A stretch of DNA of 64,000 nucleotides from Steroidobacter agaridevorans (lineage in GTDB: Bacteria; Pseudomonadota; Gammaproteobacteria; Steroidobacterales; Steroidobacteraceae): the NCBI RefSeq assembly GCF_009932555.1, contig NZ_BLJO01000001.1, positions 62,001 to 126,000 on the forward strand, in the 5' to 3' direction. Shown one piece after another: positions 1 through 64,000 of the stretch. Below the pieces are notes generated by a model that saw nothing but the letters and a program-made list of their open reading frames with translations, did not search any database and was not told the origin of the DNA. A program made the translations under genes and the position numbers. How positions within the stretch are numbered: position 1 is the first letter of the stretch; each line of letters starts with the position of its first letter.

Positions 1-93
1 CCGCTGTAGAATGCCGGGCAAGGCGCGTCGGCCTGCAACTCGCGGGACGGAACGCGGTCCAACTGGACGACATTCCGGAGGAGTTCGAAAGTC

Positions 94-765
94 ATGGCCT
101 CTTACCCAAGCACAGTCGCAAGTACCCGCGGCTCGGCGCTCGCGACCAACAAGGTTCTGCGCAACACCTATCTGTTGCTGGCGGCCACGCTCGGCTTCAG
201 CGCGCTGACCGCAGGCGCCGCGATGATGCTCAATGTGGCTCCGCTGAATCCGTGGATCACGCTGATCGTCTACTTCGGCCTGCTGTTCGGCGTCTCGAAG
301 ACCGAGAACAGCTCCATGGGTCTGCTGTTCATTTTCCTGTTGACCGGCTTCCTGGGCTTCACGCTCGGCCCCATCGTCAACGTCTATCTGAAGTTCCTGC
401 CGAACGGCGCGCAAGTCGTGACCACGGCGCTCGGCATCACGGCCGCGACGTTCGTGGGCCTCTCAGCCTATGCGATCAAGAGCGAGAAGGACTTCAGCTT
501 CATGGGTGGCTTCCTGACGGTGGGCATCATCGGCGCCTTCCTGTTGGGCCTGGTCGCGATGATCTTCCAGCTCTCGACGCTGTCGCTGGTGGTCTCCGGC
601 GTGTTCGTGGTCGCGATGGCCGGCCTGATGCTCTATCAGACCAGCGCCATCATCCACGGCGGCGAGACGAACTACATCCGCGCGACGCTGACGCTGTACG
701 TGAGCATCTACAACATGTTCATGAGCCTGCTGCACCTGTTGGGCGCGGCCTCGAGCGACGACTGA
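94..765 (+). CDS. Bax inhibitor-1/YccA family membrane protein
   Basis: This 223-residue protein is almost entirely hydrophobic, with about seven predicted membrane segments, and matches the Bax inhibitor-1/YccA-YbhL family in length and layout. After a short polar N-terminus, helices run from about residue 22 to the C-terminus, ending in a small acidic tail (SSDD). Bacterial members are inner-membrane proteins; YccA modulates FtsH, and others leak ions. The exact role here is not visible. The start is supported by a GGAGGAG ribosome binding site at 77-83, 10 bases upstream. A strong terminator follows, so the gene looks monocistronic. Confidence 0.85.
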   Translation: MASYPSTVASTRGSALATNKVLRNTYLLLAATLGFSALTAGAAMMLNVAPLNPWITLIVYFGLLFGVSKTENSSMGLLFIFLLTGFLGFTLGPIVNVYLKFLPNGAQVVTTALGITAATFVGLSAYAIKSEKDFSFMGGFLTVGIIGAFLLGLVAMIFQLSTLSLVVSGVFVVAMAGLMLYQTSAIIHGGETNYIRATLTLYVSIYNMFMSLLHLLGAASSDD

Positions 766-792
766 TCGCATCGTCAAGGTCTGAAACGACAA

Positions 793-821
793 AGGGCGCT
801 GCCACAAGCAGCGCCCTTTTT
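793..821 (+). terminator. Rho-independent terminator after the Bax-inhibitor-1 gene
   Basis: A perfect 10-bp stem (AGGGCGCTGC / GCAGCGCCCT) with a 5-base loop is followed directly by a T-run. It sits 28 bases after the stop codon. The minus-strand gene ending at 877 could also use it in reverse, because the 5' side starts with AAA. Confidence 0.9.
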
Positions 822-876
822 GTTTGAGCCATGGAACATCCGCGGTTACGAGCCGCGGATCGTCGGCAAGTAGTCT

Positions 877-1650
877 CTAAAGCATCTTCACCTTGTCACG
901 GTAATAGGCGCGGTGGATTTCGATGTCCTTCGTCGCTACGTAGTAGTTGGTCAGTGCGAGGCGCTCATGGCCCTCTTTGATCGGGATCCCGGTGTGGATC
1001 GCCGAGGTGTCGAACAGGACCAGCGTGCCGGCCTTGGCGCGGATGGCGTGATAGCCCAAGCGCTCGCCAGCATCTTTCAAGCGGGTCGGGTCTTTCACGC
1101 CCCACAGCGCCATGCGCAAGGTGTCGATGAAGATCCGCCCATTGCCGCTCGAGCGCTTGACCAGGGCGAACGGCCCATCCGCGTCCGTGACATCGGTCAG
1201 ATAGATCAGGGCCTTCAATTCTCGCCGGAAGCTATCGCGGTGCCACTCACCGCCGCTGCCATAACCGCCACGGTAAGTCACGTGGTTAGCCATGCAGTAG
1301 AACAGTGTTTCCGCTCCGCCCGCGTACATCTCCGCAAGCCGCAGAAGAAGCGGGTCTTTCGCGAATTCGTGCGCATACGGGGAAAGTTTCTCAACGCCGA
1401 CGATGCGAGTGTCTTCCAGCTGGGGCGTCGTGACGCTGCGGTCAGCCATGTGCTTCAGGACATCGGCGCGCGCGCGCTCGCACCACTCCGCGGATTTGTA
1501 TCCGTCGAGGACCGTAAAGCCCTCCCGCCGTATCGTCGAGTAGATGCTGTACTGCTGCTCCTCTTTACCGAGGTCTGACTTGCTAAACCACCGTCGCTGG
1601 CGCAGGAAGAAGTAGGCGGATCTCGACAAGTACTTCAGAGAGTTCAGCAT
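877..1650 (-). CDS. Phytanoyl-CoA dioxygenase (PhyH) family Fe(II)/2-oxoglutarate oxygenase
   Basis: The protein (257 aa) carries the iron-binding facial triad of the PhyH family: H137 and D139 in a GEWHRDS motif and H219 in an SAIHTGIP motif. R230 is a candidate 2-oxoglutarate contact. Such enzymes hydroxylate a carbon of a small metabolite with O2 and 2-oxoglutarate; the substrate cannot be read from sequence. It lies about 40 bp downstream of serS on the same strand and may be transcribed with it, though no functional link is evident. There is no signal peptide, so it should be cytoplasmic. Confidence 0.75.
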   Translation of the reverse strand: MLNSLKYLSRSAYFFLRQRRWFSKSDLGKEEQQYSIYSTIRREGFTVLDGYKSAEWCERARADVLKHMADRSVTTPQLEDTRIVGVEKLSPYAHEFAKDPLLLRLAEMYAGGAETLFYCMANHVTYRGGYGSGGEWHRDSFRRELKALIYLTDVTDADGPFALVKRSSGNGRIFIDTLRMALWGVKDPTRLKDAGERLGYHAIRAKAGTLVLFDTSAIHTGIPIKEGHERLALTNYYVATKDIEIHRAYYRDKVKML

Positions 1651-1690
1651 AGCGGAACATCTTACAACAGCAGGCTATCTCTGCAGCTCG

Positions 1691-4313
<2,623 letters not shown>

Positions 4314-4317
<4 letters not shown>

Positions 4318-4721
4318 GACTTCTGCGTCCCGGTCACAAGCGATGCCACCAGAGCCTCCACGCGCTGCGCCCAGCCGCCGAGCCACCACCAGCACAGCAT
4401 CAGGCCCGCGAGCACTCCGGTGCAATTCGCGAACACATCGAGTATGTCGGCGTGGCGCCCATAACTCATGGCTCCCTGGGCGAATTCGATCAACACGCCC
4501 ATAGCGCCCAGGCCGAGGGCAATGATCCAGTACCGCGCACGCGGGTAAATGCCCGCGAACCACGTCGAGAGCAACAGATAAGCGATGAAGTGCTCGCTCT
4601 TGTCGCTCAGGTTCGGCGGCTGCGGCAGCTGTTGGATGGGCATCAGGCACACCAGGATGGCCAGCCCAACGGCCAGCCAGCCGAGGGCGAGCCACAGCCT
4701 CGGAAATCGCAATGTCAACAT
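4314..4721 (-). CDS. VanZ-like family membrane protein
   Basis: This 135-aa polytopic membrane protein has about four transmembrane segments and the VanZ-like signature: a conserved '[13 protein letters not shown]' stretch after helix 1 and a '[15 protein letters not shown]' segment before the last helix. Family function is mostly unknown, apart from teicoplanin resistance for VanZ itself. The ATG at 4721 sits 5 bases after the lolA stop and the 3' end overlaps rarA by four bases, so it belongs to the lolA-vanZ-rarA operon. A longer in-frame start exists but would overlap lolA heavily. Confidence 0.8.
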
Positions 4722-4726
4722 GGACC

Positions 4727-5371
4727 TCAGTTCCTGGATGTATCGCCGATCACGTCGGCGCCAGGCGGTACGGTAAAGGTGAATCGTGACGGATCGAGGG
4801 CAGGATTCCGTTCCAATTGTGAAAACTCGAGGTTCGTGGTCTGGCCGAGCTTGTCGGCCAGCTGCATGAACTTGAGCGCATTGCCCTCGAAGCCGAGGCG
4901 TACCCATTTGAAATCCGTATCGTCGCGCTTGGGTTGCATGCGCACCCAAAATACTGCGCCCTCTTGCGAGCTCTGCGTGACGCTGAAGTTGTCCTGCAGA
5001 TTGCCCTGACCACTGAGCAGCATGGCCGGCGTCGCCGACAGCGTGTCATCGAGCTTGCGCACGGTGACCTGCTCCAGATCCGCGTCGTACAGCCAGATGC
5101 GCGAGCCATCGGCGACGATGACCTGCTCGTTCGGCTCGCGATAATCCCAGCGGAACCGATCCGGACGGCGAATCGCGAGCGTGCCGTTCGCTTCCTCGAC
5201 GGTGAGCCCATTGCGATCCGTGAGCGTTTGCTTGAACTGCGCTTGTAACGATTGCAGCCCTTGCAGAAAGCTCTCGACCTTCTGCTGACCGGCGGCGGCG
5301 TCGGAGGCCGCGTGCGTCAGGCAAGCAACCATCGTGAGCAGCAATGCGGCGGCGAGGTTCAAAAAGCGCAT
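4727..5371 (-). CDS. lolA: Outer-membrane lipoprotein carrier protein LolA
   Basis: LolA is the periplasmic chaperone that carries lipoproteins from LolCDE to LolB. The 214-aa precursor has a clear signal peptide (MRFLNLAAALLLTMVACLTHA, cleaved near residue 21). It then has the LolA pattern: FKQTL, an 'RPDRFRWDY' strand, a 'YDADLEQVTV' strand, and a C-terminal 'NPALDPSRFTFTVPPGADVI' segment. It starts 8 bp after the ftsK stop, the common ftsK-lolA pair. Confidence 0.95.
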   Translation of the reverse strand: MRFLNLAAALLLTMVACLTHAASDAAAGQQKVESFLQGLQSLQAQFKQTLTDRNGLTVEEANGTLAIRRPDRFRWDYREPNEQVIVADGSRIWLYDADLEQVTVRKLDDTLSATPAMLLSGQGNLQDNFSVTQSSQEGAVFWVRMQPKRDDTDFKWVRLGFEGNALKFMQLADKLGQTTNLEFSQLERNPALDPSRFTFTVPPGADVIGDTSRN

Positions 5372-5379
5372 CGATCGCC

Positions 5380-7701
5380 CTACTCTTCGGCCGGCGGCGG
5401 CGCCAGCACTTCGCGCGAGCCATTGGATTGCAGCGGACCGACGAGGCCAGCCGCCTCCATGGTCTCGATCATGCGCGCGGCGCGGTTGTAGCCGATCTTC
5501 AGACGCCGCTGCACGCCCGAGATCGAGGCCTTGCGCGATTCGACCACGATCTTCACGGCCTGATCGTACAAAGGATCTTGCTCGCCATCGGAACCCTCGC
5601 CACCTTCGCCTCCTTCGTCGTCCTCTCCCTTCAGACCAGGAATCGGCGTGGAAGGTCCCCTCAGGATCTCATCCACATACGACGGCGGCGATGCGCCCTT
5701 CAGGCTGCCGACGACGCGATGGACTTCGGAGTCGGACACGAACGCACCATGCACGCGCACCGGCACCGACGTACCCGGCTGCAGGAACAACATGTCGCCG
5801 TGACCGAGCAGCGCCTCGGCGCCCATCTGGTCGAGAATGGTGCGCGAGTCCACCTTCGCCGACACCTGGAACGCGATACGCGTCGGAATGTTTGCTTTGA
5901 TGAGGCCCGTGATCACGTCCACCGACGGCCGTTGAGTCGCGAGAATCAGGTGGATGCCCGAGGCACGCGCCTTCTGCGCCAGACGTGCGATCAGCTCTTC
6001 GACCTTCTTGCCGACGATCATCATCATGTCGGCCAACTCATCGACGATGACCACGATGAACGGCAAGGGCTCGAGGAATGGCACTTCCTTCGGATCGCCT
6101 TCCGGACCCAGCATCTTCATCAAGAGCGGATCGCGGATCGGCTCCTTCGCCTCCTGCGATTCCTTGATCTTGCGATTGAAGCCCGCGAGGTTTCGCACGC
6201 CGAGCGCGGCCATCAATTGATAGCGACGCTCCATCTCGGCCACGCACCAGCGCAGCGCGTTGGCCGCTTCCTTCATGTCGGTCACGACCGGCGCCAACAG
6301 ATGCGGAATGCCCTCGTACACCGACAATTCCAGCATCTTCGGATCGATCATGATCAGGCGCACGTGCTCGGCCGAGGCCTTGTAGAGCAGCGAGAGCACC
6401 ATCGCGTTGACCGCGGTCGATTTACCGGAGCCCGTCGTACCGCCGACCAGCAAGTGCGGCATGCGGGCGAGATCCGCGCAGACCGGACCGCCACTGATGT
6501 CCTTGCCCAGCACCAGCGCGAGCGGCGACGCCATGTCATCGTAAGCCTTGGACTTGATGATCTCGCCCAACGTCACGATCTCGCGCTTCTCGTTGGGAAT
6601 TTCCAAGCCCACGGTCGATTTGCCGGGGATGACTTCGACAACGCGCACGCTGATCGCAGACAGCGCACGCGCGAGGTCCTTCGCGAGATTGCTGATCTGG
6701 CTGACCTTCACGCCGGTGCCGAGATTCAGCTCGAAGCGCGTGATCACAGGTCCCGGATTCACCGCGACCACTTCGGCTTCCACCCCGAAATCGCGCAGCT
6801 TGATCTCGACCAGGCGTGACATGGCCTCGAGCGCTTCGGCCGAATAGCCCTGCTGGCGCGGCGGCGCATCGTCGAGCAGAGACAGCGGCGGCAGTTCCTT
6901 CGACTGCGGCGCCTCGAACAGCGCCACCTGGCGCTCCTTCTCGACGCGCTCGCTCTTCTCGACCTTGGGCGCGACCGGTTCGATCTTCGGCGGCGGACGG
7001 GCGGCGACGCGCTTCTTCTCTTCGCGAATGACTTCGCTGCGCGCTTCCTTCACCTCGCGGCCCTGTTTGATCTCACGCGCGGTGGAGAGCCTGCCCGAGA
7101 GCCATTCGAACGCCCGCAGCGTCGCGCGGCCAACCACGTCCATGACCTGAATCCACGAATGACCGATGAACAGCGACACGCCCGCGAGCCACAAGGCGAG
7201 CAGCATGAGCGTCGCGCCAAGGAAGCTCAGCCCCGAGTCGAGCCCGTGCCCGACCAGTGAGCCAAGCACGCCGCCGGCCGAATCCGGATAGCTCGCAATG
7301 GTGAAATGCAGGCTCGCAAGCCCGCAGCTGGTCGCGAGCGTCAGCAGAAAGCCCAAGCCGCGAAACGCGAGCGTCGCGCGCGATTGAGCGTCGTCTTGGC
7401 TGCGATCCCGATACAGCAGCCAGCCGGCGAACCCGATCATCACCGGGAACAGGAACGCGGGCGCGCCGAACAGCAGCACCAGCAGGCCCGCCAGGTGCGC
7501 GCCCAACGGACCGATGATGTTCGCGATCGGCCCCGGCTCGCCGGTCGTCGCGAACGATGGATCGTGGCGGTCGTAGGTCGCGAGCGCGGCCAGCACGATC
7601 AGTGCGAGCGCGCCGAACACCCACAGCGCACCCTCGCGCAACGAGCGCACGACGGTGGACCCCAACTCGAATCCCTTGCGAGCCTCAGCCCTACTGGCCA
7701 A
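5380..7701 (-). CDS. ftsK: DNA translocase FtsK
   Basis: FtsK anchors at the septum and pumps chromosome ends to dif for XerCD resolution. The 773-aa protein has an N-terminal domain of about four membrane helices (residues 25-190) and a short charged linker (about 200-280). The motor follows, with Walker [10 protein letters not shown] at about residues 430-438 and Walker [12 protein letters not shown], and a C-terminal winged-helix gamma domain (from about 690) that reads KOPS sites. The linker is short, as in many non-enteric species. It heads a minus-strand operon with lolA, vanZ, rarA and serS. Confidence 0.97.
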
Positions 7702-8998
<1,297 letters not shown>

Positions 8999-9013
8999 GG
9001 TGGCACGCGCTGA

Positions 9014-9054
9014 AGCCATCGAGCGCCTCGTTCGCAATGAGGCGTTCGGTGGCT
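9014..9054 (+). terminator. Long hairpin after trxB
   Basis: A 16-bp stem (AGCCATCGAGCGCCTC against GAGGCGTTCGGTGGCT, fully paired in RNA if two G-U pairs are allowed) closes a 9-base loop, 15 bases after the trxB stop. No T-run follows, so it may stabilise the 3' end rather than act as a classic terminator. Confidence 0.45.
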
Positions 9055-9114
9055 CGATCGTGAGCGTAAGCGCCGACGCGCGCCCTCGCCCGGCTGATCG
9101 GTAAGATCGGCGCA

Positions 9115-10260
9115 ATGGCAGCCTCCCTGCAAACGCGCATCGTCAACAGCATCGATCGCATCCCCGCCGCGCAATGGAATGCGCTGGCGCTCGGGGGCAA
9201 CCCGTTCGTGCGGCACGAGTTCCTGCTCGCGCTCGAGCGCGCCGGCTGCGTCGGTAAAGCGGCCGGCTGGCTGCCCAATCATCTGCTGCTCGAGGACCAC
9301 GGCCAGCTCGTCGCGGCCGTGCCGCTGTATCGCAAGAGTCATTCGTGGGGCGAGTTCGTCTTCGATTGGAGCTGGGCGCGCGCTTACGACCAGGCGGGCC
9401 TCTCCTACTACCCGAAACTCGTGAGCATGCCGCCATTCACGCCAGCGACCGGGCCTCGCTTGTTGCTCGCGCCGGGCGCATCCCCCGAGGTGCGCGCACG
9501 CTTGAGCACCGAGCTACTGACGTATGCGAAGTCCGAACGCATGTCATCGGCGCATCTGTTGTTCCTCAACGATGCGGATCGCGCGTCGCTGCGTGATGAA
9601 GGTTACCTGTGGCGCAAGGATTGCCAGTTCCACTGGCACAACCGCGACTACCAAACATTCGATGACTTCATCGCGACGTTCCGCTCCGACAAGCGCAAGA
9701 AAGCATTGCGGGAGCGTCGCCGTGTCAGCGAAGGCGGCGTGACGTTTCGCACGCTCACCGGCGCCGAGATGGACGCGAAACTCTGGAATATCGTGTTTGG
9801 ATTCTCAGCCGCAACGTTCGAATCGCACGGCCACGAGCATTATTTGAACGTCGAGTTCTTCCAGAGCGTCTCGGCCGTGATGCCGCAGTCCGTCGTGATC
9901 AAGCTCGCCGAGTATCAGGGCCACCCGATCGCGACCGCGATTTTCTTTCGCGGCGATGAGGTGCTGTACGGGCGCTATTGGGGCGCGGCCGCAAACTTCC
10001 ACAGCCTGCATTTCGAGACCTGCTACTACCAGGGCATCGAGTACTGCATCGAGCAGGGACTCAAGCATTTCGAGCCCGGCACGCAAGGCGAGCACAAGGT
10101 GCCGCGCGGCTTCGAGCCGACGACGACGTGGTCGGCGCACTGGATCGCCGATGCGCGCTTCCGTCGCGCCATCGACCACTATCTAAATGATGAGCGCGCG
10201 GCGATCGATCAATATATCCTGCAGGTCGAGGAACATACGCCGTACCACCGAGGGCCTTGA
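9115..10260 (+). CDS. FemAB/GNAT-like N-acyltransferase (DUF482, 'peptidogalycan biosynthesis/recognition' family)
   Basis: The 381-aa protein matches the GNAT-superfamily DUF482 family. Recognisable segments are 'AGWLPNHLLLEDHGQLVAA' near the N-terminus, a basic 'FRSDKRKKALRERRRV' stretch, 'GRYWGAAANFHSLHFETCYYQGI', and 'FEPGTQGEHKVPRGFEPTTTWSAHWI' near the C-terminus. The family is often called a peptidoglycan-related acyltransferase, but its substrate is not established. It ends 3 bases before aat, so the two are probably co-transcribed. Confidence 0.8.
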   Translation: MAASLQTRIVNSIDRIPAAQWNALALGGNPFVRHEFLLALERAGCVGKAAGWLPNHLLLEDHGQLVAAVPLYRKSHSWGEFVFDWSWARAYDQAGLSYYPKLVSMPPFTPATGPRLLLAPGASPEVRARLSTELLTYAKSERMSSAHLLFLNDADRASLRDEGYLWRKDCQFHWHNRDYQTFDDFIATFRSDKRKKALRERRRVSEGGVTFRTLTGAEMDAKLWNIVFGFSAATFESHGHEHYLNVEFFQSVSAVMPQSVVIKLAEYQGHPIATAIFFRGDEVLYGRYWGAAANFHSLHFETCYYQGIEYCIEQGLKHFEPGTQGEHKVPRGFEPTTTWSAHWIADARFRRAIDHYLNDERAAIDQYILQVEEHTPYHRGP

Positions 10261-10263
10261 CCC

Positions 10264-11004
10264 ATGCGCGGCTCGATTGTCTGGCTTTCGGAACACGACT
10301 CCCCGGATGCCTTTCCGCCGGTTGACCGGGCATTGGTCGAACCGGATGGCCTGCTCGCGGCCGGTGGCGACTTGTCGCCGATGCGACTACTCGCCGCCTA
10401 TCGACGCGGCATCTTTCCCTGGTACTCGCGCGGTCAGCCCATCCTGTGGTGGTGTCCGGACCCGCGCGCGGTGCTGATGCCCGAGCAGCTCAAGGTCTCG
10501 CGCAGTCTCGCCAAATCAAGCCGGAATCGCGGCTTTGTCACCCGCATCGACACGGCATTTCGCGACGTGGTGCGCGCCTGTGGCAGCAGCGAACTGCGTC
10601 CCGGCGGCACCTGGCTGTCGCCGGAAATGCGCGCCGCCTACATCAAGCTGCACAAGCTGGGCTTTGCGCATTCGGTGGAAACCTGGCTCGAGGACCGGCT
10701 GGTCGGCGGCCTCTATGGCGTCGCGCTCGGGCGCATGTTCTTCGGCGAATCCATGTTCAGCACGGAGCGAGATGCCTCCAAAGTTGCGCTCAAACGGCTC
10801 TGCGAGGAGCTGATTTCGCGCGGCTTCCACATGATCGACTGCCAGATGTCGACCCCTCACCTGATGAGCCTGGGCGCGCAGATGATCCCGCGAGCGGACT
10901 TCACCCAGGCCCTGGATGAGCACCTCGGCGGCCCCTTCGAGCCCGCCCTCTGGAACGAAGTCCCGGCCCCGGCCGGGAACGAAGCGGGGCCGGCGAACGT
11001 ATGA
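10264..11004 (+). CDS. aat: Leucyl/phenylalanyl-tRNA--protein transferase
   Basis: Aat adds Leu or Phe from aminoacyl-tRNA to proteins with N-terminal Lys or Arg, making them ClpS/ClpAP substrates. The 246-aa product shows the family hallmarks: 'GLLAAGGDLSP', 'AYRRGIFPWYS', 'ILWWCPDPRAVL', 'TWLSPEM', 'HSVETW', 'GRMFFGESMFS' and 'MIDCQMSTPHLMSLGA'. A GAGGG sequence lies about 10 bases before the ATG. The usual second transferase (bpt/ate) between aat and infA is absent here. Confidence 0.96.
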   Translation: MRGSIVWLSEHDSPDAFPPVDRALVEPDGLLAAGGDLSPMRLLAAYRRGIFPWYSRGQPILWWCPDPRAVLMPEQLKVSRSLAKSSRNRGFVTRIDTAFRDVVRACGSSELRPGGTWLSPEMRAAYIKLHKLGFAHSVETWLEDRLVGGLYGVALGRMFFGESMFSTERDASKVALKRLCEELISRGFHMIDCQMSTPHLMSLGAQMIPRADFTQALDEHLGGPFEPALWNEVPAPAGNEAGPANV

Positions 11005-11184
11005 CGAACTGATGGCGGCGAATCGCGGCCGGATCCCGAAAATAGGGATCGGTGCTGGGCAGGATGCCCGAATGCAGCGGGCACATGGACGTGCGGGAGC
11101 TGCCCTCAATTGCATTGACTAGGGCCTTTATGCACAATTCGCGCGCCTTGCCGGCGGGCCCTGCCGGATAGTGATCGAGAGTGC

Positions 11185-11403
11185 ATGTCGAAAGAAGATG
11201 CGATTCAGATGGAAGGCCGTGTGATCGACACGTTGCCGAACACCACGTTCAAGGTGCAGCTGAACAACGGCCACACCGTGATTGCGCACATCTCGGGAAA
11301 GATGCGCAAGAACTATATCCGCATCCTGACCGGCGACGCGGTCACCGTAGAGCTCACGCCCTACGATCTGACCAAGGGCCGCATCGTGTACCGCGGCCGC
11401 TGA
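11185..11403 (+). CDS. infA: Translation initiation factor IF-1
   Basis: This 72-aa OB-fold protein binds the ribosomal A site during initiation. The sequence is nearly canonical, including '[20 protein letters not shown]' and the end '[13 protein letters not shown]'. It lies between aat and the convergent clpA, a gene order widespread in gammaproteobacteria. The 180 bases between aat and infA hold no other gene. Confidence 0.97.
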
Positions 11404-11482
11404 CGCGGCCCAAAAGGTTCTTGTTCGACAGACGCATCCGCGCGCTGTCGATATTCCGCTCTCCGCAAATGACCGGCAGCGA

Positions 11483-13771
11483 CTATGGCTGCCGATCCAC
11501 CTCGAGCAGCGCCTGCTCGGTATCCGCGCGCGCTTCGACTTTGAGCTTGTCGTCCGGGCCGACCGTCACGAATGCGTGACCGCCGCCGACCAGCCGGCCG
11601 AACAGTAGCTCCTCCGCCAACGGCCGCTTGATCGCCTCCTGGATCACGCGAGCCATCGGCCGCGCACCCATCTTCGGGTCGTAGCCCTTCTTGGCCATCC
11701 ACTCGCGCGCAGAGTCGTCGATGTGCAGCTGCACGCCCTTCTGCTCGAGCTGGGCCTCCACTTCCACCAGCAACTTGTCGACCACGCGCTGAATGGTGCG
11801 CGGATCCAGGCCGTTGAACTGGATGATGCCGTCCAGGCGGTTGCGGAACTCCGGCGTGAACATGCGCTTGATCGCCTCCATGCCGTCGGTGGCGTGATCC
11901 TGCTGCGTGAAGCCGATCGAGGGCCGGTTCATCTCGAACGCGCCCGCGTTGGTCGTCATCACAATGACCACGTGGCGGAAATCCGCCTTGCGGCCGTTGT
12001 TGTCGGTGAGCGTGCCGTGGTCCATGACCTGCAGCAGCAGGTTGAACACGTCCGGGTGCGCCTTCTCGATTTCATCGAGCAGCAGCACCGAGTGCGGATG
12101 TTTGTTGATGGCCTCGGTGAGCAGGCCGCCCTGATCGAAGCCCACGTAGCCCGGAGGCGCGCCGATCAGACGCGACACCGTGTGGCGCTCCATGTATTCG
12201 GACATGTCGAAGCGGATCAGCTCGACGCCCAGGGCAATGGCGAGCTGGCGGGTGACTTCGGTCTTGCCGACGCCGGTGGGACCGGCGAACAGGAACGAGC
12301 CCACGGGCTTGCGCTGATCGCCGAGGCCCGAGCGGGACATCTTGATCGCCGAGGCCAGCGACTCGATCGCCGGATCCTGGCCGTAGATGACGAGCTTCAG
12401 GTTGCGCTCGAGGTTCTTCAGCACGTCCTTGTCCGAGGTCGAGACGTTCTTCGGCGGGATGCGCGCGATGCGCGCCACCACGTCCTCGATCATCTGCGTC
12501 GTCACCATCGTCTCGCGCTCGCCTTCGGGCTTCAGGCGCAGACGCGCGCCCGCCTCATCGATCACGTCGATGGCCTTGTCCGGCAGCTGCCGATCGTTGA
12601 TGTGGCGAGCGGCGAGCTCGGCCGCCGACGCCAGCGCGTCATCGGCATACTTCACGTTGTGATGCTCTTCGAAGCGCGAACGCAGGCCCTTCAGGATCTC
12701 GATCGTCTCGGGCACCGTGGGCTCGACGATGTCGATCTTCTGGAAGCGACGCGCGAGCGCGTGATCCTTCTCGAAGATGCCGCGGTATTCGCTATAGGTC
12801 GTCGAGCCAATGCAGCGCAGCTCGCCGTTCGCGAGCGCCGGCTTGATCAGATTGGACGCATCCATCACGCCACCGGACGCCGCACCCGCGCCGATCACGG
12901 TGTGGATCTCGTCGATGAACAGGATCGAGCCGGGATTCTTCTTCAACTCGCTGAGCACGCTCTTCAAGCGCTTCTCGAAATCGCCGCGATACTTGGTGCC
13001 GGCGATCAACGCGCCCATGTCGAGCGAATACACGGTGCTGTCGGAGAGCACCTCGGGCACCTTGTCCTCGATGATCATGCGCGCGAGGCCTTCGGCGATC
13101 GCGGTCTTGCCGACGCCGGCTTCACCGACGTACAGCGGATTGTTCTTGCGACGACGGCACAGGATTTCGACGGTGCGCTCGATCTCGGTCTTGCGACCGA
13201 TCAAGGGATCGATGCGCCCTTCCATCGCCTGCTTGTTCAGATTGGTCGTGAACTTCTCGAGCGCGGTGCCGCCATCGGGCTCGCCCCGCTCGGCCTCGGT
13301 GCCCGGTGCGGATTCCTCCTTGTCCGGGCGGTCCTCGGCGATCTTCGAGAGGCCATGGGAGATGTAATTGACCACGTCCAGACGCGCCACGTCCTGCATG
13401 GACAGCAGGTAGGCCGCGTGCGAGTGCTTCTCGCTGAAAATCGCCACGAGCACATTGGCCGCGGTCACTTCCTTCTTGCCGCTCGATTGCACGTGGAACA
13501 CCGCGCGCTGCAGGACGCGCTGGAAGCCCAGCGTCGGCTGCACCTCGCGATCGTCATCATCCTTTAACCGCGGTGTGGTTTGATCGATGAAATCCTTCAG
13601 GTCCTTGCGCAGCCGAGCGACATCGGCGCCGCAGGCACGGAGGATTTCCCGGACTTTCGGCGTGTCCACGATCGCGAGCAGCAGATGCTCCACGGTCATG
13701 AACTCGTGCCGCGCTTCGCGCGCCGACTGGAAAGCCTCGTTGAGACAGATTTCGAGTTCGCTGCTTAACAC
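11483..13771 (-). CDS. clpA: ATP-dependent Clp protease ATP-binding subunit ClpA
   Basis: ClpA is the AAA+ unfoldase that feeds ClpP, with ClpS as adaptor for N-degrons. The 762-aa protein has an N-domain starting MLSSELEICLNEAF, then two ATPase modules: Walker A GEAGVGKTA at about residue 215 and GPTGVGKTE at about 495. A short acidic linker (about residues 145-170) joins the N-domain to D1. It lies downstream of clpS on the same strand. Confidence 0.97.
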   Translation of the reverse strand: MLSSELEICLNEAFQSAREARHEFMTVEHLLLAIVDTPKVREILRACGADVARLRKDLKDFIDQTTPRLKDDDDREVQPTLGFQRVLQRAVFHVQSSGKKEVTAANVLVAIFSEKHSHAAYLLSMQDVARLDVVNYISHGLSKIAEDRPDKEESAPGTEAERGEPDGGTALEKFTTNLNKQAMEGRIDPLIGRKTEIERTVEILCRRRKNNPLYVGEAGVGKTAIAEGLARMIIEDKVPEVLSDSTVYSLDMGALIAGTKYRGDFEKRLKSVLSELKKNPGSILFIDEIHTVIGAGAASGGVMDASNLIKPALANGELRCIGSTTYSEYRGIFEKDHALARRFQKIDIVEPTVPETIEILKGLRSRFEEHHNVKYADDALASAAELAARHINDRQLPDKAIDVIDEAGARLRLKPEGERETMVTTQMIEDVVARIARIPPKNVSTSDKDVLKNLERNLKLVIYGQDPAIESLASAIKMSRSGLGDQRKPVGSFLFAGPTGVGKTEVTRQLAIALGVELIRFDMSEYMERHTVSRLIGAPPGYVGFDQGGLLTEAINKHPHSVLLLDEIEKAHPDVFNLLLQVMDHGTLTDNNGRKADFRHVVIVMTTNAGAFEMNRPSIGFTQQDHATDGMEAIKRMFTPEFRNRLDGIIQFNGLDPRTIQRVVDKLLVEVEAQLEQKGVQLHIDDSAREWMAKKGYDPKMGARPMARVIQEAIKRPLAEELLFGRLVGGGHAFVTVGPDDKLKVEARADTEQALLEVDRQP

Positions 13772-13892
13772 GGACTGACTCTCAAATACCTAACCAACTA
13801 AAGAGTGGACCGCCGCCTGGGTCGGAGGTTCGGGCCCGGGCTGCTGACGGTTTCCAGCGTGACAGGGGCACGAGCGGATGCGGTGAAGCTCT

Positions 13893-14213
13893 TCACGTTT
13901 CTTCCATCGTGCACAACAGAGGATGCTGGTGCTGACGCGCATATGTGGTCACCTGTGCGACCTTGGTCTCGGCGATTTCGAAGGTGAAGACGCCGCACAC
14001 CCCTTTGCCCTTGGTATGCACTTCAAGCATAACGCGCGTCGCGGTCGTGCGATCCATGCCGAAGATGCGTTCCAGCACGTCCACGACGAATTCCATGGGC
14101 GTGTAGTCGTCGTTCAGCAGGACCACCTGATACAACGGAGGCCGCTTGAGCTTTGGCTCGGCTTCCTCGGCGACCAGTTCCCGCTCATGCCGTGTGCTCT
14201 CTTCCGTCATCAA
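13893..14213 (-). CDS. clpS: ATP-dependent Clp protease adaptor ClpS
   Basis: ClpS binds N-degron substrates and hands them to ClpA. The 106-aa protein has the substrate-pocket signature '[13 protein letters not shown]' and the '[15 protein letters not shown]' segment, with a flexible charged N-terminal tail of about 25 residues. Two adjacent Met codons make the exact first residue uncertain. It lies 121 bp upstream of clpA. cspD, often divergent from clpS in relatives, is not found. Confidence 0.95.
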
Positions 14214-14648
14214 CTTAGCGCGCTACCAGTTCGCACTCTTTATATGGGGGAACCCAAGACAATACAAGGCAGCATCCGACGCACCGCACTTCGGCCCCAG
14301 ATGGCGGTCCAAACGCGGTTCGCAGCGGGTGTCCCGGCCTCACGGCGCAAGGCCGGACGCGGCGTCGCGTCACGACGTCACCCAAGCTCGCGGACTAAGA
14401 TCGATGCTGCTTTCAGCGTCGGCGGGCGCTGTCACCCCCGGATTACGGATTCGGGCATTTGCGACAGTGTTTTCATCAATGGGAACAATCTCTTGTGACA
14501 AACTAACGCCACTCCGTATCATGTCATGTCAGGCCGCCGTCGCCGGACCTGACGCGTGGCCAGCACTGATCCGCTCCTGGCTGCGAATAGGTCTGCGAAT
14601 AGGGTCGATGAGAACCTCGGTCGCCTAACTTGGTCGCGTATTCGAACG
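14214..14648. other. Intergenic region between clpS and the gsp operon
   Basis: The 435 bases between the divergent clpS and gspC contain no convincing gene. The clpS-proximal part should hold the clpS promoter. The gspC-proximal part carries the candidate promoter listed separately. Confidence 0.4.
14493..14522 (+). promoter_or_regulatory. Candidate sigma-70 promoter of the gsp operon
   Basis: TTGTGA (14493-14498) and TATCAT (14517-14522) are separated by 18 bases, upstream of gspC. Both boxes are imperfect, so this is tentative. Confidence 0.35.
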
Positions 14649-15596
14649 ATGCCGCTGTCCGCAAAATTGCACGAATTTCAGGACCTCACGCCGCAGCAGT
14701 GGCTCGACCGGCTGTCGCGTACCGCGCCGCAGGTCGTGATGGTGGTGCTGGTGATCGCCATTGCCTGGCAACTGGTTCAGCTCACCTGGCTGTTATTGGA
14801 TCGCGGCCCGCAACCGCAACCCGTCACCGCCCCGCCGCCGATGAACGTGGCCCCGGTGCGCAGCGGCGTCGACATTCAGGCCATCGTGAACGCGCACCTG
14901 TTCGATGTGCCGGAGGCCCCGGCCGCGCCCGATGCGGCCAATGCCCCGGCGTCGCAGGCGAACCTCGTGCTGTCGGCGGTTTTCGCCTCCGAGGATCCCG
15001 CCAAGGGTCTCGCGATCATCGGCGAGTCGGCGCAAGGGGCGAAGGTCTTCGCGGTCGGCGGCATGGTCCGGCCCGGCCTCAAGCTGCACTCGGTGTATAT
15101 CGACAAGGTGATCCTCGATCGCGGCGGCAACCTCGAGGCCCTGGCATTGCCGAAGCGCAACTCCGCCGCGCTGGTCATCAATCGCCCGCCGTCGCCCCAG
15201 CAGAATCCAGTCGCGGAAAACCTGCGGCGCATGGCCGAGACCAATCCGAGCGCTTTTGCCGAAATCATCCGGCCGCAGCCGGTGTTCGCCAATGGCGTGC
15301 AGCGGGGCTATCGGGTCTACCCCGGCCGTAACCGCGCCCAGTTCAGCAAGCTGGGGCTGGTGCCGGGCGATCTGATACTGGCGATCAATGGCACGCCGTT
15401 GGACGATCCCCAGCGCGGCGCGGAGATCTTCAACACCATCGGCAGCGCCGGCCAGGTGAATGTGACGGTCGAGCGCAACGGCCAGACGCAGGATCTGTCG
15501 CTGAACATGGCGCAGATCAATCTGCCCGACGCCAACGGCGGCCAGCCGCCGCGCCCGACGCAACGCCCGAATACACCGCAGCCGCCTGTCGAATGA
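14649..15596 (+). CDS. gspC: Type II secretion system protein GspC
   Basis: GspC links the inner-membrane platform of the T2SS to the GspD secretin. The protein (315 aa from the ATG at 14649) has a short cytoplasmic N-terminus, one membrane helix (about residues 30-50), an HR domain ('IQAIVNAHLFDVPEA' onward) and a C-terminal PDZ-like domain (from about 215, with 'FSKLGLVPGDLILAINGTPL'). A Pro/Gln-rich tail follows. A GTG at 14556 would add 31 residues but lacks a ribosome binding site. It overlaps the first possible gspD start by four bases. Confidence 0.9.
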   Translation: MPLSAKLHEFQDLTPQQWLDRLSRTAPQVVMVVLVIAIAWQLVQLTWLLLDRGPQPQPVTAPPPMNVAPVRSGVDIQAIVNAHLFDVPEAPAAPDAANAPASQANLVLSAVFASEDPAKGLAIIGESAQGAKVFAVGGMVRPGLKLHSVYIDKVILDRGGNLEALALPKRNSAALVINRPPSPQQNPVAENLRRMAETNPSAFAEIIRPQPVFANGVQRGYRVYPGRNRAQFSKLGLVPGDLILAINGTPLDDPQRGAEIFNTIGSAGQVNVTVERNGQTQDLSLNMAQINLPDANGGQPPRPTQRPNTPQPPVE

Positions 15597-15649
15597 GCGG
15601 CCGCGTTTCCAAGAACGAACGTCTGACTTTGCGTAGTCAAGGACCGTCC

Positions 15650-17806
15650 ATGACGATTTCTGCAACCAACCCAGCCGCAAGGAAGCCGGCGAGCGTGCTC
15701 AGCGGCAAGCGCTCCGGTCTGCTCGCACTCACCATGACGTGTCTGCTGACCTGCGTTTCGGCGACCGCTCAACAACAGCAGCAGCCGCCTTCGCAGCAGG
15801 CGACGATCACGCCGGCGTTTCGCGACGCCGAGCTGACCGAAATCATCGACGCGGTCGCGACCATCACCGGCAAGACGTTCATCGTCGACCCGCGCGTGCG
15901 CGCGCAGGTGACGATCCGCTCCTCGACGCCGATGACGCCCGATGCGTTCTATCAGACGTTCCTGTCGATCCTGCAGGTGCATGGCTTCATCGCGGTGCCG
16001 AGCGGCGACAACATCAAGATTCTTCCCGATGCGAATGCGCGTCAGATCCCGGGCAACGATCTGCCCGCGAGCGTCAATCCGAACTCGGACGAGGTCGTCA
16101 CGCAGGTCATCTCGGTTCGTAACATCAATGCCGCGCAGCTGGTGCCTGTGCTGCGTCCGTTGATCCCGCAGAACGGCCACCTGGTCGCCTACCCCGCCTC
16201 CAACATGCTGATCGTCTCGGACCGCGCCAACAACATCGCGCGCATCATGCGCATCGTGCAGCGCCTGGATCAGGGCGGCGATGAAGAAATCGAAATCGTC
16301 CGTCTCGAGAATGCGAGCGCCGCGGACATCGTGCGCGTCGTGAACACGCTCTCACAAGGCGCGCAACAACAAGGCGAGGCACCGGGCATGGCGGCCAAGC
16401 TCGTGGCCGATGATCGCACCAACAGCGTGCTGATCTCCGGCGAGAAAGGTCAGCGCCTGCGCCTGAAGGGCCTGGTGATGCACCTGGACACGCCGCTCGA
16501 ATCCGGCGGCGACACGCAGGTTCGTTATTTGAATTACGCCGACGCCGAGCAGCTCGCCGGCAAGCTCAAGGAACAGGTCACCGGCATCACGCAAGCCGCG
16601 CCGGGCGCCCCGGGCGCGCCAGGCGGCGCGGCAGGTCCGGCCGCGGCTCAGGATCGCAACACGACGATCTGGGCGGACAAACAAACCAACGCCCTCGTCA
16701 TTACCGCCGCGCCAAAGATGATGCGGCAGATCCTGGGTGTGGTGGATAAGCTCGACATCCGTCGCGCGCAGGTGCACCTCGAGGCCATCCTGGTCGAAAT
16801 CACCCAGTCGCGCGCCGCCGAGCTCGGTGTCAACTGGGCCGTGTTCAGCGAAGAGGAAGGCAGCACGATTCCGATCGGCACCTTCAACCAGGATGTCGGC
16901 GGCACCAGCCTCGGCAGCCTCGCCTCCGCCATCATCAATCCGGACGTGCTGGAATCCGGCAACGTGGGACTGCCCAGCGGCCTCACGCTCGGCGCGGGCA
17001 TGATCGAAGACGGCGGACTGAACTTCGCCGTGCTGTTACGCGCGCTGCGTAACGATGGCAGCAGCAACATTCTGCAAACGCCTTCGATCACGACGCTCGA
17101 TAACGAAGAGGCCGAGATCAAGGTCGCGCAGGAAGTGCCGTTCATCACCGGCCAGTACACCAACACCGGCACGACCAATCAGGGCTCGGTCAATCCGTTC
17201 CAGACCATTCAGCGCGAAGAGGTCGGCAATATCCTGAAGATCACGCCGCAGATCAACGAAGGCACGGCGGTGCAGTTGAAGATCGAACAGGAGAACTCGA
17301 ACCTGACGCAGGGCGTGGCGGGCGCGGTCGACTTGATCACCAACAAGCGCACGATCTCCACCACGGTGCTGGTCGAGGACGGCGGCATGATCGTGCTCGG
17401 CGGCCTGATCACCGATACCGTGAACGAGGGCGAGGCGCGCGTACCCATCCTCGGCAATATTCCGATCATCGGTGAGTTGTTCAAGACTCGAAACGGCTCG
17501 AAGGAAAAGCGCAATCTGATGGTGTTCATCCGTCCGACCATCCTGCGCGATGGCGTGCAAGCGGCCATCACGACCAGCGCCAAGTACAACGTGCTGCGCG
17601 ATCAACAGCTGCAGCGTAAGAAGGGCGGCAAGGTGACGCTGCTGCCCGGCGAGCGGCAACCGTTGTTGCCGCCGATCGAGGACCTCGCGAAATACGCCGA
17701 CCCGACCGCAGGCGCGGCAGCGCCGGCGCCGGGCACGAATCCCGAGGAGCAGCCGCCGGCGCAGCCTCAACCGCTGCCGGAGCAGACGCCGCCGCCAAAG
17801 CCGTGA
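15650..17806 (+). CDS. gspD: Type II secretion system secretin GspD
   Basis: GspD forms the outer-membrane secretion channel. The 718-aa product has a signal peptide ending near SATA-Q, an N0 domain ('ITPAFRDAELTEIIDAV'), N1-N3 domains and the secretin core ending in 'RNLMVFIRPTILRDG'. Between N2 and N3 is a Gly/Ala/Pro-rich insert (about residues 315-335), and the C-terminus is Pro-rich. The ATG at 15650 has an AAGGA site six bases upstream; an alternative ATG at 15593 overlaps the gspC stop and would put 19 charged residues before the signal peptide. Confidence 0.93.
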   Translation: MTISATNPAARKPASVLSGKRSGLLALTMTCLLTCVSATAQQQQQPPSQQATITPAFRDAELTEIIDAVATITGKTFIVDPRVRAQVTIRSSTPMTPDAFYQTFLSILQVHGFIAVPSGDNIKILPDANARQIPGNDLPASVNPNSDEVVTQVISVRNINAAQLVPVLRPLIPQNGHLVAYPASNMLIVSDRANNIARIMRIVQRLDQGGDEEIEIVRLENASAADIVRVVNTLSQGAQQQGEAPGMAAKLVADDRTNSVLISGEKGQRLRLKGLVMHLDTPLESGGDTQVRYLNYADAEQLAGKLKEQVTGITQAAPGAPGAPGGAAGPAAAQDRNTTIWADKQTNALVITAAPKMMRQILGVVDKLDIRRAQVHLEAILVEITQSRAAELGVNWAVFSEEEGSTIPIGTFNQDVGGTSLGSLASAIINPDVLESGNVGLPSGLTLGAGMIEDGGLNFAVLLRALRNDGSSNILQTPSITTLDNEEAEIKVAQEVPFITGQYTNTGTTNQGSVNPFQTIQREEVGNILKITPQINEGTAVQLKIEQENSNLTQGVAGAVDLITNKRTISTTVLVEDGGMIVLGGLITDTVNEGEARVPILGNIPIIGELFKTRNGSKEKRNLMVFIRPTILRDGVQAAITTSAKYNVLRDQQLQRKKGGKVTLLPGERQPLLPPIEDLAKYADPTAGAAAPAPGTNPEEQPPAQPQPLPEQTPPPKP

Positions 17807-17840
17807 TCGGCTCGCTCTCTCTTGAGGACAAGGTATTGTC

Positions 17841-19373
17841 ATGAGCGCACAAGTTGACACTACGGTCGTTGCGCGTGGCGCGACGCCCGCCCCCACAGCG
17901 GCTGCATCGGCCGCCGCTCTATTGACGTTCGCGTTCTGCAAGCGCCATGGCGTGCTCGTGCAGAAGGTGAATGAAACATCGGCCGAAGCCGTGTACCGCG
18001 CCGGCGCGCAGCCCGCCGCCATCGCCGAAGTGCGACGCGTGCTCGGGGTGCCGTTGCAATTGCGCCGCGTGGATGCCGATGCGTTCGATCAGCTGCTGAG
18101 ACAGCAATACGAGGCGGGAAACTCAGCGATGCAAGTCGCGGGCGCGGGTGTGGAAGAAGACACCGACCTCGCCCACCTCGCGCAGGACCTGCCCGAGCCC
18201 TCCGACCTGCTGGAAAGCGACGATCAGGCGCCGATCATCAAACTGATCAACGCCATCCTGACGCAGGCGGTCAAGGAGAACGCCTCCGATATTCACATCG
18301 AGCCGTTCGAGAACCGACTGGTCGTGCGCTTCCGCGTCGATGGCGTGTTGCGCGAAGTACTGCAATCCAAGCGCGCGGTCGCGCAGCTCGTCGTCTCGCG
18401 CATCAAGGTCATGTCGAAGCTCGACATCGCCGAGAAGCGTTTGCCGCAAGACGGTCGTATCTCGCTGCGTGTCGCAGGTCGCGCGGTCGACGTTCGTGTG
18501 TCGACGATTCCCGCCGGCCACGGCGAGCGCGTCGTGCTTCGTTTGCTCGACAAGCAGGCGGGTCGGCTCGAGTTGAATGCGCTCGGCATGGATCCGCGCT
18601 CGCAGAAGCTGCTCGATGAGCTGATCCACAAGCCTCACGGCATCATTCTGGTCACCGGTCCGACCGGCTCCGGTAAGACCACGACGCTGTACTCGGCGCT
18701 CGAGCGCATCAACGACAACACCCGAAACATTCTCACCGTCGAGGATCCGATCGAGTATTACATCGACGGCATCGGTCAGACCCAGGTGAACACGAAGGTC
18801 GAAATGACGTTCGCGCGCGGCCTGCGCGCCATTCTGCGTCAGGACCCGGACGTGGTGATGATCGGCGAAATTCGTGACCTGGAAACGGCGCACATCGCCG
18901 TGCAAGCCTCACTCACGGGCCACCTGGTGCTCTCGACCTTGCACACCAATACCGCGGTTGGCGCGGTCACGCGTCTACGTGACATGGGCGTCGAGCCCTT
19001 CCTCTTGTCATCGAGCTTGATTGGCGTGCTCGCGCAGCGACTGGTGCGCGTGCTGAATCCAGACACGCGCGAAGCATATCCGGCCGGTGAGTACGAGCGC
19101 CGTCTGCTCAACGTGCCCGAGGGCGCCCCCTCGCCCACGCTGTATCGGCCGGGAGATGAGGCGGCCCAGGGCTTCAAGGGTCGAACCGGCATCCACGAGC
19201 TGGTGCTGGTCGATGACACCATGCGCACCATGATCCACGATGGCGCAAGCGAGCAGGAGCTCGAGCGCTACGCGCGCACGCTGACGCCGAGCATCCGCGA
19301 CGACGGCCGATCCAAAGTGCTCTCGGGCGTGACCACCGTCGAGGAAGTCCTGCGCGTCACGCGCGAGGATTGA
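17841..19373 (+). CDS. gspE: Type II secretion system ATPase GspE
   Basis: GspE is the cytoplasmic hexameric ATPase that drives pseudopilus assembly. The 510-aa protein has the N1E-like domain, then Walker [10 protein letters not shown] at about residues 272-280, the Asp box, Walker B 'VVMIGEIRD', and a His box 'LVLSTLHTN'. The C-terminal metal-binding loop is unusual: where most GspE proteins have two CxxC pairs, this one reads 'LNPDT' and '[18 protein letters not shown]', with no cysteine. It starts 34 bp after gspD and is followed by gspF. Confidence 0.95.
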
Positions 19374-19412
19374 GCGCGCTTGCTTGATTAATTACTCGGG
19401 CCGGGAGTTTCC

Positions 19413-20630
19413 TTGAGCGCTTTCGAATACACCGCGGTCGACGCTTCGGGTCGCGAACGCAAAGGCGTGCTGGAAGGCGATACCGCACGGCAGGTTCGCC
19501 AACTGCTGCGTGATCAGGCGTTGTTACCGCTCACGGTCAATGAAGTCACACAGCGCGAGCAGAAGCAGCGCACCGCTCGCTTCTCCTTCGGCAGCGGCGT
19601 GTCCGCAAGCGATCTGTCGCTGCTCACGAGACAGATCGCGACGCTGGTTCGCTCCGGACTGCCCCTGGAAGAGGCGCTCGCCGCGGTTTCCGAGCAGACC
19701 GAGAAGCCGCGAGTTCGCAGCATCGTCATGGCCGTTCGCGCCAAGGTGATGGAAGGTCACACGCTGGCCGATGGCTTGGCGGACTTCCCCACCGTGTTTC
19801 CCGAGCTGTACATCGCAACCGTCGCGGCCGGCGAGCAATCGGGCCATCTCGACACCGTGCTCGAGCGGCTTGCCGATTACACCGAGAACCGCGAGCAGAT
19901 GCGTAGCCGCACCATCAACGCCATGCTCTATCCGGTGCTGCTGTTCATCGTGTGTATCTCGATCGTCGCACTGTTGTTGACCTTCGTCGTGCCGAAGATC
20001 GTCAAGCAGTTCGAGAACTCCAAGGCCGAGCTGCCCATGCTCACGCAGGTGCTGATCGGGATCTCCGACTTCCTGCGCGACTGGGGCTGGCTGCTGATCC
20101 TGGTCGGGTTCGCGGTCGGCTATCTCTTTAAGCGTTGGTTGCGCGATCCAAACGCAAGGCGTCGCTTTCACGCAGTACTGCTGCGCCTGCCGGTGTTCGG
20201 CAAAGTGGTGCGTGGCTCGAACACCGCGCGCTTCGCACGCACTTTCTCCACGTTGACCTCGAGTGCGGTGCCAGTGTTGGAAGCAATGCGCATTTCGGGC
20301 GAAGTGGTCACCAACCTGCCGATGCGCGATGCCGTTCAGGATGCGGCGACCCGTGTGCGCGAAGGCGCACCGATCGGCAAGTCGCTCGGCTCCTCGAAAA
20401 TATTTCCGCCGATGATGATTCACCTCATCTCCAGCGGCGAGTCGAGCGGCGAGCTGGAGACCATGCTGGATCGCGCGGCAACCAACCAGGAACGCGAGAT
20501 GGACTCGATCCTGACCACCGCGGTGGGTCTGCTCGGCCCGTTGATGATCCTGTTCATGGGCGGCATGGTGCTGCTGATCGTGCTCGCCATGTTGCTGCCG
20601 ATTTTCCAGCTCAACACACTGATCAAGTGA
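19413..20630 (+). CDS. gspF: Type II secretion system inner-membrane platform protein GspF
   Basis: GspF is the polytopic platform protein that contacts GspE and GspL. The 405-aa protein begins 'SAFEYTAVDASGRERKGVLEGD', typical of the family. It contains two T2SSF repeats (about residues 70-190 and 273-395) with three membrane helices (near 170, 225 and 385). The start is a TTG with a CGGGAG site upstream. No pseudopilin gene (gspG) follows; the next gene is unrelated, so the remaining gsp genes must lie elsewhere. Confidence 0.95.
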   Translation: MSAFEYTAVDASGRERKGVLEGDTARQVRQLLRDQALLPLTVNEVTQREQKQRTARFSFGSGVSASDLSLLTRQIATLVRSGLPLEEALAAVSEQTEKPRVRSIVMAVRAKVMEGHTLADGLADFPTVFPELYIATVAAGEQSGHLDTVLERLADYTENREQMRSRTINAMLYPVLLFIVCISIVALLLTFVVPKIVKQFENSKAELPMLTQVLIGISDFLRDWGWLLILVGFAVGYLFKRWLRDPNARRRFHAVLLRLPVFGKVVRGSNTARFARTFSTLTSSAVPVLEAMRISGEVVTNLPMRDAVQDAATRVREGAPIGKSLGSSKIFPPMMIHLISSGESSGELETMLDRAATNQEREMDSILTTAVGLLGPLMILFMGGMVLLIVLAMLLPIFQLNTLIK

Positions 20631-20694
20631 GCCGGTTCGCGCGCCGTCCGGCAGTCCCGGGCGGACCTGGTTCACCGAATCCGCAAAGACGCTA

Positions 20695-20723
20695 TTGCTA
20701 GCGGCCCGCGTTCCCTCTATATA
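20695..20723 (+). promoter_or_regulatory. Candidate sigma-70 promoter
   Basis: TTGCTA (20695-20700) and TATATA (20718-20723) are separated by exactly 17 bases, about 50 bases upstream of the small acidic gene at 20775. It probably also drives the downstream udgX gene. Confidence 0.6.
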
Positions 20724-20774
20724 CTCGCGCCGTAACACCCTGGGGCGCTGCGGCAAGTTGCGGGATCGCAGTCG

Positions 20775-21050
20775 ATGACTGAGAAGCCGGAATCCGAAGA
20801 GTTCGATGAAGAAGAGGACGACGGCGGTGCCGTCGAGTCCGAGGACCTCGATGTCGATCATTTGATCGCCGACATCGACAAGCGTAAGAAAAACGTCGCC
20901 AAGGCCGGAGAGCCGGCATGGCGGCGTCTCGAACGCATTCGCGAGGAGCGCGAGACCGCCGCGCAGCTGTCTGATTTCGACGACTACGAGATCGGCATGG
21001 ACGGCGATGGCGCGGACGACGACACGCCCTCGCTCGACGAAGAAGAATAG
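20775..21050 (+). CDS. Small, highly acidic conserved hypothetical protein (PA3496/DUF3545-like)
   Basis: The 91-aa protein has an acidic first third (runs of Glu/Asp), a central helix 'PAWRRLERIREERETAAQLSDFDDYEI', and an acidic tail ending DEEE. The central 'W/A-R-R-x-I/L-E-x-x-x-E-x-R' pattern resembles the small PA3496-like proteins of gammaproteobacteria, whose function is not firmly known. A good promoter lies upstream and udgX follows about 105 bp later on the same strand. No membrane segment or signal peptide is visible. The family match is tentative. Confidence 0.6.
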   Translation: MTEKPESEEFDEEEDDGGAVESEDLDVDHLIADIDKRKKNVAKAGEPAWRRLERIREERETAAQLSDFDDYEIGMDGDGADDDTPSLDEEE

Positions 21051-21156
21051 ACACGCCGCTGCCCGCAATCGTCTGACGTTCCGACAATCGTGTCGGAACC
21101 CGCGCGATCACGCGCCCGTTCCAGCTTTCGAACAGCTGCATGGACGGATGCACGGC

Positions 21157-21861
21157 ATGATCCACCCCACTCCATCGACGCGAACGACGCGTCGCGCGCC
21201 GGCGAAAAAAAGCGCACGCGAATTGCGATCGCCGGCACCGATCGCGCGTCCAACGGCGCGCTCTCTGACAGCACTGCGTGAAGAGGCCGAGCATTGCCGC
21301 GCCTGCCCGCTGTGGAAGAACGCAACGCAGACCGTCTTCGGTGAAGGTCGCGCAACTGCGCGCATCGTGCTGATCGGTGAACAACCCGGTGACCGAGAAG
21401 ATCTCGCCGGCAAACCCTTCGTAGGTCCTGCGGGCAAGCTGCTCGATCGCGCGCTCGAGCAAGCCGGCGTCGAGCGCACACAAACGTACGTCACCAACGC
21501 CGTCAAACATTTCAAGTTCGAGCCGCGCGGCAAGCGCCGCATTCACAAGAAGCCCAACGAGCACGAGATCTCCGTCTGCCAGCAGCACTGGCTGGACAAC
21601 GAGCTGCGCCTGATCGAGCCGGACCTGGTGATCGCGATGGGCGCGACCGCGGCGCGTGCGGTGTTCGGGCGGGCGACCGCGATCGGCAAGAGCCGCGGTC
21701 ACATCATCAAAGGTCAGTCGTTGGCGAGCGAGATCGGCGCCGATGTGATCGTGACGGTGCACCCGTCATTCTTGTTGAGAGTCCCGGATGAAGATCGGGA
21801 CAGCGCGTTCCAGGCGTTCGTCGAGGATTTGAAGCTGGCGCGCAAGTACGCGCCCGCTTGA
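21157..21861 (+). CDS. udgX: UdgX: uracil-DNA glycosylase that forms a covalent adduct with DNA
   Basis: The 234-aa protein (from ATG 21157) is a family-4-like uracil-DNA glycosylase with UdgX-specific features. Motif A is GEQPGDREDLAGKPFVGPAG (residues 74-93). The diagnostic loop KRRIH lies at residues 126-130, with H130 as the residue that, in studied UdgX enzymes, attacks the deoxyribose after uracil removal and stays bound. The end motif 'VTVHPSFLLR' is conserved. Fe-S ligands C47 and C50 (CRAC) and a later Cys in 'ISVCQQHWL' are visible; the fourth ligand is not an obvious cysteine. About 40 basic, disordered N-terminal residues precede the core. An ATG at 21148 is an equally possible start. 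Confidence 0.9.
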   Translation: MIHPTPSTRTTRRAPAKKSARELRSPAPIARPTARSLTALREEAEHCRACPLWKNATQTVFGEGRATARIVLIGEQPGDREDLAGKPFVGPAGKLLDRALEQAGVERTQTYVTNAVKHFKFEPRGKRRIHKKPNEHEISVCQQHWLDNELRLIEPDLVIAMGATAARAVFGRATAIGKSRGHIIKGQSLASEIGADVIVTVHPSFLLRVPDEDRDSAFQAFVEDLKLARKYAPA

Positions 21862-21906
21862 GAGGATTTTCTATGGTCGAAAGCGGCCAAGGCCCTTTCG
21901 ACACGC

Positions 21907-21932
21907 CCGGCAAAAGGCGCGACTTTTGCCGG
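21907..21932. repeat. REP-like palindromic element, copy 1
   Basis: A 10-bp stem CCGGCAAAAG / CTTTTGCCGG closes a 6-base loop GCGCGA, in the gap between the convergent udgX and cyclase genes. Its 22-bp core matches another intergenic palindrome at 50157-50178 (opposite orientation) at 21 of 22 positions, which suggests a dispersed element. It could also act as a bidirectional terminator. Confidence 0.6.
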
Positions 21933-21937
21933 CCTCA

Positions 21938-23074
21938 TCAGTTCGGACGGAAGTCCACCCGCTCGCTGGTGCTGGTCGGCACGCAGAAGATGCCGATGGG
22001 GCTCGAGCGACCCCGCAAGACCAATGACGGCAACGGCATCGCGCCGACATCGACACCGCGCTTGTCGAGCAGATTCTTGACCGCATCCGAGAACAACATT
22101 TCACCGGCGCGTGCGCGCTGACCGAGGCGCGAGGCGACGTTCACGGTGTCGCCGATGATGGTGTAGTTCATGTACGCGGGCGAGCCGACGTTGCCGGCGA
22201 TCACCTCGCCCACGTTGATGCCGATGCCGAGCCCGGTCTCCACACCGTAACGTTCCGTCCAGCGATGCGCGAGCTCCGCGAACTTCTCCAGCATCAGCTT
22301 GGCGGCGAGGATCGAACGCTCCGCGCCATCTTCCTGCGCGACCGGCACGCCGAAGCCGACCAGCAAGCTGTCGCCCGCCATGCTGAACACGGTGCCTTCG
22401 TATTCGAACGTGATGTCGGTCAGCAGCTTGAAGAACTCATTCAGCAGCTCGACTACCGCTTCAGGATTCAGCCGCTCCGAGAGCGCGGTGAAGCCACGCA
22501 TGTCGGCGAACATGACCGCGACCTGCGTGCGCTTGTGGGTGCCGGCGAACATCGTATCGAGCAATTCGGGGCTCGCGAGGATCTGATCGGCGAGCTTGGG
22601 AGAGATGTAACGACGGAACGCGGCACGAATGAGCTCGCGACGCTTCACCTCCTCCGCCAGCTGCTCGGCCGCGAGCTGCCGGCGTGCCGCGCTCGCCTTC
22701 AGCAACGAGCGTACGCGCACCAGAAACTCTTCCCGCCGGACCTGCTGAGTGAGAAAGTCATCGACGCCCGCCTCGAACGCGAGCAGCCGCTGCTTGGAGG
22801 ATTTCGCGAGTCCCACGAGCGGCACCAGCAACGTCGTCGGATTGGCTTTCAACACGCCGCACACGCGCGCGAGCGTGGTCGCAGCGGCGGCCTCCACATC
22901 GAGGACGATCAGATCGGGCGCGCGTCTGGCCACGCTGACGATGACCTGGTCGGGCTCGACCACATCGTCGATGACGATGTCCGAGCTATCGAGCAACCGT
23001 TCGAGCAGGCTCCGGGCGGCCTCGGAGCTGCTCACCAACAATGTTCTATATGTCGCGGACAGGGTCGCGGACAT
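21938..23074 (-). CDS. Class III adenylate/guanylate cyclase with degenerate receiver domain
   Basis: The 378-aa protein has an N-terminal response-regulator fold (about residues 8-125), a helical linker, and a C-terminal class III cyclase domain (about 180-365). The cyclase has metal-binding aspartates in 'MFADMRGFTALSE' and 'SMAGDSLLVGFG', and 'YTIIGDTVNVASRLGQRAR'. The receiver keeps 'DLIVLDVE' but lacks the acidic pair near its start and the usual Lys after 'FEAGVDDFL', so it is probably not phosphorylated normally. The ATG at 23074 has a GAGGA site 10 bases upstream. The likely product is cAMP. Confidence 0.85.
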   Translation of the reverse strand: MSATLSATYRTLLVSSSEAARSLLERLLDSSDIVIDDVVEPDQVIVSVARRAPDLIVLDVEAAAATTLARVCGVLKANPTTLLVPLVGLAKSSKQRLLAFEAGVDDFLTQQVRREEFLVRVRSLLKASAARRQLAAEQLAEEVKRRELIRAAFRRYISPKLADQILASPELLDTMFAGTHKRTQVAVMFADMRGFTALSERLNPEAVVELLNEFFKLLTDITFEYEGTVFSMAGDSLLVGFGVPVAQEDGAERSILAAKLMLEKFAELAHRWTERYGVETGLGIGINVGEVIAGNVGSPAYMNYTIIGDTVNVASRLGQRARAGEMLFSDAVKNLLDKRGVDVGAMPLPSLVLRGRSSPIGIFCVPTSTSERVDFRPN

Positions 23075-23357
23075 CGTCCGTAGTTCCTCGTGGTCACTGC
23101 TCGTCCCCATCGTCTGCGGGCGTTCGGCAAGGGCTTCCCGGGGTAGCCAGGGATAGCCCATCTGTTTCGGCCCGACGATCAGGGCATGTCACACGGCACG
23201 GCCCGCAGCTTACGCGCGACGGAAAATGCGTAATGACATTGGTTTAGCGTCGCATCCTACCGACATTGTGCAACTAACGCCAAACCCGCCTGCCCAACCC
23301 CGAGTTCTGTCAAAAACCGTAAACTTCCGGATATATCGCTCTCGACAGGATGCACGC

Positions 23358-24623
23358 TTGATTTCTGCATTGACGGGACTGCGCTGGCCGACGGTGGTGC
23401 TGGCCCTGGCGTCGCTGGCAATGGCGAACGTCGCGTCCGCCGCCAAGGTCGCCTACTACGACGCCACCTATCGCGCGAACTTCAAGGCGGGGGTCGAGCA
23501 CGCCGAGGTCGAGCTCGAGCTGAAAGGCGAGAAGCTGCCGAGCAAGGTCGTGCTGCGCGCGGACCCCAGGCGCTATCGAAACTTCCGCTCCAAGGATCCT
23601 TTGGAAGTGGGGCCCGAGGAAATCGTGTGGCGCCCGCAGGGCAAGCAGTCGAGCCTGCATTATGAGTTCGAGGTGAAGCACCAGCGCTCCTCGGGCAGCT
23701 ACGACTCCTACATCACCCAGGACTGGGCGCTGTTTCGCGGCGACAAGCTGGTACCGAGCACGCGCGTCACCGCAGCTCGCAATCTTCGTTCGCGCACCAC
23801 GCTTGCGTTCGACTTGCCGAAAGGCTGGTCCGCCGAGACCCCCTATCCTTCCGCCGGCGAGCACAGCTTTCGCGTCGACGATCCGAAGCGGCGTTTCGAT
23901 GAGCCCGAAGGGTGGATGCTGGTCGGCAAGATCGGCGTGCGCAGCGAGCGCATTCAGCAGGTGAATACCGTGATCGCCGCGCCCGAAGGCGAAAGCGCGC
24001 GCCGGCAGGACGCCCTCGCCTTCATCAATTGGAACCTGCCGAAACTGCTCGATGTGTTTCCGGAGTTTCCGAAGCGCGTGTTGATCGTTTCGGCGGGCGA
24101 TCCGATGTGGCGCGGCGGCTTGTCCGGTCCCGGCTCGATCTTTCTGCACTCCGACCGCCCGCTGATCAGCGAGAACCGCACGAGCCCGCTGCTGCATGAG
24201 CTGGTGCACGTGGCGCTAGGCATTCGTGGCGATAACGAGAGCGACTGGATCGTCGAGGGCCTCGCCGAGTTCTACTCCATTCAAACGTTGCGCCGCTCCG
24301 GCGGCATCGGCCAGAAGCGCTACGAGCAGGCGATGGATAATTTGAAGAAATGGGCGCGTCGCGCGCCGACGCTCTTCGCCAAGAGCTCGAGCGGCCCGAC
24401 GACGGCGCGCGCCGTGCTGGTGTTTCAACAGGTCGATGCGGAGATTCGCTCGCTGACCGGCGGCGCGGCGAGCCTCGATGACGTGGCGCGGAAACTTGCG
24501 GCCGACCGCGGCGAGATCAGCCTCATTCAACTGCAAGAGATCGCGCAGCAGGTCGCCGGCAAGCCGCTGCAGTCGCTGCAGCGGGAACGGCTCATGAAAC
24601 CTTTGGTTGAACCAGGGCCGTGA
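23358..24623 (+). CDS. Exported gluzincin-like (M1/M61-type) metallopeptidase domain protein
   Basis: The 421-aa protein begins with a signal peptide ('RWPTVVLALASLAMANVASAA'). A beta-rich N-terminal half (about residues 25-200) precedes a peptidase-like half with zinc-site motif HELVHVALG and, about 20 residues later, 'DWIVEGLAEFYS', whose Glu would be the third ligand (HExxH...E). This resembles M61/M1-type gluzincins; the substrate is unknown. I chose TTG at 23358 because AGGA lies seven bases upstream and it opens a normal signal peptide; longer in-frame reading would put about 44 residues before it. The 3' end overlaps the convergent oxidoreductase gene by 32 bases. Confidence 0.7.
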   Translation: MISALTGLRWPTVVLALASLAMANVASAAKVAYYDATYRANFKAGVEHAEVELELKGEKLPSKVVLRADPRRYRNFRSKDPLEVGPEEIVWRPQGKQSSLHYEFEVKHQRSSGSYDSYITQDWALFRGDKLVPSTRVTAARNLRSRTTLAFDLPKGWSAETPYPSAGEHSFRVDDPKRRFDEPEGWMLVGKIGVRSERIQQVNTVIAAPEGESARRQDALAFINWNLPKLLDVFPEFPKRVLIVSAGDPMWRGGLSGPGSIFLHSDRPLISENRTSPLLHELVHVALGIRGDNESDWIVEGLAEFYSIQTLRRSGGIGQKRYEQAMDNLKKWARRAPTLFAKSSSGPTTARAVLVFQQVDAEIRSLTGGAASLDDVARKLAADRGEISLIQLQEIAQQVAGKPLQSLQRERLMKPLVEPGP

Positions 24624-25554
24624 TCTTCATGGCCGTCTCGAGCGCACGCAGTCCATCTTCGCCGGTGACGACCGGCTTGCTTCGCTCGCGCACCGCTTTC
24701 AGGAACGCCTCGATCTCGGCGAGCAGCGCATCGCCCTGATCGAAGTTCTGCTCTTCGATCGAGACCTGCGCGGGCGATTCCACCGGCGCCGCGTCCTTCT
24801 TGCGGATCACGGTCAGGATTTTCTGCTGCATGTCGACCGACAGATAGGCGTCGTCCTGGAAGATGCGGATCTTGCGCTCCTGCTTGAGACTGATGCGGCT
24901 CGCCGTCGTGTTCACGACGCAGCCGCCCTGGAAGCGCAGGCGCGCGTTGACGATGTCGATCTCGCCGGAGAACACCGTCGCACCGACCGCGTCGATGTGC
25001 TCGATCGGCGTGCCCACCAGCTCCTGGATCAAGTCGATGTCATGGATCATCAGATCGAGCACCACGCTCACGTCCGTGCCGCGCTGTTTGAACGGCGCGA
25101 GCCGATGCGATTCGACGAAGCGAGGCGTCTGCAATCGCTCGGCGGCGGCCAGCACCGCCGGATTGAAACGCTCGAGGTGTCCGACCTGCAGGATGCGCTT
25201 GTGAGTGCGCGCGAGGTCGACGAGCTCACGTGCTTCGGCAACGCTCGTCGCGATGGGTTTCTCGATCAGCACATCGATGCCGTTCTTCAGCAGCTCGCAG
25301 CCGATCGCATGATGCAGCGGTGTCGGCACCGCGAGGCTCACGGCGTCGACGGCGCCGAACAGTTCCCGATAGTCGGGCACCGCCTTCGTGCCCAATTCGG
25401 CCGCGACCTTGGCGCAGGCCTCGGCATTTGCATCCACCACGGCCACCAGCTTCGAACCCGCAATCTGCGCGTACTTCTGCGCGTGGAAACGGCCGAGATA
25501 GCCAACGCCGATGACGGCGGTGCGCAGCGGTGCGGCGTGGGTTGCTTCTGACAT
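24592..25554 (-). CDS. Gfo/Idh/MocA family NAD(P)-dependent oxidoreductase
   Basis: The 320-aa protein has an N-terminal Rossmann domain (AVIGVGYLGRFHA, residues 14-26), the catalytic 'EKPIA' motif at about residue 98, and 'VGHLERFNPAV' and 'DLMIHDIDLIQEL' in the substrate domain. The 'GHLERFNP' form is common in members that act on nucleotide sugars (for example UDP-GlcNAc 3-dehydrogenases of the GnnA type), but I cannot assign the substrate. It stands alone and is convergent with the exported peptidase-like gene. Confidence 0.8.
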   Translation of the reverse strand: MSEATHAAPLRTAVIGVGYLGRFHAQKYAQIAGSKLVAVVDANAEACAKVAAELGTKAVPDYRELFGAVDAVSLAVPTPLHHAIGCELLKNGIDVLIEKPIATSVAEARELVDLARTHKRILQVGHLERFNPAVLAAAERLQTPRFVESHRLAPFKQRGTDVSVVLDLMIHDIDLIQELVGTPIEHIDAVGATVFSGEIDIVNARLRFQGGCVVNTTASRISLKQERKIRIFQDDAYLSVDMQQKILTVIRKKDAAPVESPAQVSIEEQNFDQGDALLAEIEAFLKAVRERSKPVVTGEDGLRALETAMKITALVQPKVS

Positions 25555-25663
25555 TCGACTCGAGCCCCGGAGAAATTAAAGTGGCTAAAGAATGCGATAT
25601 TAGCCGTTGCGGGCGTCCGGACTAGTCGCCAATATGCGCGCCACTTCATCCATACAGGCCCGC

Positions 25664-26095
25664 ATGAACGCCGCAGCCCACACCGATGACGATGTCTCCG
25701 ACGAGCAGCGCCGTACTCGTCGACTGCGCTTCGAGCTGATTTTCGCGAGCCTGTGGCTTGCATTCGGACTGTTCCTGCTGCCCGCGCTGATCTTCTGGGT
25801 CGGCGGCGCGCTGATGGGGCCGTATGGTGAGAATGCAGGCCTGAGCACCTTCTACGTCGACTTCTTCGGCGACCTGGCCGACGGCTCCGGCCGCGCCTGG
25901 AGCATCGCGCTCGGCCCGGTGCTGCTCATCTATCTGCTGCGCGCGGTCTTCATTGGTGTAAAGGCAGATGAGGTCGAGCGCGAGCCGCTCGATGAGGATG
26001 AACCGCCGCCTCCGCGCCGCGCGCCCGTTAAAAAGGAAGCCAAGCGCCCGGCAGGTCGCCCCGCCCGCGTCGAGCCGCGCATGGGCAACGATTGA
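25664..26095 (+). CDS. Small inner-membrane protein of unknown function
   Basis: This 143-aa protein has a polar N-terminus, two hydrophobic segments (about residues 25-50 and 72-97), and a long charged C-terminal tail rich in Pro, Arg and Glu (from about 100). Two helices would place both ends in the cytoplasm. No family is recognised. The start is uncertain: ATG 25664 has an AGG five bases upstream; ATG 25634 is also possible. It diverges from the Gfo/Idh/MocA gene. Confidence 0.55.
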   Translation: MNAAAHTDDDVSDEQRRTRRLRFELIFASLWLAFGLFLLPALIFWVGGALMGPYGENAGLSTFYVDFFGDLADGSGRAWSIALGPVLLIYLLRAVFIGVKADEVEREPLDEDEPPPPRRAPVKKEAKRPAGRPARVEPRMGND

Positions 26096-26145
26096 GCGCG
26101 GCCGAATCCGCACGGCGCGCGTGCGCGAAATTCGTCACAGGGATG

Positions 26146-26161
26146 CGTGACGCGGGTCACA
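26146..26161. promoter_or_regulatory. Candidate CRP/Vfr-type binding site
   Basis: CGTGA-N6-TCACA differs from the CRP core TGTGA-N6-TCACA at one position. It lies about 110 bases upstream of the small gene at 26274. A cyclase is encoded in this window, but no CRP gene is seen, so the assignment is speculative. Confidence 0.3.
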
Positions 26162-26273
26162 CTTCCCAATGAAAAACAGCCCCCGGCCAAAGCCTGGCGT
26201 GTAGGCTGCAAGCGTTTGATATTAAAAAGATTCTGTTGGTTTTCTTTACACTTTTCGCTGGGGAAGTACGCGC

Positions 26274-26504
26274 ATGTGGCTCGCTCGGTTATTCGGCGGC
26301 CGGAAGGGCAAAGAGGCGAAGCGGCCGGCGCGGATCGCGCCCAGCATCTCCGACAGCCCCGCTCCGCCCGTGAAACGTCCGCTTTCAGTAGGCGATGCCA
26401 AGCGCGGCATTCACGCCGATAAGGCGACCAAGCATGGCTTCGACCCTTACAACAGCGGTTCCTTCGAGCGCGCCAACGCTTGGGAACGCGTCAGCCGCCG
26501 TTAG
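26274..26504 (+). CDS. Small basic hypothetical protein
   Basis: The 76-aa protein is basic and apparently soluble. It has a Lys/Arg-rich first part (WLARLFGGRKGKEAKRPARI) and a distinctive end 'KHGFDPYNSGSFERANAWERVSRR', whose aromatic/charged pattern looks conserved rather than random. A GGGGAAG ribosome binding site lies just upstream of the ATG, and the stretch before it is AT-rich and promoter-like. Function is unknown. Confidence 0.6.
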   Translation: MWLARLFGGRKGKEAKRPARIAPSISDSPAPPVKRPLSVGDAKRGIHADKATKHGFDPYNSGSFERANAWERVSRR

Positions 26505-26586
26505 CTGTCGGCCCGACGCCGCCTTGAGGGTTTTCCCCCTGGTAAATTCGGGTGCAAAAACGGCGGCGCGAGCCCACTGTAGATTC

Positions 26587-26874
26587 TCAGTCCGGCCAGT
26601 AGAGCGCGGCGATGCCGGCGACCGTCGCCCACATTGCCGCCTGCGCCAGCCAGCGCCACTTCAGCGTCTTGAGCAGCGCCAGCAGGCTCGCTCCGGAGAC
26701 CGCCGCCAGCACGGCGAACACCGCACTGCTTCGGAGCAGCGCGGGGAACTCGCTGCTCATTGCCGGGTTGCTCCCCTTGAGGACCAGGAAAATGACCACC
26801 ACACCTAGCAGGCCGAACGTGATGGCGGCCGCCGAGCCGAAGACGATGGCGTTGAGGACGGCGATGGGACGCAT
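26587..26874 (-). CDS. Small three-helix membrane protein, function unknown
   Basis: The 95-aa protein consists mainly of three hydrophobic segments (about residues 5-31, 48-66 and 73-92) with short polar links, ending in WPD. No family is recognised. It is convergent with the 76-aa gene and divergent from prc. The coding potential rests on the consistent hydrophobic pattern. Confidence 0.5.
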   Translation of the reverse strand: MRPIAVLNAIVFGSAAAITFGLLGVVVIFLVLKGSNPAMSSEFPALLRSSAVFAVLAAVSGASLLALLKTLKWRWLAQAAMWATVAGIAALYWPD

Positions 26875-27114
26875 TAGTGGCTCCGGTCCCGCGCCGCAGG
26901 CCGCGCGCGGGGATGCTGAACGAATCGATGGCTGACCCCATCCAATTCATGCAATCCGCGAGCGGCGCGTACTTGATCGGAGTGCAGCGTCTCTCTAGCC
27001 TTGCCCATAGAATGGATCTGTCCTGCCTTGCTTACGATTCAGGTTTAGGTCGAAATCGGGACCGGCGCCGCCTCCATGGCCGCGGCCCCCTCCCCCTGAT
27101 GAGGATGTGAAACA

Positions 27115-29268
27115 GTGTATCAGTCGCCCTCGCACGAACCCGCCAAGCAGCGGCGCAATACGTTGATCTTCAGCTTGCCCGCGCTGCTGGTGGTCTGTGC
27201 GTTACTGGCGGGCACGGCGCAAGCGCCGGTCGCCAAAGCGGTCGCGACCGCGAATTCCCAGGACCTGTCCCCCACCGAGCGTCAGCGCCGGGTCAGCAAG
27301 CTGGTCAGCAACGTGATCGAGCGCTCGCACTACCGCCAGTCGCCGATCAACGATCCGGTGTCCTCGCTGGTGCTGGACCGCTTCATCGAGCAGCTCGATG
27401 GCGGCCGCAGCTACTTCCTCGCCTCCGACATCGCCGAGTTCGAGCGCTATCGCTATCAGCTCGACGACGCCGTGGTGAACGGCCAGCTCGAGCCGGTGTT
27501 CGCGATCTTCAACCGCTTCCAGCAGCGCAATAAAGAGCGCGTGAATTACGCGGTGGATCTGCTCAAGACCGAGCCCGACTTCAACGTCGATGAGTCGTTC
27601 GAGTTCGACCGCGCCAAGGCGCCATGGGCCAAGACCAACGATGAGCTCAACGATATCTGGCGCCGTCGCGTGAAGAACGACGCCGTCTCCCTGATGCTCA
27701 CCGAGAAGACCTGGCCGGAGACCAAGGACATCCTGCAGAAGCGCTACGAGCGCGTGGTCAAGCGCACCGAGCAGGTCACCAGCGACGACATCTTCGAAGT
27801 GTTCATGAACTCCTTCGCGCATGTCTTCGATCCGCACTCGAGCTACTTCTCGCCGCGCAACTCCGAGGAATATCGCATTCAGATGAGCCTGTCGTATGAA
27901 GGCATCGGCGCCTCGCTGCAGCTCGTCGATGACTACGTGACCGTGCTCAACGTGCTGCCCGGCGGCCCCGCCGCGATCAACGGCACGCTCGGCGCGAACG
28001 ATCGCATCATCGCGGTCGGCGAAGGCAAGAGCGGCAAGATGGTCGATGTGATCGGCTGGCGTCTCGATGATGTCGTGCAGATCATCCGCGGCAAGGTCGG
28101 CACCACCGTGCGCCTGAACATCCTCCCCGCCGGCGCCGCGCCCGGCTCGCCGGAGAAGGTGCTGGAGCTGCAGCGTAATAAGGTGTCGCTCGATGCGCAG
28201 GCGGCCCAGAAGGAAGTCCACACCATCAAGCGTGGCGATCGCGAGATGAAGGTCGGCGTGATCAACGTGCCGAGCTTCTATCAGGACTTCGAAGCGAAGT
28301 CGTCCGGCGCCAAGGACTATCGCAGCACCACGCGCGACGTGCAGAAGCTGCTCAACGAACTGAAGGCCGAAAAGGTCGACGCGCTGATCATGGATCTGCG
28401 TGGCAATGGCGGCGGTCATCTGACCGAAGCGACCGCCCTCTCCGGCCTGTTCATTCCGGCAGGTCCGATCGTGCAGCTGCGCGAGACCGGCGGTCGCGTC
28501 GAAGTGCTCGACGATCCGGAGCCCAACACCGTGTATGACGGCCCGATGATCGTGCTGGTCGACCGCTACAGCGCGTCGGCCTCGGAGATCTTCGCCGCCG
28601 CGATTCAGGACTACGGCCGCGGCATCATCGTCGGCCAGCAGACCTACGGCAAAGGCTCGGTGCAGAACCTGTATCCGCTGGACCGTTATGCGCTCGGCCC
28701 CGATCCGGGCTTCGGCCAGCTGACCGTCACTATCGGCAAGTACTATCGCGTGACGGGCGAGAGCACCCAGCATCGCGGCGTGCAGCCGGATATCTCCATG
28801 CCGACGGCCATCAGCCCCGAGGAAGTCGGTGAGAGCACGCGCGAAAGTGCCCTGCCCTGGGATCGCATCCGTCCGGCTGAATTCGCGAAGGAAGGTCAGC
28901 TGACGCCGGCCATCGCCGCGCTCGAGCAGTCGCACGAGCAGCGCATCGCCTCGGATCCGGATTTCCGTTCGCTGCTCGCCGATCTGGATGCGTTCGAGAA
29001 AGTGCGCACGCAGAAGAAGCTGTCGTTGAACCTGAAGGCCCGCGTCGCCGAGCGCGAGCAGCTCGAGCAGGAGCGCCTCGCTCGTGAGAACGAGCGTCGC
29101 AAGTCGCGGGGCCTGCCCACCGTCGCGAAGCTCGCGGACCTCACCGGTCAGGATCCGCCGGATGCCGTGCTGGATGAAACGGTGCAGATCGCCGCGGACT
29201 TGAGCGGCATGAGCAATCTGTATCTGTCGCGTCTGAAGGCTCAGGGCGATAAGGAAACGACGCCTTAA
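27115..29268 (+). CDS. prc: Tail-specific carboxy-terminal processing protease Prc (Tsp)
   Basis: Prc is a periplasmic serine protease that degrades proteins with nonpolar C-termini and trims lipoproteins and murein enzymes. The 717-aa protein has a signal/anchor segment (about residues 15-38), an N-terminal helical domain, a PDZ domain (about 255-345) and the S41 catalytic core. The catalytic Ser is in 'YSASASEIFAAAIQDYG' and the Lys in 'QQTYGKGSVQN'. A C-terminal DUF3340-type region follows. The start is GTG at 27115, preceded by GAGGA. The length is close to E. coli Tsp. Confidence 0.95.
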   Translation: MYQSPSHEPAKQRRNTLIFSLPALLVVCALLAGTAQAPVAKAVATANSQDLSPTERQRRVSKLVSNVIERSHYRQSPINDPVSSLVLDRFIEQLDGGRSYFLASDIAEFERYRYQLDDAVVNGQLEPVFAIFNRFQQRNKERVNYAVDLLKTEPDFNVDESFEFDRAKAPWAKTNDELNDIWRRRVKNDAVSLMLTEKTWPETKDILQKRYERVVKRTEQVTSDDIFEVFMNSFAHVFDPHSSYFSPRNSEEYRIQMSLSYEGIGASLQLVDDYVTVLNVLPGGPAAINGTLGANDRIIAVGEGKSGKMVDVIGWRLDDVVQIIRGKVGTTVRLNILPAGAAPGSPEKVLELQRNKVSLDAQAAQKEVHTIKRGDREMKVGVINVPSFYQDFEAKSSGAKDYRSTTRDVQKLLNELKAEKVDALIMDLRGNGGGHLTEATALSGLFIPAGPIVQLRETGGRVEVLDDPEPNTVYDGPMIVLVDRYSASASEIFAAAIQDYGRGIIVGQQTYGKGSVQNLYPLDRYALGPDPGFGQLTVTIGKYYRVTGESTQHRGVQPDISMPTAISPEEVGESTRESALPWDRIRPAEFAKEGQLTPAIAALEQSHEQRIASDPDFRSLLADLDAFEKVRTQKKLSLNLKARVAEREQLEQERLARENERRKSRGLPTVAKLADLTGQDPPDAVLDETVQIAADLSGMSNLYLSRLKAQGDKETTP

Positions 29269-29281
29269 CTTCTCACCAATC

Positions 29282-29311
29282 TCAGGCGCTGCTCATTGCA
29301 GCAGCGCCTGA
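29282..29311. terminator. Bidirectional hairpin between convergent genes
   Basis: A perfect 12-bp stem TCAGGCGCTGCT / AGCAGCGCCTGA with a 6-base loop lies between prc and the coiled-coil gene, covering the last codons of the latter. Neither side has a strong T-run, so it is a likely but not classic terminator. Confidence 0.5.
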
Positions 29312-30354
29312 TACAGATCCCAGTAGTCGTCGACCAGCACGTTCACGCCTGCTTTATTGCCCGTCTCGAGCCCCGAGACCGGCGCGACCGGCACGGGCAA
29401 CGTGCCGATGGAATCCGTCAGCGGCACCGTATCCGCATCGCTGCGATAAGCCGCCACGGCGCGCAGCGCATCGGTGCGCTCCTTCAAGCCGCTGAGATCG
29501 TCTTTTTCGTTTTTGACGATGGCGAGCGCCTCGCGTAGCAACGTCATCAGGCGCGAGCAGTCCTCACGCGTGCCGTACTTCATATCGAACACGCGCTTGG
29601 TGATCGTTTCTTTGGCGAGCACGGCGAGGCCGCCGGCCGACATGGCCACGACCAACTGCTGCGCGTACGCAATGACGGCAGTATTCACGATGCGGCGGCC
29701 GTCGACGGAAATCCCCTGCAACGCCGGCGGCGCCTTTTCTTCGAGCGCGATCCGGTCATCGCTCAGATCGGTGACTTCCGTGGCCGCAAGATCCCATTGC
29801 TCGCGCTCGGCCGCGATCTCTTCGGCAAGACGCCGACGACGCGCGTAGTTCCAGAAGCCGCGCATCTTCTCGAGCTTCGTCTCCTGGAGCTTGAGCTGCG
29901 CCTCCAACATATCGGCACGCGAGCGTGCCGCCGCGATGCGTCGATCGAAATCGGCCAGTTGCTGGCGACGCGCACGATCGAACTCCAGCACTTGTCGGCG
30001 CTGCTCGCGATCGGCTTGCTGCTGCTGAAGCTGTTGCGCGAAGCGTGCGACTTTCGCCGACGAGGCGCGCCACAGCGCACGCAATTGGAAATAAACCAGC
30101 CCGTGCGGACCGGTCTCTGGATTGCCGAGAAACTCCTCGAGCTGCAGCAGCTGTTCGCTGTTGCGTGCGAACGTGGCTTCGTGTTTGTTCAGCTGCTCGA
30201 TCAGCTTGTGACGCTCGTCCTGCAAGCGCGACAGCTCTTTCTTGAGCTCGGCCCGATTCCAATAGAGCTGCAACAGCCGCTCGTCTTCGACGGGCTGGCG
30301 CGCGCTCTGGCCGAGGAGCTGCCGCAGATTGCTCAGCCGGTCGGAGAATTCCAT
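29293..30354 (-). CDS. Coiled-coil protein of unknown function
   Basis: The 353-aa protein is dominated by heptad-rich, Gln/Arg/Glu-rich coiled coil (about residues 35-205, with runs such as QQLQQQQADREQRRQ). A more globular C-terminal third follows, with a hydrophobic stretch 'AYAQQLVVAMSAGGLAVLA' that is amphipathic or weakly membrane-associated, and ends 'VDDYWDLYQALLQ'. There is no signal peptide. It may be co-transcribed with the DUF1249 gene upstream, 28 bp away. I do not recognise a characterised family. Confidence 0.65.
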   Translation of the reverse strand: MEFSDRLSNLRQLLGQSARQPVEDERLLQLYWNRAELKKELSRLQDERHKLIEQLNKHEATFARNSEQLLQLEEFLGNPETGPHGLVYFQLRALWRASSAKVARFAQQLQQQQADREQRRQVLEFDRARRQQLADFDRRIAAARSRADMLEAQLKLQETKLEKMRGFWNYARRRRLAEEIAAEREQWDLAATEVTDLSDDRIALEEKAPPALQGISVDGRRIVNTAVIAYAQQLVVAMSAGGLAVLAKETITKRVFDMKYGTREDCSRLMTLLREALAIVKNEKDDLSGLKERTDALRAVAAYRSDADTVPLTDSIGTLPVPVAPVSGLETGNKAGVNVLVDDYWDLYQALLQ

Positions 30355-30382
30355 AGCGGGCCCGGTGCGGGCGTGGGAAAGG

Positions 30383-30859
30383 TCAGGTGGCTAACGCGGG
30401 GAAGTGATGACCGCGCTCGACGCAATAATCGAGCCATTTATTGAGCATGACGTTTCGCAGCCAGCGATCGCCGAGATCGCGCGCGAGCTGCGAGCGCAGC
30501 GATTCCAGCAGCGCATGACGATGCCAGCGAGCGCACGCCTGCACTTCGGCCAACCGCGCATCGCGATACACACGAATCAACAGATCGGGATCCGCGAGCG
30601 GGCCGGCTTCATCGTCGAACACATAGGTGAGTCGCAGCGTCGTCGTATATCGGCTGCGCTCCTCGATCGCCAGATGCAGCGGGCAATCGCCATCGACCAC
30701 GGAAACCTGCGTGGCCGCGGCTTTTTCCACGTCCGGCACCAGCCAGGCGAGGCGGATGTAATTGCTCTCGTACAGCGACATCAGACTGACGAAGCTGCCC
30801 GGACGGGAGCGCCAGCTGACGGGGCAATTCACATCGCTTGCTGTAAGGTCTATCGACAT
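30383..30859 (-). CDS. DUF1249 (YqiB-like) family protein
   Basis: The 158-aa protein shows the DUF1249 signature: 'LYESNYIRLAWLVPD' near the N-terminus, 'DPDLLIRVYRDARLAEVQAC' in the middle, and 'RNVMLNKWLDYCVERGH' at the end. Family members are small cytoplasmic proteins of unknown function, often near nudF/cpdA/parE in enterics; that context is absent here. A CRP-like palindrome lies about 45 bases upstream. Confidence 0.8.
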   Translation of the reverse strand: MSIDLTASDVNCPVSWRSRPGSFVSLMSLYESNYIRLAWLVPDVEKAAATQVSVVDGDCPLHLAIEERSRYTTTLRLTYVFDDEAGPLADPDLLIRVYRDARLAEVQACARWHRHALLESLRSQLARDLGDRWLRNVMLNKWLDYCVERGHHFPALAT

Positions 30860-30902
30860 GGTCCGAATATAGCACAGCAGTTTCGCACTACTGCCAGTGG
30901 TA

Positions 30903-30918
30903 TGTGACTTGCGTCACG
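30903..30918. promoter_or_regulatory. Candidate CRP/Vfr-type binding site upstream of the DUF1249 gene
   Basis: TGTGA-N6-TCACG matches the CRP core at 9 of 10 positions. It lies 44 bases upstream of the minus-strand gene starting at 30859 and is placed plausibly for activation. Only sequence similarity supports it. Confidence 0.35.
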
Positions 30919-30989
30919 GGGCGTTTCATGTGTCCTCCACGCATGCGACATGCGTGCCATGTGTGCCTGCGCCGCTCGCTTGCCGCGGC

Positions 30990-31814
30990 TTACGGACGCA
31001 GCCGGCGCTCGACGCCGGTCCGGTCCAGGATGCGGCTGGCGATCTCTTCGATGGAACATTCCGTGGTGTTGATGCACGGAATATCGTATCGACGGAAGAT
31101 CGCCTCGGCGGTGCGCACTTCGAAGTCCACTTGCGAGGGTGACGAATAATTGCTGTTCGGCCGGCGCTCGTTGCGGATCTGTTGCAGACGTTCCGGCGCA
31201 ATCGTCAGACCGTACAGCTTGCGCTGATGCTTGGTCAGCGCCGCCGGCAGGCGCCCGGTCTCCAGCTCCTCGTCAGCGAATGGATAATTGGCGGCGAACA
31301 CGCCGTATTGCAAGGCCAGGTACAAACAGGTGGGCGTCTTGCCGGTGCGCGAGACGCCGACCAGGATCAGATCGGCGCGCTCGTAATCGCGAGTGACAGC
31401 GCCGTCATCGTTCGCCAGCGCGAAGTTCGTGGCATTGATGCGCGTGGTGTACGCACCCACGTCCTGCATGCCATGCGCCTTGCCCTGCGCTCGCGAGGAT
31501 TTGAGCTTCAGCTCCAGCTCCAGCGGGCCCAGGAACGCGTCGAAGAAATCCAGGAACAGGCCGTTGGCGCGCTTGATGATCTCGCGCAGGTCCTCCTGCA
31601 CCAAAGTACTGAAAATCACGGGCCGGACGCCCTCCGCCTCGCCCGTCGCGTTGATGCGACGGACCGCTTCCTGCGCCTTGTCAACAGTGGAGATAAATGG
31701 CAGAGTCACCTGCCGAAATGCCTGCCCATCGAATTGCGTCAGCAGGCTGTGGCCCATCGTCTCGGCGGTCACGCCGGTCTGGTCGGACACGAAAAAAACC
31801 GTTCGTCTTTCCAT
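30990..31814 (-). CDS. ppsR: Phosphoenolpyruvate synthase regulatory protein (bifunctional kinase/pyrophosphorylase, DUF299)
   Basis: PpsR inactivates PEP synthase by ADP-dependent phosphorylation of a threonine and reactivates it by Pi-dependent dephosphorylation. The 274-aa protein starts 'MERRTVFFVSDQTGVTAETMGHSL' and has the P-loop-like 'LVGVSRTGKTPTCLYLA' at about residue 150, both typical. An upstream GTG (31835) is possible but less likely. It is transcribed divergently from its target gene ppsA, 91 bp away. Confidence 0.95.
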   Translation of the reverse strand: MERRTVFFVSDQTGVTAETMGHSLLTQFDGQAFRQVTLPFISTVDKAQEAVRRINATGEAEGVRPVIFSTLVQEDLREIIKRANGLFLDFFDAFLGPLELELKLKSSRAQGKAHGMQDVGAYTTRINATNFALANDDGAVTRDYERADLILVGVSRTGKTPTCLYLALQYGVFAANYPFADEELETGRLPAALTKHQRKLYGLTIAPERLQQIRNERRPNSNYSSPSQVDFEVRTAEAIFRRYDIPCINTTECSIEEIASRILDRTGVERRLRP

Positions 31815-31905
31815 TCTTCTGTCGCCAAAGCTCACGCGCGGTCGCGGGTTGCGGTTAAAATCCTGGGGCTAAGTTCACTCGCTCGAGTGTCTACGAGGAC
31901 CGCCC

Positions 31906-34275
31906 TTGACCGCTTACACAGTACCCTTCGAAAAGCTCGGACGCCACGACGTCGACACCGTCGGCGGCAAAAATTCCTCGCTCGGCGAGATGATCAGCCA
32001 TCTGGCCAAAATGGGCGTGAGCGTGCCGACCGGTTACGCCACCACCGCACAGGCGTATCGCGACTTCTTGAAGCACGAAGGACTGGCCGAGCGCATCTCC
32101 AAGGAACTTGCCACGCTCGACGTGGACGATGTCGAGAAGCTCACCGAGGTCGGTGCGAAGATCCGGCAGTGGATCCTCTCGACGCCGTTTCCGCCGCAGC
32201 TCGAGAAAGAAATCCTCGCCGGTTACGAGCGCATGGGTGAAGGCCGCGATGTCGCGGTCGCGGTGCGCTCCTCCGCCACCGCCGAAGACTTGCCGGACGC
32301 CTCGTTCGCGGGCCAACAGGAAACATTCCTGAACGTGCGCGGCAAGCAAGCGCTGATCAAGTGCGTGCACGAAGTGTTCGCCTCGCTCTACAACGATCGC
32401 GCCATCGCCTATCGCGTGCACCAGGGTTTCAAGCACGACGTGGTCGCCCTCTCCGCCGGCATTCAGTACATGTGCCGTTCGGACGTCGGCGCAAGCGGCG
32501 TGATGTTCACGCTCGACACCGACTCCGGCTTCCGCAACGTCGTCTTCATCACCGCCTCCTATGGCCTCGGCGAAACGGTCGTGCAAGGCGCAGTGAATCC
32601 CGATGAGTTCTATGTTTATAAACCGACGCTGAAGTCGGGCCACGCGCCCATCCTGCGTCGTACGCTCGGCGCCAAGGCCATCAAGATGGTCTACGGCGAG
32701 CCTGGCAGCGGCGAGCGCGTCAAGACCGTCGATGTCTCGACGGAGGATCGCAACAGATTCTCGATCGGCGATGCCGACATTCTGGAGCTGGCCAAGCAGG
32801 CGCTCATCATCGAGCAGCACTACGGCTGCCCGATGGATATCGAGTGGGGCAAGGACGGCGAGACCGGCAAGATCTATATCCTGCAAGCTCGTCCGGAAAC
32901 CGTGCAGAGCCGCGCCGGCCGCACCGTGCAGCGCTACTCGCTGAAAAAGAAATCCAAGGTGCTCTCGAGCGGCCGCTCCATCGGTCAGCGCATCGGCGCC
33001 GGCCCCGCCCGCATCATTCGCGACGTAAAAGAAATGACGCGCGTGCAGAGCGGTGACGTGCTGGTCGCCGACATGACCGATCCCGATTGGGAGCCGGTGA
33101 TGAAGCGCGCCTCGGCGATCGTGACGAATCGCGGTGGACGCACCTGTCACGCGGCGATCATCGCTCGCGAGCTCGGCATTCCCGCCGTCGTCGGCTGCGG
33201 CGATGCGACCGAGACCATCAAGGAAGGCGTGGAAGTCACCGTCTCCTGCGCCGAAGGCGACACGGGCTTCGTCTACGAAGGCGCCCTGCCCTTCGAACAA
33301 AAGATCGTCGAGCTGGACGCGCTGCCCCCGATCAAGACCAAGATCATGATGAACGTCGGCAACCCCGACCGCGCGTTCGACTTCGCCGGCATTCCGCACA
33401 AGGGCGTGGGACTTGCGCGCCTGGAATTCATCATCAATCGCATGATCGGCGTGCACCCGCGCGCGCTGCTCGAGTTCGATTCACTGTCGAAGGATCTGCA
33501 GCAGACCATCCGTCGTCAGATGAATGGTTACAAAGATCCGGTCAGCTTCTACGTCGACAAGCTGTGCGAAGGCATCGCCACCATCGCCGCCGCGTTCGCG
33601 CCGGAGCCGGTGATCGTGCGCATGTCGGATTTCAAATCGAACGAGTACGCGAATCTCATCGGCGGCCGTCAGTACGAGCCGCATGAGGAGAATCCGATGA
33701 TCGGTTTCCGCGGCGCCTCGCGTTACGTCGATGAAACATTCCGTCCCTGCTTCGAGCTCGAGTGCCGCGCATTGAAGCGCGTGCGCGAAGAGATGGGCCT
33801 GAAGAATGTGCAGGTGATGGTGCCCTTCGTGCGTACGCTGAAGGAAGCCGAGCAGGTCACTCAGCTGCTCGCGCAGAACGGCCTGAAGCGCGGCGAGAAC
33901 GAGCTGAAGATCATCATGATGTGCGAGCTGCCGACCAACGCGCTGCTCGCCGACCAATATCTGAAGTTCTTCGACGGCATGTCGATCGGCTCGAACGACA
34001 TGACGCAGCTCACCCTCGGCCTGGATCGCGACTCGGCGATTATCGCCAAGCTGTTCGACGAACGGGATGAGGCGGTGAAGGCGCTCTTGAAGCTGGCGAT
34101 CGACGCGTGCCGTCGCAATGGCAAGTACGTGGGCATCTGCGGCCAGGGTCCTTCGGATCATCCGGACCTGGCGCGCTGGCTGGTCGATCAGGGCATCGAG
34201 AGCATGTCGCTCAACCCGGATACGGTGGTCGAGACCTGGCTGTTCCTGGCTGGCGGCGCGGCGGCCGCGAAGTAA
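31906..34275 (+). CDS. ppsA: Phosphoenolpyruvate synthase (pyruvate, water dikinase)
   Basis: PpsA makes PEP from pyruvate and ATP for gluconeogenesis. The 789-aa protein has an N-terminal ATP-grasp domain ('[11 protein letters not shown]', '[21 protein letters not shown]'), the swivelling phosphohistidine domain ('[20 protein letters not shown]', with the His at about residue 419), and a C-terminal PEP-binding barrel ending '[13 protein letters not shown]'. The start is TTG with GAGGA seven bases upstream. It is paired with divergent ppsR. Confidence 0.97.
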
Positions 34276-34288
34276 GCTTGTGATATCT

Positions 34289-34315
34289 CGCGGCGGCGGA
34301 CATTCCGCCGCCGCG
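34289..34315. terminator. GC-rich hairpin between ppsA and orn
   Basis: A perfect 11-bp stem CGCGGCGGCGG / CCGCCGCCGCG with a 5-base loop lies between the convergent ppsA and orn genes. No T-run follows on either strand, so it is a terminator-like or mRNA-stabilising hairpin. Confidence 0.5.
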
Positions 34316-34333
34316 ACTCGAGCCGGGCCGCGC

Positions 34334-34921
34334 TCAGGCGCGCAGGAAATTCGTCCGGTAGTGCTGTAGCTCGCGGATCGAGTCGCGAATATCGTCCAGC
34401 GCCAGGTGCGTCGAGCTCTTCTGGAAGCTGCTGTACACCTCCGGCGCCCAGCGCCGCGCCAGCTCCTTCAGCGTGCTCACATCCAGATTGCGGTAGTGAA
34501 AATACCGCTCCAGGTTGGGCATCTCGCGCGCCATGAAGCGGCGGTCCTGGCAAATACTGTTGCCGCACATCGGCGAGACGCCGGGCTCGATCCAGCGGCT
34601 CAGGAACTCCACCGTCTGGCGCTCGGCCTCCTCGACGGTGATGGTGCTGGCGCGCACGCGGGCCGCGAGCCCCGACGCGCCGTGCTGACGGCGGTTCCAG
34701 TCGTCCATCGCCTCCAGGACCTCATCCGGCTGGTGGATGGCCAGCACCGGCCCTTCGGCCAGCGTGTTCAGGTGCTTGTCGGTGACGACGGTGGCGATTT
34801 CGATGATGTGGTCGGTGTCGGGCTTCAGGCCCGTCATTTCCAGATCGATCCAGATGAGTCGAGTGGGGTCGCGGTCGGTCACGATGCGTTCTGCCAGAAG
34901 TGGGTTTCGTTGCCTCATCAT
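34334..34921 (-). CDS. orn: Oligoribonuclease
   Basis: Orn degrades 2-5-nt RNAs (including pGpG from c-di-GMP turnover) and is a DEDDh 3'-5' exonuclease. It contains '[10 protein letters not shown]' (Exo I), '[11 protein letters not shown]' (Exo II), '[12 protein letters not shown]', and the C-terminal '[14 protein letters not shown]' with the catalytic His and Asp. The length is 195 aa from the first of two ATGs at 34921/34918; a GTG at 34882 (VTDRDPTRL) is another possible start. It is divergent from the M48 protease gene, a common gammaproteobacterial arrangement. Confidence 0.95.
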
Positions 34922-34965
34922 AGCAGCTGAGGCTACAGTGCCCCGCATCGCTTGAGACGACATAA

Positions 34966-36219
34966 ATGCATTGGTTTACCGGCTTGTTTCTATTGCTGCT
35001 GCTCGCCTCCACGGCCACGCGCAGCTGGCTCAATCAGCGCCAGGCGGCGGCCGTGCGCCGGCACCGCGACCGCGTGCCCGAGGCGTTCGCCCAGCAGATC
35101 GACCTGCAGGCGCATCAGAAGGCCGCCGACTATACCGTCGCGGGCGCCGGCCTGAATCGGTGGGACGTGCTGCTGGATGCGCTCGTTGCCCTGCTGCTGA
35201 CCCTGGGGGGCGGCATCGACGCCATCGATCGCTGGTGGCAGGCGGCGGGCCTGTCGCCGGCCTGGCATGGCACGGCCGTCGTACTGTCGACTTTCTTGAT
35301 AGTCGGCGCCCTGGGTCTGCCGCTGTCACTGTGGCGTACTTTTGGCATCGAGGCGCGCTTCGGCTTCAACCGCACCACGCCGGGGCTGTATATCGCCGAT
35401 TTGTGCAAGAGCCTGGGCTTGAGCCTGCTGCTCGGCACGCCGCTGATATTTGTGATCCTGTATCTGATGCAGCAGGCCGGCTCCTTGTGGTGGCTGTTCG
35501 CCTGGGCCGTGTGGGTCGGCTTCTCGGTGCTGATGACCTGGGCGTGGCCTGCGATCTTCGCGCCGCTGTTCAACAAGTTCACGCCGGTCACCGATGAAGC
35601 GCTGAAACAGCGCACCGAAGCCGTTCTGCAGCGCTGCGGCTTCGCCTCCAAAGGGGTCTTCAAGATGGACGGCTCGCGCCGCTCCTCGCACGGCAACGCG
35701 TACTTCACCGGCATCGGTCGCAACAAGCGCATCGTGTTCTTTGACACGCTGCTCGAGCGCCTGCAGGTCGCCGAAGTCGAAGCCGTGCTAGCGCATGAGC
35801 TCGGTCATTTCCGGCTGCATCACATTCGCTCGGGGCTGATCCTGTCGGTGGTCATGGCGCTGCTCGGCTTCCTGCTGCTCGATGCCTTGATGCGCTGGGA
35901 CGCGTTCTACGCAGCGCTCGGCGTGAGCACGCCCTCCACGCACGCGGCGCTGTTGCTCTTCATGTTCGTGCTGCCGGTGTTCACGTATTTCCTGACGCCG
36001 ATCGGCGCCTGGTGGTCGCGCAAGCATGAGTTCGAGGCGGATGAATTCGCCGCGAAGCATGCGGATGCAACCGAGCTCGCCAATGCGCTGGTGAAACTGC
36101 ATCGCGACAATGCGAGCACGCTCACGCCCGACAGCCTGCACTCGGCGTTCTACGATTCACATCCGCCCGCACTCGTGCGCATCTCGCGCTTGCAGTCGCT
36201 AGCGACGCAGCGCTCATGA
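34966..36219 (+). CDS. M48 family membrane metalloprotease (Ste24/CAAX protease-like)
   Basis: The 417-aa protein has an N-terminal M48_N region with several membrane helices and the zinc motif [11 protein letters not shown] (about residues 278-288). Further helices follow, then the third-ligand region '[14 protein letters not shown]'. The C-terminus '[16 protein letters not shown]' is typical of Ste24-like M48A peptidases. It is predicted to sit in the inner membrane and to act in protein quality control; its substrates are unknown. Its stop overlaps the rsgA start by four bases. Confidence 0.9.
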
Positions 36220-37145
36220 GCGACGCGGTCGAGACGCCAGCGCGCGTCACGGAATCCTTTGGCCGTCGCGTCATCGTCGAGACCAGCGCGGGCTCGCGCA
36301 CCTCGGCCGAGCTCTTCGGCAAGCGCCTGACGTGCGTGTGTGGCGATGAAGTGATGATTCGCGGGCCCTCGCAAAGTAGCGGCGACGTTGCGAAGGTCGT
36401 GAGCGTCGCCCCGCGCCGATCGTTGTTTGCTCGCACGGACAGCCGCGGGCGCACCGAGCCGCTGGCCGCGAATCTGTCGTTGATCATCGTGATCATCGCG
36501 CCCAATCCCGAGCCCGATTTGTATATCGCGGATCGATATCTCGCAGGCGCGGCGCTCGCGGGAATCTCTGGCGCGCTGATCGTGAACAAGTCAGAGCTGC
36601 CGGGCGCCGAGGATCCCGACTTCCAGGCACGCGTGAATGATTACGAGCGCGCGGGTTATCCGGTGCTGCGACTCTCCGCGAAGAACGAGCCCACCGTAGC
36701 GCCGGTGCGCGAGCTGCTCATCAACCAGAGCGCCATGCTCGTCGGCCAGTCCGGCGTCGGCAAATCCACGCTCACGAATCGCCTCGCGCCGGAGTCGGAG
36801 CGAGCCACGCGTACGCTCTCCGATTCGACGGGCGAAGGTCGGCACACGACGGTCTCGACGGCGTTGTTTCGCTTGGCCAGCGGCGGAGAGTTGATCGACT
36901 CGCCGGGCGTTCGCGACTACGCACCGCCCCCGGTCGAAGATGCGATGGTGCAAGTCGGCTGGCCGGAGATCTTGAAGCTCGCGCCCGAGTGCCGGTTCAA
37001 CAACTGCCTGCACCTTCGCGAGCCCGGCTGCGCGGTGCTGGCCGCGCTGGCCGAGAACACGCTCTCGGCCCGCCGTTATGAAAGTTATAAACGTCTGCTC
37101 AACATCATGCGGGGGCTCGCGCCGGAGTACGAACGCCGGCGCTGA
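36216..37145 (+). CDS. rsgA: Small ribosomal subunit biogenesis GTPase RsgA
   Basis: RsgA is a circularly permuted GTPase that checks late 30S maturation. The 309-aa protein has an N-terminal OB-fold, then GTPase motifs in permuted order: G4 'VNKSEL', G1 'VGQSGVGKST' at about residues 174-183, and G3 'LIDSPGVRDY'. The C-terminal zinc-finger region is 'ECRFNNCLHLREPGCAV'. It is translationally coupled (ATGA) to the M48 gene. Confidence 0.95.
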   Translation: MSDAVETPARVTESFGRRVIVETSAGSRTSAELFGKRLTCVCGDEVMIRGPSQSSGDVAKVVSVAPRRSLFARTDSRGRTEPLAANLSLIIVIIAPNPEPDLYIADRYLAGAALAGISGALIVNKSELPGAEDPDFQARVNDYERAGYPVLRLSAKNEPTVAPVRELLINQSAMLVGQSGVGKSTLTNRLAPESERATRTLSDSTGEGRHTTVSTALFRLASGGELIDSPGVRDYAPPPVEDAMVQVGWPEILKLAPECRFNNCLHLREPGCAVLAALAENTLSARRYESYKRLLNIMRGLAPEYERRR

Positions 37146-37193
37146 ACAACGCCGCAATCGATAACCGCTACGATTTGCCGTATCCGCTGAGTT

Positions 37194-37217
37194 CCCCCTC
37201 CCGTGCGCGGGAGGGGG
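37194..37217. repeat. G/C-homopolymer-rich palindrome (REP-like)
   Basis: CCCCCTCCC and GGGAGGGGG flank a 6-base loop and are followed by CCAGGGGGTGGG, between the convergent rsgA and alpha/beta hydrolase genes. The CCCTC.../...GAGGG hairpin followed by a G-rich tail resembles intergenic repeats common in Xanthomonadales and pseudomonads. Only this copy is seen in the window. Confidence 0.4.
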
Positions 37218-37241
37218 CCAGGGGGTGGGTCTTCCGGCCAA

Positions 37242-38156
37242 CTACTGCCACGCACTCGCTTTCGTGTCCCCATTCAAGAACGGCAGCGTCGTGCTGACCA
37301 GCTCCGGTGCGAGGAAGATGTCGTAGTGGGTGTGGTTGGGCAGGATCGCGAGGCGATTCTGCGAGAGGTTCTCGCGCATCCAACCCGCGTCCTTCAAGCC
37401 GCCGCCGAGCAGCTGATAGAACTTGATGACGTGCTCGGGGCGATACATGTCCGAGTCGCCGAACACCAGCATCACCGGCATCTTCAACTTCGCGACATCC
37501 GCGGAGTAGTCATAGCCCTGCTTCATGAAACCGCCGATGGTGTCCAGCAAGCGCGGGAAATCGTCCGGCTTCGGCGCGACGGCGACGTACCCTTTGTACA
37601 TCGGCGTGTCCTTCATGTACTGGAACGCCTCGGCGTTCACCTGCCCCTGCTGAGCCAGGATCTCGGGATAGAAACCATCCGATGCATAGCCCGCGGACAC
37701 CAGCACCAGACGACGCACCATGTCCGGATGCTGCACGGCCAGTCGAAAACCAACACCGCCGCCCATCGAGTAACCGAGAACATCGATCTGCTTATAGCCC
37801 AGCTTTTGCAGCAGGCCATTCATGTCATTGCCCATCGCCTCGAGGCTGAACTTGCGAGTGCCGAGCTCGGTGCGCCCATGGCCTTGCAGATCGACCAGCA
37901 CGACCTGTCGCTGCTTCGTGAGCGTCGGCAGGAGCGGCGCGAACATATCGCCCGACCCCAAGCCGCCGTGTAGAAGCAGCAGCGGCTCGCCCTTGCCGCG
38001 GATCTCGTAGTAGTAGTTGATGCCGTTCATGGCGATGCGACCCGACTTGTCGGGCGCCTGAACGGTCGGGGCCGCGGGCTGACTGTCCGCCATCGCGGGC
38101 AGGCTGGAAGTCATTAATGCCATTGCGGCCAGAGCTGGGGCCAGGATGCGCTTCAT
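37242..38156 (-). CDS. Exported alpha/beta hydrolase
   Basis: The 304-aa protein has a signal peptide (MKRILAPALAAMALMTSSLP, cleaved near AMA-D) and an alpha/beta-hydrolase fold. The oxyanion motif is 'LLLLHGGLGSGDMF', the nucleophile elbow 'VLGYSMGGGVG', the acid region 'MLVFGDSDMYRPEH' and the His region 'LPNHTHYDIF'. The catalytic triad therefore appears intact. The substrate is unknown; esterase, lipase-like or peptidase activity are all possible. The ATG at 38156 has a GGAGA ribosome binding site; in-frame codons upstream lack one. Confidence 0.85.
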   Translation of the reverse strand: MKRILAPALAAMALMTSSLPAMADSQPAAPTVQAPDKSGRIAMNGINYYYEIRGKGEPLLLLHGGLGSGDMFAPLLPTLTKQRQVVLVDLQGHGRTELGTRKFSLEAMGNDMNGLLQKLGYKQIDVLGYSMGGGVGFRLAVQHPDMVRRLVLVSAGYASDGFYPEILAQQGQVNAEAFQYMKDTPMYKGYVAVAPKPDDFPRLLDTIGGFMKQGYDYSADVAKLKMPVMLVFGDSDMYRPEHVIKFYQLLGGGLKDAGWMRENLSQNRLAILPNHTHYDIFLAPELVSTTLPFLNGDTKASAWQ

Positions 38157-38306
38157 TGCTGAGTCTCCGTGTCGTTGAGTGCCAATCTGTCCTAAGGACG
38201 CCCTCGCCCGACGCCTGCCGACACCGCCGATGAGAAAAAATTCTGGAACCGCATGCCCGATCAGGACTTGATGTTCCATCGTCTTCACCGCTCGAGGTGC
38301 AGGGTC

Positions 38307-39044
38307 ATGGCCATCAGCTTTCCCAACGAGTCCACCGAATATCGCACCGCTCGCAACGCGCTGCTCGAACAGGAGATCGCGTTACGTCGACAGATGGAAG
38401 CGGTCGCCGTCCAGCGGCGCGCGCTCCCGGCCGGCGGCAAGGTGCCAGAGGACTATGAGTTCGACGGACTCGGTGCGGATGGCAAGGCCACCAAGATCAA
38501 GTTGTCCGCGCTGTTTCGCGACGGCACCGATTCCCTGGTGATCTACAACTACATGTTTCCTCGCCACCAGGGTGATACGCGCGCCGCCGCCGCGAGCGGC
38601 GTCACGTCGCAGCTGCCCAAAACGGCACAACCCTGCCCTTCGTGCACCGCCCTCATCGATCAACTCGACGCCGCCGCTCAGCACTTCGAAGCCGGTGGCG
38701 GAAACTTCGCAGTCGTGGCGAAGGCGCCGCTCGATCAGTTGCTGGGAGTGGCGCGAGATCGAGGCTGGCGCCACGTTCGTTTGTTGTCATCGGCGGGGTG
38801 CCCGAACTTTCGACGCGACTATCGCGGCGAAGACGAAGAAGGTCAGCAGGTACCGCTGGTGCTGGTGTTCAAGCGCGCTCGCGACGGCGCGATCCGATTC
38901 TTCTGGGCATCGGAGTTGATGTTTGCCCCGCCCGATTCCGGACAGGATCAGCGCGCCGCAGGCACGTTGGAGCCCTTCTGGAACCTGTTCGATCTCACGC
39001 CCGGTGGCCGTCCGGACTTCGCCGAGGAGCTCCAATACGAGTGA
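38307..39044 (+). CDS. DUF899 family thioredoxin-like protein
   Basis: The 245-aa protein fits the DUF899 family: an N-terminal 'TARNALLEQEIALRRQMEAVAVQRRALP' helix, 'YEFDGLGADG', 'LVIYNYMFPRHQ', a 'CPSCTALIDQLD' motif in the thioredoxin-like position (about residue 110), and 'EPFWNLFDLTPGGRPDF'. The CPSC motif suggests redox activity, but no function is established. The ATG at 38307 is preceded by GAGGTGCAGG. It abuts the stop of the convergent permease gene with no gap. Confidence 0.8.
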   Translation: MAISFPNESTEYRTARNALLEQEIALRRQMEAVAVQRRALPAGGKVPEDYEFDGLGADGKATKIKLSALFRDGTDSLVIYNYMFPRHQGDTRAAAASGVTSQLPKTAQPCPSCTALIDQLDAAAQHFEAGGGNFAVVAKAPLDQLLGVARDRGWRHVRLLSSAGCPNFRRDYRGEDEEGQQVPLVLVFKRARDGAIRFFWASELMFAPPDSGQDQRAAGTLEPFWNLFDLTPGGRPDFAEELQYE

Positions 39045-40157
39045 TCACTGGGCAGAGAGCGCCACCTGCCCACGCCGCTGCCAGAGCTGCCATACGCCGT
39101 AGGTCAAGAGCGGCAACACGTAGACCGCGATCAGCACATACGCAAGGCCGCGATAGCCGCGAGCGATCAGGGTGACGAGACCGAAGCGCTCGGCGAGCAG
39201 CATCGCGATCACGAGCAGCACGCCGGCGGCGATGAAGCGGGCCCTCGCCGAGAGATCTCGCCCGCGCTTCGCGCGCCACACCTGCTCGATGCGCTGATTC
39301 ACCGCATGCACGCTGCCCGTGCCGCTCTCGAGCAGCGCCGCGAAGATCATCAGCTGGAACACGCCATGAAACACGGGCGCATCCAGACGCTGCAGCAGAA
39401 AGTCAGAAGGCAAGGCCTCGGCGGAGATGTCCGGGTAGTAGGCAACCATGCAGATGAAGAACAGCAATGCCGGGATCATCGCGAGCGGCCCGCACAAGGC
39501 GCCCGCGATGATGGCGTCGCGATTGCTGGTCAGATGCCGCAGCACCGGCAGGATGATGACCGCCCCGACGATGTTATAGCCCGCGTACGTCACGCCCGCG
39601 AGCAGCCAACCGTCGGTCGGCACATCCAACGCCAGGTTCGCCGAGATCCGATCGCCGAACTTGCCCAGCGACAGCACGACGAACAAGGCATACACGCCGT
39701 ACAGGAAAAACGAAACCCACTTGAACAGCTGCTCGACCGAGGCGTTGCCAAACGCCACGAACAACGAGATGCCCAGCATCAGACACAGCGTGCCCGCGAG
39801 CGCCGGCCAGCCGAACAACGCCGCGCCAATGGCGCCCGCGGCCGCGCCGAACACGGCGAGAATCAAGACGATGAACAAACAATAGGCGATCTCGAAGATC
39901 ATCCAGCCCCGCCCGAGCAGGTGACGGAAGAACGTGCGGTAATCCTCGCTGTGCGTGGCGCGCGCGAACAGAAACGTCGCGATACACACGACGCTCCAGA
40001 TCACCGCCGCGAACAGCATGCCGAACAACCCGCCTTGCGGACCGCTCGGCAGGAAGAACTCGACCAGCTCGCGGCCGGTCGCATACCCGCCGCCGATGAC
40101 CACGGCCTTGAAGGCGAAGCCCGGCAGCAGGTAGCGTTGGAACCAGGAGGCTTGCAT
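39045..40157 (-). CDS. YkvI-type inner-membrane permease (APC-superfamily-like)
   Basis: The 370-aa protein is a polytopic membrane protein with about ten helices. The first helix motif 'GGGYATGRELVEFFLPSG' resembles YkvI-family proteins, which are distant relatives of amino acid transporters. Helix 6-7 regions contain 'YAGYNIVGAVIILPVLRHL'. Its ATG overlaps the DUF1611 stop (TGATG), so it is translationally coupled and is the last gene of the D-amino-acid/peptide operon. The likely job is import of an amino acid or small peptide; the substrate is inferred from context only. Confidence 0.65.
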   Translation of the reverse strand: MQASWFQRYLLPGFAFKAVVIGGGYATGRELVEFFLPSGPQGGLFGMLFAAVIWSVVCIATFLFARATHSEDYRTFFRHLLGRGWMIFEIAYCLFIVLILAVFGAAAGAIGAALFGWPALAGTLCLMLGISLFVAFGNASVEQLFKWVSFFLYGVYALFVVLSLGKFGDRISANLALDVPTDGWLLAGVTYAGYNIVGAVIILPVLRHLTSNRDAIIAGALCGPLAMIPALLFFICMVAYYPDISAEALPSDFLLQRLDAPVFHGVFQLMIFAALLESGTGSVHAVNQRIEQVWRAKRGRDLSARARFIAAGVLLVIAMLLAERFGLVTLIARGYRGLAYVLIAVYVLPLLTYGVWQLWQRRGQVALSAQ

Positions 40158-41194
40158 CAGCCGCGCAAGCAGTGATCGAGCAGCCGCTCGAATTCATCGC
40201 CGCCGCGAATCGGATCGGCGACCGGCACGCCCAACCGCTGGCTCTCCGTCGCCATCAACTGCCGCGCTTCGCTCTCCGACAGCTTCGAGGTGTTGATACT
40301 CACGCCGCCGCAGCGAATCGCCGGGTTGGTCCGCCGTCCCAATCTCAAATTCAGATCGATCGTCTCTTCGAGACTCGGCAAGGGATAGTCCGGCATGCCG
40401 AGCACGTGCGTGCGGCCCGCCTCGTGACACACGACGATCACATCCGGCTGACTGCCATGTAACAAACCGAGGGACACGGCGGCATACGAGGGATGAAACA
40501 ACGAGCCCTGCCCTTCGATCACATCCCAATGATCGGCCGCCGCGTCGGGCGACAGCACCTCCGCCGCGCCCGCCTCGAAGTCCGAGACCACCGCGTCCAT
40601 CGGCATGCCACTGCCGGCGATCATGATGCCCGTCTGCCCGGTGGCGCGAAAATCCGCCTTCACGCCGCGCCGTCGGAACGCCTTCGCGATCGCAAGCGCG
40701 GTGTATTTCTTGCCCAGGGCGCAATCCGTTCCGACCGCCAGCAGTCGCTTGCCACTGCGTTTGCGACCGCTGGCGGTCGGAATTCCTCGCGGTGGCGTAC
40801 GGACGTCGATCAGGCGACGCCCATGACGCTCGGCGGCTGCAACCAACGCCGGCGTGTCGACGAGTCGTGTATGCATGCCTCCCACCAGATCCAGCCCCGC
40901 CTCCAAAGCTTCCAGGAGCGAGGGCATCCAGCTATCGAGAATGCGCCCGCCGATGTTGGCCACGCCAATGATCATGGAGCGGGCGCCCTTCGCGTAGGCC
41001 TGCGCAGGCGTGAGCTTGGGCAGTCCGAGCGTGACGGCGTCGGGCGAGCAGGCCAGCTCGCCGACGCATAGCTCGGGCGCCCAATCCCGCAGGCCAAAGG
41101 CCGTTTTCGCGAAGCCCGCCTCGGTGGTATCGCCGAGAAACAGCAGATACGGTTGCGGCAGATCCAAGGAGGTCGAGAGGTTTGCTGTTGTCAC
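40157..41194 (-). CDS. DUF1611 family protein, DgcN-like (D-glutamate N-acetyltransferase candidate)
   Basis: The 345-aa protein has the two-part DUF1611 layout: an N-terminal Rossmann-like part (residues 1-145, with 'IGVANIGGRILDSW') and a C-terminal P-loop-like domain with 'AVGTDCALGKKYTALAIAKAF' (about 151-171). Conserved motifs include 'RATGQTGIMIAGSG', 'DFEAGAAE' and 'EGQGSLFHPSYAAVSLGLLHG'. To my knowledge a characterised member, DgcN, acetylates D-glutamate and works with an epimerase-family racemase, DgcA. The nearby epimerase gene supports that reading. It precedes and overlaps the permease. Confidence 0.75.
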   Translation of the reverse strand: MTTANLSTSLDLPQPYLLFLGDTTEAGFAKTAFGLRDWAPELCVGELACSPDAVTLGLPKLTPAQAYAKGARSMIIGVANIGGRILDSWMPSLLEALEAGLDLVGGMHTRLVDTPALVAAAERHGRRLIDVRTPPRGIPTASGRKRSGKRLLAVGTDCALGKKYTALAIAKAFRRRGVKADFRATGQTGIMIAGSGMPMDAVVSDFEAGAAEVLSPDAAADHWDVIEGQGSLFHPSYAAVSLGLLHGSQPDVIVVCHEAGRTHVLGMPDYPLPSLEETIDLNLRLGRRTNPAIRCGGVSINTSKLSESEARQLMATESQRLGVPVADPIRGGDEFERLLDHCLRG

Positions 41195-41213
41195 GATTCG
41201 ATCAACTTATCAC

Positions 41214-43460
41214 TTAAAACTGGAAATCGACGCTCAAACCCACGGTGCGCGGCTGGAGCACGGCGACATCCAGGCGCACGGGCTGGTTCAGCCCGTCCGT
41301 CGTCACGCCGCCGCCGGTGAACGCGCGCTCATCGGTCAGATTCTTCACGAACAATCGCACCGTCACGCTATCGAACTGCACATCGGCATTGAGATCCAGC
41401 ACGTCGTAAGCAGGCAGTGCGTACGCCAGGTTGCCTACCGTCGTGACGACTTGCGAATAACGCTCGTCCACGTAGCGCCAGCCGCCGCCGACGTTGGCTT
41501 CGCGACCGCCGAACGCCGTGAATGCGTAGTTGGCGGTGATCGCGCCACTCCATTCCGGCACGCCCGGCAGCTGCACGTCCAGTGCGTTCGGCAGGTCCGG
41601 CGGGGTCGACTTCAAGGTGGCATCCGTATAGGAGAAATTGAAGCCGAGCTGCAAGCCCTCGGCGACCGAGAACAACGATTCCACCTCGATACCCTGGCTC
41701 TCCGCATCGCCCGCGTTGTCCAGGCCGGTCACGCCGCCAAACGTCCGGGCTTGCTGGATGTCCTTCCAATCGATGTAAAACACGGCGGCATTCAGCAGCG
41801 CGCGACCGTCCATGAAGATGCTCTTCCAACCGAGCTCATAGTTGGTCAGCTCATCGGCCTCCACCGCCGGCGGCATCCCAGGGACGATGGTGTTCGGACC
41901 GCCCGGTCGATAGCCCGTCGCGACGCGCGCGTAGAGCATGGTGTCGTCGGTCACATGCCAGCGCGGGCTGATCGCATAGGTGACCACGTCTTCGTCGGAC
42001 TCACCCGGATCGTTCGCGGTCACGATGATGGCGCCACTGCTGATCTGCCGGAACTTCTGATCGTTCTGTGCATAACGCAAACCGGTGATGACATCGAAGC
42101 TGTCGTTGATCTTGAACGTCACATCGCCGAAGACGGCGAGCTCCTTGTACTGCGAAGGCAACTGCGCGAACGCGAAATACGGCAGGAACCCTTCGATCGG
42201 CACACCATTGATATCGGTCGCATCGACCACCTGCGTGTTCTCGCTCTCCTCGTCGGTATAGAACGCGCCGATGCGCCACTGGATCGCCCCCTCGCCGGTG
42301 GACGCGAGCCGGAACTCCTGCGTCCACTTCTCGTGGTCGAGGCTAATGTTGAACTTGCTCAGGCCTTCGTCGAAGGGCGCGCCCGGCAGCTCGAACAGCA
42401 GGCTCAAGATGGGAAACAACGAGCCGTACGTGATGCTCGCGTCCTGCGTCTGCGACGTGTGCGTTTTGGAATAGCTGGTCGCGGACACGAAGTCGGCCCA
42501 GCCCAGATTCCAGTTCAGGGTTGCCGAGTAGTAATCCACATCCTTGCTGAACGGCTCCTCGTTCGGGATCGACGTGCCGAGATCGCCGAAGCTGGCCGTC
42601 CCGCGGAACGGATCGGTATCGACCAGCGACAGCGCCATCGTTCCATTGTTATCGGAGTCCAGCTGCTGCCACAGCGCGTTCACTTTGAGCGAGGCCGCAT
42701 CGTTGATCCGCCACAGCAGCGAGACGCGCCCACCGCTCTGCTCCAGCTCGTTCGCGTCTTCTTCCCCGGTATAAACGTTGTCGATATAGCCCGGCGTGTT
42801 TTGCTGGAAGTAGCTCGCGCGCAATGCGACCGAGTCCCCCAGCGGCACGTTGACGCCGGCTCGCGCGGCCCAGCCCAGATCGTCAGCACCGCTCACGTCG
42901 GAGCCTTCGACACCGGCACGGAACTCCAGTGCATCGGTGCTCGGCTCCTTCAGAACGTATTTGAGCAAGCCGCCCATGGAGCCTGCGCCATAGAGCGTGC
43001 CTTGCGGGCCACGCAGCACTTCGACGCGTTCGATGTCATAGGGCATGAGATCGAGCGCGAAGGTGGTGGCGCGTGCGTAGTTGTTACTCGCACCGAGCGG
43101 CGTTTCATCGATGTAGGTTCCCACGACCGAGCCCGGGCCGACCGGTGCAATACCGCGCAAGGTGATGCTCGTCTGACCGGGGCTGCCGCCATTGGCGATG
43201 TTGATGCCGGGCATGTAGGCCGCATAGTCCTGCAGCTGCGTCGCATGCACGCGAGTCAATTGTTCCTCGGCGAACGCACTCACCGAGACCGGCACGTCCT
43301 GCACGCTTTCGCTGCGCTTCTGTGCGGTCACGACGATCTCGTCGATCACGCCCGCCGCGCCCTCTGCCGCTCCCACATTGGTCGCGCTCATCAGCAGCGC
43401 CAAGGCGCTGGTGGAGACGCCGATCGTCATCCCGCGCGACAGATTCAAAAAGTCACTCAT
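41214..43460 (-). CDS. TonB-dependent receptor
   Basis: The 748-aa outer-membrane protein has a signal peptide (cleaved near NVGAAEG), a TonB-box-like 'IDEIVVTAQKR', a plug domain ('VPVSVSAFAEEQLTRV', 'RGIAPVGPGS', 'VEVLRGPQGTLYGAGSMGGLL') and a 22-strand-type barrel. The barrel ends in the aromatic-terminated 'TVGLSVDFQF'. There is no N-terminal signalling domain, so it is not a FecA-type transducer. The ATG at 43460 has GGGGAG six bases upstream. Its place between the racemase and DUF1611 genes suggests a peptide or amino-acid-derived substrate rather than a siderophore. Confidence 0.93.
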   Translation of the reverse strand: MSDFLNLSRGMTIGVSTSALALLMSATNVGAAEGAAGVIDEIVVTAQKRSESVQDVPVSVSAFAEEQLTRVHATQLQDYAAYMPGINIANGGSPGQTSITLRGIAPVGPGSVVGTYIDETPLGASNNYARATTFALDLMPYDIERVEVLRGPQGTLYGAGSMGGLLKYVLKEPSTDALEFRAGVEGSDVSGADDLGWAARAGVNVPLGDSVALRASYFQQNTPGYIDNVYTGEEDANELEQSGGRVSLLWRINDAASLKVNALWQQLDSDNNGTMALSLVDTDPFRGTASFGDLGTSIPNEEPFSKDVDYYSATLNWNLGWADFVSATSYSKTHTSQTQDASITYGSLFPILSLLFELPGAPFDEGLSKFNISLDHEKWTQEFRLASTGEGAIQWRIGAFYTDEESENTQVVDATDINGVPIEGFLPYFAFAQLPSQYKELAVFGDVTFKINDSFDVITGLRYAQNDQKFRQISSGAIIVTANDPGESDEDVVTYAISPRWHVTDDTMLYARVATGYRPGGPNTIVPGMPPAVEADELTNYELGWKSIFMDGRALLNAAVFYIDWKDIQQARTFGGVTGLDNAGDAESQGIEVESLFSVAEGLQLGFNFSYTDATLKSTPPDLPNALDVQLPGVPEWSGAITANYAFTAFGGREANVGGGWRYVDERYSQVVTTVGNLAYALPAYDVLDLNADVQFDSVTVRLFVKNLTDERAFTGGGVTTDGLNQPVRLDVAVLQPRTVGLSVDFQF

Positions 43461-43507
43461 GGTCGCTCCCCGTATAGTTGTTGATGACCGCGCCATTGCG
43501 GGTTACT

Positions 43508-44539
43508 TCACATCACATCGCCCCAGACATTGCTCGCGCAATACACGCTGCCATCCTGGTACGTGATGCTGGGGTGACGGTCCTCGGCCAGAAACACCGG
43601 CCCGTCGAGATCGACGTAGTCGCACAGCTGCGCGACCACGAAGGCCGGCGCCATGGCGAGGCTGGTGCCCACCATGTTGCCGACCATGACTTGCATGCCG
43701 AGGCGTCGTGCCTCGCGCGCCATCGCGAGGGCTTCGGTCAGCCCGCCGCATTTATCGAGCTTGATGTTCACGACCTGGAAACGGCCCCGCAGGCCGCGCA
43801 CGTCGGCGAGCCCCTGCACGCTTTCGTCCGCCGCGAGCGGAATCGGGCTCTTGAACCCTTCGAGGTCCGCCTCGCGACCGCGGGGCAGCGGCTGCTCGAC
43901 GAGCTTCACGCCGGCTTCGACAAAGGACGGCATGATGGCTTTGAGCTTCTCGAGGGAATAACCCTGGTTGGCGTCGACCCCGATCCACGCATCGGGACGC
44001 AGCCTGCGCACGGCGCGCACGCGCTCTTTGTCCATTTGCAGATCGCCATCGAGTTTCAATTTGAGTGCTTTGGCGTGCGGCAGCGCTTCAGCCGCGCTCA
44101 CGACGGCCGGCGGACCATCCGCACTCAAGGTGAAGGTCGTCACGCATGGCGCGACGATGTCCACGCCGGCCAGGCGCCACACCGGCACGCCGACATGCTT
44201 CGCTTCGAGATCCCACAGCGCGCAATCCAGCGCGTTGCGCGCACCGCCGGGCGGCAACAGCTCGAGCAATTGCTGTCGCGTGATGCCGCTCTCGATGATG
44301 GAGCGATGCCGCTCCAATGTTTCTACGATGCCCTCCGGCGTGTCCTTCAAGTAGTACACACCGGCCGCCTCACCGCGGCCGCGACCTCGCTCACTTTCCA
44401 CGGTGACGACGGCGACGGGCACTTCGGTAAACGTATAGCCCGAGATCCGGAACGGATTGCGCAAGCGCAGCCGCTCGATCCCAACCTCCATCTGCATGGG
44501 AACCGCGGTGCTCATCGTCATCGCCTCGGCAGTGCTCAT
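43508..44539 (-). CDS. Enolase-superfamily dipeptide epimerase / N-acyl amino acid racemase (DgcA-like)
   Basis: The 343-aa enzyme belongs to the MLE/dipeptide epimerase group. Catalytic and metal residues are visible: the KxK pair K160/K162, metal ligands D189 (GVDANQG), E215 (VEQPLP) and D238 (ADES), and the opposing lysine in 'NIKLDKCGG' (about residue 260). Known relatives are L-Ala-D/L-Glu epimerase (murein peptide recycling) and the N-acetyl-D-glutamate racemase DgcA; the DUF1611 partner favours the latter. It starts 7 bases after the serine hydrolase stop with a GAGG site. Confidence 0.85.
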   Translation of the reverse strand: MSTAEAMTMSTAVPMQMEVGIERLRLRNPFRISGYTFTEVPVAVVTVESERGRGRGEAAGVYYLKDTPEGIVETLERHRSIIESGITRQQLLELLPPGGARNALDCALWDLEAKHVGVPVWRLAGVDIVAPCVTTFTLSADGPPAVVSAAEALPHAKALKLKLDGDLQMDKERVRAVRRLRPDAWIGVDANQGYSLEKLKAIMPSFVEAGVKLVEQPLPRGREADLEGFKSPIPLAADESVQGLADVRGLRGRFQVVNIKLDKCGGLTEALAMAREARRLGMQVMVGNMVGTSLAMAPAFVVAQLCDYVDLDGPVFLAEDRHPSITYQDGSVYCASNVWGDVM

Positions 44540-44546
44540 GAAGGCC

Positions 44547-46544
44547 TCAGTAGTTCACATCGAACGCGATGAGATGGAACGTGAGCGCGATGTACAGCAG
44601 CAGGAGCAGCGACAACGCGAGCACGACGGCCCAGGCCTTCGCATACCACTTGCGCGGGCTGCGCACGACGACCCACGCATTCCAGACACCGAAGATCGCG
44701 CCGCCGACGAATACGACCAGCGACAACAGCTGCATCAGCCAGACCCAGCCATCGGAGCCTGTCGAGAGCAGCGTCAGATTGCCCATCATCTTGGCTATCG
44801 TGATGGCCCAGGCGATGAGGATCGCAACCGCAGCCGTCGCGGCGATTCGCACCCAGCGATGCGCCTTGGCATCGTCGCCCGACAACCCGTAGGCGACGCC
44901 ATAGTGCCGACGCACGAGCGCGGAGACCGGCCAGGCGAGACTGGTCAGCAGCAGCGAGATCAAGCCGATGATCGCCGTCGGCAACAGCCAGCCCGGCGAG
45001 CGCGAGGCGGGCGTGCGATCGAACATCATGAACGGCGAGACACCATCGAAGCTGAAGCGCACCACCTGCCCGTCCTTCACTTCGGCGGAGAGCAGGCTCT
45101 CGCCATCGGCGTCGCGGTAGACGAACGGCTCGACTTCGCGCCACTTGATCGGCACGCCGGCGAGATTCAGCGCCATCGACACGCTGATAGTGTTATCCGG
45201 ATTCGGAATGACCTTGACGGGACCGGCGAGGCCCAGCAGCTTGAAGAAGCTCGAATCGATGCGACGCGAATTCTCATACACGCCGGCCATCATCCGAGCG
45301 TGCTCCGCCGCGGTCTTGTCATCGACCTTGCCGTCGAGCGTCGGGCCCGGCAGATAACGATCGGCGAACTGCTCGAACAAGGTGGCACGGACGTTTTGCG
45401 CCGCCCCGCCCTTGCCGGGACTGTTCACGGAGATGTACATGCCGACGCCGTCGTCGATGAACAAATGCAGATCGCTGTGGAACCAGTTGGTGTCGCCGCC
45501 ATGGCCGAGCGCGCGACGGCCGTTGTAGTTCTGCTCATAGAAACCGAGCAGCATGCGATGCACGCGCGGCAGGATGGTGAGCGGCGTGCCATGCATCTGC
45601 TTGGCCGTGTCCTCCTGCAGGATGCGCGCCGATCCGAACGCGCCGTTTTGCAGATGGGCGATCATGAACTTCGCCATGTCCGCGCCGGTTGCGGCGAGGC
45701 TGCCGGCGGGCGCCGGGCCGACGATTTCATACGGCTTCGCCTCGCCCTCGGAGGCGAGGTTATAACCGCTCGACATCAGCGGCTTCAGGCTCTCCGGCAG
45801 CGGCTGACGGAAGCTCGCGTGCTGCATGCCCAACGGCGCGAAGATGTTCTGTTCGATGTAGTCATCGAACGGCACGCCCGACACACGCTGCACGATGTAA
45901 CCGGCCAGCGATGTCGCATAGTTGGAATAAGCCGGCGTCGTGCCAGGCGCGAAGATGCGCTCGGGCACCCAGTGCTTGAGCAGCTCGTCGTACGGCTTCA
46001 CCGGCTCGCCGCCTTCCTCGCCCATCAAGCCCTTCAGCTGCTCTTCGAAGCCCGCGGTGTGGGTCATGATGTTCCGTAGCGTCACGGGCTGGCCGTCACG
46101 CGGCGGAATCTCGAAATCGAGATATTGATTGACGTCGGCGTCCAGATCGAGCTTGCCCTGCTCGACCTGCTGCATCACCGCCGTCCAGGTGAACAGCTTG
46201 GAAATCGAGCCGGGCCGGAACAGCGTGAGCTCGGGGTCGACCGGCTTCTTGGTTTTGACGTCGGCGTAGCCGTAACCCTTCTGCGCGAGCACCTGCCCGT
46301 CCTTCACGACCACCACGACCGCGCCGGCGATATCGCCGATCTGCAGGGCGTACGGCATGTAACCGTCGAGCCAGGCCTCGACGTTCTCGCGCGTCAGTGG
46401 AGCCGCTCCGGGCGGTTCTGTCTGCGGCACGGTCGTTTCGGCCGCCGGGCCCGGCGGCGGCAGCTGCGCCCCCTCCTGTGCCCACCCAGGACTCGCCCAG
46501 GAACACAGGGCGGCCAGAAACATCGTCAGCACGCGTGCGCGCAT
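44547..46544 (-). CDS. Exported beta-lactamase-family serine hydrolase with C-terminal membrane domain
   Basis: The 665-aa protein has a signal peptide (cleaved near GWA-Q) and a class C beta-lactamase/DD-peptidase domain with S113xxK116 (PGSISK), the YxN element Y206-S-N208 and an HGG element at 348-350. A linker domain follows (about residues 390-480), then about four membrane helices (from about 490 to the end). It is therefore anchored with its catalytic domain in the periplasm. Relatives include D-aminopeptidases, D-Ala-D-Ala carboxypeptidases and esterases. It is first in the operon, with a GTGAGGA site before the ATG at 46544. Confidence 0.88.
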   Translation of the reverse strand: MRARVLTMFLAALCSWASPGWAQEGAQLPPPGPAAETTVPQTEPPGAAPLTRENVEAWLDGYMPYALQIGDIAGAVVVVVKDGQVLAQKGYGYADVKTKKPVDPELTLFRPGSISKLFTWTAVMQQVEQGKLDLDADVNQYLDFEIPPRDGQPVTLRNIMTHTAGFEEQLKGLMGEEGGEPVKPYDELLKHWVPERIFAPGTTPAYSNYATSLAGYIVQRVSGVPFDDYIEQNIFAPLGMQHASFRQPLPESLKPLMSSGYNLASEGEAKPYEIVGPAPAGSLAATGADMAKFMIAHLQNGAFGSARILQEDTAKQMHGTPLTILPRVHRMLLGFYEQNYNGRRALGHGGDTNWFHSDLHLFIDDGVGMYISVNSPGKGGAAQNVRATLFEQFADRYLPGPTLDGKVDDKTAAEHARMMAGVYENSRRIDSSFFKLLGLAGPVKVIPNPDNTISVSMALNLAGVPIKWREVEPFVYRDADGESLLSAEVKDGQVVRFSFDGVSPFMMFDRTPASRSPGWLLPTAIIGLISLLLTSLAWPVSALVRRHYGVAYGLSGDDAKAHRWVRIAATAAVAILIAWAITIAKMMGNLTLLSTGSDGWVWLMQLLSLVVFVGGAIFGVWNAWVVVRSPRKWYAKAWAVVLALSLLLLLYIALTFHLIAFDVNY

Positions 46545-46594
46545 CGCATCCTCACCTGCATGGGGGGCCGCTTCTTGGGCGGCGGTATTTTCTC

Positions 46595-46610
46595 CTATTG
46601 GCAATAATAG
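46595..46610. promoter_or_regulatory. Candidate operator palindrome in the divergent promoter region
   Basis: CTATTGGCAATAATAG contains the odd-centred palindrome TATTG-G-CAATA (46596-46606) and outer arms CTATT/AATAG. It overlaps the -10 box and expected transcription start of the operon promoter, where a repressor such as the adjacent XRE-cupin protein could block transcription. Binding is inferred from position only. Confidence 0.5.
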
Positions 46611-46631
46611 TCCTGCTTAGAGAATCGTCAA
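46604..46631 (-). promoter_or_regulatory. Sigma-70 promoter of the serine hydrolase/epimerase/receptor operon
   Basis: On the minus strand TTGACG (46631-46626) is separated by 16 bases from TATTAT (46609-46604), a good match to consensus. The predicted start near 46597 gives a leader of about 50 bases before the serine hydrolase ATG. Confidence 0.65.
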
Positions 46632-46692
46632 CCTGATCATGCAAAACAGTTCCGGCGCGAGCCTGAGCCGGCATCCGCTACAATCAGCCGCG

Positions 46693-47448
46693 ATGAAAAC
46701 ACCCAAACCCGCCGAGAAGTCAGCCGTGCAGCAGCGCACCGAGCGTCCCGCCGACAAGCCGACGCTCGGCCGCGTGCTGCGGGGTCTGCGCACCCGCAAT
46801 GACTGGACGCTCAAGCAGATGAGCGATCGCACCGGCATCCCGCTGTCGACGCTCGCGAAGGTCGAGCACGACCGGCTCACGCTCACCTACGACAAGCTGT
46901 TGCAGTTGAGCGAGCGGTTGAAGATTCGAATGTCGGATCTGTTCGCCGAGTCGAGCGAGCCCTCGCCGCAGCCGGTGACCGCCCGACGCAGCATCGGCAA
47001 AATGGAGCGCGCGATCCGCGTCAACACGCCCAACTACGATTATTTCTATTTATGCGCGGAGCTGCGGCGCAAACGGATGATTCCGATCCTGACGCGCATC
47101 CGCGCGAAGAGCGTCGAGGAATTCGGCGAGCTGGTGCATCACTCGGGCGAAGAATATATCTACGTGCTCGAAGGCGAGATCGAGATCCACACCGAGTTCT
47201 ACGATCCCATCGTGTTGTCGGCCGGCGAGTCCATCTATCTCGATTCGAACATGGGCCACGCCTATGTCGCGGCCGAAGGCTGCGATGAAGCGACGGTGCT
47301 GGGCGTGTGCTCGAGCGCGGAAGAAGAAGATCTGATGGAGTCCTTGATGGAGCTGCACGGCGACGATCAGGTGCGTCTGGAGCCCCCCGCCGAGCCGCCC
47401 CCCGCCCCCAAAGGCAAAGGTCCAGCGAAGAAGAAAACCGCGGCCTAG
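46693..47448 (+). CDS. XRE-family transcriptional regulator with C-terminal cupin domain
   Basis: The 251-aa protein has a helix-turn-helix domain (about residues 25-82, 'LGRVLRGLRTRNDWTLKQMSDRTGIPLSTLAKVEH'), a cupin_2-type sensor domain (about 110-215, with 'HHSGEEYIYVLEGEIEIHTEFYDPIVLSAGESIYLDSNMGHAYV'), and a Pro/Lys-rich tail. XRE-cupin regulators commonly control amino acid or polyamine use. It is divergent from the peptide operon and is its obvious candidate regulator. The start is uncertain: an ATG at 46639 would add 18 residues; a TACAAT box at 46679-46684 favours 46693. Confidence 0.88.
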   Translation: MKTPKPAEKSAVQQRTERPADKPTLGRVLRGLRTRNDWTLKQMSDRTGIPLSTLAKVEHDRLTLTYDKLLQLSERLKIRMSDLFAESSEPSPQPVTARRSIGKMERAIRVNTPNYDYFYLCAELRRKRMIPILTRIRAKSVEEFGELVHHSGEEYIYVLEGEIEIHTEFYDPIVLSAGESIYLDSNMGHAYVAAEGCDEATVLGVCSSAEEEDLMESLMELHGDDQVRLEPPAEPPPAPKGKGPAKKKTAA

Positions 47449-47547
47449 CACACGGCCCTTTCAGCGATTTTCGCTCCGTGTCACCATTCGCCCGCGGGTG
47501 ACGAATACGACCGTCGGTCGATAAGAACAGCGGGAGGACACTTGGAC

Positions 47548-49473
47548 GTGCGCCGGGTCTTGCAACGGATCGCCTGTTATCTATGGGCAATCGTGCCCGT
47601 GCTACCTGTCATGGCCGCCGATGTCGAAGCCGACGATCTGATCGAGCGTTTCGCCGCCGTTGAAACGATCTGGAGCTCCGCCGCCTCTCCCGATGGTAAA
47701 TTTGTGTTGCTGGGTTGCTCCCACCAGCAACTGCGGGCGGCGTGCGTCTACGAACTGGATGCAATGGGCAAGGCGCCCATCATCCTCAGCGCCCCTGGAG
47801 AGAATCGATGGCTCAGAAGCGCCGAGTGGCTCGACACTGATTGGGTGCTGCTGGAATTGAGCAGGTCCATGGAAATGGACGGGAACCGAGGCTGGACCGC
47901 CGCCCTGGCGAGCAACGTCCGCACGGGCGTCACCAAGCCCTGGAGCCTTCCGGACGTGGCTTCCAGGCCCGCCAATGCGCCGGGTGAGTTCATCGCTCGT
48001 ACGCCAGGGATGGTCGTTCGCGGCGATGTGAACACGGGTAAAGTGAAATACCGCGAGGCGCTCCATCCCGACACGACACAGCTGTGGTTCGACGCGCTCG
48101 GCGAAAGGTCGATCGAGCTGCGCACGGATCGGAAACAGAATGTCTTCGCACTCCGCGGCAAGGACGGCAAGCCGGTGCAATTGAAACTAGGTCCGCTACC
48201 CGAAAAATCCCCCCTAGCTCCGTTGTTTCTCGGCCCGGTCCAGGGTGGCCGGCGTGTCGCGGCCGTGGGCTATTTCGAGGGTGAAGTGCAGCGCTATCAG
48301 GAGTTCGATGTCGAGACCGGCGAACCCGTACCGCGCGACCCGAGGATACCTGCGGAGAACTTGCTCTACTTCAGCAAAGCGCCAAGATCCGACGACGTCA
48401 TCGGTTTCACTTACGGCACCGGTATCGGTCGCCACTTCTTTTTTGACGAAACGCTGCAGAAGACTCAACTCGGCATCGCGAAAGCGCTGAGCGGCCTGAC
48501 CATGAGGTTGGAATCGTGGTCGGACGACATGTCCGCGTTTACCGTAAGCGCGCGCCCGCCCGGAGGAGGTTCCGAAACACACTACCTGTTCGATCGCAAA
48601 CAAGGTTCGTTGTCGCCGCTCGGCGCAGCGCGCCCGCAGCTCGCGGATTTGCCGTCCCTGTCCGTTGCGACCATTGAATACACAGCGCGCGATGGCCTCG
48701 AGATCGAAGCATCCGTCACCTTGCCAGCGGGCCAGCGCGCCGAGCATGGCCCTTTTCCTTTGATCGTGATGGCGCGCGCCGAATTCGCGGGACGCGACGA
48801 TGGCGGATTCGATTGGTGGGCCAACTTCCTGGCTCAACGAGGATATGCCGTTCTTCGTCCAAACGTCCGAGGCGCATCGGATCGCGGCAAGGCGTTTCTC
48901 AGCGCCGGCTTTGGCGAATTCGGCGGCGCCATGATCGACGACCTGATCGATGGCGCGCGCTTCCTCGTTGGCTCGGGCCTTGCGGATCGGAACCGAATTT
49001 GCGCCGCCGGACGAGGCTATGGCGGTTATGCGGCGCTCATGATGGGTTTACGCGAACCTGGATTGATCAGATGCGCCGTAGCAGTGAACGCCATCACCGA
49101 TCCTGTCACCATGTTCGGTCGTGTGCTGCAGTTTACAAATGAGCAATCCGAAGCATTCCAGTATTGGGAAACCTACATCGGCACGCGCTACAACGACAAA
49201 GCCGCAGCAACGGCGATCTCGCCTGCACGCAGCGCGCAGTCGCTCAGGGTGCCCGTGCTGCTGTTGCATGACACTGACAGATTGCTCGCGAAGGCGTCTC
49301 AGTCGCGCCATCTCAAGGAAGAAATGGATCTCTATCAACGATCGGCGCGGCTGGTCGAATACACAGCGGCGGATCCGGCCCTGCTGACGTACAAAGCGCG
49401 CCACACCGTGCTTACGGAGAGCGACGCGTTCCTGAAGGAGCACCTCGGCGGTGGCGCCACGGCCGGTGAATAA
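47548..49473 (+). CDS. S9 (prolyl oligopeptidase/acylaminoacyl-peptidase) family protein lacking the catalytic serine
   Basis: The 641-aa protein has a signal peptide (cleaved near VMA-A), a beta-propeller-like N-terminal domain (about residues 40-370) and a C-terminal alpha/beta-hydrolase domain. The S9 nucleophile elbow, normally GxSxGG, reads G-R-G-Y-G-G with Gly490 (codon GGC, 49015-49017) at the serine position, one base from AGC. The candidate acid (HDTDRLL) and His (KARHTVL) regions remain. It is thus probably a non-catalytic or binding paralogue. The GTG at 47548 lies 9-10 bases after GGAGGA; a TTG at 47542 is the alternative. The gene follows the XRE-cupin regulator on the same strand. 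Confidence 0.85.
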   Translation: MRRVLQRIACYLWAIVPVLPVMAADVEADDLIERFAAVETIWSSAASPDGKFVLLGCSHQQLRAACVYELDAMGKAPIILSAPGENRWLRSAEWLDTDWVLLELSRSMEMDGNRGWTAALASNVRTGVTKPWSLPDVASRPANAPGEFIARTPGMVVRGDVNTGKVKYREALHPDTTQLWFDALGERSIELRTDRKQNVFALRGKDGKPVQLKLGPLPEKSPLAPLFLGPVQGGRRVAAVGYFEGEVQRYQEFDVETGEPVPRDPRIPAENLLYFSKAPRSDDVIGFTYGTGIGRHFFFDETLQKTQLGIAKALSGLTMRLESWSDDMSAFTVSARPPGGGSETHYLFDRKQGSLSPLGAARPQLADLPSLSVATIEYTARDGLEIEASVTLPAGQRAEHGPFPLIVMARAEFAGRDDGGFDWWANFLAQRGYAVLRPNVRGASDRGKAFLSAGFGEFGGAMIDDLIDGARFLVGSGLADRNRICAAGRGYGGYAALMMGLREPGLIRCAVAVNAITDPVTMFGRVLQFTNEQSEAFQYWETYIGTRYNDKAAATAISPARSAQSLRVPVLLLHDTDRLLAKASQSRHLKEEMDLYQRSARLVEYTAADPALLTYKARHTVLTESDAFLKEHLGGGATAGE

Positions 49474-49487
49474 CGGTCGCGCGGAAC

Positions 49488-50087
49488 TCAGGTGAGCGTT
49501 CGCCGACCGGCGAGCGCATGAGCGAGCGTACCGCCGTCGACATATTCGAGCTCGCCGCCGATCGGCACGCCGTGAGCGATGCGGCTGGATTTCACATTGT
49601 GACGGGCCGCGATCTCGGCGATCACATGCGCGGTGGCGTCGCCCTCGACGGTGGTGCTGGTCGCGAGAATGGCTTCGGCGACCGAGCCCTCGGCCAGCAA
49701 TGTTTCCAATTGCGCAAAGCCAAGCTCGTCGGGACCGATGCCATCGAGTGGCGACAGATGCCCCATCAGCACGAAGTACGTGCCGCGATAGCTACCCGAC
49801 TGCTCGATCGCCGCGACGTCGGCGGGAGACTCGACGACACACAGCGTCCCGCGATCCCGCGAGGCATTGGCGCAGATCGGGCAAAGCTCGGCCTCCGCAA
49901 ACATCCGGCAGCGCTGGCAGCGACCGACGTCGACGACGGCCTTCTGCAAGGCGTCGGCGAGCAGGCCGGCGGCGTTGCGGTCTTTCTCCAGCAAATGAAA
50001 CGCCATGCGCTGCGCCGACTTCGGCCCGACGCCGGGCAGGCAACGCAATGCTTCGATCAGGCAAATCAGCGACGGAGGATAGATCAT
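49488..50087 (-). CDS. recR: Recombination mediator RecR
   Basis: RecR works with RecF/RecO to load RecA on gapped DNA. The 199-aa protein has the N-terminal helix-hairpin-helix ('[17 protein letters not shown]'), a zinc finger ('[16 protein letters not shown]'), a Toprim domain ('[14 protein letters not shown]') and the C-terminal '[25 protein letters not shown]'-like Walker-B region. It is the last gene of the dnaX-ebfC-recR operon. Confidence 0.97.
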
Positions 50088-50150
50088 AAGCTGATGTTAG
50101 CTGAGTACCACCTCGGGTACAGGGACGTACCCCGCCGCCGCAGGTGGCGG

Positions 50151-50185
50151 GCGAGAGGCAAAAGTCACGCCTTTTGCCGACTCGC
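50151..50185. repeat. REP-like palindromic element, copy 2
   Basis: GGCAAAAG (50157-50164) and CTTTTGCC (50171-50178) flank a 6-base loop, and outer arms GCGAG/CTCGC extend the stem. Read on the minus strand, the 22-bp core matches the palindrome at 21909-21930 with a single difference. It lies in the 138-bp gap between ebfC and recR. Confidence 0.6.
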
Positions 50186-50225
50186 CGGGAGGGTCGTGGC
50201 AGGGTGCCCGATCCCGACCAGATAA

Positions 50226-50552
50226 TCAGAACGGCATCTTGAACCCGGGCGGCAGGTTCAAGCCACCCATCAGCGCCGACATCCGTTCCTGCGTCGTACG
50301 CTCGACCTTCTGCACGGCGTCGTTGATGGCCGCGGCGACCAGGTCTTCCAGCATGTCTTTGTCGTCGCTGCTCACGATCGAAGGATCGAGCGTCACGCGG
50401 CGCACTTCATGCTTGCCGGTCATCACCACTTTGGCCATGCCGCCGCCCGCCTCGCCCGTGACTTCGAGCTGCGCGATCTCGGCTTGCGCGCGCTGCATGT
50501 TCGCTTGCAGCTGCTGCGCCTGTTTCATCATGTTGCCGATATTGCCTTTCAT
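50226..50552 (-). CDS. ebfC: Nucleoid-associated protein EbfC/YbaB family
   Basis: The 108-aa protein is the YbaB/EbfC small DNA-binding dimer, starting '[19 protein letters not shown]' and containing '[23 protein letters not shown]' and the end '[13 protein letters not shown]'. It binds DNA non-specifically and organises the nucleoid. I chose ATG 50552 over a GTG nine bases upstream because GGAG then lies about 10 bases away. It follows dnaX by 15 bp. Confidence 0.95.
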
Positions 50553-50567
50553 AACTGACACACTCCG

Positions 50568-52235
50568 TCATTGATTGTCGGTCGGCCGGATGGACTCGGG
50601 AGTGACCGTCGCGCCGAAGATTTCTTTCATGGCGCGAATATTGGGATCGTTCTCGATGGAAGATCGGGCGTTCTGCAAGCGATCGTCGGCCGCGGCCTTG
50701 AGCTGACGCGCCGGTGTATTCATCGGCTCGCCGCCAGCGGCGGCGCCTTCGATGAACTCCAGCACGACCGGCTCGCCGTAATACGTGCTCAGCGCCTGCC
50801 GGAGCTTGTCTTCCATCATCGCCGTACGATAGTGCGCGCCCTCCGGATCGAGCTGCAGACGCACTTTGTTTCCGTGCTTGCCAAGGAACGCGCAGTTCAC
50901 TGCGAGCTGACGTGTAATGCCGCCGAGCCCCATCTGCGCGACCATCGCGTTCCAATCGCCGTTGCTGCCGGATGCAGCGGCCGGTGCCGGAGCGGCCGCA
51001 GGCGCCGGGGTTGAAGTCGTCGCAACGCTGGGCGCAGGCGCCTGCGCTTGAACGGGAGCGGCCGCAGCCGCACGCACCGAGGCCGGCACACCGCCAGAAC
51101 GGGCCGGCGCCGGCGCTGATGTTGGCGCGCTACCCGCGGACGCCACCACTTCCTGCGCGCTGAACGCCAACATGCGCAGCAACACCATCTCGAATCCACC
51201 ACGCGCATCGGGTGCAAGCTCGAGGTCGCGACGACCGACGATGGCGATTTGATAAAACAGCTGCGCATCTTCCGGCGAGATCGCCGCCGCAAGCTTTTTA
51301 TAAGCCTCAACGTCATCCGACTCGTCGATCTGCAGATCGGGCACCGCCTGCAACAGCGCGAGCTTCTGCAACAGCGCCGCGAGCTCGGCGAGCACTTCGC
51401 GATAGTCCGGCGCGTGCTCGTCCAATTCATTCACGCCGTCGAGGACCTTGCGTGCATCGCGCGCGATCAGCGCTTCGACGATGCCGAATACTTGCGCACG
51501 ATCCAACGTGCCGAGCATGGTGCGCGTGTCATCGGCAGTGAGCTTGCCACCGCCGAACGCGATGACTTGATCGAGCAGGCTCAGCGCATCACGCATGCTG
51601 CCTTCAGCGGCACGCGCGACCATGCGGAGCGCGTCGGCTTCGAATGCGATGTTCTCCTGCTCGCAGATGAACTTGAGCCGGTTCAAGATCATCGCCGGCG
51701 GGAAGCGCTTCAGACTGAACTGCAAGCAGCGCGACAGCACCGTCACCGGCAGCTTCTGCGGATCGGTGGTCGCGAGCAGGAATTTGACATGCGGCGGCGG
51801 CTCTTCGAGCGTCTTCAGCAACGCATTGAACGAATGCGTCGAGAGCATGTGCACTTCGTCGATCAGGTAGACCTTGTAGCGGCCGCGAGCCGGCGCGTAC
51901 TGCACGTTATCGAGCAACTCGCGCGTGTCGTCGACTTTGGTGCGCGAGGCGGCGTCGACTTCGATCAGGTCGACGAAGCGGCCCTCATCGATCTCGCGAC
52001 ACGCGCTGCAGACACCGCACGGCGTCGGCGTCATGCCGGTTTCGCAATTCAGCGACTTCGCCAGGATGCGCGCGATGGTGGTTTTGCCTACACCTCGCGT
52101 GCCGGTGAACAAGAACGCGTGATGCACCCGCCCCGTCTGCAACGCATTGACGAGCGCGCGCATGACGTGATCCTGGCCAGCCAGCTCGGTGAAACTGCGC
52201 GGCCGCCATTTGCGGGCGAGAGCTAGATAGGACAT
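50568..52235 (-). CDS. dnaX: DNA polymerase III subunit gamma/tau
   Basis: DnaX is the clamp-loader ATPase that also links polymerase cores. The 555-aa protein starts 'MSYLALARKWRPRSFTELAGQDHV', with Walker A 'GTRGVGKTT' (about residues 45-53), a zinc module 'CETGMTPTPCGVCSAC', Walker B 'LIDEVHML' and the sensor 'LLATTDPQKLP'. A Pro/Ala-rich linker (about 370-430) and a C-terminal domain follow. I did not find an obvious slippery heptamer for frameshifting to gamma. The ATG at 52235 lies 17 bases after the 4.5S RNA gene, with AAGG seven bases upstream. Confidence 0.96.
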   Translation of the reverse strand: MSYLALARKWRPRSFTELAGQDHVMRALVNALQTGRVHHAFLFTGTRGVGKTTIARILAKSLNCETGMTPTPCGVCSACREIDEGRFVDLIEVDAASRTKVDDTRELLDNVQYAPARGRYKVYLIDEVHMLSTHSFNALLKTLEEPPPHVKFLLATTDPQKLPVTVLSRCLQFSLKRFPPAMILNRLKFICEQENIAFEADALRMVARAAEGSMRDALSLLDQVIAFGGGKLTADDTRTMLGTLDRAQVFGIVEALIARDARKVLDGVNELDEHAPDYREVLAELAALLQKLALLQAVPDLQIDESDDVEAYKKLAAAISPEDAQLFYQIAIVGRRDLELAPDARGGFEMVLLRMLAFSAQEVVASAGSAPTSAPAPARSGGVPASVRAAAAAPVQAQAPAPSVATTSTPAPAAAPAPAAASGSNGDWNAMVAQMGLGGITRQLAVNCAFLGKHGNKVRLQLDPEGAHYRTAMMEDKLRQALSTYYGEPVVLEFIEGAAAGGEPMNTPARQLKAAADDRLQNARSSIENDPNIRAMKEIFGATVTPESIRPTDNQ

Positions 52236-52252
52236 GCGGGAACCTTGATGGA

Positions 52253-52364
52253 GACGGCCCGCGCCGGCGCTTCTCCGGCGCCCGATATCACCGTTACCGT
52301 TGCTCCCTTCCGGGCCTGGCGGGGTTCGCGGCTGATCGTCGCGGAGAAACCGACGCGAGCCGCC
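52253..52364 (-). ncRNA. ffs: 4.5S (signal recognition particle) RNA
   Basis: The minus strand carries the near-invariant SRP domain IV core CCAGGCCCGGAAGGGAGCAA (about 52317-52298). It is embedded in a long rod: GGCTCGCGTCGG at the 5' end pairs fully (with G-U pairs) with CCGGCGCGGGCC at the 3' end, and TTCTCCG pairs with CGGAGAA inside it. The pairing gives ends near 52364 and 52253, about 112 nt, matching bacterial 4.5S RNA. It lies directly upstream of dnaX, as in pseudomonads. Confidence 0.93.
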
Positions 52365-52419
52365 ATAGAAGCCCACGAAAATCGGCAGTCGTTTGAGGCG
52401 GCGGAATATACCAGAGCAG

Positions 52420-52476
52420 AACGGTTTCCCGTAGATCTCGTCTACGGTTTCCCGTAAACCCTACGGCGCTCCGTAG
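52420..52476. repeat. Cluster of alternating TACGG/CCGTA inverted repeats
   Basis: The 13-bp sequence ACGGTTTCCCGTA occurs twice (52421-52433 and 52444-52456). It is followed by CTACGG-CGCT-CCGTAG (52461-52476), and between the first two copies CCGTAGA-TCTCG-TCTACGG (52429-52447) can also pair. Six alternating arms can therefore fold into three small hairpins or alternatives. It lies between the queF stop and ffs. It may end the phoH-queF transcript or bind a protein; neither is shown. Confidence 0.6.
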
Positions 52477-52490
52477 CGACAACGTTGGTC

Positions 52491-52976
52491 TTAGCCCCGG
52501 CCGCGATAACCCGGCACGCCCTGGTCCGGCAGCCAGAGCCCCTTCGGCGGCTCGCCCGTCTGCCAGAACACGTCTATGGGGATGCCGCCGCGCGGATACC
52601 AGTACCCGCCGATGCGCAGCCAGCGCGGTTTCAGGAAGTTCACCAGGCGTGCGCCGATGGCGACCGTGCAATCCTCATGGAACGCGCCGTGGTTGCGGAA
52701 CGAGCCGAGGTACAGCTTGAGCGACTTGCTCTCGACCAGCCACTGCTTGGGCACATAGTCGATCACGAGGTGCGCGAAATCCGGCTGGCCGGTCACTGGA
52801 CACAGCGACGTGAACTCCGGCGCAGTGAAGCGCGCGAGGTACTGCTTGTCCGGATGCGGATTGGGCACGCGCTCGAGCGTCGCCTTCTCCGGCGACGTCG
52901 GCAGCGCGACGCTCGAGCCGAGCTGGCTCACGTGCTGAGCGACCTCCGCGGCCTTCTGCTTCTTACCTTTCGCCAA
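52491..52976 (-). CDS. queF: NADPH-dependent 7-cyano-7-deazaguanine reductase
   Basis: QueF reduces preQ0 to preQ1 in queuosine biosynthesis. The 161-aa protein is the short unimodular type, with the catalytic Cys in '[17 protein letters not shown]', the QueF motif '[20 protein letters not shown]', and '[12 protein letters not shown]' near the end. I chose the TTG at 52976 ([11 protein letters not shown]), 11 bases after the phoH stop and preceded by AAGGTGG; an in-frame start at 53066 would overlap phoH by about 80 bases. Confidence 0.93.
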
Positions 52977-52987
52977 TCGTGGCCACC

Positions 52988-54448
52988 TTAAAGTATTTCC
53001 GACGCGTAATCCGCCAACCGTGAGCGCTCGCCGCGCATCAGCGTGATATGGCCGGCGTGCGACCAATCGCGGAATCGATTGACCACATACGTGAGGCCCG
53101 AGGTGGTCTCCGTCAAGTACGGCGTATCGATCTGCGCGATGTTGCCGAGGCAGACCACTTTCGTGCCCGGGCCGGAGCGCGTCACCAGCGCCTTCATCTG
53201 CTTCGCGGTCAGGTTCTGCGCCTCATCCAGGATCAGGAACCGATTGAGGAACGTGCGGCCGCGCATGAAATTCAGCGAGCGGATCTTGATCCGATTGCGC
53301 AGCAGGTCGTTGGTCGCCGCGCGCCCCCAGTTGCCGCCCTCCTGGCTCTGCGTCAGCACTTCGAGGTTGTCCATCAGCGCGCCCATCCACGGCTCCATCT
53401 TTTCTTCTTCCGTGCCGGGCAGGAAGCCGATGTCTTCGCCGAGCGGAATCGTCACGCGCGTCATGATGATCTCGCTGTAGCGATTGCTCTCCAGCGTCTG
53501 CGCGAGCCCCGCCGCCAGCGTGAGCAGCGTCTTGCCGGTGCCGGCCGGTCCGAGAATGGTCACGAAGTCGATCTCGGGATCGAGCAGCAGATTCAATGCG
53601 AAATTCTGTTCGCGGTTGCGCGCGTTGATGCCCCAGATGCTGTGCCGCTCGTTGCGAAAGTCGCGGATCAGCTCGAGCACCGCTTCGTTACCATCGATCT
53701 TGCGCACGATCGCTTCGAGGCCGTTCGCGTCCTGCTGATACAGAAATTGATTGACGTGCCAGTCGCGCACCATCGGCCCGTGCACGCGATAGTAAGTGCG
53801 CGTCTGCTCCTGCCAGGAGTGCATGTTCTTGCCATGCTTCTCCCAGAAGTTGGCCGGCAGCTCCTGCAGCCCCGTGTACAGCAGGTCCGCATCTTCGATG
53901 GTCTTGTCGTTGTAATAGTCCTCGGCGTACACGCCGATGATCGACGCCTTGATGCGCAGGTTGATGTCCTTGGACACCAGCGTGACGCGCGCTTCGGTAT
54001 GTTCTTTCTGTAACGCCAGCGCCTGGCCGAGGATGGCGTTGTCGGCGCCGTGGCCGGGCAACGTATCCGGCAGACCGCCGCTCAAGACCTTGGTCTGGAA
54101 GAACAGCCGGCCCGCGACGGCCTTCTTCTGTCCATTGATGTATTTGCTGGTCGGCAGCTCGATGCCGTGATCGATGGCCGTCTTGTCGACACCGACCATC
54201 AGCTCATCGAGGAAGCGGCTCACCTGCCGCACGTTACGCGCCGCTTCCGACAAACCCTTCTTACCGGCGTCGAGCTCTTCCAGCACGATCATCGGAATGT
54301 AGACGTCGTGCTCGTCGAAGCGAAAGATCGCGGTCGGGTCGTGCATCAGAACGTTGGTGTCCAGCACGAAGATGCGTCGCTGGCCGCGCTTGCCCGCACG
54401 ACTGCGCTTGTCGGCGGCCTTGGATTCGCTCGATTCGGCTTTGGCCAT
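52988..54448 (-). CDS. PhoH family ATPase with N-terminal PIN domain (PhoH2-like)
   Basis: The 486-aa protein joins a PIN RNase-like domain (about residues 22-170, '[13 protein letters not shown]' and further acidic residues) to a PhoH P-loop ATPase. The ATPase has Walker A '[15 protein letters not shown]' at about 300 and '[23 protein letters not shown]'. PhoH2-type proteins have been described as RNA helicase/RNases; the role in gammaproteobacteria is unclear. It lies upstream of queF and 58 bp downstream of the peroxiredoxin gene, and may be co-transcribed. Confidence 0.92.
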
Positions 54449-54506
54449 GAGGCTTGTCGATACTCCCAGGAAGAGGTCGAAGGAGACTACGGGTGCGCTA
54501 TTACAA

Positions 54507-55076
54507 TTACAGTGCTTGCGCGGCTTCGAGCACGGCGTCGGCGTGCCCCGGCACTCTCACCTTGCGCCATTCCTGACGCAGCACGCCGTTCGCGTCGATC
54601 AGGAATGTGCTGCGCTCCACGCCCATGAACTTGCGGCCGTACAAGCTCTTTTCCTGCCACACATCGAACAGCTGGCACAGCGCCTGTTGCTCATCGGAGA
54701 GCAGCTCGAAGGGGAATTGAAACTTGGCCTTGAACTTCTCGTGCGAGGCGATGCTGTCGGGCGAGACGCCAAGGATCAGGGTGTTCGCCTTTTTGAAGGC
54801 CGGCGCGAGATCGCGGAACGCCTCGCCTTCGGTCGTGCAACCGGGCGTGTTATCGCGAGGATAGAAATAGATCACGAGGTTCTTGCCCGCCGCCTCGCTC
54901 GATTTCCACGAGCCGCCGCCAGTGACCAGGCTGGAGAACGCGGGGACCTTCTTGCCTACCGCGATCTTGCCCGAGCCGCCACTTTTGATCGGCGCGCTTT
55001 TCGCAGCCGCAGCTTTCTTGGCAGGCGCTTTCTTGACCGTTTTCTTCGCGACGGAAGACGTTTTCTTGGCCGGCAT
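54507..55076 (-). CDS. Peroxiredoxin (Bcp/PrxQ type) with N-terminal Lys/Ala-rich tail
   Basis: The 189-aa protein has a thiol peroxidase domain (about residues 38-189) with peroxidatic C80 in 'YPRDNTPGCTTEGEAFRD'. PrxQ's frequent partner cysteine five residues later is Glu here; C134 is the only other visible candidate. Residues 1-37 are a disordered tail of Lys, Ala, Pro and Ser (AKKTVKKAPAKKAAAAK), resembling histone H1 or AlgP tails and unusual for this family. It starts four bases after the gcvR stop, the familiar gcvR-bcp order. Confidence 0.9.
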   Translation of the reverse strand: MPAKKTSSVAKKTVKKAPAKKAAAAKSAPIKSGGSGKIAVGKKVPAFSSLVTGGGSWKSSEAAGKNLVIYFYPRDNTPGCTTEGEAFRDLAPAFKKANTLILGVSPDSIASHEKFKAKFQFPFELLSDEQQALCQLFDVWQEKSLYGRKFMGVERSTFLIDANGVLRQEWRKVRVPGHADAVLEAAQAL

Positions 55077-55080
55077 TCGG

Positions 55081-55608
55081 TTACGACTTCACGGGTTCGA
55101 GAATGGCGTCGAGGTTGAGCTGATCGCACAAATCCATGAATTCCTCGCGCAGCGCCGCGATGTGAATCTTGCTGGGAATGTGGACCATCATCTGTACGGA
55201 AAACATTGGCGCGCCGGTGTGCGCGGCCGCGTAGCTGCGCGTATTCAACTCGGCGATATCGATGCCGCGCGCGCTGAAGAAACCGGCCAGGTTGTGCACG
55301 ATGCCCGGCTGGTCGAGGCACACCACGTCGACCGAATACGTGACCACGTCCTTGCGCGGCGGACGCTGGTCGGTGCGGCGCAGGCTGACCGTGATCCCGG
55401 AGGAATCGCTCAGCTTTTTCAGCTCGGTTTCCAGCTTGGCGAGCGTATGCCAGTTGCCGGACACCAGCAGCAGCATGGCGAACTCGCTGCCGAGCGAGCT
55501 CATCCGACTGTCGACGATGTTGCCGGAGCAGTCGAGCACCACGCGGGTCAGATCGTAGACGAGACCGGTGCGATCGCTGCCGAGCGCGGAAATGACGATG
55601 AACTGCAT
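55081..55608 (-). CDS. gcvR: Glycine cleavage system transcriptional repressor-like ACT protein
   Basis: The 175-aa protein has two ACT domains (about residues 2-75 and 88-165), with 'VISALGSDRTGLVYDLTRVVLDCSGNIVDSRM' and 'VVCLDQPGIVHNLAGFFSARGIDIAELNTRSY', matching GcvR. In E. coli GcvR binds GcvA and lets it repress the gcv operon without glycine. The ATG at 55608 begins the conserved sequence. It is divergent from dapA and precedes the peroxiredoxin gene, as in enterics. Confidence 0.85.
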   Translation of the reverse strand: MQFIVISALGSDRTGLVYDLTRVVLDCSGNIVDSRMSSLGSEFAMLLLVSGNWHTLAKLETELKKLSDSSGITVSLRRTDQRPPRKDVVTYSVDVVCLDQPGIVHNLAGFFSARGIDIAELNTRSYAAAHTGAPMFSVQMMVHIPSKIHIAALREEFMDLCDQLNLDAILEPVKS

Positions 55609-55778
55609 CGAGGGCCTGATTGGATTTACGGGTCGCCAGTTTACACGCACCCGCGCGCCAGTCGGAACGCGAATTCCCTGCCAGCGGCCGCCCGATCCCC
55701 CGGCGGACCCGGCCGGTCTTACGTGCCTAACTGCCGTTAACTTGGTAGGATCGCGCCCCTTCCCCATCGAGGATGACC

Positions 55779-56657
55779 ATGTTTAGCGGCAGCATCGTGG
55801 CGCTCGTCACGCCGATGCAGGCGGATGGCTCTGTGGATCACAGCGCCCTGGACCGTCTGGTCGACTTCCACGTCTCCAATGGCACCAATGCCATCGTCGC
55901 CGTCGGCACCACCGGCGAATCGCCGACGCTGAGCGTCGAGGAACACATCGGCGTGGTCAAACGCGTGGTCGATCGCTCCGCCGGCCGCCTCCCGGTGATC
56001 GCCGGCACCGGCGCCAACTCGACCCGCGAGGCCATCGAGCTGACCCGCTTGGCGAAGGACGTGGGCGTGGATGCCTGCCTCTCGGTCGTGCCCTACTACA
56101 ACAAGCCGACCCAGGAAGGCCTGTATCAGCATTTCAAGGCCATCGCGCAGGCCGTGAACGTGCCGATCTTTTTGTACAACGTGCCCGGTCGCACCGTGGT
56201 CGACATGAAGCCCGAGACCGTGCAGCGGCTGGCCCAATTTCCGAATATCGTCGGCCTGAAAGAAGCCTGCTCGCTGGAGCGCAACCGGGAGCTGCTGAAC
56301 CGCGTCGGCGGCCGGCTGGCGCTGTTCTCCGGCGACGACGATCTGGCCTGCGAAGCGGTGCTGGCCGGGTTCAACGGGGTGGTCTCCGTGACCGCCAACG
56401 TCGCGCCGCGCCAGGTCCGGGCGGTGATGGATGCCGCGCTGGCCGGCAAGCGGGATGAAGCCCGCAAGCTCGACATGAAGCTGCAGCAACTCCACAAGTC
56501 GATGTTCCTGGAGAGCAACCCCATCCCGGTGAAATGGGCCGTCTCCCGCCTCGGCCTCTGCGGCGACACCGTCCGCCTGCCGCTGGTGGGCCTGTCCCGC
56601 CAACACCAGGCCCCGATCCTGGAAGCCATGCAGTCGGCCGGGATCGCCTTCGCCTGA
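55779..56657 (+). CDS. dapA: 4-hydroxy-tetrahydrodipicolinate synthase
   Basis: DapA condenses pyruvate with aspartate semialdehyde in lysine and diaminopimelate synthesis. The 292-aa protein starts 'MFSGSIVALVTPMQ', has 'GTTGESPTLSVEEH' (pyruvate-binding Thr), the catalytic Tyr in 'SVVPYYNKPTQEGLYQHF', and the Schiff-base Lys in 'NIVGLKEACS' (about residue 160). The second ATG (55779) is preferred because GAGG lies six bases before it; the first ATG overlaps that site. bamC, which often follows dapA, is replaced by a tRNA gene. Confidence 0.97.
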   Translation: MFSGSIVALVTPMQADGSVDHSALDRLVDFHVSNGTNAIVAVGTTGESPTLSVEEHIGVVKRVVDRSAGRLPVIAGTGANSTREAIELTRLAKDVGVDACLSVVPYYNKPTQEGLYQHFKAIAQAVNVPIFLYNVPGRTVVDMKPETVQRLAQFPNIVGLKEACSLERNRELLNRVGGRLALFSGDDDLACEAVLAGFNGVVSVTANVAPRQVRAVMDAALAGKRDEARKLDMKLQQLHKSMFLESNPIPVKWAVSRLGLCGDTVRLPLVGLSRQHQAPILEAMQSAGIAFA

Positions 56658-56668
56658 ACAAGCGTTAC

Positions 56669-56697
56669 TTGGGAACGGGCGCGACGTAGTGTAATCT
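56669..56697 (+). promoter_or_regulatory. Sigma-70 promoter of the tRNA-Ser gene
   Basis: TTGGGA (56669-56674) and TAATCT (56692-56697) are separated by 17 bases; the predicted start falls about 8-10 bases upstream of the mature tRNA 5' end. Confidence 0.6.
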
Positions 56698-56712
56698 TCG
56701 CGCCCTGCGAAC

Positions 56713-56804
56713 GGAGAGATGGCCGAGTGGTCGAAGGCGCTGGACTGGAATTCCAGTAACATCCTCACAGGTGTTCCAGGGTTCGAATCCCTGTCTCTCC
56801 GCCA
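56713..56804 (+). tRNA. tRNA-Ser (anticodon GGA)
   Basis: The 92-nt gene folds as a class II tRNA: acceptor GGAGAGA/TCTCTCC, anticodon stem CTGGA/TCCAG with loop CTGGAAT (anticodon GGA), a long variable arm, T-loop GGTTCGAATCC, and encoded GCCA. The 3' end is the likely attachment site of the adjacent integrase element. Confidence 0.96.
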
Positions 56805-56807
56805 CCT

Positions 56808-58082
56808 TCAATGGGTTACGCGCTCTCCTCCGAGCGGCGCGCAGTGGTCGTCCACCTCCTCAGTACCCATTTTGTACCCACGCTGAATTGTTTCTTTCAT
56901 CAGAGCGGCCATTCGATCGCTCACTCCGTGTCGTGGCTTCGGGATCGCGTGCGCATACGTCTTGAGCGTGATGTATACATTGGCGTGCCCGAGCGCCCTT
57001 GATACGGTCGCGATGTTCTCGCCCGCTTCGAGCAGGTTGCTCGCCCAGGAATGACGGAGATCGTGAAAGCGGACTCGACGAATTTCTGCCCGATCCAGCG
57101 CTGGATAGAAGCCACGTTGTAGCAACGCACTCGCCTGCATCGGCAGCCCACGCACTGAGGGGCACACCACGTCGTGTTCGTTCTTTGGGCATAGCGACCG
57201 CCAGCGCTTCAGCTCCTCGATCAGCGGCGCCGGCAGCTCGATGATGCGCCGACTCGCCTTTGACTTCGGCTTCGAGAAGACGCCGCCTCGCTGCGTTCGC
57301 CGGATCTTGGCCGTGCATCCGACCCAATCGATGTCGCTCCACTTGAGTCCCAGGATCTCCGCCTGGCGCAGCCCGCAATACGCTGCCATCGCGATCGGAA
57401 CACGATAGGGATCCAGCGCCGCCTCGATGGCTCGCACGAGCTCGGACGGCGTCAGCACGTTTTCCTCGATCACGCTCTCTTCGCTGTCCTCGTCCTCGCC
57501 CTCCCCGTCCTCGAGCACCTTCTCCATTCGCTGAGCCACGTTCTTGATGGCAAGGTCGTGGTCGACGGCGTAGAAGCCGATGGAGATCAGTACGCCGATG
57601 CATTTGTTGGTTGTCCGTGGGCCCGGACTGAGCGCCCGAAGCTTTGCGTTCGGGTCGCTCAGCTTCAGCTCACGAAGTTTTTCGTCGCGGGCCCGCTGCA
57701 CGATCTCGGGAATGCCTGCCACCATCTCGGCGCGGAACTTTTCGATGTCCAATCGCGTGATCGACGCGTACTTGCGCGGTCCGAAGTACGGCACGAGATA
57801 GCAGTCGAGTGTAGTTTGGTAATCGGAGAGAGACGCTGCGCGCAGTCTCACCTTGCTGTCGATCCAGAGCTTCGCAACCTCTCGAAACGTAAGTTGATCC
57901 TCCGGGGGCACGTACGTGTTCGCACCCACCTCCTCCAGCCGCTTCTTGAGCAACGCTTTCGCGGCTTGCTTCTCGTGCGCCAACGTTTCGAACTCGCCCT
58001 TCGGCGTCTCGACGTGTCGCTCTCCGTTCTGATCGCGGAAATCGGCGACATATCGCCCGCGGCGCTTTCGGACACATGCCAT
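56808..58082 (-). CDS. Tyrosine-type site-specific integrase
   Basis: The 424-aa protein has an N-terminal arm-binding region, a SAM-like core-binding domain (about residues 60-180, interrupted by an acidic insert near 190-208) and a catalytic domain. Catalytic residues are R239 (CGLRQAEIL), H340 and R343 (HDLRHSW), H366 (LGHANVY) and Y376 (KTYAH). Its stop lies four bases from the tRNA-Ser CCA end, the standard position of a genomic-island integrase using the tRNA 3' end as attB. Confidence 0.95.
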   Translation of the reverse strand: MACVRKRRGRYVADFRDQNGERHVETPKGEFETLAHEKQAAKALLKKRLEEVGANTYVPPEDQLTFREVAKLWIDSKVRLRAASLSDYQTTLDCYLVPYFGPRKYASITRLDIEKFRAEMVAGIPEIVQRARDEKLRELKLSDPNAKLRALSPGPRTTNKCIGVLISIGFYAVDHDLAIKNVAQRMEKVLEDGEGEDEDSEESVIEENVLTPSELVRAIEAALDPYRVPIAMAAYCGLRQAEILGLKWSDIDWVGCTAKIRRTQRGGVFSKPKSKASRRIIELPAPLIEELKRWRSLCPKNEHDVVCPSVRGLPMQASALLQRGFYPALDRAEIRRVRFHDLRHSWASNLLEAGENIATVSRALGHANVYITLKTYAHAIPKPRHGVSDRMAALMKETIQRGYKMGTEEVDDHCAPLGGERVTH

Positions 58083-58268
58083 GGGAGTAAGTGCGGGCGG
58101 ATAGGTTTGTGAATTGGCGGCGGGTGCCTACCGTATAGAAATGGGGAAATTGCAGGACTTCGGCTTCACTACAGCCTCGATCTCGCCGCCCGACAAGAGC
58201 GCTCACCCTCGCAGGGCGCAATCCAGCCTCGCACTCGACGAGTTGGTTGCGCACATACCACACCGCGG

Positions 58269-58577
58269 CTACACGTTTTTCAGTTCATCCGGAGGTCTCC
58301 CTTTCCGGCGGAACTCGTCACAGCGAAAGACCTCATCGACATCAAAGCGAACGTATCGCCCGATCTTTCGGCATGGCACACGCCTCTCACGCGCCTGCGC
58401 TAGCCACCAGCTCGCAGGAATTTGAGTGCGCCGTTCGAGCTCTTCGGCATCCACAAGTTGGCTGGCCGAGGAAGCTGGCTCAGGCGCGGCCGGTCTTACG
58501 AGGTGCTGCTCGAAAACCTCTCGAGGCAGCTCGAGCGTCCCGAGACCGGGAAGTGGGATAAGGATGCGTTCGCTCAT
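58269..58577 (-). CDS. AlpA/excisionase-like helix-turn-helix protein
   Basis: This 102-aa protein has a C-terminal winged-helix motif of the excisionase type: 'LVDAEELERRTQIPASWWLAQARERRVPCRKIGRYVRFDVDEV' (about residues 41-83). The Arg-Tyr-Val-Arg-Phe wing is typical of AlpA/Xis-like proteins. It lies 186 bp upstream of the integrase on the same strand, fitting a recombination directionality factor or int activator. The start at ATG 58577 has only a weak ribosome binding site. Confidence 0.75.
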   Translation of the reverse strand: MSERILIPLPGLGTLELPREVFEQHLVRPAAPEPASSASQLVDAEELERRTQIPASWWLAQARERRVPCRKIGRYVRFDVDEVFRCDEFRRKGRPPDELKNV

Positions 58578-59043
58578 TGCCGTCGATGCGAAGAAGAGTG
58601 GGAAGGGAGAAAGGGAGGCTTTCTTGCCGAGCCGATCGTGTTGTCGGCAAGACGGTCGATGCGTGGAGAAACGCACCGTGACAAGGACACGCATGAAGCC
58701 ACGCGTCCAGCCTGGGGATGGCAACGAACATCGCACCCACGTCAACGCGGTCGCGTGAATGGACAGAGCACGCTGGTCAACTAAGTCGGGCGATTGCGCT
58801 TGTGGCCGTCGGTGCGGACACACGCATGAATCAATTCCGCCGAACACTGGGCTCAATTGGCGCGTCGGGGGATTGGGACGAGCTTTTGGCAGGGTCGCCG
58901 GAGATCACCAATTCCCGGCGACTGAAACGGACGCGAGATGCTACTCGCGCAAGTGGCAACGTAAGGCGACCGTCGGCCAGTCGTCAAGACTCGAACGCCA
59001 TGAAGAGCTAAACGAAAAGTAGCAGTTCGCCCCAGCAGGCTTG
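58578..59043. other. Intergenic stretch inside the island, no gene supported
   Basis: These 466 bases between the excisionase-like gene and the first XRE repressor contain open frames on the plus strand, but none with a family resemblance or a good ribosome binding site. A 7-bp inverted repeat GTCGCCG/CGGCGAC occurs at about 58895-58923. The region could hold the int/xis promoter. Confidence 0.4.
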
Positions 59044-59355
59044 CTACAAACGACGCGGGGCTATACCCGCCTCTTCCATGATGGTGCGACGGTCGGACGC
59101 CGGGATCTTGGCGTACGCCAGAATCCACGCAGCGAGCTGATCGTCCACAGCGTAAAAGTATGCTGAGGGTACCTTGAGAGCCTTGGCCAACTGCTCTGCG
59201 ACAGCAAACCCAGGCACGTGCACGTCACGCTCATATTGATTGATGCGCGTGCTCGCGACAGACTGGTCCATCCCGGCATTAATACCCACTTGCGCCTGGC
59301 TCAAGCCAATCCGCAACCGCGCTTCCTTCAGCCGCTTTCCCAGCACCGACGCCAT
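59044..59355 (-). CDS. XRE-family repressor, paralogue 1
   Basis: The 103-aa protein has a Cro/CI-type helix-turn-helix at about residues 6-62 ('LGKRLKEARLRIGLSQAQVGINAGMDQSVASTRINQYERDVHVPG') and a C-terminal helical region with 'YFYAVDDQLAAWILAYAKI'. It shares the 'VASTRINQYER' recognition stretch and 'DQLAAWIL' segment with the next gene upstream, so the two are paralogues and may bind related operators. One copy of the CTAAG-N5-CTTAG operator lies about 58 bases upstream of its start. Confidence 0.85.
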   Translation of the reverse strand: MASVLGKRLKEARLRIGLSQAQVGINAGMDQSVASTRINQYERDVHVPGFAVAEQLAKALKVPSAYFYAVDDQLAAWILAYAKIPASDRRTIMEEAGIAPRRL

Positions 59356-59412
59356 CGTGCCCCACCTTTCTGTGTGAGCAGCTAGAGTGTTGATCGAGCC
59401 GACCGTCGCCTA

Positions 59413-59427
59413 CTAAGACTTACTTAG
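59413..59427. promoter_or_regulatory. Palindromic operator CTAAG-N5-CTTAG, copy 1
   Basis: CTAAGACTTACTTAG lies upstream of XRE paralogue 1 and overlaps the stop codon of paralogue 2. It is identical to two of the three copies at 59804-59879 and is probably the binding site of one or both XRE proteins. Confidence 0.7.
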
Positions 59428-59779
59428 CAGCCTCGAGGGACTTGGCTTTCTCTTTCTCCCTCGCCTTCTCCTCCTCTTTCTCCTTGGCTGACTGCAGAAC
59501 AGCATCACGAAGCGTGGGGTCGACTAACTCAAGAGCTAAAATCCAGGCCGCGAGTTGGTCGCTTTCGGCATAGAAGTAAGGCGCCGGGACGGATAGGCAT
59601 TTCGCAATGCGCTCGACCGTTTTCAATCCCGGCCGGTGCTTGCCACGTTCGTATTGATTGATCCGGGTGCTTGCAACCGAGGCGTCGATGCCGGCACGAA
59701 TTCCGAGCGTTGCTTGGCTATCCCCTTTCTTCTTTCGGGCTTCACGCAAACGCCTCGCAATGACCGACTCGACTCCCAT
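59420..59779 (-). CDS. XRE-family repressor, paralogue 2
   Basis: The 119-aa protein has an N-terminal helix-turn-helix (about residues 6-62, 'ARRLREARKKKGDSQATLGIRAGIDASVASTRINQYERGKHRPG'), the shared 'YFYAESDQLAAWILAL' segment, and a highly charged Glu/Lys-rich C-terminal helix (KEKEEEKAREKEKAK) absent from paralogue 1. It is divergent from csrA, with three operator copies between them. The arrangement resembles an autoregulated phage- or ICE-type repressor. Confidence 0.85.
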   Translation of the reverse strand: MGVESVIARRLREARKKKGDSQATLGIRAGIDASVASTRINQYERGKHRPGLKTVERIAKCLSVPAPYFYAESDQLAAWILALELVDPTLRDAVLQSAKEKEEEKAREKEKAKSLEAAK

Positions 59780-59803
59780 CCATCCCTGTCCATCCCATCG
59801 ATC

Positions 59804-59879
59804 CTAAGACTTTCTTAGTTTTTGGTTTGACTGCCTACTAAGACTTACTTAGTATCGGCATTCGCTAAGACTTACTTAG
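59804..59879. promoter_or_regulatory. Three palindromic operators between xre paralogue 2 and csrA
   Basis: Copies lie at 59804-59818 (CTAAGACTTTCTTAG), 59838-59852 and 59865-59879 (both CTAAGACTTACTTAG), all in the same orientation with start-to-start spacings of 34 and 27 bases. The middle copy extends to TACTAAG-N5-CTTAGTA (59836-59854). They cover the csrA promoter and the region upstream of the repressor gene. Confidence 0.8.
59827..59855 (+). promoter_or_regulatory. Candidate promoter of the csrA operon, covered by operators
   Basis: TTGACT (59827-59832) and TAGTAT (59850-59855) are separated by 17 bases. The middle operator fills the spacer and the third lies just downstream of the predicted start, which would permit tight repression. 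Confidence 0.55.
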
Positions 59880-59937
59880 TCCTTGGCACAGCAGATCGTG
59901 GTTCGACTGGGCGCGACCCAGACAGGAGTGTTCGACC

Positions 59938-60153
59938 ATGCTGATCCTGACTCGACGAGTGGGCGAGACCGTAATGATCGGCCGCGACATCACCGTCACG
60001 GTCCTCGGTGTCAAAGGCAATCAGGTGCGGGTGGGCGTCCACGCTCCCAAGGAAGTGCCCGTACACCGCGAAGAGATCTACGAGCGCATCCAGCGCGAAG
60101 AAGCTGCAGCGCACGGCGACGAATCGCCCCACCTCGGCCCTAACTCGAGGTGA
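59938..60153 (+). CDS. csrA: Accessory carbon storage regulator CsrA
   Basis: This 71-aa protein is a full CsrA: '[15 protein letters not shown]' (RNA-contact strand, R6/R7 equivalents present), '[36 protein letters not shown]' (second RNA-contact region with the conserved Val-His-Arg). An 11-residue polar tail follows. CsrA dimers bind GGA in mRNA leaders to control translation. The ribosome binding site here is caGGAg (59924-59928), so autoregulation is possible. Its place in an integrase-marked island, behind XRE operators, indicates an accessory copy. Confidence 0.95.
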
Positions 60154-60158
60154 TGGCG

Positions 60159-60662
60159 ATGACAGAGAAAGCGCAGTGCTGTCCGCCGCCCGGGCCGGTT
60201 CTCTCATTCAAGCCCGTACTGGTGGCGGAACACATCGAAAGCTGCCGAGCCCACGCCGCGAGTCTCAGTGGCCTTGCCAACATTGCCACCCAGACATTGC
60301 ACACGTGCTTCGAATATGGACCGGACGAACCTCACCTGGGGACATGCATGGATGCGGCACTTGAACTGCTCGATCAGGTGCATACGGCGTTACAGCCACT
60401 CGGCGCTGTTTCGCACTACGCTGATCCCGTAAGCCGAGCCTCGGAAATCGCTGCCGGATGTGAAGCGCAACGCAAAGCGCTCCATCGCGCACGACACCTA
60501 ACACTGGCAGTCATCTATGTCTTGCGAAGTAGCGAAATGGATGGAACCGATGAGGCGGACGAGATCATCGAATCACTGCACGAGTTGGAAGAAGGCATTC
60601 GATTGGTCCTCGAAGGCCTGCTCCCAGCGGCGATGTCCTTGCCGGATCCACCTGCAAGTTGA
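60159..60662 (+). CDS. Helical hypothetical protein downstream of csrA
   Basis: This 167-aa protein is predicted to be mostly alpha-helical, with Ala/Leu-rich amphipathic stretches and no signal peptide or membrane helix. It has a Cys-Cys-Pro-Pro-Pro near the start, 'CMDAALELLDQVHTALQPL' in the middle and an acidic 'DEADEIIESLHELEEGIRLVLEGLLPA' near the end. Three starts are close together (GTG 60150, ATG 60153, ATG 60159); I chose 60159 because GAGG lies eight bases upstream. It overlaps or abuts the csrA stop, so the two are co-translated. Function is unknown. Confidence 0.6.
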   Translation: MTEKAQCCPPPGPVLSFKPVLVAEHIESCRAHAASLSGLANIATQTLHTCFEYGPDEPHLGTCMDAALELLDQVHTALQPLGAVSHYADPVSRASEIAAGCEAQRKALHRARHLTLAVIYVLRSSEMDGTDEADEIIESLHELEEGIRLVLEGLLPAAMSLPDPPAS

Positions 60663-60671
60663 GGCGCCACT

Positions 60672-61157
60672 ATGTCCGCACAAACTTCGATCCAGGCCAA
60701 GCACGCCGAACTTATCAAGCTCGCTACTCAGCTGTGGGCGCGCACCGCTAGTGCTGCAGGCATTGCGGGCGATGTCGCCCAAGCGCTGCCAACTGAGTTT
60801 GAGCCGGAATCCCTGAAGACCAACCTCGGCCTTTGCTGTCGCTTGCTTCAATGGGCGCTACTCGATACGAGCAGTGCGCTGGAAGCGTTGAAGGCGCGCC
60901 AAACCGCGAAGCTGCATATCGACAATTACGTGGTCACCTGTGAACAGCAGCACGAACGGCTGCGCGCATGTCTTGCGGTGGCAATGGCTATAGGCGAACT
61001 GATGCGCCACACCGACTTTGATGATCAGCGACTCGTGCTCGCAGGCCTGATGCCGGACCTGGATGAGCTAGCGGCTCTCGTCCGGGCTCTCAAAGAGCGA
61101 GCAGTAGCCTCTCGGGCAGGTGCTGCGACAAACTCTCCGGGCTACGTGAGCCAATGA
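60672..61157 (+). CDS. Helical hypothetical protein coupled to an XRE regulator (pair A)
   Basis: The 161-aa protein is predicted to be all-helical and soluble, with two Cys in 'LGLCCRLLQWALL', a central 'CEQQHERLRACLAVAMAIGELM' helix and an end 'MPDLDELAALVRALKERAV'. It resembles the preceding gene in size, composition and an 'L..LD.L' helical pattern, but I do not recognise a family. Its stop overlaps the ATG of the following XRE gene by four bases, indicating coupled translation. Confidence 0.6.
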   Translation: MSAQTSIQAKHAELIKLATQLWARTASAAGIAGDVAQALPTEFEPESLKTNLGLCCRLLQWALLDTSSALEALKARQTAKLHIDNYVVTCEQQHERLRACLAVAMAIGELMRHTDFDDQRLVLAGLMPDLDELAALVRALKERAVASRAGAATNSPGYVSQ

Positions 61158-61525
61158 ACTCACCTCAAATTAAACGTGAGAGCCGCGCCTTCTTTGCGAA
61201 GCTCGGCGCGCACATCGCATTGCTCCGCAAGACTAGAGGAATGACACAAGCGGAGCTGGCGCGCGCTCTCAAGGTATCGCAACAAGCAGTCTTCGCCTAC
61301 GAGCTCGGCGACCGGCGCGTATCGGTGCTCATCCTCACCAAGCTGACTAAGATATTTGGGGTCTCTATGGAAGAGCTTGCGGAGGTGACACCTCCGAAGC
61401 GATGGCACAATCAGCGACTCTCTCCCAAAGCCGTACGGCATGCGGAAAGATTGCAGAGACTATCCAAGACAAAGCAGCGCTTTGTGATCCGAATCATCGA
61501 TGTGTTGGAGCAGCAGCTTTCTTAG
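61154..61525 (+). CDS. XRE-family regulator (pair A)
   Basis: The 123-aa protein has a Cro/CI-type helix-turn-helix at about residues 15-72 ('LGAHIALLRKTRGMTQAELARALKVSQQAVFAYELGDRRVSV'). A basic C-terminal region rich in Arg/Lys follows (SPKAVRHAERLQRLSKTKQRFVI). Four-base overlap with the preceding helical gene suggests the two function together. It differs clearly from the paralogues at 59044-59779. Confidence 0.82.
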   Translation: MNSPQIKRESRAFFAKLGAHIALLRKTRGMTQAELARALKVSQQAVFAYELGDRRVSVLILTKLTKIFGVSMEELAEVTPPKRWHNQRLSPKAVRHAERLQRLSKTKQRFVIRIIDVLEQQLS

Positions 61526-61615
61526 TGGATCGTCATTTAACGAAACAGGCCCGGTGCTCCCCTGAGCGTCCTGATACAAATCGCTGAAGCCCAAGCCACT
61601 GCGGTCACTCTGCGG

Positions 61616-62023
61616 GTGGCCGCTCAAGCCTGTGAGCCCGGTCAAGACACACTCAAGGCTCGGCTGATACAGGGCACCGAAACTCTGGGAAGCCTAGCCC
61701 AACTCGCTTTTAGCTTGGTCCTTCGCGCCGAAAACCTGGAACGCGAGCTAATCCAACTCCGCGGCAACGGCATCGCCGCAGCCTCGGAACAACTGCGCAA
61801 AGCGGAACACCAGCTCGATGAGGCCAGGAACTTTGTATTCGTATGTTTACAAGCAATGAGACCTGGAGGCGAGGTCGACGCGACTTGCGAGATCCTGACG
61901 GTGCTGGATGCCGCATATGTGAAGCTCACTGAGGACGTTAGTCCGCATATTCGAGATGCACAGAAGGCGCTCAACAGTGACACGTCGAGCCGAAGTCGCC
62001 AGCAGCGTCGCGGTGACACATGA
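61616..62023 (+). CDS. Helical hypothetical protein coupled to an XRE regulator (pair B)
   Basis: The 135-aa protein is predicted helical ('LRAENLERELIQLRGNGIAAASEQLRKAEHQLDEARNFVFVCLQAM'), soluble, and of unknown function. The GTG start is the first usable start after an in-frame stop at 61538-61540 but has only a weak ribosome binding site, so the true start may lie further in. Its stop overlaps the next gene by four bases, the same arrangement as pair A. Confidence 0.55.
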   Translation: MAAQACEPGQDTLKARLIQGTETLGSLAQLAFSLVLRAENLERELIQLRGNGIAAASEQLRKAEHQLDEARNFVFVCLQAMRPGGEVDATCEILTVLDAAYVKLTEDVSPHIRDAQKALNSDTSSRSRQQRRGDT

Positions 62024-62370
62024 GCGTCAGGATCACGCCTGGACAGTCGGCGCAGTCCAGTGAACTCAGGAAGGAGAAACTGAGGCTCACTAACCTCGCC
62101 ATCTCTCTTGTCCTGCGTCGCCAGTTGCGCACAGAAGACCTCTATCAGACCGAAGTATGCCGATCGAGTGGCGTCAGTCGAACTCATCTGCAAAAGCTGC
62201 TTGCCGGTGAGGCGAATCCGTCGATATTCGTGCTGCTGGAACTGGCCGACAGTCTCTGCTTTGCAGACGAAATCGATCTAGTACGTCAGATCGTGGCGGA
62301 GCGTAACGCTCTCACTCCGCAACAAGGATTTGGTGAGGACAAGAATGCTGGCGAATCTGAACAACGCTAG
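62020..62370 (+). CDS. XRE-like helix-turn-helix protein (pair B)
   Basis: The 116-aa protein has a helix-turn-helix at about residues 25-80 ('LAISLVLRRQLRTEDLYQTEVCRSSGVSRTHLQKLLAGEANPSIFVLLELADSL') and a short acidic tail. It begins inside the stop of the pair B helical gene (ATGA). It is the last recognisable gene of the CsrA/XRE block; GC content is lower than in the core genome. Confidence 0.75.
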   Translation: MSVRITPGQSAQSSELRKEKLRLTNLAISLVLRRQLRTEDLYQTEVCRSSGVSRTHLQKLLAGEANPSIFVLLELADSLCFADEIDLVRQIVAERNALTPQQGFGEDKNAGESEQR

Positions 62371-62516
62371 CAGGCAGACCCGTCACATCTGAAAGACAAC
62401 ATCTTTAACGTTCTCCGGCTGACGCTCGAACGCACTGTGCCAGTCCGTTGTTCATACTGGCACGCGCGGCTCGCATCCCCTTTTCGCAGTTCTTCATAGA
62501 TATAGGCTCTCTTCGC

Positions 62517-63263
62517 TCAGGACCAGTCCGGCGCGAGCAGCCGGCGCTTGCCGTCCGCCGAGCGCGTGACGCCCGCTTGCTCCAAACCTTCGCGATCCCA
62601 GAGCTCACAAGTCACTTCCCGATGCCGCTGGTCCAGCGTCTCGCAATAGTTCGTGTACAGGCACAAGCGCACCTCGGCGCCCCGCCCGCTCAGCACTTTG
62701 ATGAACCAATCGGGATCGGCCAAAGCCTGGCGCGCGAAGCCGACGACGTCGGCTTGATCCGAAGCGAGCACGGCTTCGGCCTGATCGAAATTGTGAATGC
62801 CGCCGGCCGTGACGAGCGGCGTCGAATGTCCGGCAGCTCGAATTGCCGCGCGCATGAGTTTTGACGGTGGCAGATTGCGTCCGAACGGTCCGACCGCATC
62901 GGAGTAGTACGACGGCATGCACTCATAGCCGCTGCGCCCCGTGTAGGGATAGGCAGCCTCGCCCACCTTGGGCTGTTTTGCGTCGTCGAACTTGCCGCCG
63001 CGAGACACGGATAGGAAATCCATACCTGCGCCCGCGAACTGGGTCGCGTACCACACCGCGTCCTGGACGCTACTGCCCCCGTCGATGCATTCCTCAGCCA
63101 GGAAGCGGCAACCGACAGCGAAACGCTTGCTGACAGCCGATCGGACCGCCGAGAACACTTCCAGTGGCAGACGCACCCGCGCCTCACGCGAGCCGCCATA
63201 TCCATCCGTTCGAGTGTTCACCGTCGGTGAGCCTGGTAGCTGAGCGAACGCAAATACCCACAT
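62517..63263 (-). pseudogene. Old yellow enzyme (NADH:flavin oxidoreductase) family, 5'-truncated
   Basis: About 248 codons encode the C-terminal part of an OYE-type TIM barrel: 'NTRTDGYGGSREARVRLPLEVFSAVR', 'TPLVTAGGIHNFDQAEAVL' and 'ADVVGFARQALADPDWFIKV' (FMN-phosphate-binding strand). An intact enzyme has about 160-180 further N-terminal residues, including the FMN and substrate-binding His/Asn strands. They are absent, and the upstream DNA instead encodes the N-terminal part of an unrelated enzyme. The fragment is unlikely to be functional. Confidence 0.8.
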
Positions 63264-63294
63264 GACGAGCGCTCACCGCTTGCAAGAGGACCAT

Positions 63295-63699
63295 TCACAT
63301 GTCACTGCACGAGACAACGAACCACTCCGCAGGCACACTGGCCACCGCGGAGGCGGCTGCGGTACGAACGGAGGTGATCGAATGCGCGTCGGCTATGCAC
63401 TTGATCTGACCGGTTTCCCGATCGAAGACCACGACGACACCTTCGTGCGCCGAACGGCCCGGCCGCGATGGATCGCCGAACACGGAGACGATTTTAGCGC
63501 CGAACGTCTCCTGCACCGGGAGCACGCCAGGCATGACGCCGAACAGTTTCGCCGGGGCGATCGGCACGATGGTCCGCAGCGGCTGTTGCGGAGCTTCGGC
63601 GGTGAAACTCTTCATCGCCTCCCGAACCGCGGCGATACAACCATCGTAGTCGAGCAAGGCGAATATCTCATCTCGTCCGTACACGGGAACGTTCTTCAT
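63295..63699 (-). pseudogene. Ornithine cyclodeaminase/mu-crystallin family, 3'-truncated
   Basis: This 134-aa frame encodes the N-terminal third of an OCD/mu-crystallin-type protein: 'VYGRDEIFALLDYDGCIAAVREAM', 'GAKIVSVFGDPSRPG', 'EGVVVVFDRETGQIKCIADAHSITSVRTAAASAVA'. Homology ends just after the 'RTAAASA' motif, where the NAD-binding domain should begin. It then runs into about nine unrelated residues and a stop. The remaining 180-200 residues are missing, so it is probably a remnant. Confidence 0.78.
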
Positions 63700-63808
63700 G
63701 TTCGTCGAATCGCCTGCGAGTTCAATTTGGTCTCTGCGCTTCGAGAATAGTAAAAGCTTCGCTGCGCGAGTGGACGCTCGATCTATGATAGAAGCTCTTC
63801 AAGTGGAA

Positions 63809-64000
63809 TTACACGGCGTACTCGTTCATGAGCGCAGTCTGCTCCGCTGCAAGGCGAGTTGGTGTTGCTATCCAGAAGCACAGCGCAGCCAGCAAAGCGA
63901 GCGGCACGGCCACTGCCGCCATCGCCTTACCAAGCATCACCTCGCCGCCCAGAATTCCGCCGACCACAGCCACCATGGCGCAGACGATGCAGCTCTCCCC
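63809..64000 (-). CDS. C-terminal end of a membrane transporter (MFS-like), partial
   Basis: The last 63 codons of a minus-strand gene enter from the right edge. They encode two hydrophobic segments ('CIVCAMVAVVGGILGG' and 'MAAVAVPLALLAALCFWIA') and a short polar tail ending MNEYAV. The pattern fits the final helices of a major-facilitator transporter, but the fragment is too short for a firm call. The gene lies upstream of the OCD remnant on the same strand and may belong to the same former catabolic cluster. Confidence 0.5.
   Translation of the reverse strand, partial: GESCIVCAMVAVVGGILGGEVMLGKAMAAVAVPLALLAALCFWIATPTRLAAEQTALMNEYAV

What the first reader, a model, noticed from the sequence alone, without database searches (positions are those of the whole stretch)
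39045..49473. Possible D-amino-acid-peptide acquisition and catabolism locus
One minus-strand operon joins a membrane-anchored periplasmic serine hydrolase (SxxK/YxN/HGG), an enolase-superfamily epimerase, a TonB receptor, a DUF1611/DgcN-like protein and a YkvI-type permease. A divergent XRE-cupin regulator faces it. DUF1611 plus a dipeptide-epimerase homologue is the DgcN/DgcA pair linked to D-glutamate catabolism (established knowledge). Adding an outer-membrane receptor, an exported D-peptidase candidate and an inner-membrane permease makes a complete import-cleave-racemise route for murein-type peptides such as L-Ala-D-Glu. That five-part combination is an inference I have not seen described as a unit.
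Basis: partly seen in the sequence, partly recalled or inferred. Interest (0 to 1): 0.78.

Follow-up and report, generated by a model that had tools for sequence, protein, structure and literature searches.

The report
Conserved locus for eating D-amino-acid peptides
A soil-type bacterium carries a compact gene set, shared with distantly related bacteria and sometimes on plasmids, that looks built to import, cut and convert peptides containing mirror-image (D) amino acids; which D-amino acid it handles is not settled.

Summary
In detail: a tight minus-strand operon encodes an exported S12 serine hydrolase with a predicted C-terminal membrane domain, a DgcA-type epimerase, a TonB receptor, a DUF1611/DgcN protein and a permease of predicted LeuT fold, facing a divergent XRE-cupin gene. 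It is more than chance: of 48 long stretches found through the permease, 29 hold all five families and 36 hold DgcA+DgcN+permease; 20 random stretches held no DgcN and no permease. Relatives often add a dipeptide symporter (POT), M19 dipeptidases, a second S12 hydrolase or D-aminoacylase-type amidohydrolases, which strengthens the reading 'D-residue peptide scavenging'. A promoter motif recurs in 13 of 33 loci searched and once in this genome. Two Sphingobium and Croceicoccus plasmids carry the same order, with the permease annotated as hypothetical. The S9 peptidase (47542-49473) is not part of the unit. I found no paper describing the unit in an incomplete library.

The parts
44547..46544 (-). 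Exported S12-family serine hydrolase (beta-lactamase fold), 665 aa, signal-peptide-like start, predicted C-terminal four-helix membrane domain; ORF can be extended to TTG 46604 but that lies at the end of the promoter
   Evidence: PF00144 221 bits; catalytic residues invariant in 14 sequences; model with four long C-terminal helices, residues 517-664
43508..44539 (-). Enolase-superfamily epimerase/racemase, DgcA-type, with G-Y-T-F loop (G34, F37)
   Evidence: NF042940 380.8 bits (cut-off 400), AEE NF011708 233.6 (cut-off 343); KxK, D, E, D, K and DxD kept; loop
41214..43460 (-). TonB-dependent receptor (start ATG 43460 or 43496)
   Evidence: PF00593 and PF07715
40157..41194 (-). DUF1611, DgcN-type N-acetyltransferase homologue
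   Evidence: NF041892 462 bits (cut-off 480); 7xrj 356 bits
39045..40157 (-). Inner-membrane permease, LeuT/APC fold predicted
   Evidence: No Pfam/NCBIfam hit; model pLDDT 78; matches include amino-acid transporters BasC and AgcS, and also Nramp, choline and sugar transporters of the same fold
46604..46631 (-). Operon promoter: TTGACG, 16 bp, TATTAT, with the recurring motif across the first hexamer and spacer
46693..47448 (+). Divergent XRE-cupin regulator (upstream start 46639 possible)
   Evidence: HTH and Cupin_2; XRE-cupin gene in 33 of 48 permease stretches

Best explanation
A conserved, regulated locus for scavenging peptides that contain D-amino acids. Inferred route: the TonB receptor takes oligopeptides into the periplasm; the membrane-tied S12 hydrolase cuts them at D-residues; in many relatives an exported M19 dipeptidase releases free amino acids, or a POT symporter carries dipeptides in; the LeuT-fold permease imports the freed D-amino acid or a derivative; in the cytoplasm DgcN acetylates it and the DgcA-type enzyme racemises the N-acetyl form to L, or epimerises imported L-D dipeptides directly. 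The XRE-cupin protein controls the operon at the shared promoter motif. Shown here: gene content, conservation, co-occurrence, catalytic motifs, signal-like starts, shared promoter motif. Inferred: every activity, the order of steps, the regulator's binding site, the substrate.
For: Gene families. 29 of 48 stretches with all five; 20 random stretches with no DgcN and no permease. In 60 genomes of the own family 11 of 11 with the permease also hold DgcN, against 15 of 49 without (Fisher 2e-5; genomes are related). Added genes: POT 289 bits, cut-off 130; M19, four proteins scanned, 237-383 bits, 30 of 42 with a signal-like start by a crude rule; one amidohydrolase nearest in the PDB to N-acyl-D-glutamate deacylase, another to D-aminoacylase. 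Same order on the two plasmids viewed of four sphingomonad ones matched. Promoter motif: 0 in 796 kb of control counting both strands, once in the own genome.
Against: No activity or expression was tested. TonB receptors and S12 hydrolases have many uses. One of the pair is missing in some loci (L011, L013); 7 of 48 permease stretches hold neither dgcA nor DgcN, so the permease may have wider roles; distant archaeal relatives lie by hydantoinase/oxoprolinase genes in two of three records viewed. POT is in only 17 and M19 in 29 of 48. The promoter motif was read off the same loci, so its enrichment is partly circular, and 15 of 24 XRE-facing regions lack the exact form.
Confidence: 0.72

Rival explanations
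1. One reading: a murein-peptide route, with D-Glu or L-Ala-D-Glu as the actual substrate.
For: Nearest characterised names are DgcN and DgcA, the D-Glu pathway; DxD motif kept; an associated amidohydrolase is nearest in the PDB to N-acyl-D-glutamate deacylase; two proteins over the DgcA cut-off in the same family, L057 (418 bits) and L059 (407 bits), have the same G-[YH]-x-[FW] loop, and L075 and L076 (403, 410 bits) have G-K-V-W.
Against: Both loop arginines of E. coli AEE are Gly and Phe/Trp in 36 of 37 enzymes of permease loci; all four DgcA and all four DgcN operon members scanned are under their cut-offs. The loci were not searched for murein sugar-handling genes.
Confidence: 0.38
2. Uptake and conversion of free D-amino acids or N-acyl-D-amino acids, with peptides playing little part.
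For: The triple dgcA-DgcN-permease stands without S12 in L007 and L015, beside deacylase-type amidohydrolases.
Against: S12 (membrane type) is in 37 of 48, TonB receptor in 37 of 48, M19 in 29 of 48, POT in 17 of 48 permease stretches.
Confidence: 0.2
3. Degradation of a D-residue-rich antibiotic or natural product (beta-lactam, cyclic or N-acylated peptide) rather than nutrient scavenging.
For: S12 is related to class C beta-lactamases; a class A beta-lactamase-like gene sits between POT and permease in L014.
Against: S12 scores 88 bits against a class C cut-off of 415; a DgcN/DgcA pair has no clear place in beta-lactam breakdown (inference).
Confidence: 0.08

Closest known systems
DgcN-DgcA D-glutamate pathway (Yu et al. 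2023, ISME J 17:537; not held, seen only as a citation, and the pathway through passages of PMC12363236 and PMC10845958)
   Same: Homologous N-acetyltransferase and N-acetyl racemase, in one operon
   Different: Here tied to an exported S12 hydrolase, TonB receptor, permease and XRE-cupin gene; operon members scanned fall below both NCBI cut-offs. The gene neighbourhood of the published cases was not seen.
L-Ala-D/L-Glu epimerase YcjG of murein peptide recycling (E. coli; role recalled)
   Same: Fold, catalytic lysines and metal ligands, DxD motif
   Different: 233.6 bits against a cut-off of 343; both loop arginines replaced
N-succinylamino acid racemase route (recalled)
   Same: Acylate, racemise, deacylate logic for D-amino acids
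   Different: Acyltransferase here is DUF1611 (the other is recalled as GNAT); uptake and cutting parts added
Microcystin mlr cluster (recalled)
   Same: S12 hydrolase and a POT-type transporter for D-residue peptides
   Different: Not compared by sequence; MlrA was not searched for; an MlrC-like M81 gene was seen only near one non-permease locus (L050)

Membership tests
DgcN (NF041892) | Equivalog cut-off 480 bits | tested here: not met
   462.2 bits; three other operon members 444-454
DgcA N-acetyl-D-Glu racemase (NF042940) | Equivalog cut-off 400 bits | tested here: not met
   380.8 bits; three other operon members 352-381
DgcN-DgcA pathway | Both genes in one operon | tested here: met
   Same operon, TonB receptor gene between; directly adjacent in L007 and L015
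DgcN-DgcA pathway | Activity on D-Glu and N-acetyl-D-Glu | not testable with these tools
   Needs assay
L-Ala-D/L-Glu epimerase | Equivalog cut-off 343 bits | tested here: not met
   233.6 bits
L-Ala-D/L-Glu epimerase | Catalytic KxK, D-E-D, K and DxD | tested here: met
L-Ala-D/L-Glu epimerase | Loop arginine recalled to bind the Glu side chain (chain positions 24 and 27 of 1jpd) | tested here: not met
   G34 and F37 in the window protein; 36 of 37 in permease loci. Same loop in two proteins over the DgcA cut-off, so not decisive for N-acetyl-D-Glu
S12 serine peptidase | SxxK, YxN, HxG | tested here: met
Class C beta-lactamase (NF033085) | Equivalog cut-off 415 bits | tested here: not met
   87.6 bits
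Murein recycling system | Murein sugar or amidase genes in the locus | not tested
   No search made for them
Microcystin mlr cluster | MlrA-D homologues | not tested
   No comparison made

The most novel reading that the evidence does not exclude
A self-contained, horizontally spread 'D-peptide utilisation locus', comparable in logic to a polysaccharide utilisation locus: outer-membrane import, D-stereospecific cutting, two interchangeable inner-membrane routes (POT for dipeptides, M19 plus permease for free amino acids), and an acetylate-then-racemise step whose DgcN/DgcA pair has changed specificity to D-amino acids other than Glu.
Probability: 0.28. Interest if true: 0.78.

Novelty: new variant of a known kind. 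Interest (0 to 1): 0.6.

Why it matters
D-amino acids in cell-wall debris and natural peptides are thought to be slow to degrade. A recognisable multi-gene locus that brings together outer-membrane uptake, cutting, inner-membrane uptake and conversion would help predict which bacteria recycle such material, would give a working hypothesis for a DUF1611 branch and an unnamed transporter family, and offers a set of candidate D-specific enzymes whose substrate can be tested directly.

Tried and rejected
Not part of the unit: S9 peptidase 47542-49473, DUF899 38253-39044, alpha/beta hydrolase 37242-38288. In L010 DUF899 and the hydrolase stay but the S9 gene is absent; in L011 and L012 an M19 gene follows the permease and the gene beside XRE is another one.

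Substrate from the loop motif alone: not decisive. The role of the arginine is recalled; PMC3605383 had none of the six terms, the PMC8142540 passages did not treat it, and two dipeptide-epimerase papers are not held. The numbering R21/R24 rests on a recalled D297 (one search gives chain positions only).

A strict palindrome as operator: the form with six central bases matched exactly in 1 of 167 loci, and the form with five gave no match in the window with 3 mismatches. Only the direct motif is claimed.

Haloarchaea: six records hold distant permease relatives (27-32%); I viewed three: one lies by DUF1611, two by hydantoinase/oxoprolinase. One S12 relative in H. turkmenica had no DUF1611 or epimerase annotated nearby.

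Literature: searches of open-licence PMC papers listed no paper that describes the unit; the library lacks most subscription papers, and the ISME J 2023 paper is not held.

Full report
Observation. The operon is real and tight: S12 hydrolase 44547-46544, DgcA-type epimerase 43508-44539, TonB receptor 41214-43460, DgcN/DUF1611 40157-41194, permease 39045-40157, all minus strand, gaps of at most 47 bp, and a divergent XRE-cupin gene. A promoter-like match (TTGACG-16-TATTAT) at 46631-46604 is the best of three in the region; shuffled sequence gives 1.8 such matches on average, so the weight lies on its conservation, below. It places the S12 start at ATG 46544, which gives a signal-like start. The S12 model (mean pLDDT 71.5) has a catalytic part, a beta-rich part and four long C-terminal helices at 517-664. 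The permease model (pLDDT 78) matches LeuT/APC-fold transporters, among them the amino-acid transporters BasC and AgcS, but also Nramp and choline transporters, so the fold does not name the cargo.

Where it lies. The window genome (8.0 Mb) is close to Peristeroidobacter agariperforans (permease 98% identical). It holds five DUF1611 genes and five DgcA matches above 360 bits. A second dgcA-DgcN-permease triple (77, 87, 82% identical) lies beside two D-aminoacylase-type amidohydrolases and a TonB receptor (L007). Another locus has TonB receptor, S12, dgcA and POT (L047).

Conservation. The permease scan of GTDB contigs gave 11 loci; L020, a partial 37% match, was dropped from then on. XRE, S12, dgcA, TonB, DgcN and permease are all kept in order in P. 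agariperforans and P. soli; Steroidobacter gossypii lacks dgcA there; TMPK1 lacks DgcN but keeps XRE, S12, dgcA, POT and permease; Sphingobium, Novosphingobium and Luteimonas keep most parts. The permease was found in 11 of 60 genomes of the own family (E to 1e-3), 3 of 276 of the class (E to 1e-40), 4 of 397 of the phylum (E to 1e-60), 22 of 149 of the family of G501 and 5 of 147 of the family of G699 (E to 1e-40).

Counts. I scanned 56 permease loci (the window's own locus is not among them). The 48 of at least 16 kb were counted; 8 shorter ones were set aside. All five families: 29 of 48; with XRE-cupin: 23; dgcA+DgcN+permease: 36; dgcA or DgcN: 41; DgcN directly upstream of the permease: 32. 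By the group labels I gave: Steroidobacteraceae 4 of 12, sphingomonad set 20 of 27, Luteimonas/G699 set 4 of 6 (all five families). Single families: DgcN 39, dgcA 38, S12 membrane type 37, TonB 37, XRE-cupin 33, second S12 31, M19 29, amidohydrolase 20, POT 17. Twenty random 20-kb stretches, taken only from genomes of the G501 and G699 families: TonB 4; one each of second S12, dgcA, POT and amidohydrolase; none of the rest. One stretch is not one operon, and the loci are not independent. In the own family all 11 permease genomes have DgcN against 15 of 49 others (Fisher 2e-5) and a DgcA match of at least 360 bits.

What the added genes say. After dgcA, relatives carry a POT symporter (one scanned: 288.8 bits, cut-off 130.2), an M19 dipeptidase (four scanned: 237-383 bits), both, or, as in the window, neither. 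By a crude rule 30 of 42 M19 proteins of permease loci have a signal-like start and 7 a twin-arginine-like one, and some starts were miscalled. Of two amidohydrolases compared with the PDB one is nearest to N-acyl-D-glutamate deacylase and one to D-aminoacylase; one M19 is nearest to 2i5g and next to a renal dipeptidase, 3id7. Of four sphingomonad plasmids with the permease I viewed two: XRE, serine hydrolase, dipeptide epimerase, (peptide MFS transporter in one) TonB receptor, DUF1611, hypothetical protein, serine hydrolase, then dipeptidase or amidohydrolase.

Specificity. The epimerase keeps KxK, the D-E-D metal ligands, the second lysine and DxD. Where E. coli AEE reads I-A-R-G-S-R the window reads I-S-G-Y-T-F, G34 and F37 facing the two arginines. 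Of 67 DgcA-type ORFs 4 short ones were dropped (L118, L056, L072, L080), and L145 was not called; of 63 kept, 38 lie in permease loci, 37 with the loop, 36 of these G-[YH]-x-[FW]; the exception in L036 lies about 12 kb from the permease. Of 25 from other loci 24 have the loop: 11 with the first arginine, 4 with G-[YH]-x-[FW], of which L057 and L059 exceed the DgcA cut-off. So the loop argues against the AEE label but does not exclude N-acetyl-D-Glu. That the arginine binds Glu is recalled, not read. Dipeptide epimerases with other specificities, also for hydrophobic residues, are known (passages of PMC13338154). Of 68 DgcN ORFs 64 were kept; 37 of the 39 near a permease group together: one clade in FastTree, but two label changes in a quick IQ-TREE (shuffled mean 20.8); L038 and L040 fall outside.

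Regulation. It was read off these loci, so this is partly circular. The window carries a copy with one mismatch, the only place in its genome within two mismatches. A dedicated operator is likely; binding is not shown.

Mechanism and judgement. The anatomy fits outer-membrane import, periplasmic cutting at D-residues, import as dipeptide (POT) or amino acid (permease), and acetylation plus racemisation or direct epimerisation. The core pathway is known for D-Glu: NCBI names, passages of PMC12363236 and PMC10845958. I found no description of the combined locus in ten paper searches of an incomplete library. I rate it a new variant of a known kind: a well-supported unit with an open substrate.

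Noticed in passing
window 47542-49473: S9 prolyl-oligopeptidase-like gene downstream of the XRE gene; absent at this place in L010, L011 and L012, so probably a lineage-specific neighbour.
   Followed up: partly
L047 6845-15320 (G000 contig 14): Another related locus of the same genome: TonB receptor, S12, dgcA, POT, next to what by eye is a sigma/anti-sigma pair (not scanned).
   Followed up: partly
L006 2062-9208 (G000 contig 17): DUF1611 gene followed by an amidohydrolase, an S9-like stretch and a gene matching the penicillin acyltransferase family AAT (64.5 bits).
   Followed up: partly
L014 1310-2275: Class A beta-lactamase-like gene (PF13354, 165 bits) between POT and permease in a Rhodospirillales MAG.
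   Followed up: no
L050 68-1546: MlrC-like M81 metallopeptidase about 5 kb from a DgcN-dgcA pair.
   Followed up: no
L041 about 9300-9450 (G051 contig 31): Only a DgcN fragment between permease and dgcA; a full-length DgcN match lies on another contig of that genome.
   Followed up: partly
L170, L171, L172: Haloarchaeal megaplasmids carry distant permease relatives (27-29%), one beside DUF1611, two beside hydantoinase/oxoprolinase genes.
   Followed up: partly
L009 7080-9313: DgcN over the NCBI cut-off (513 bits) divergent from a PLP-dependent (PF00291) gene, with no dgcA in the 19 kb fetched.
   Followed up: no
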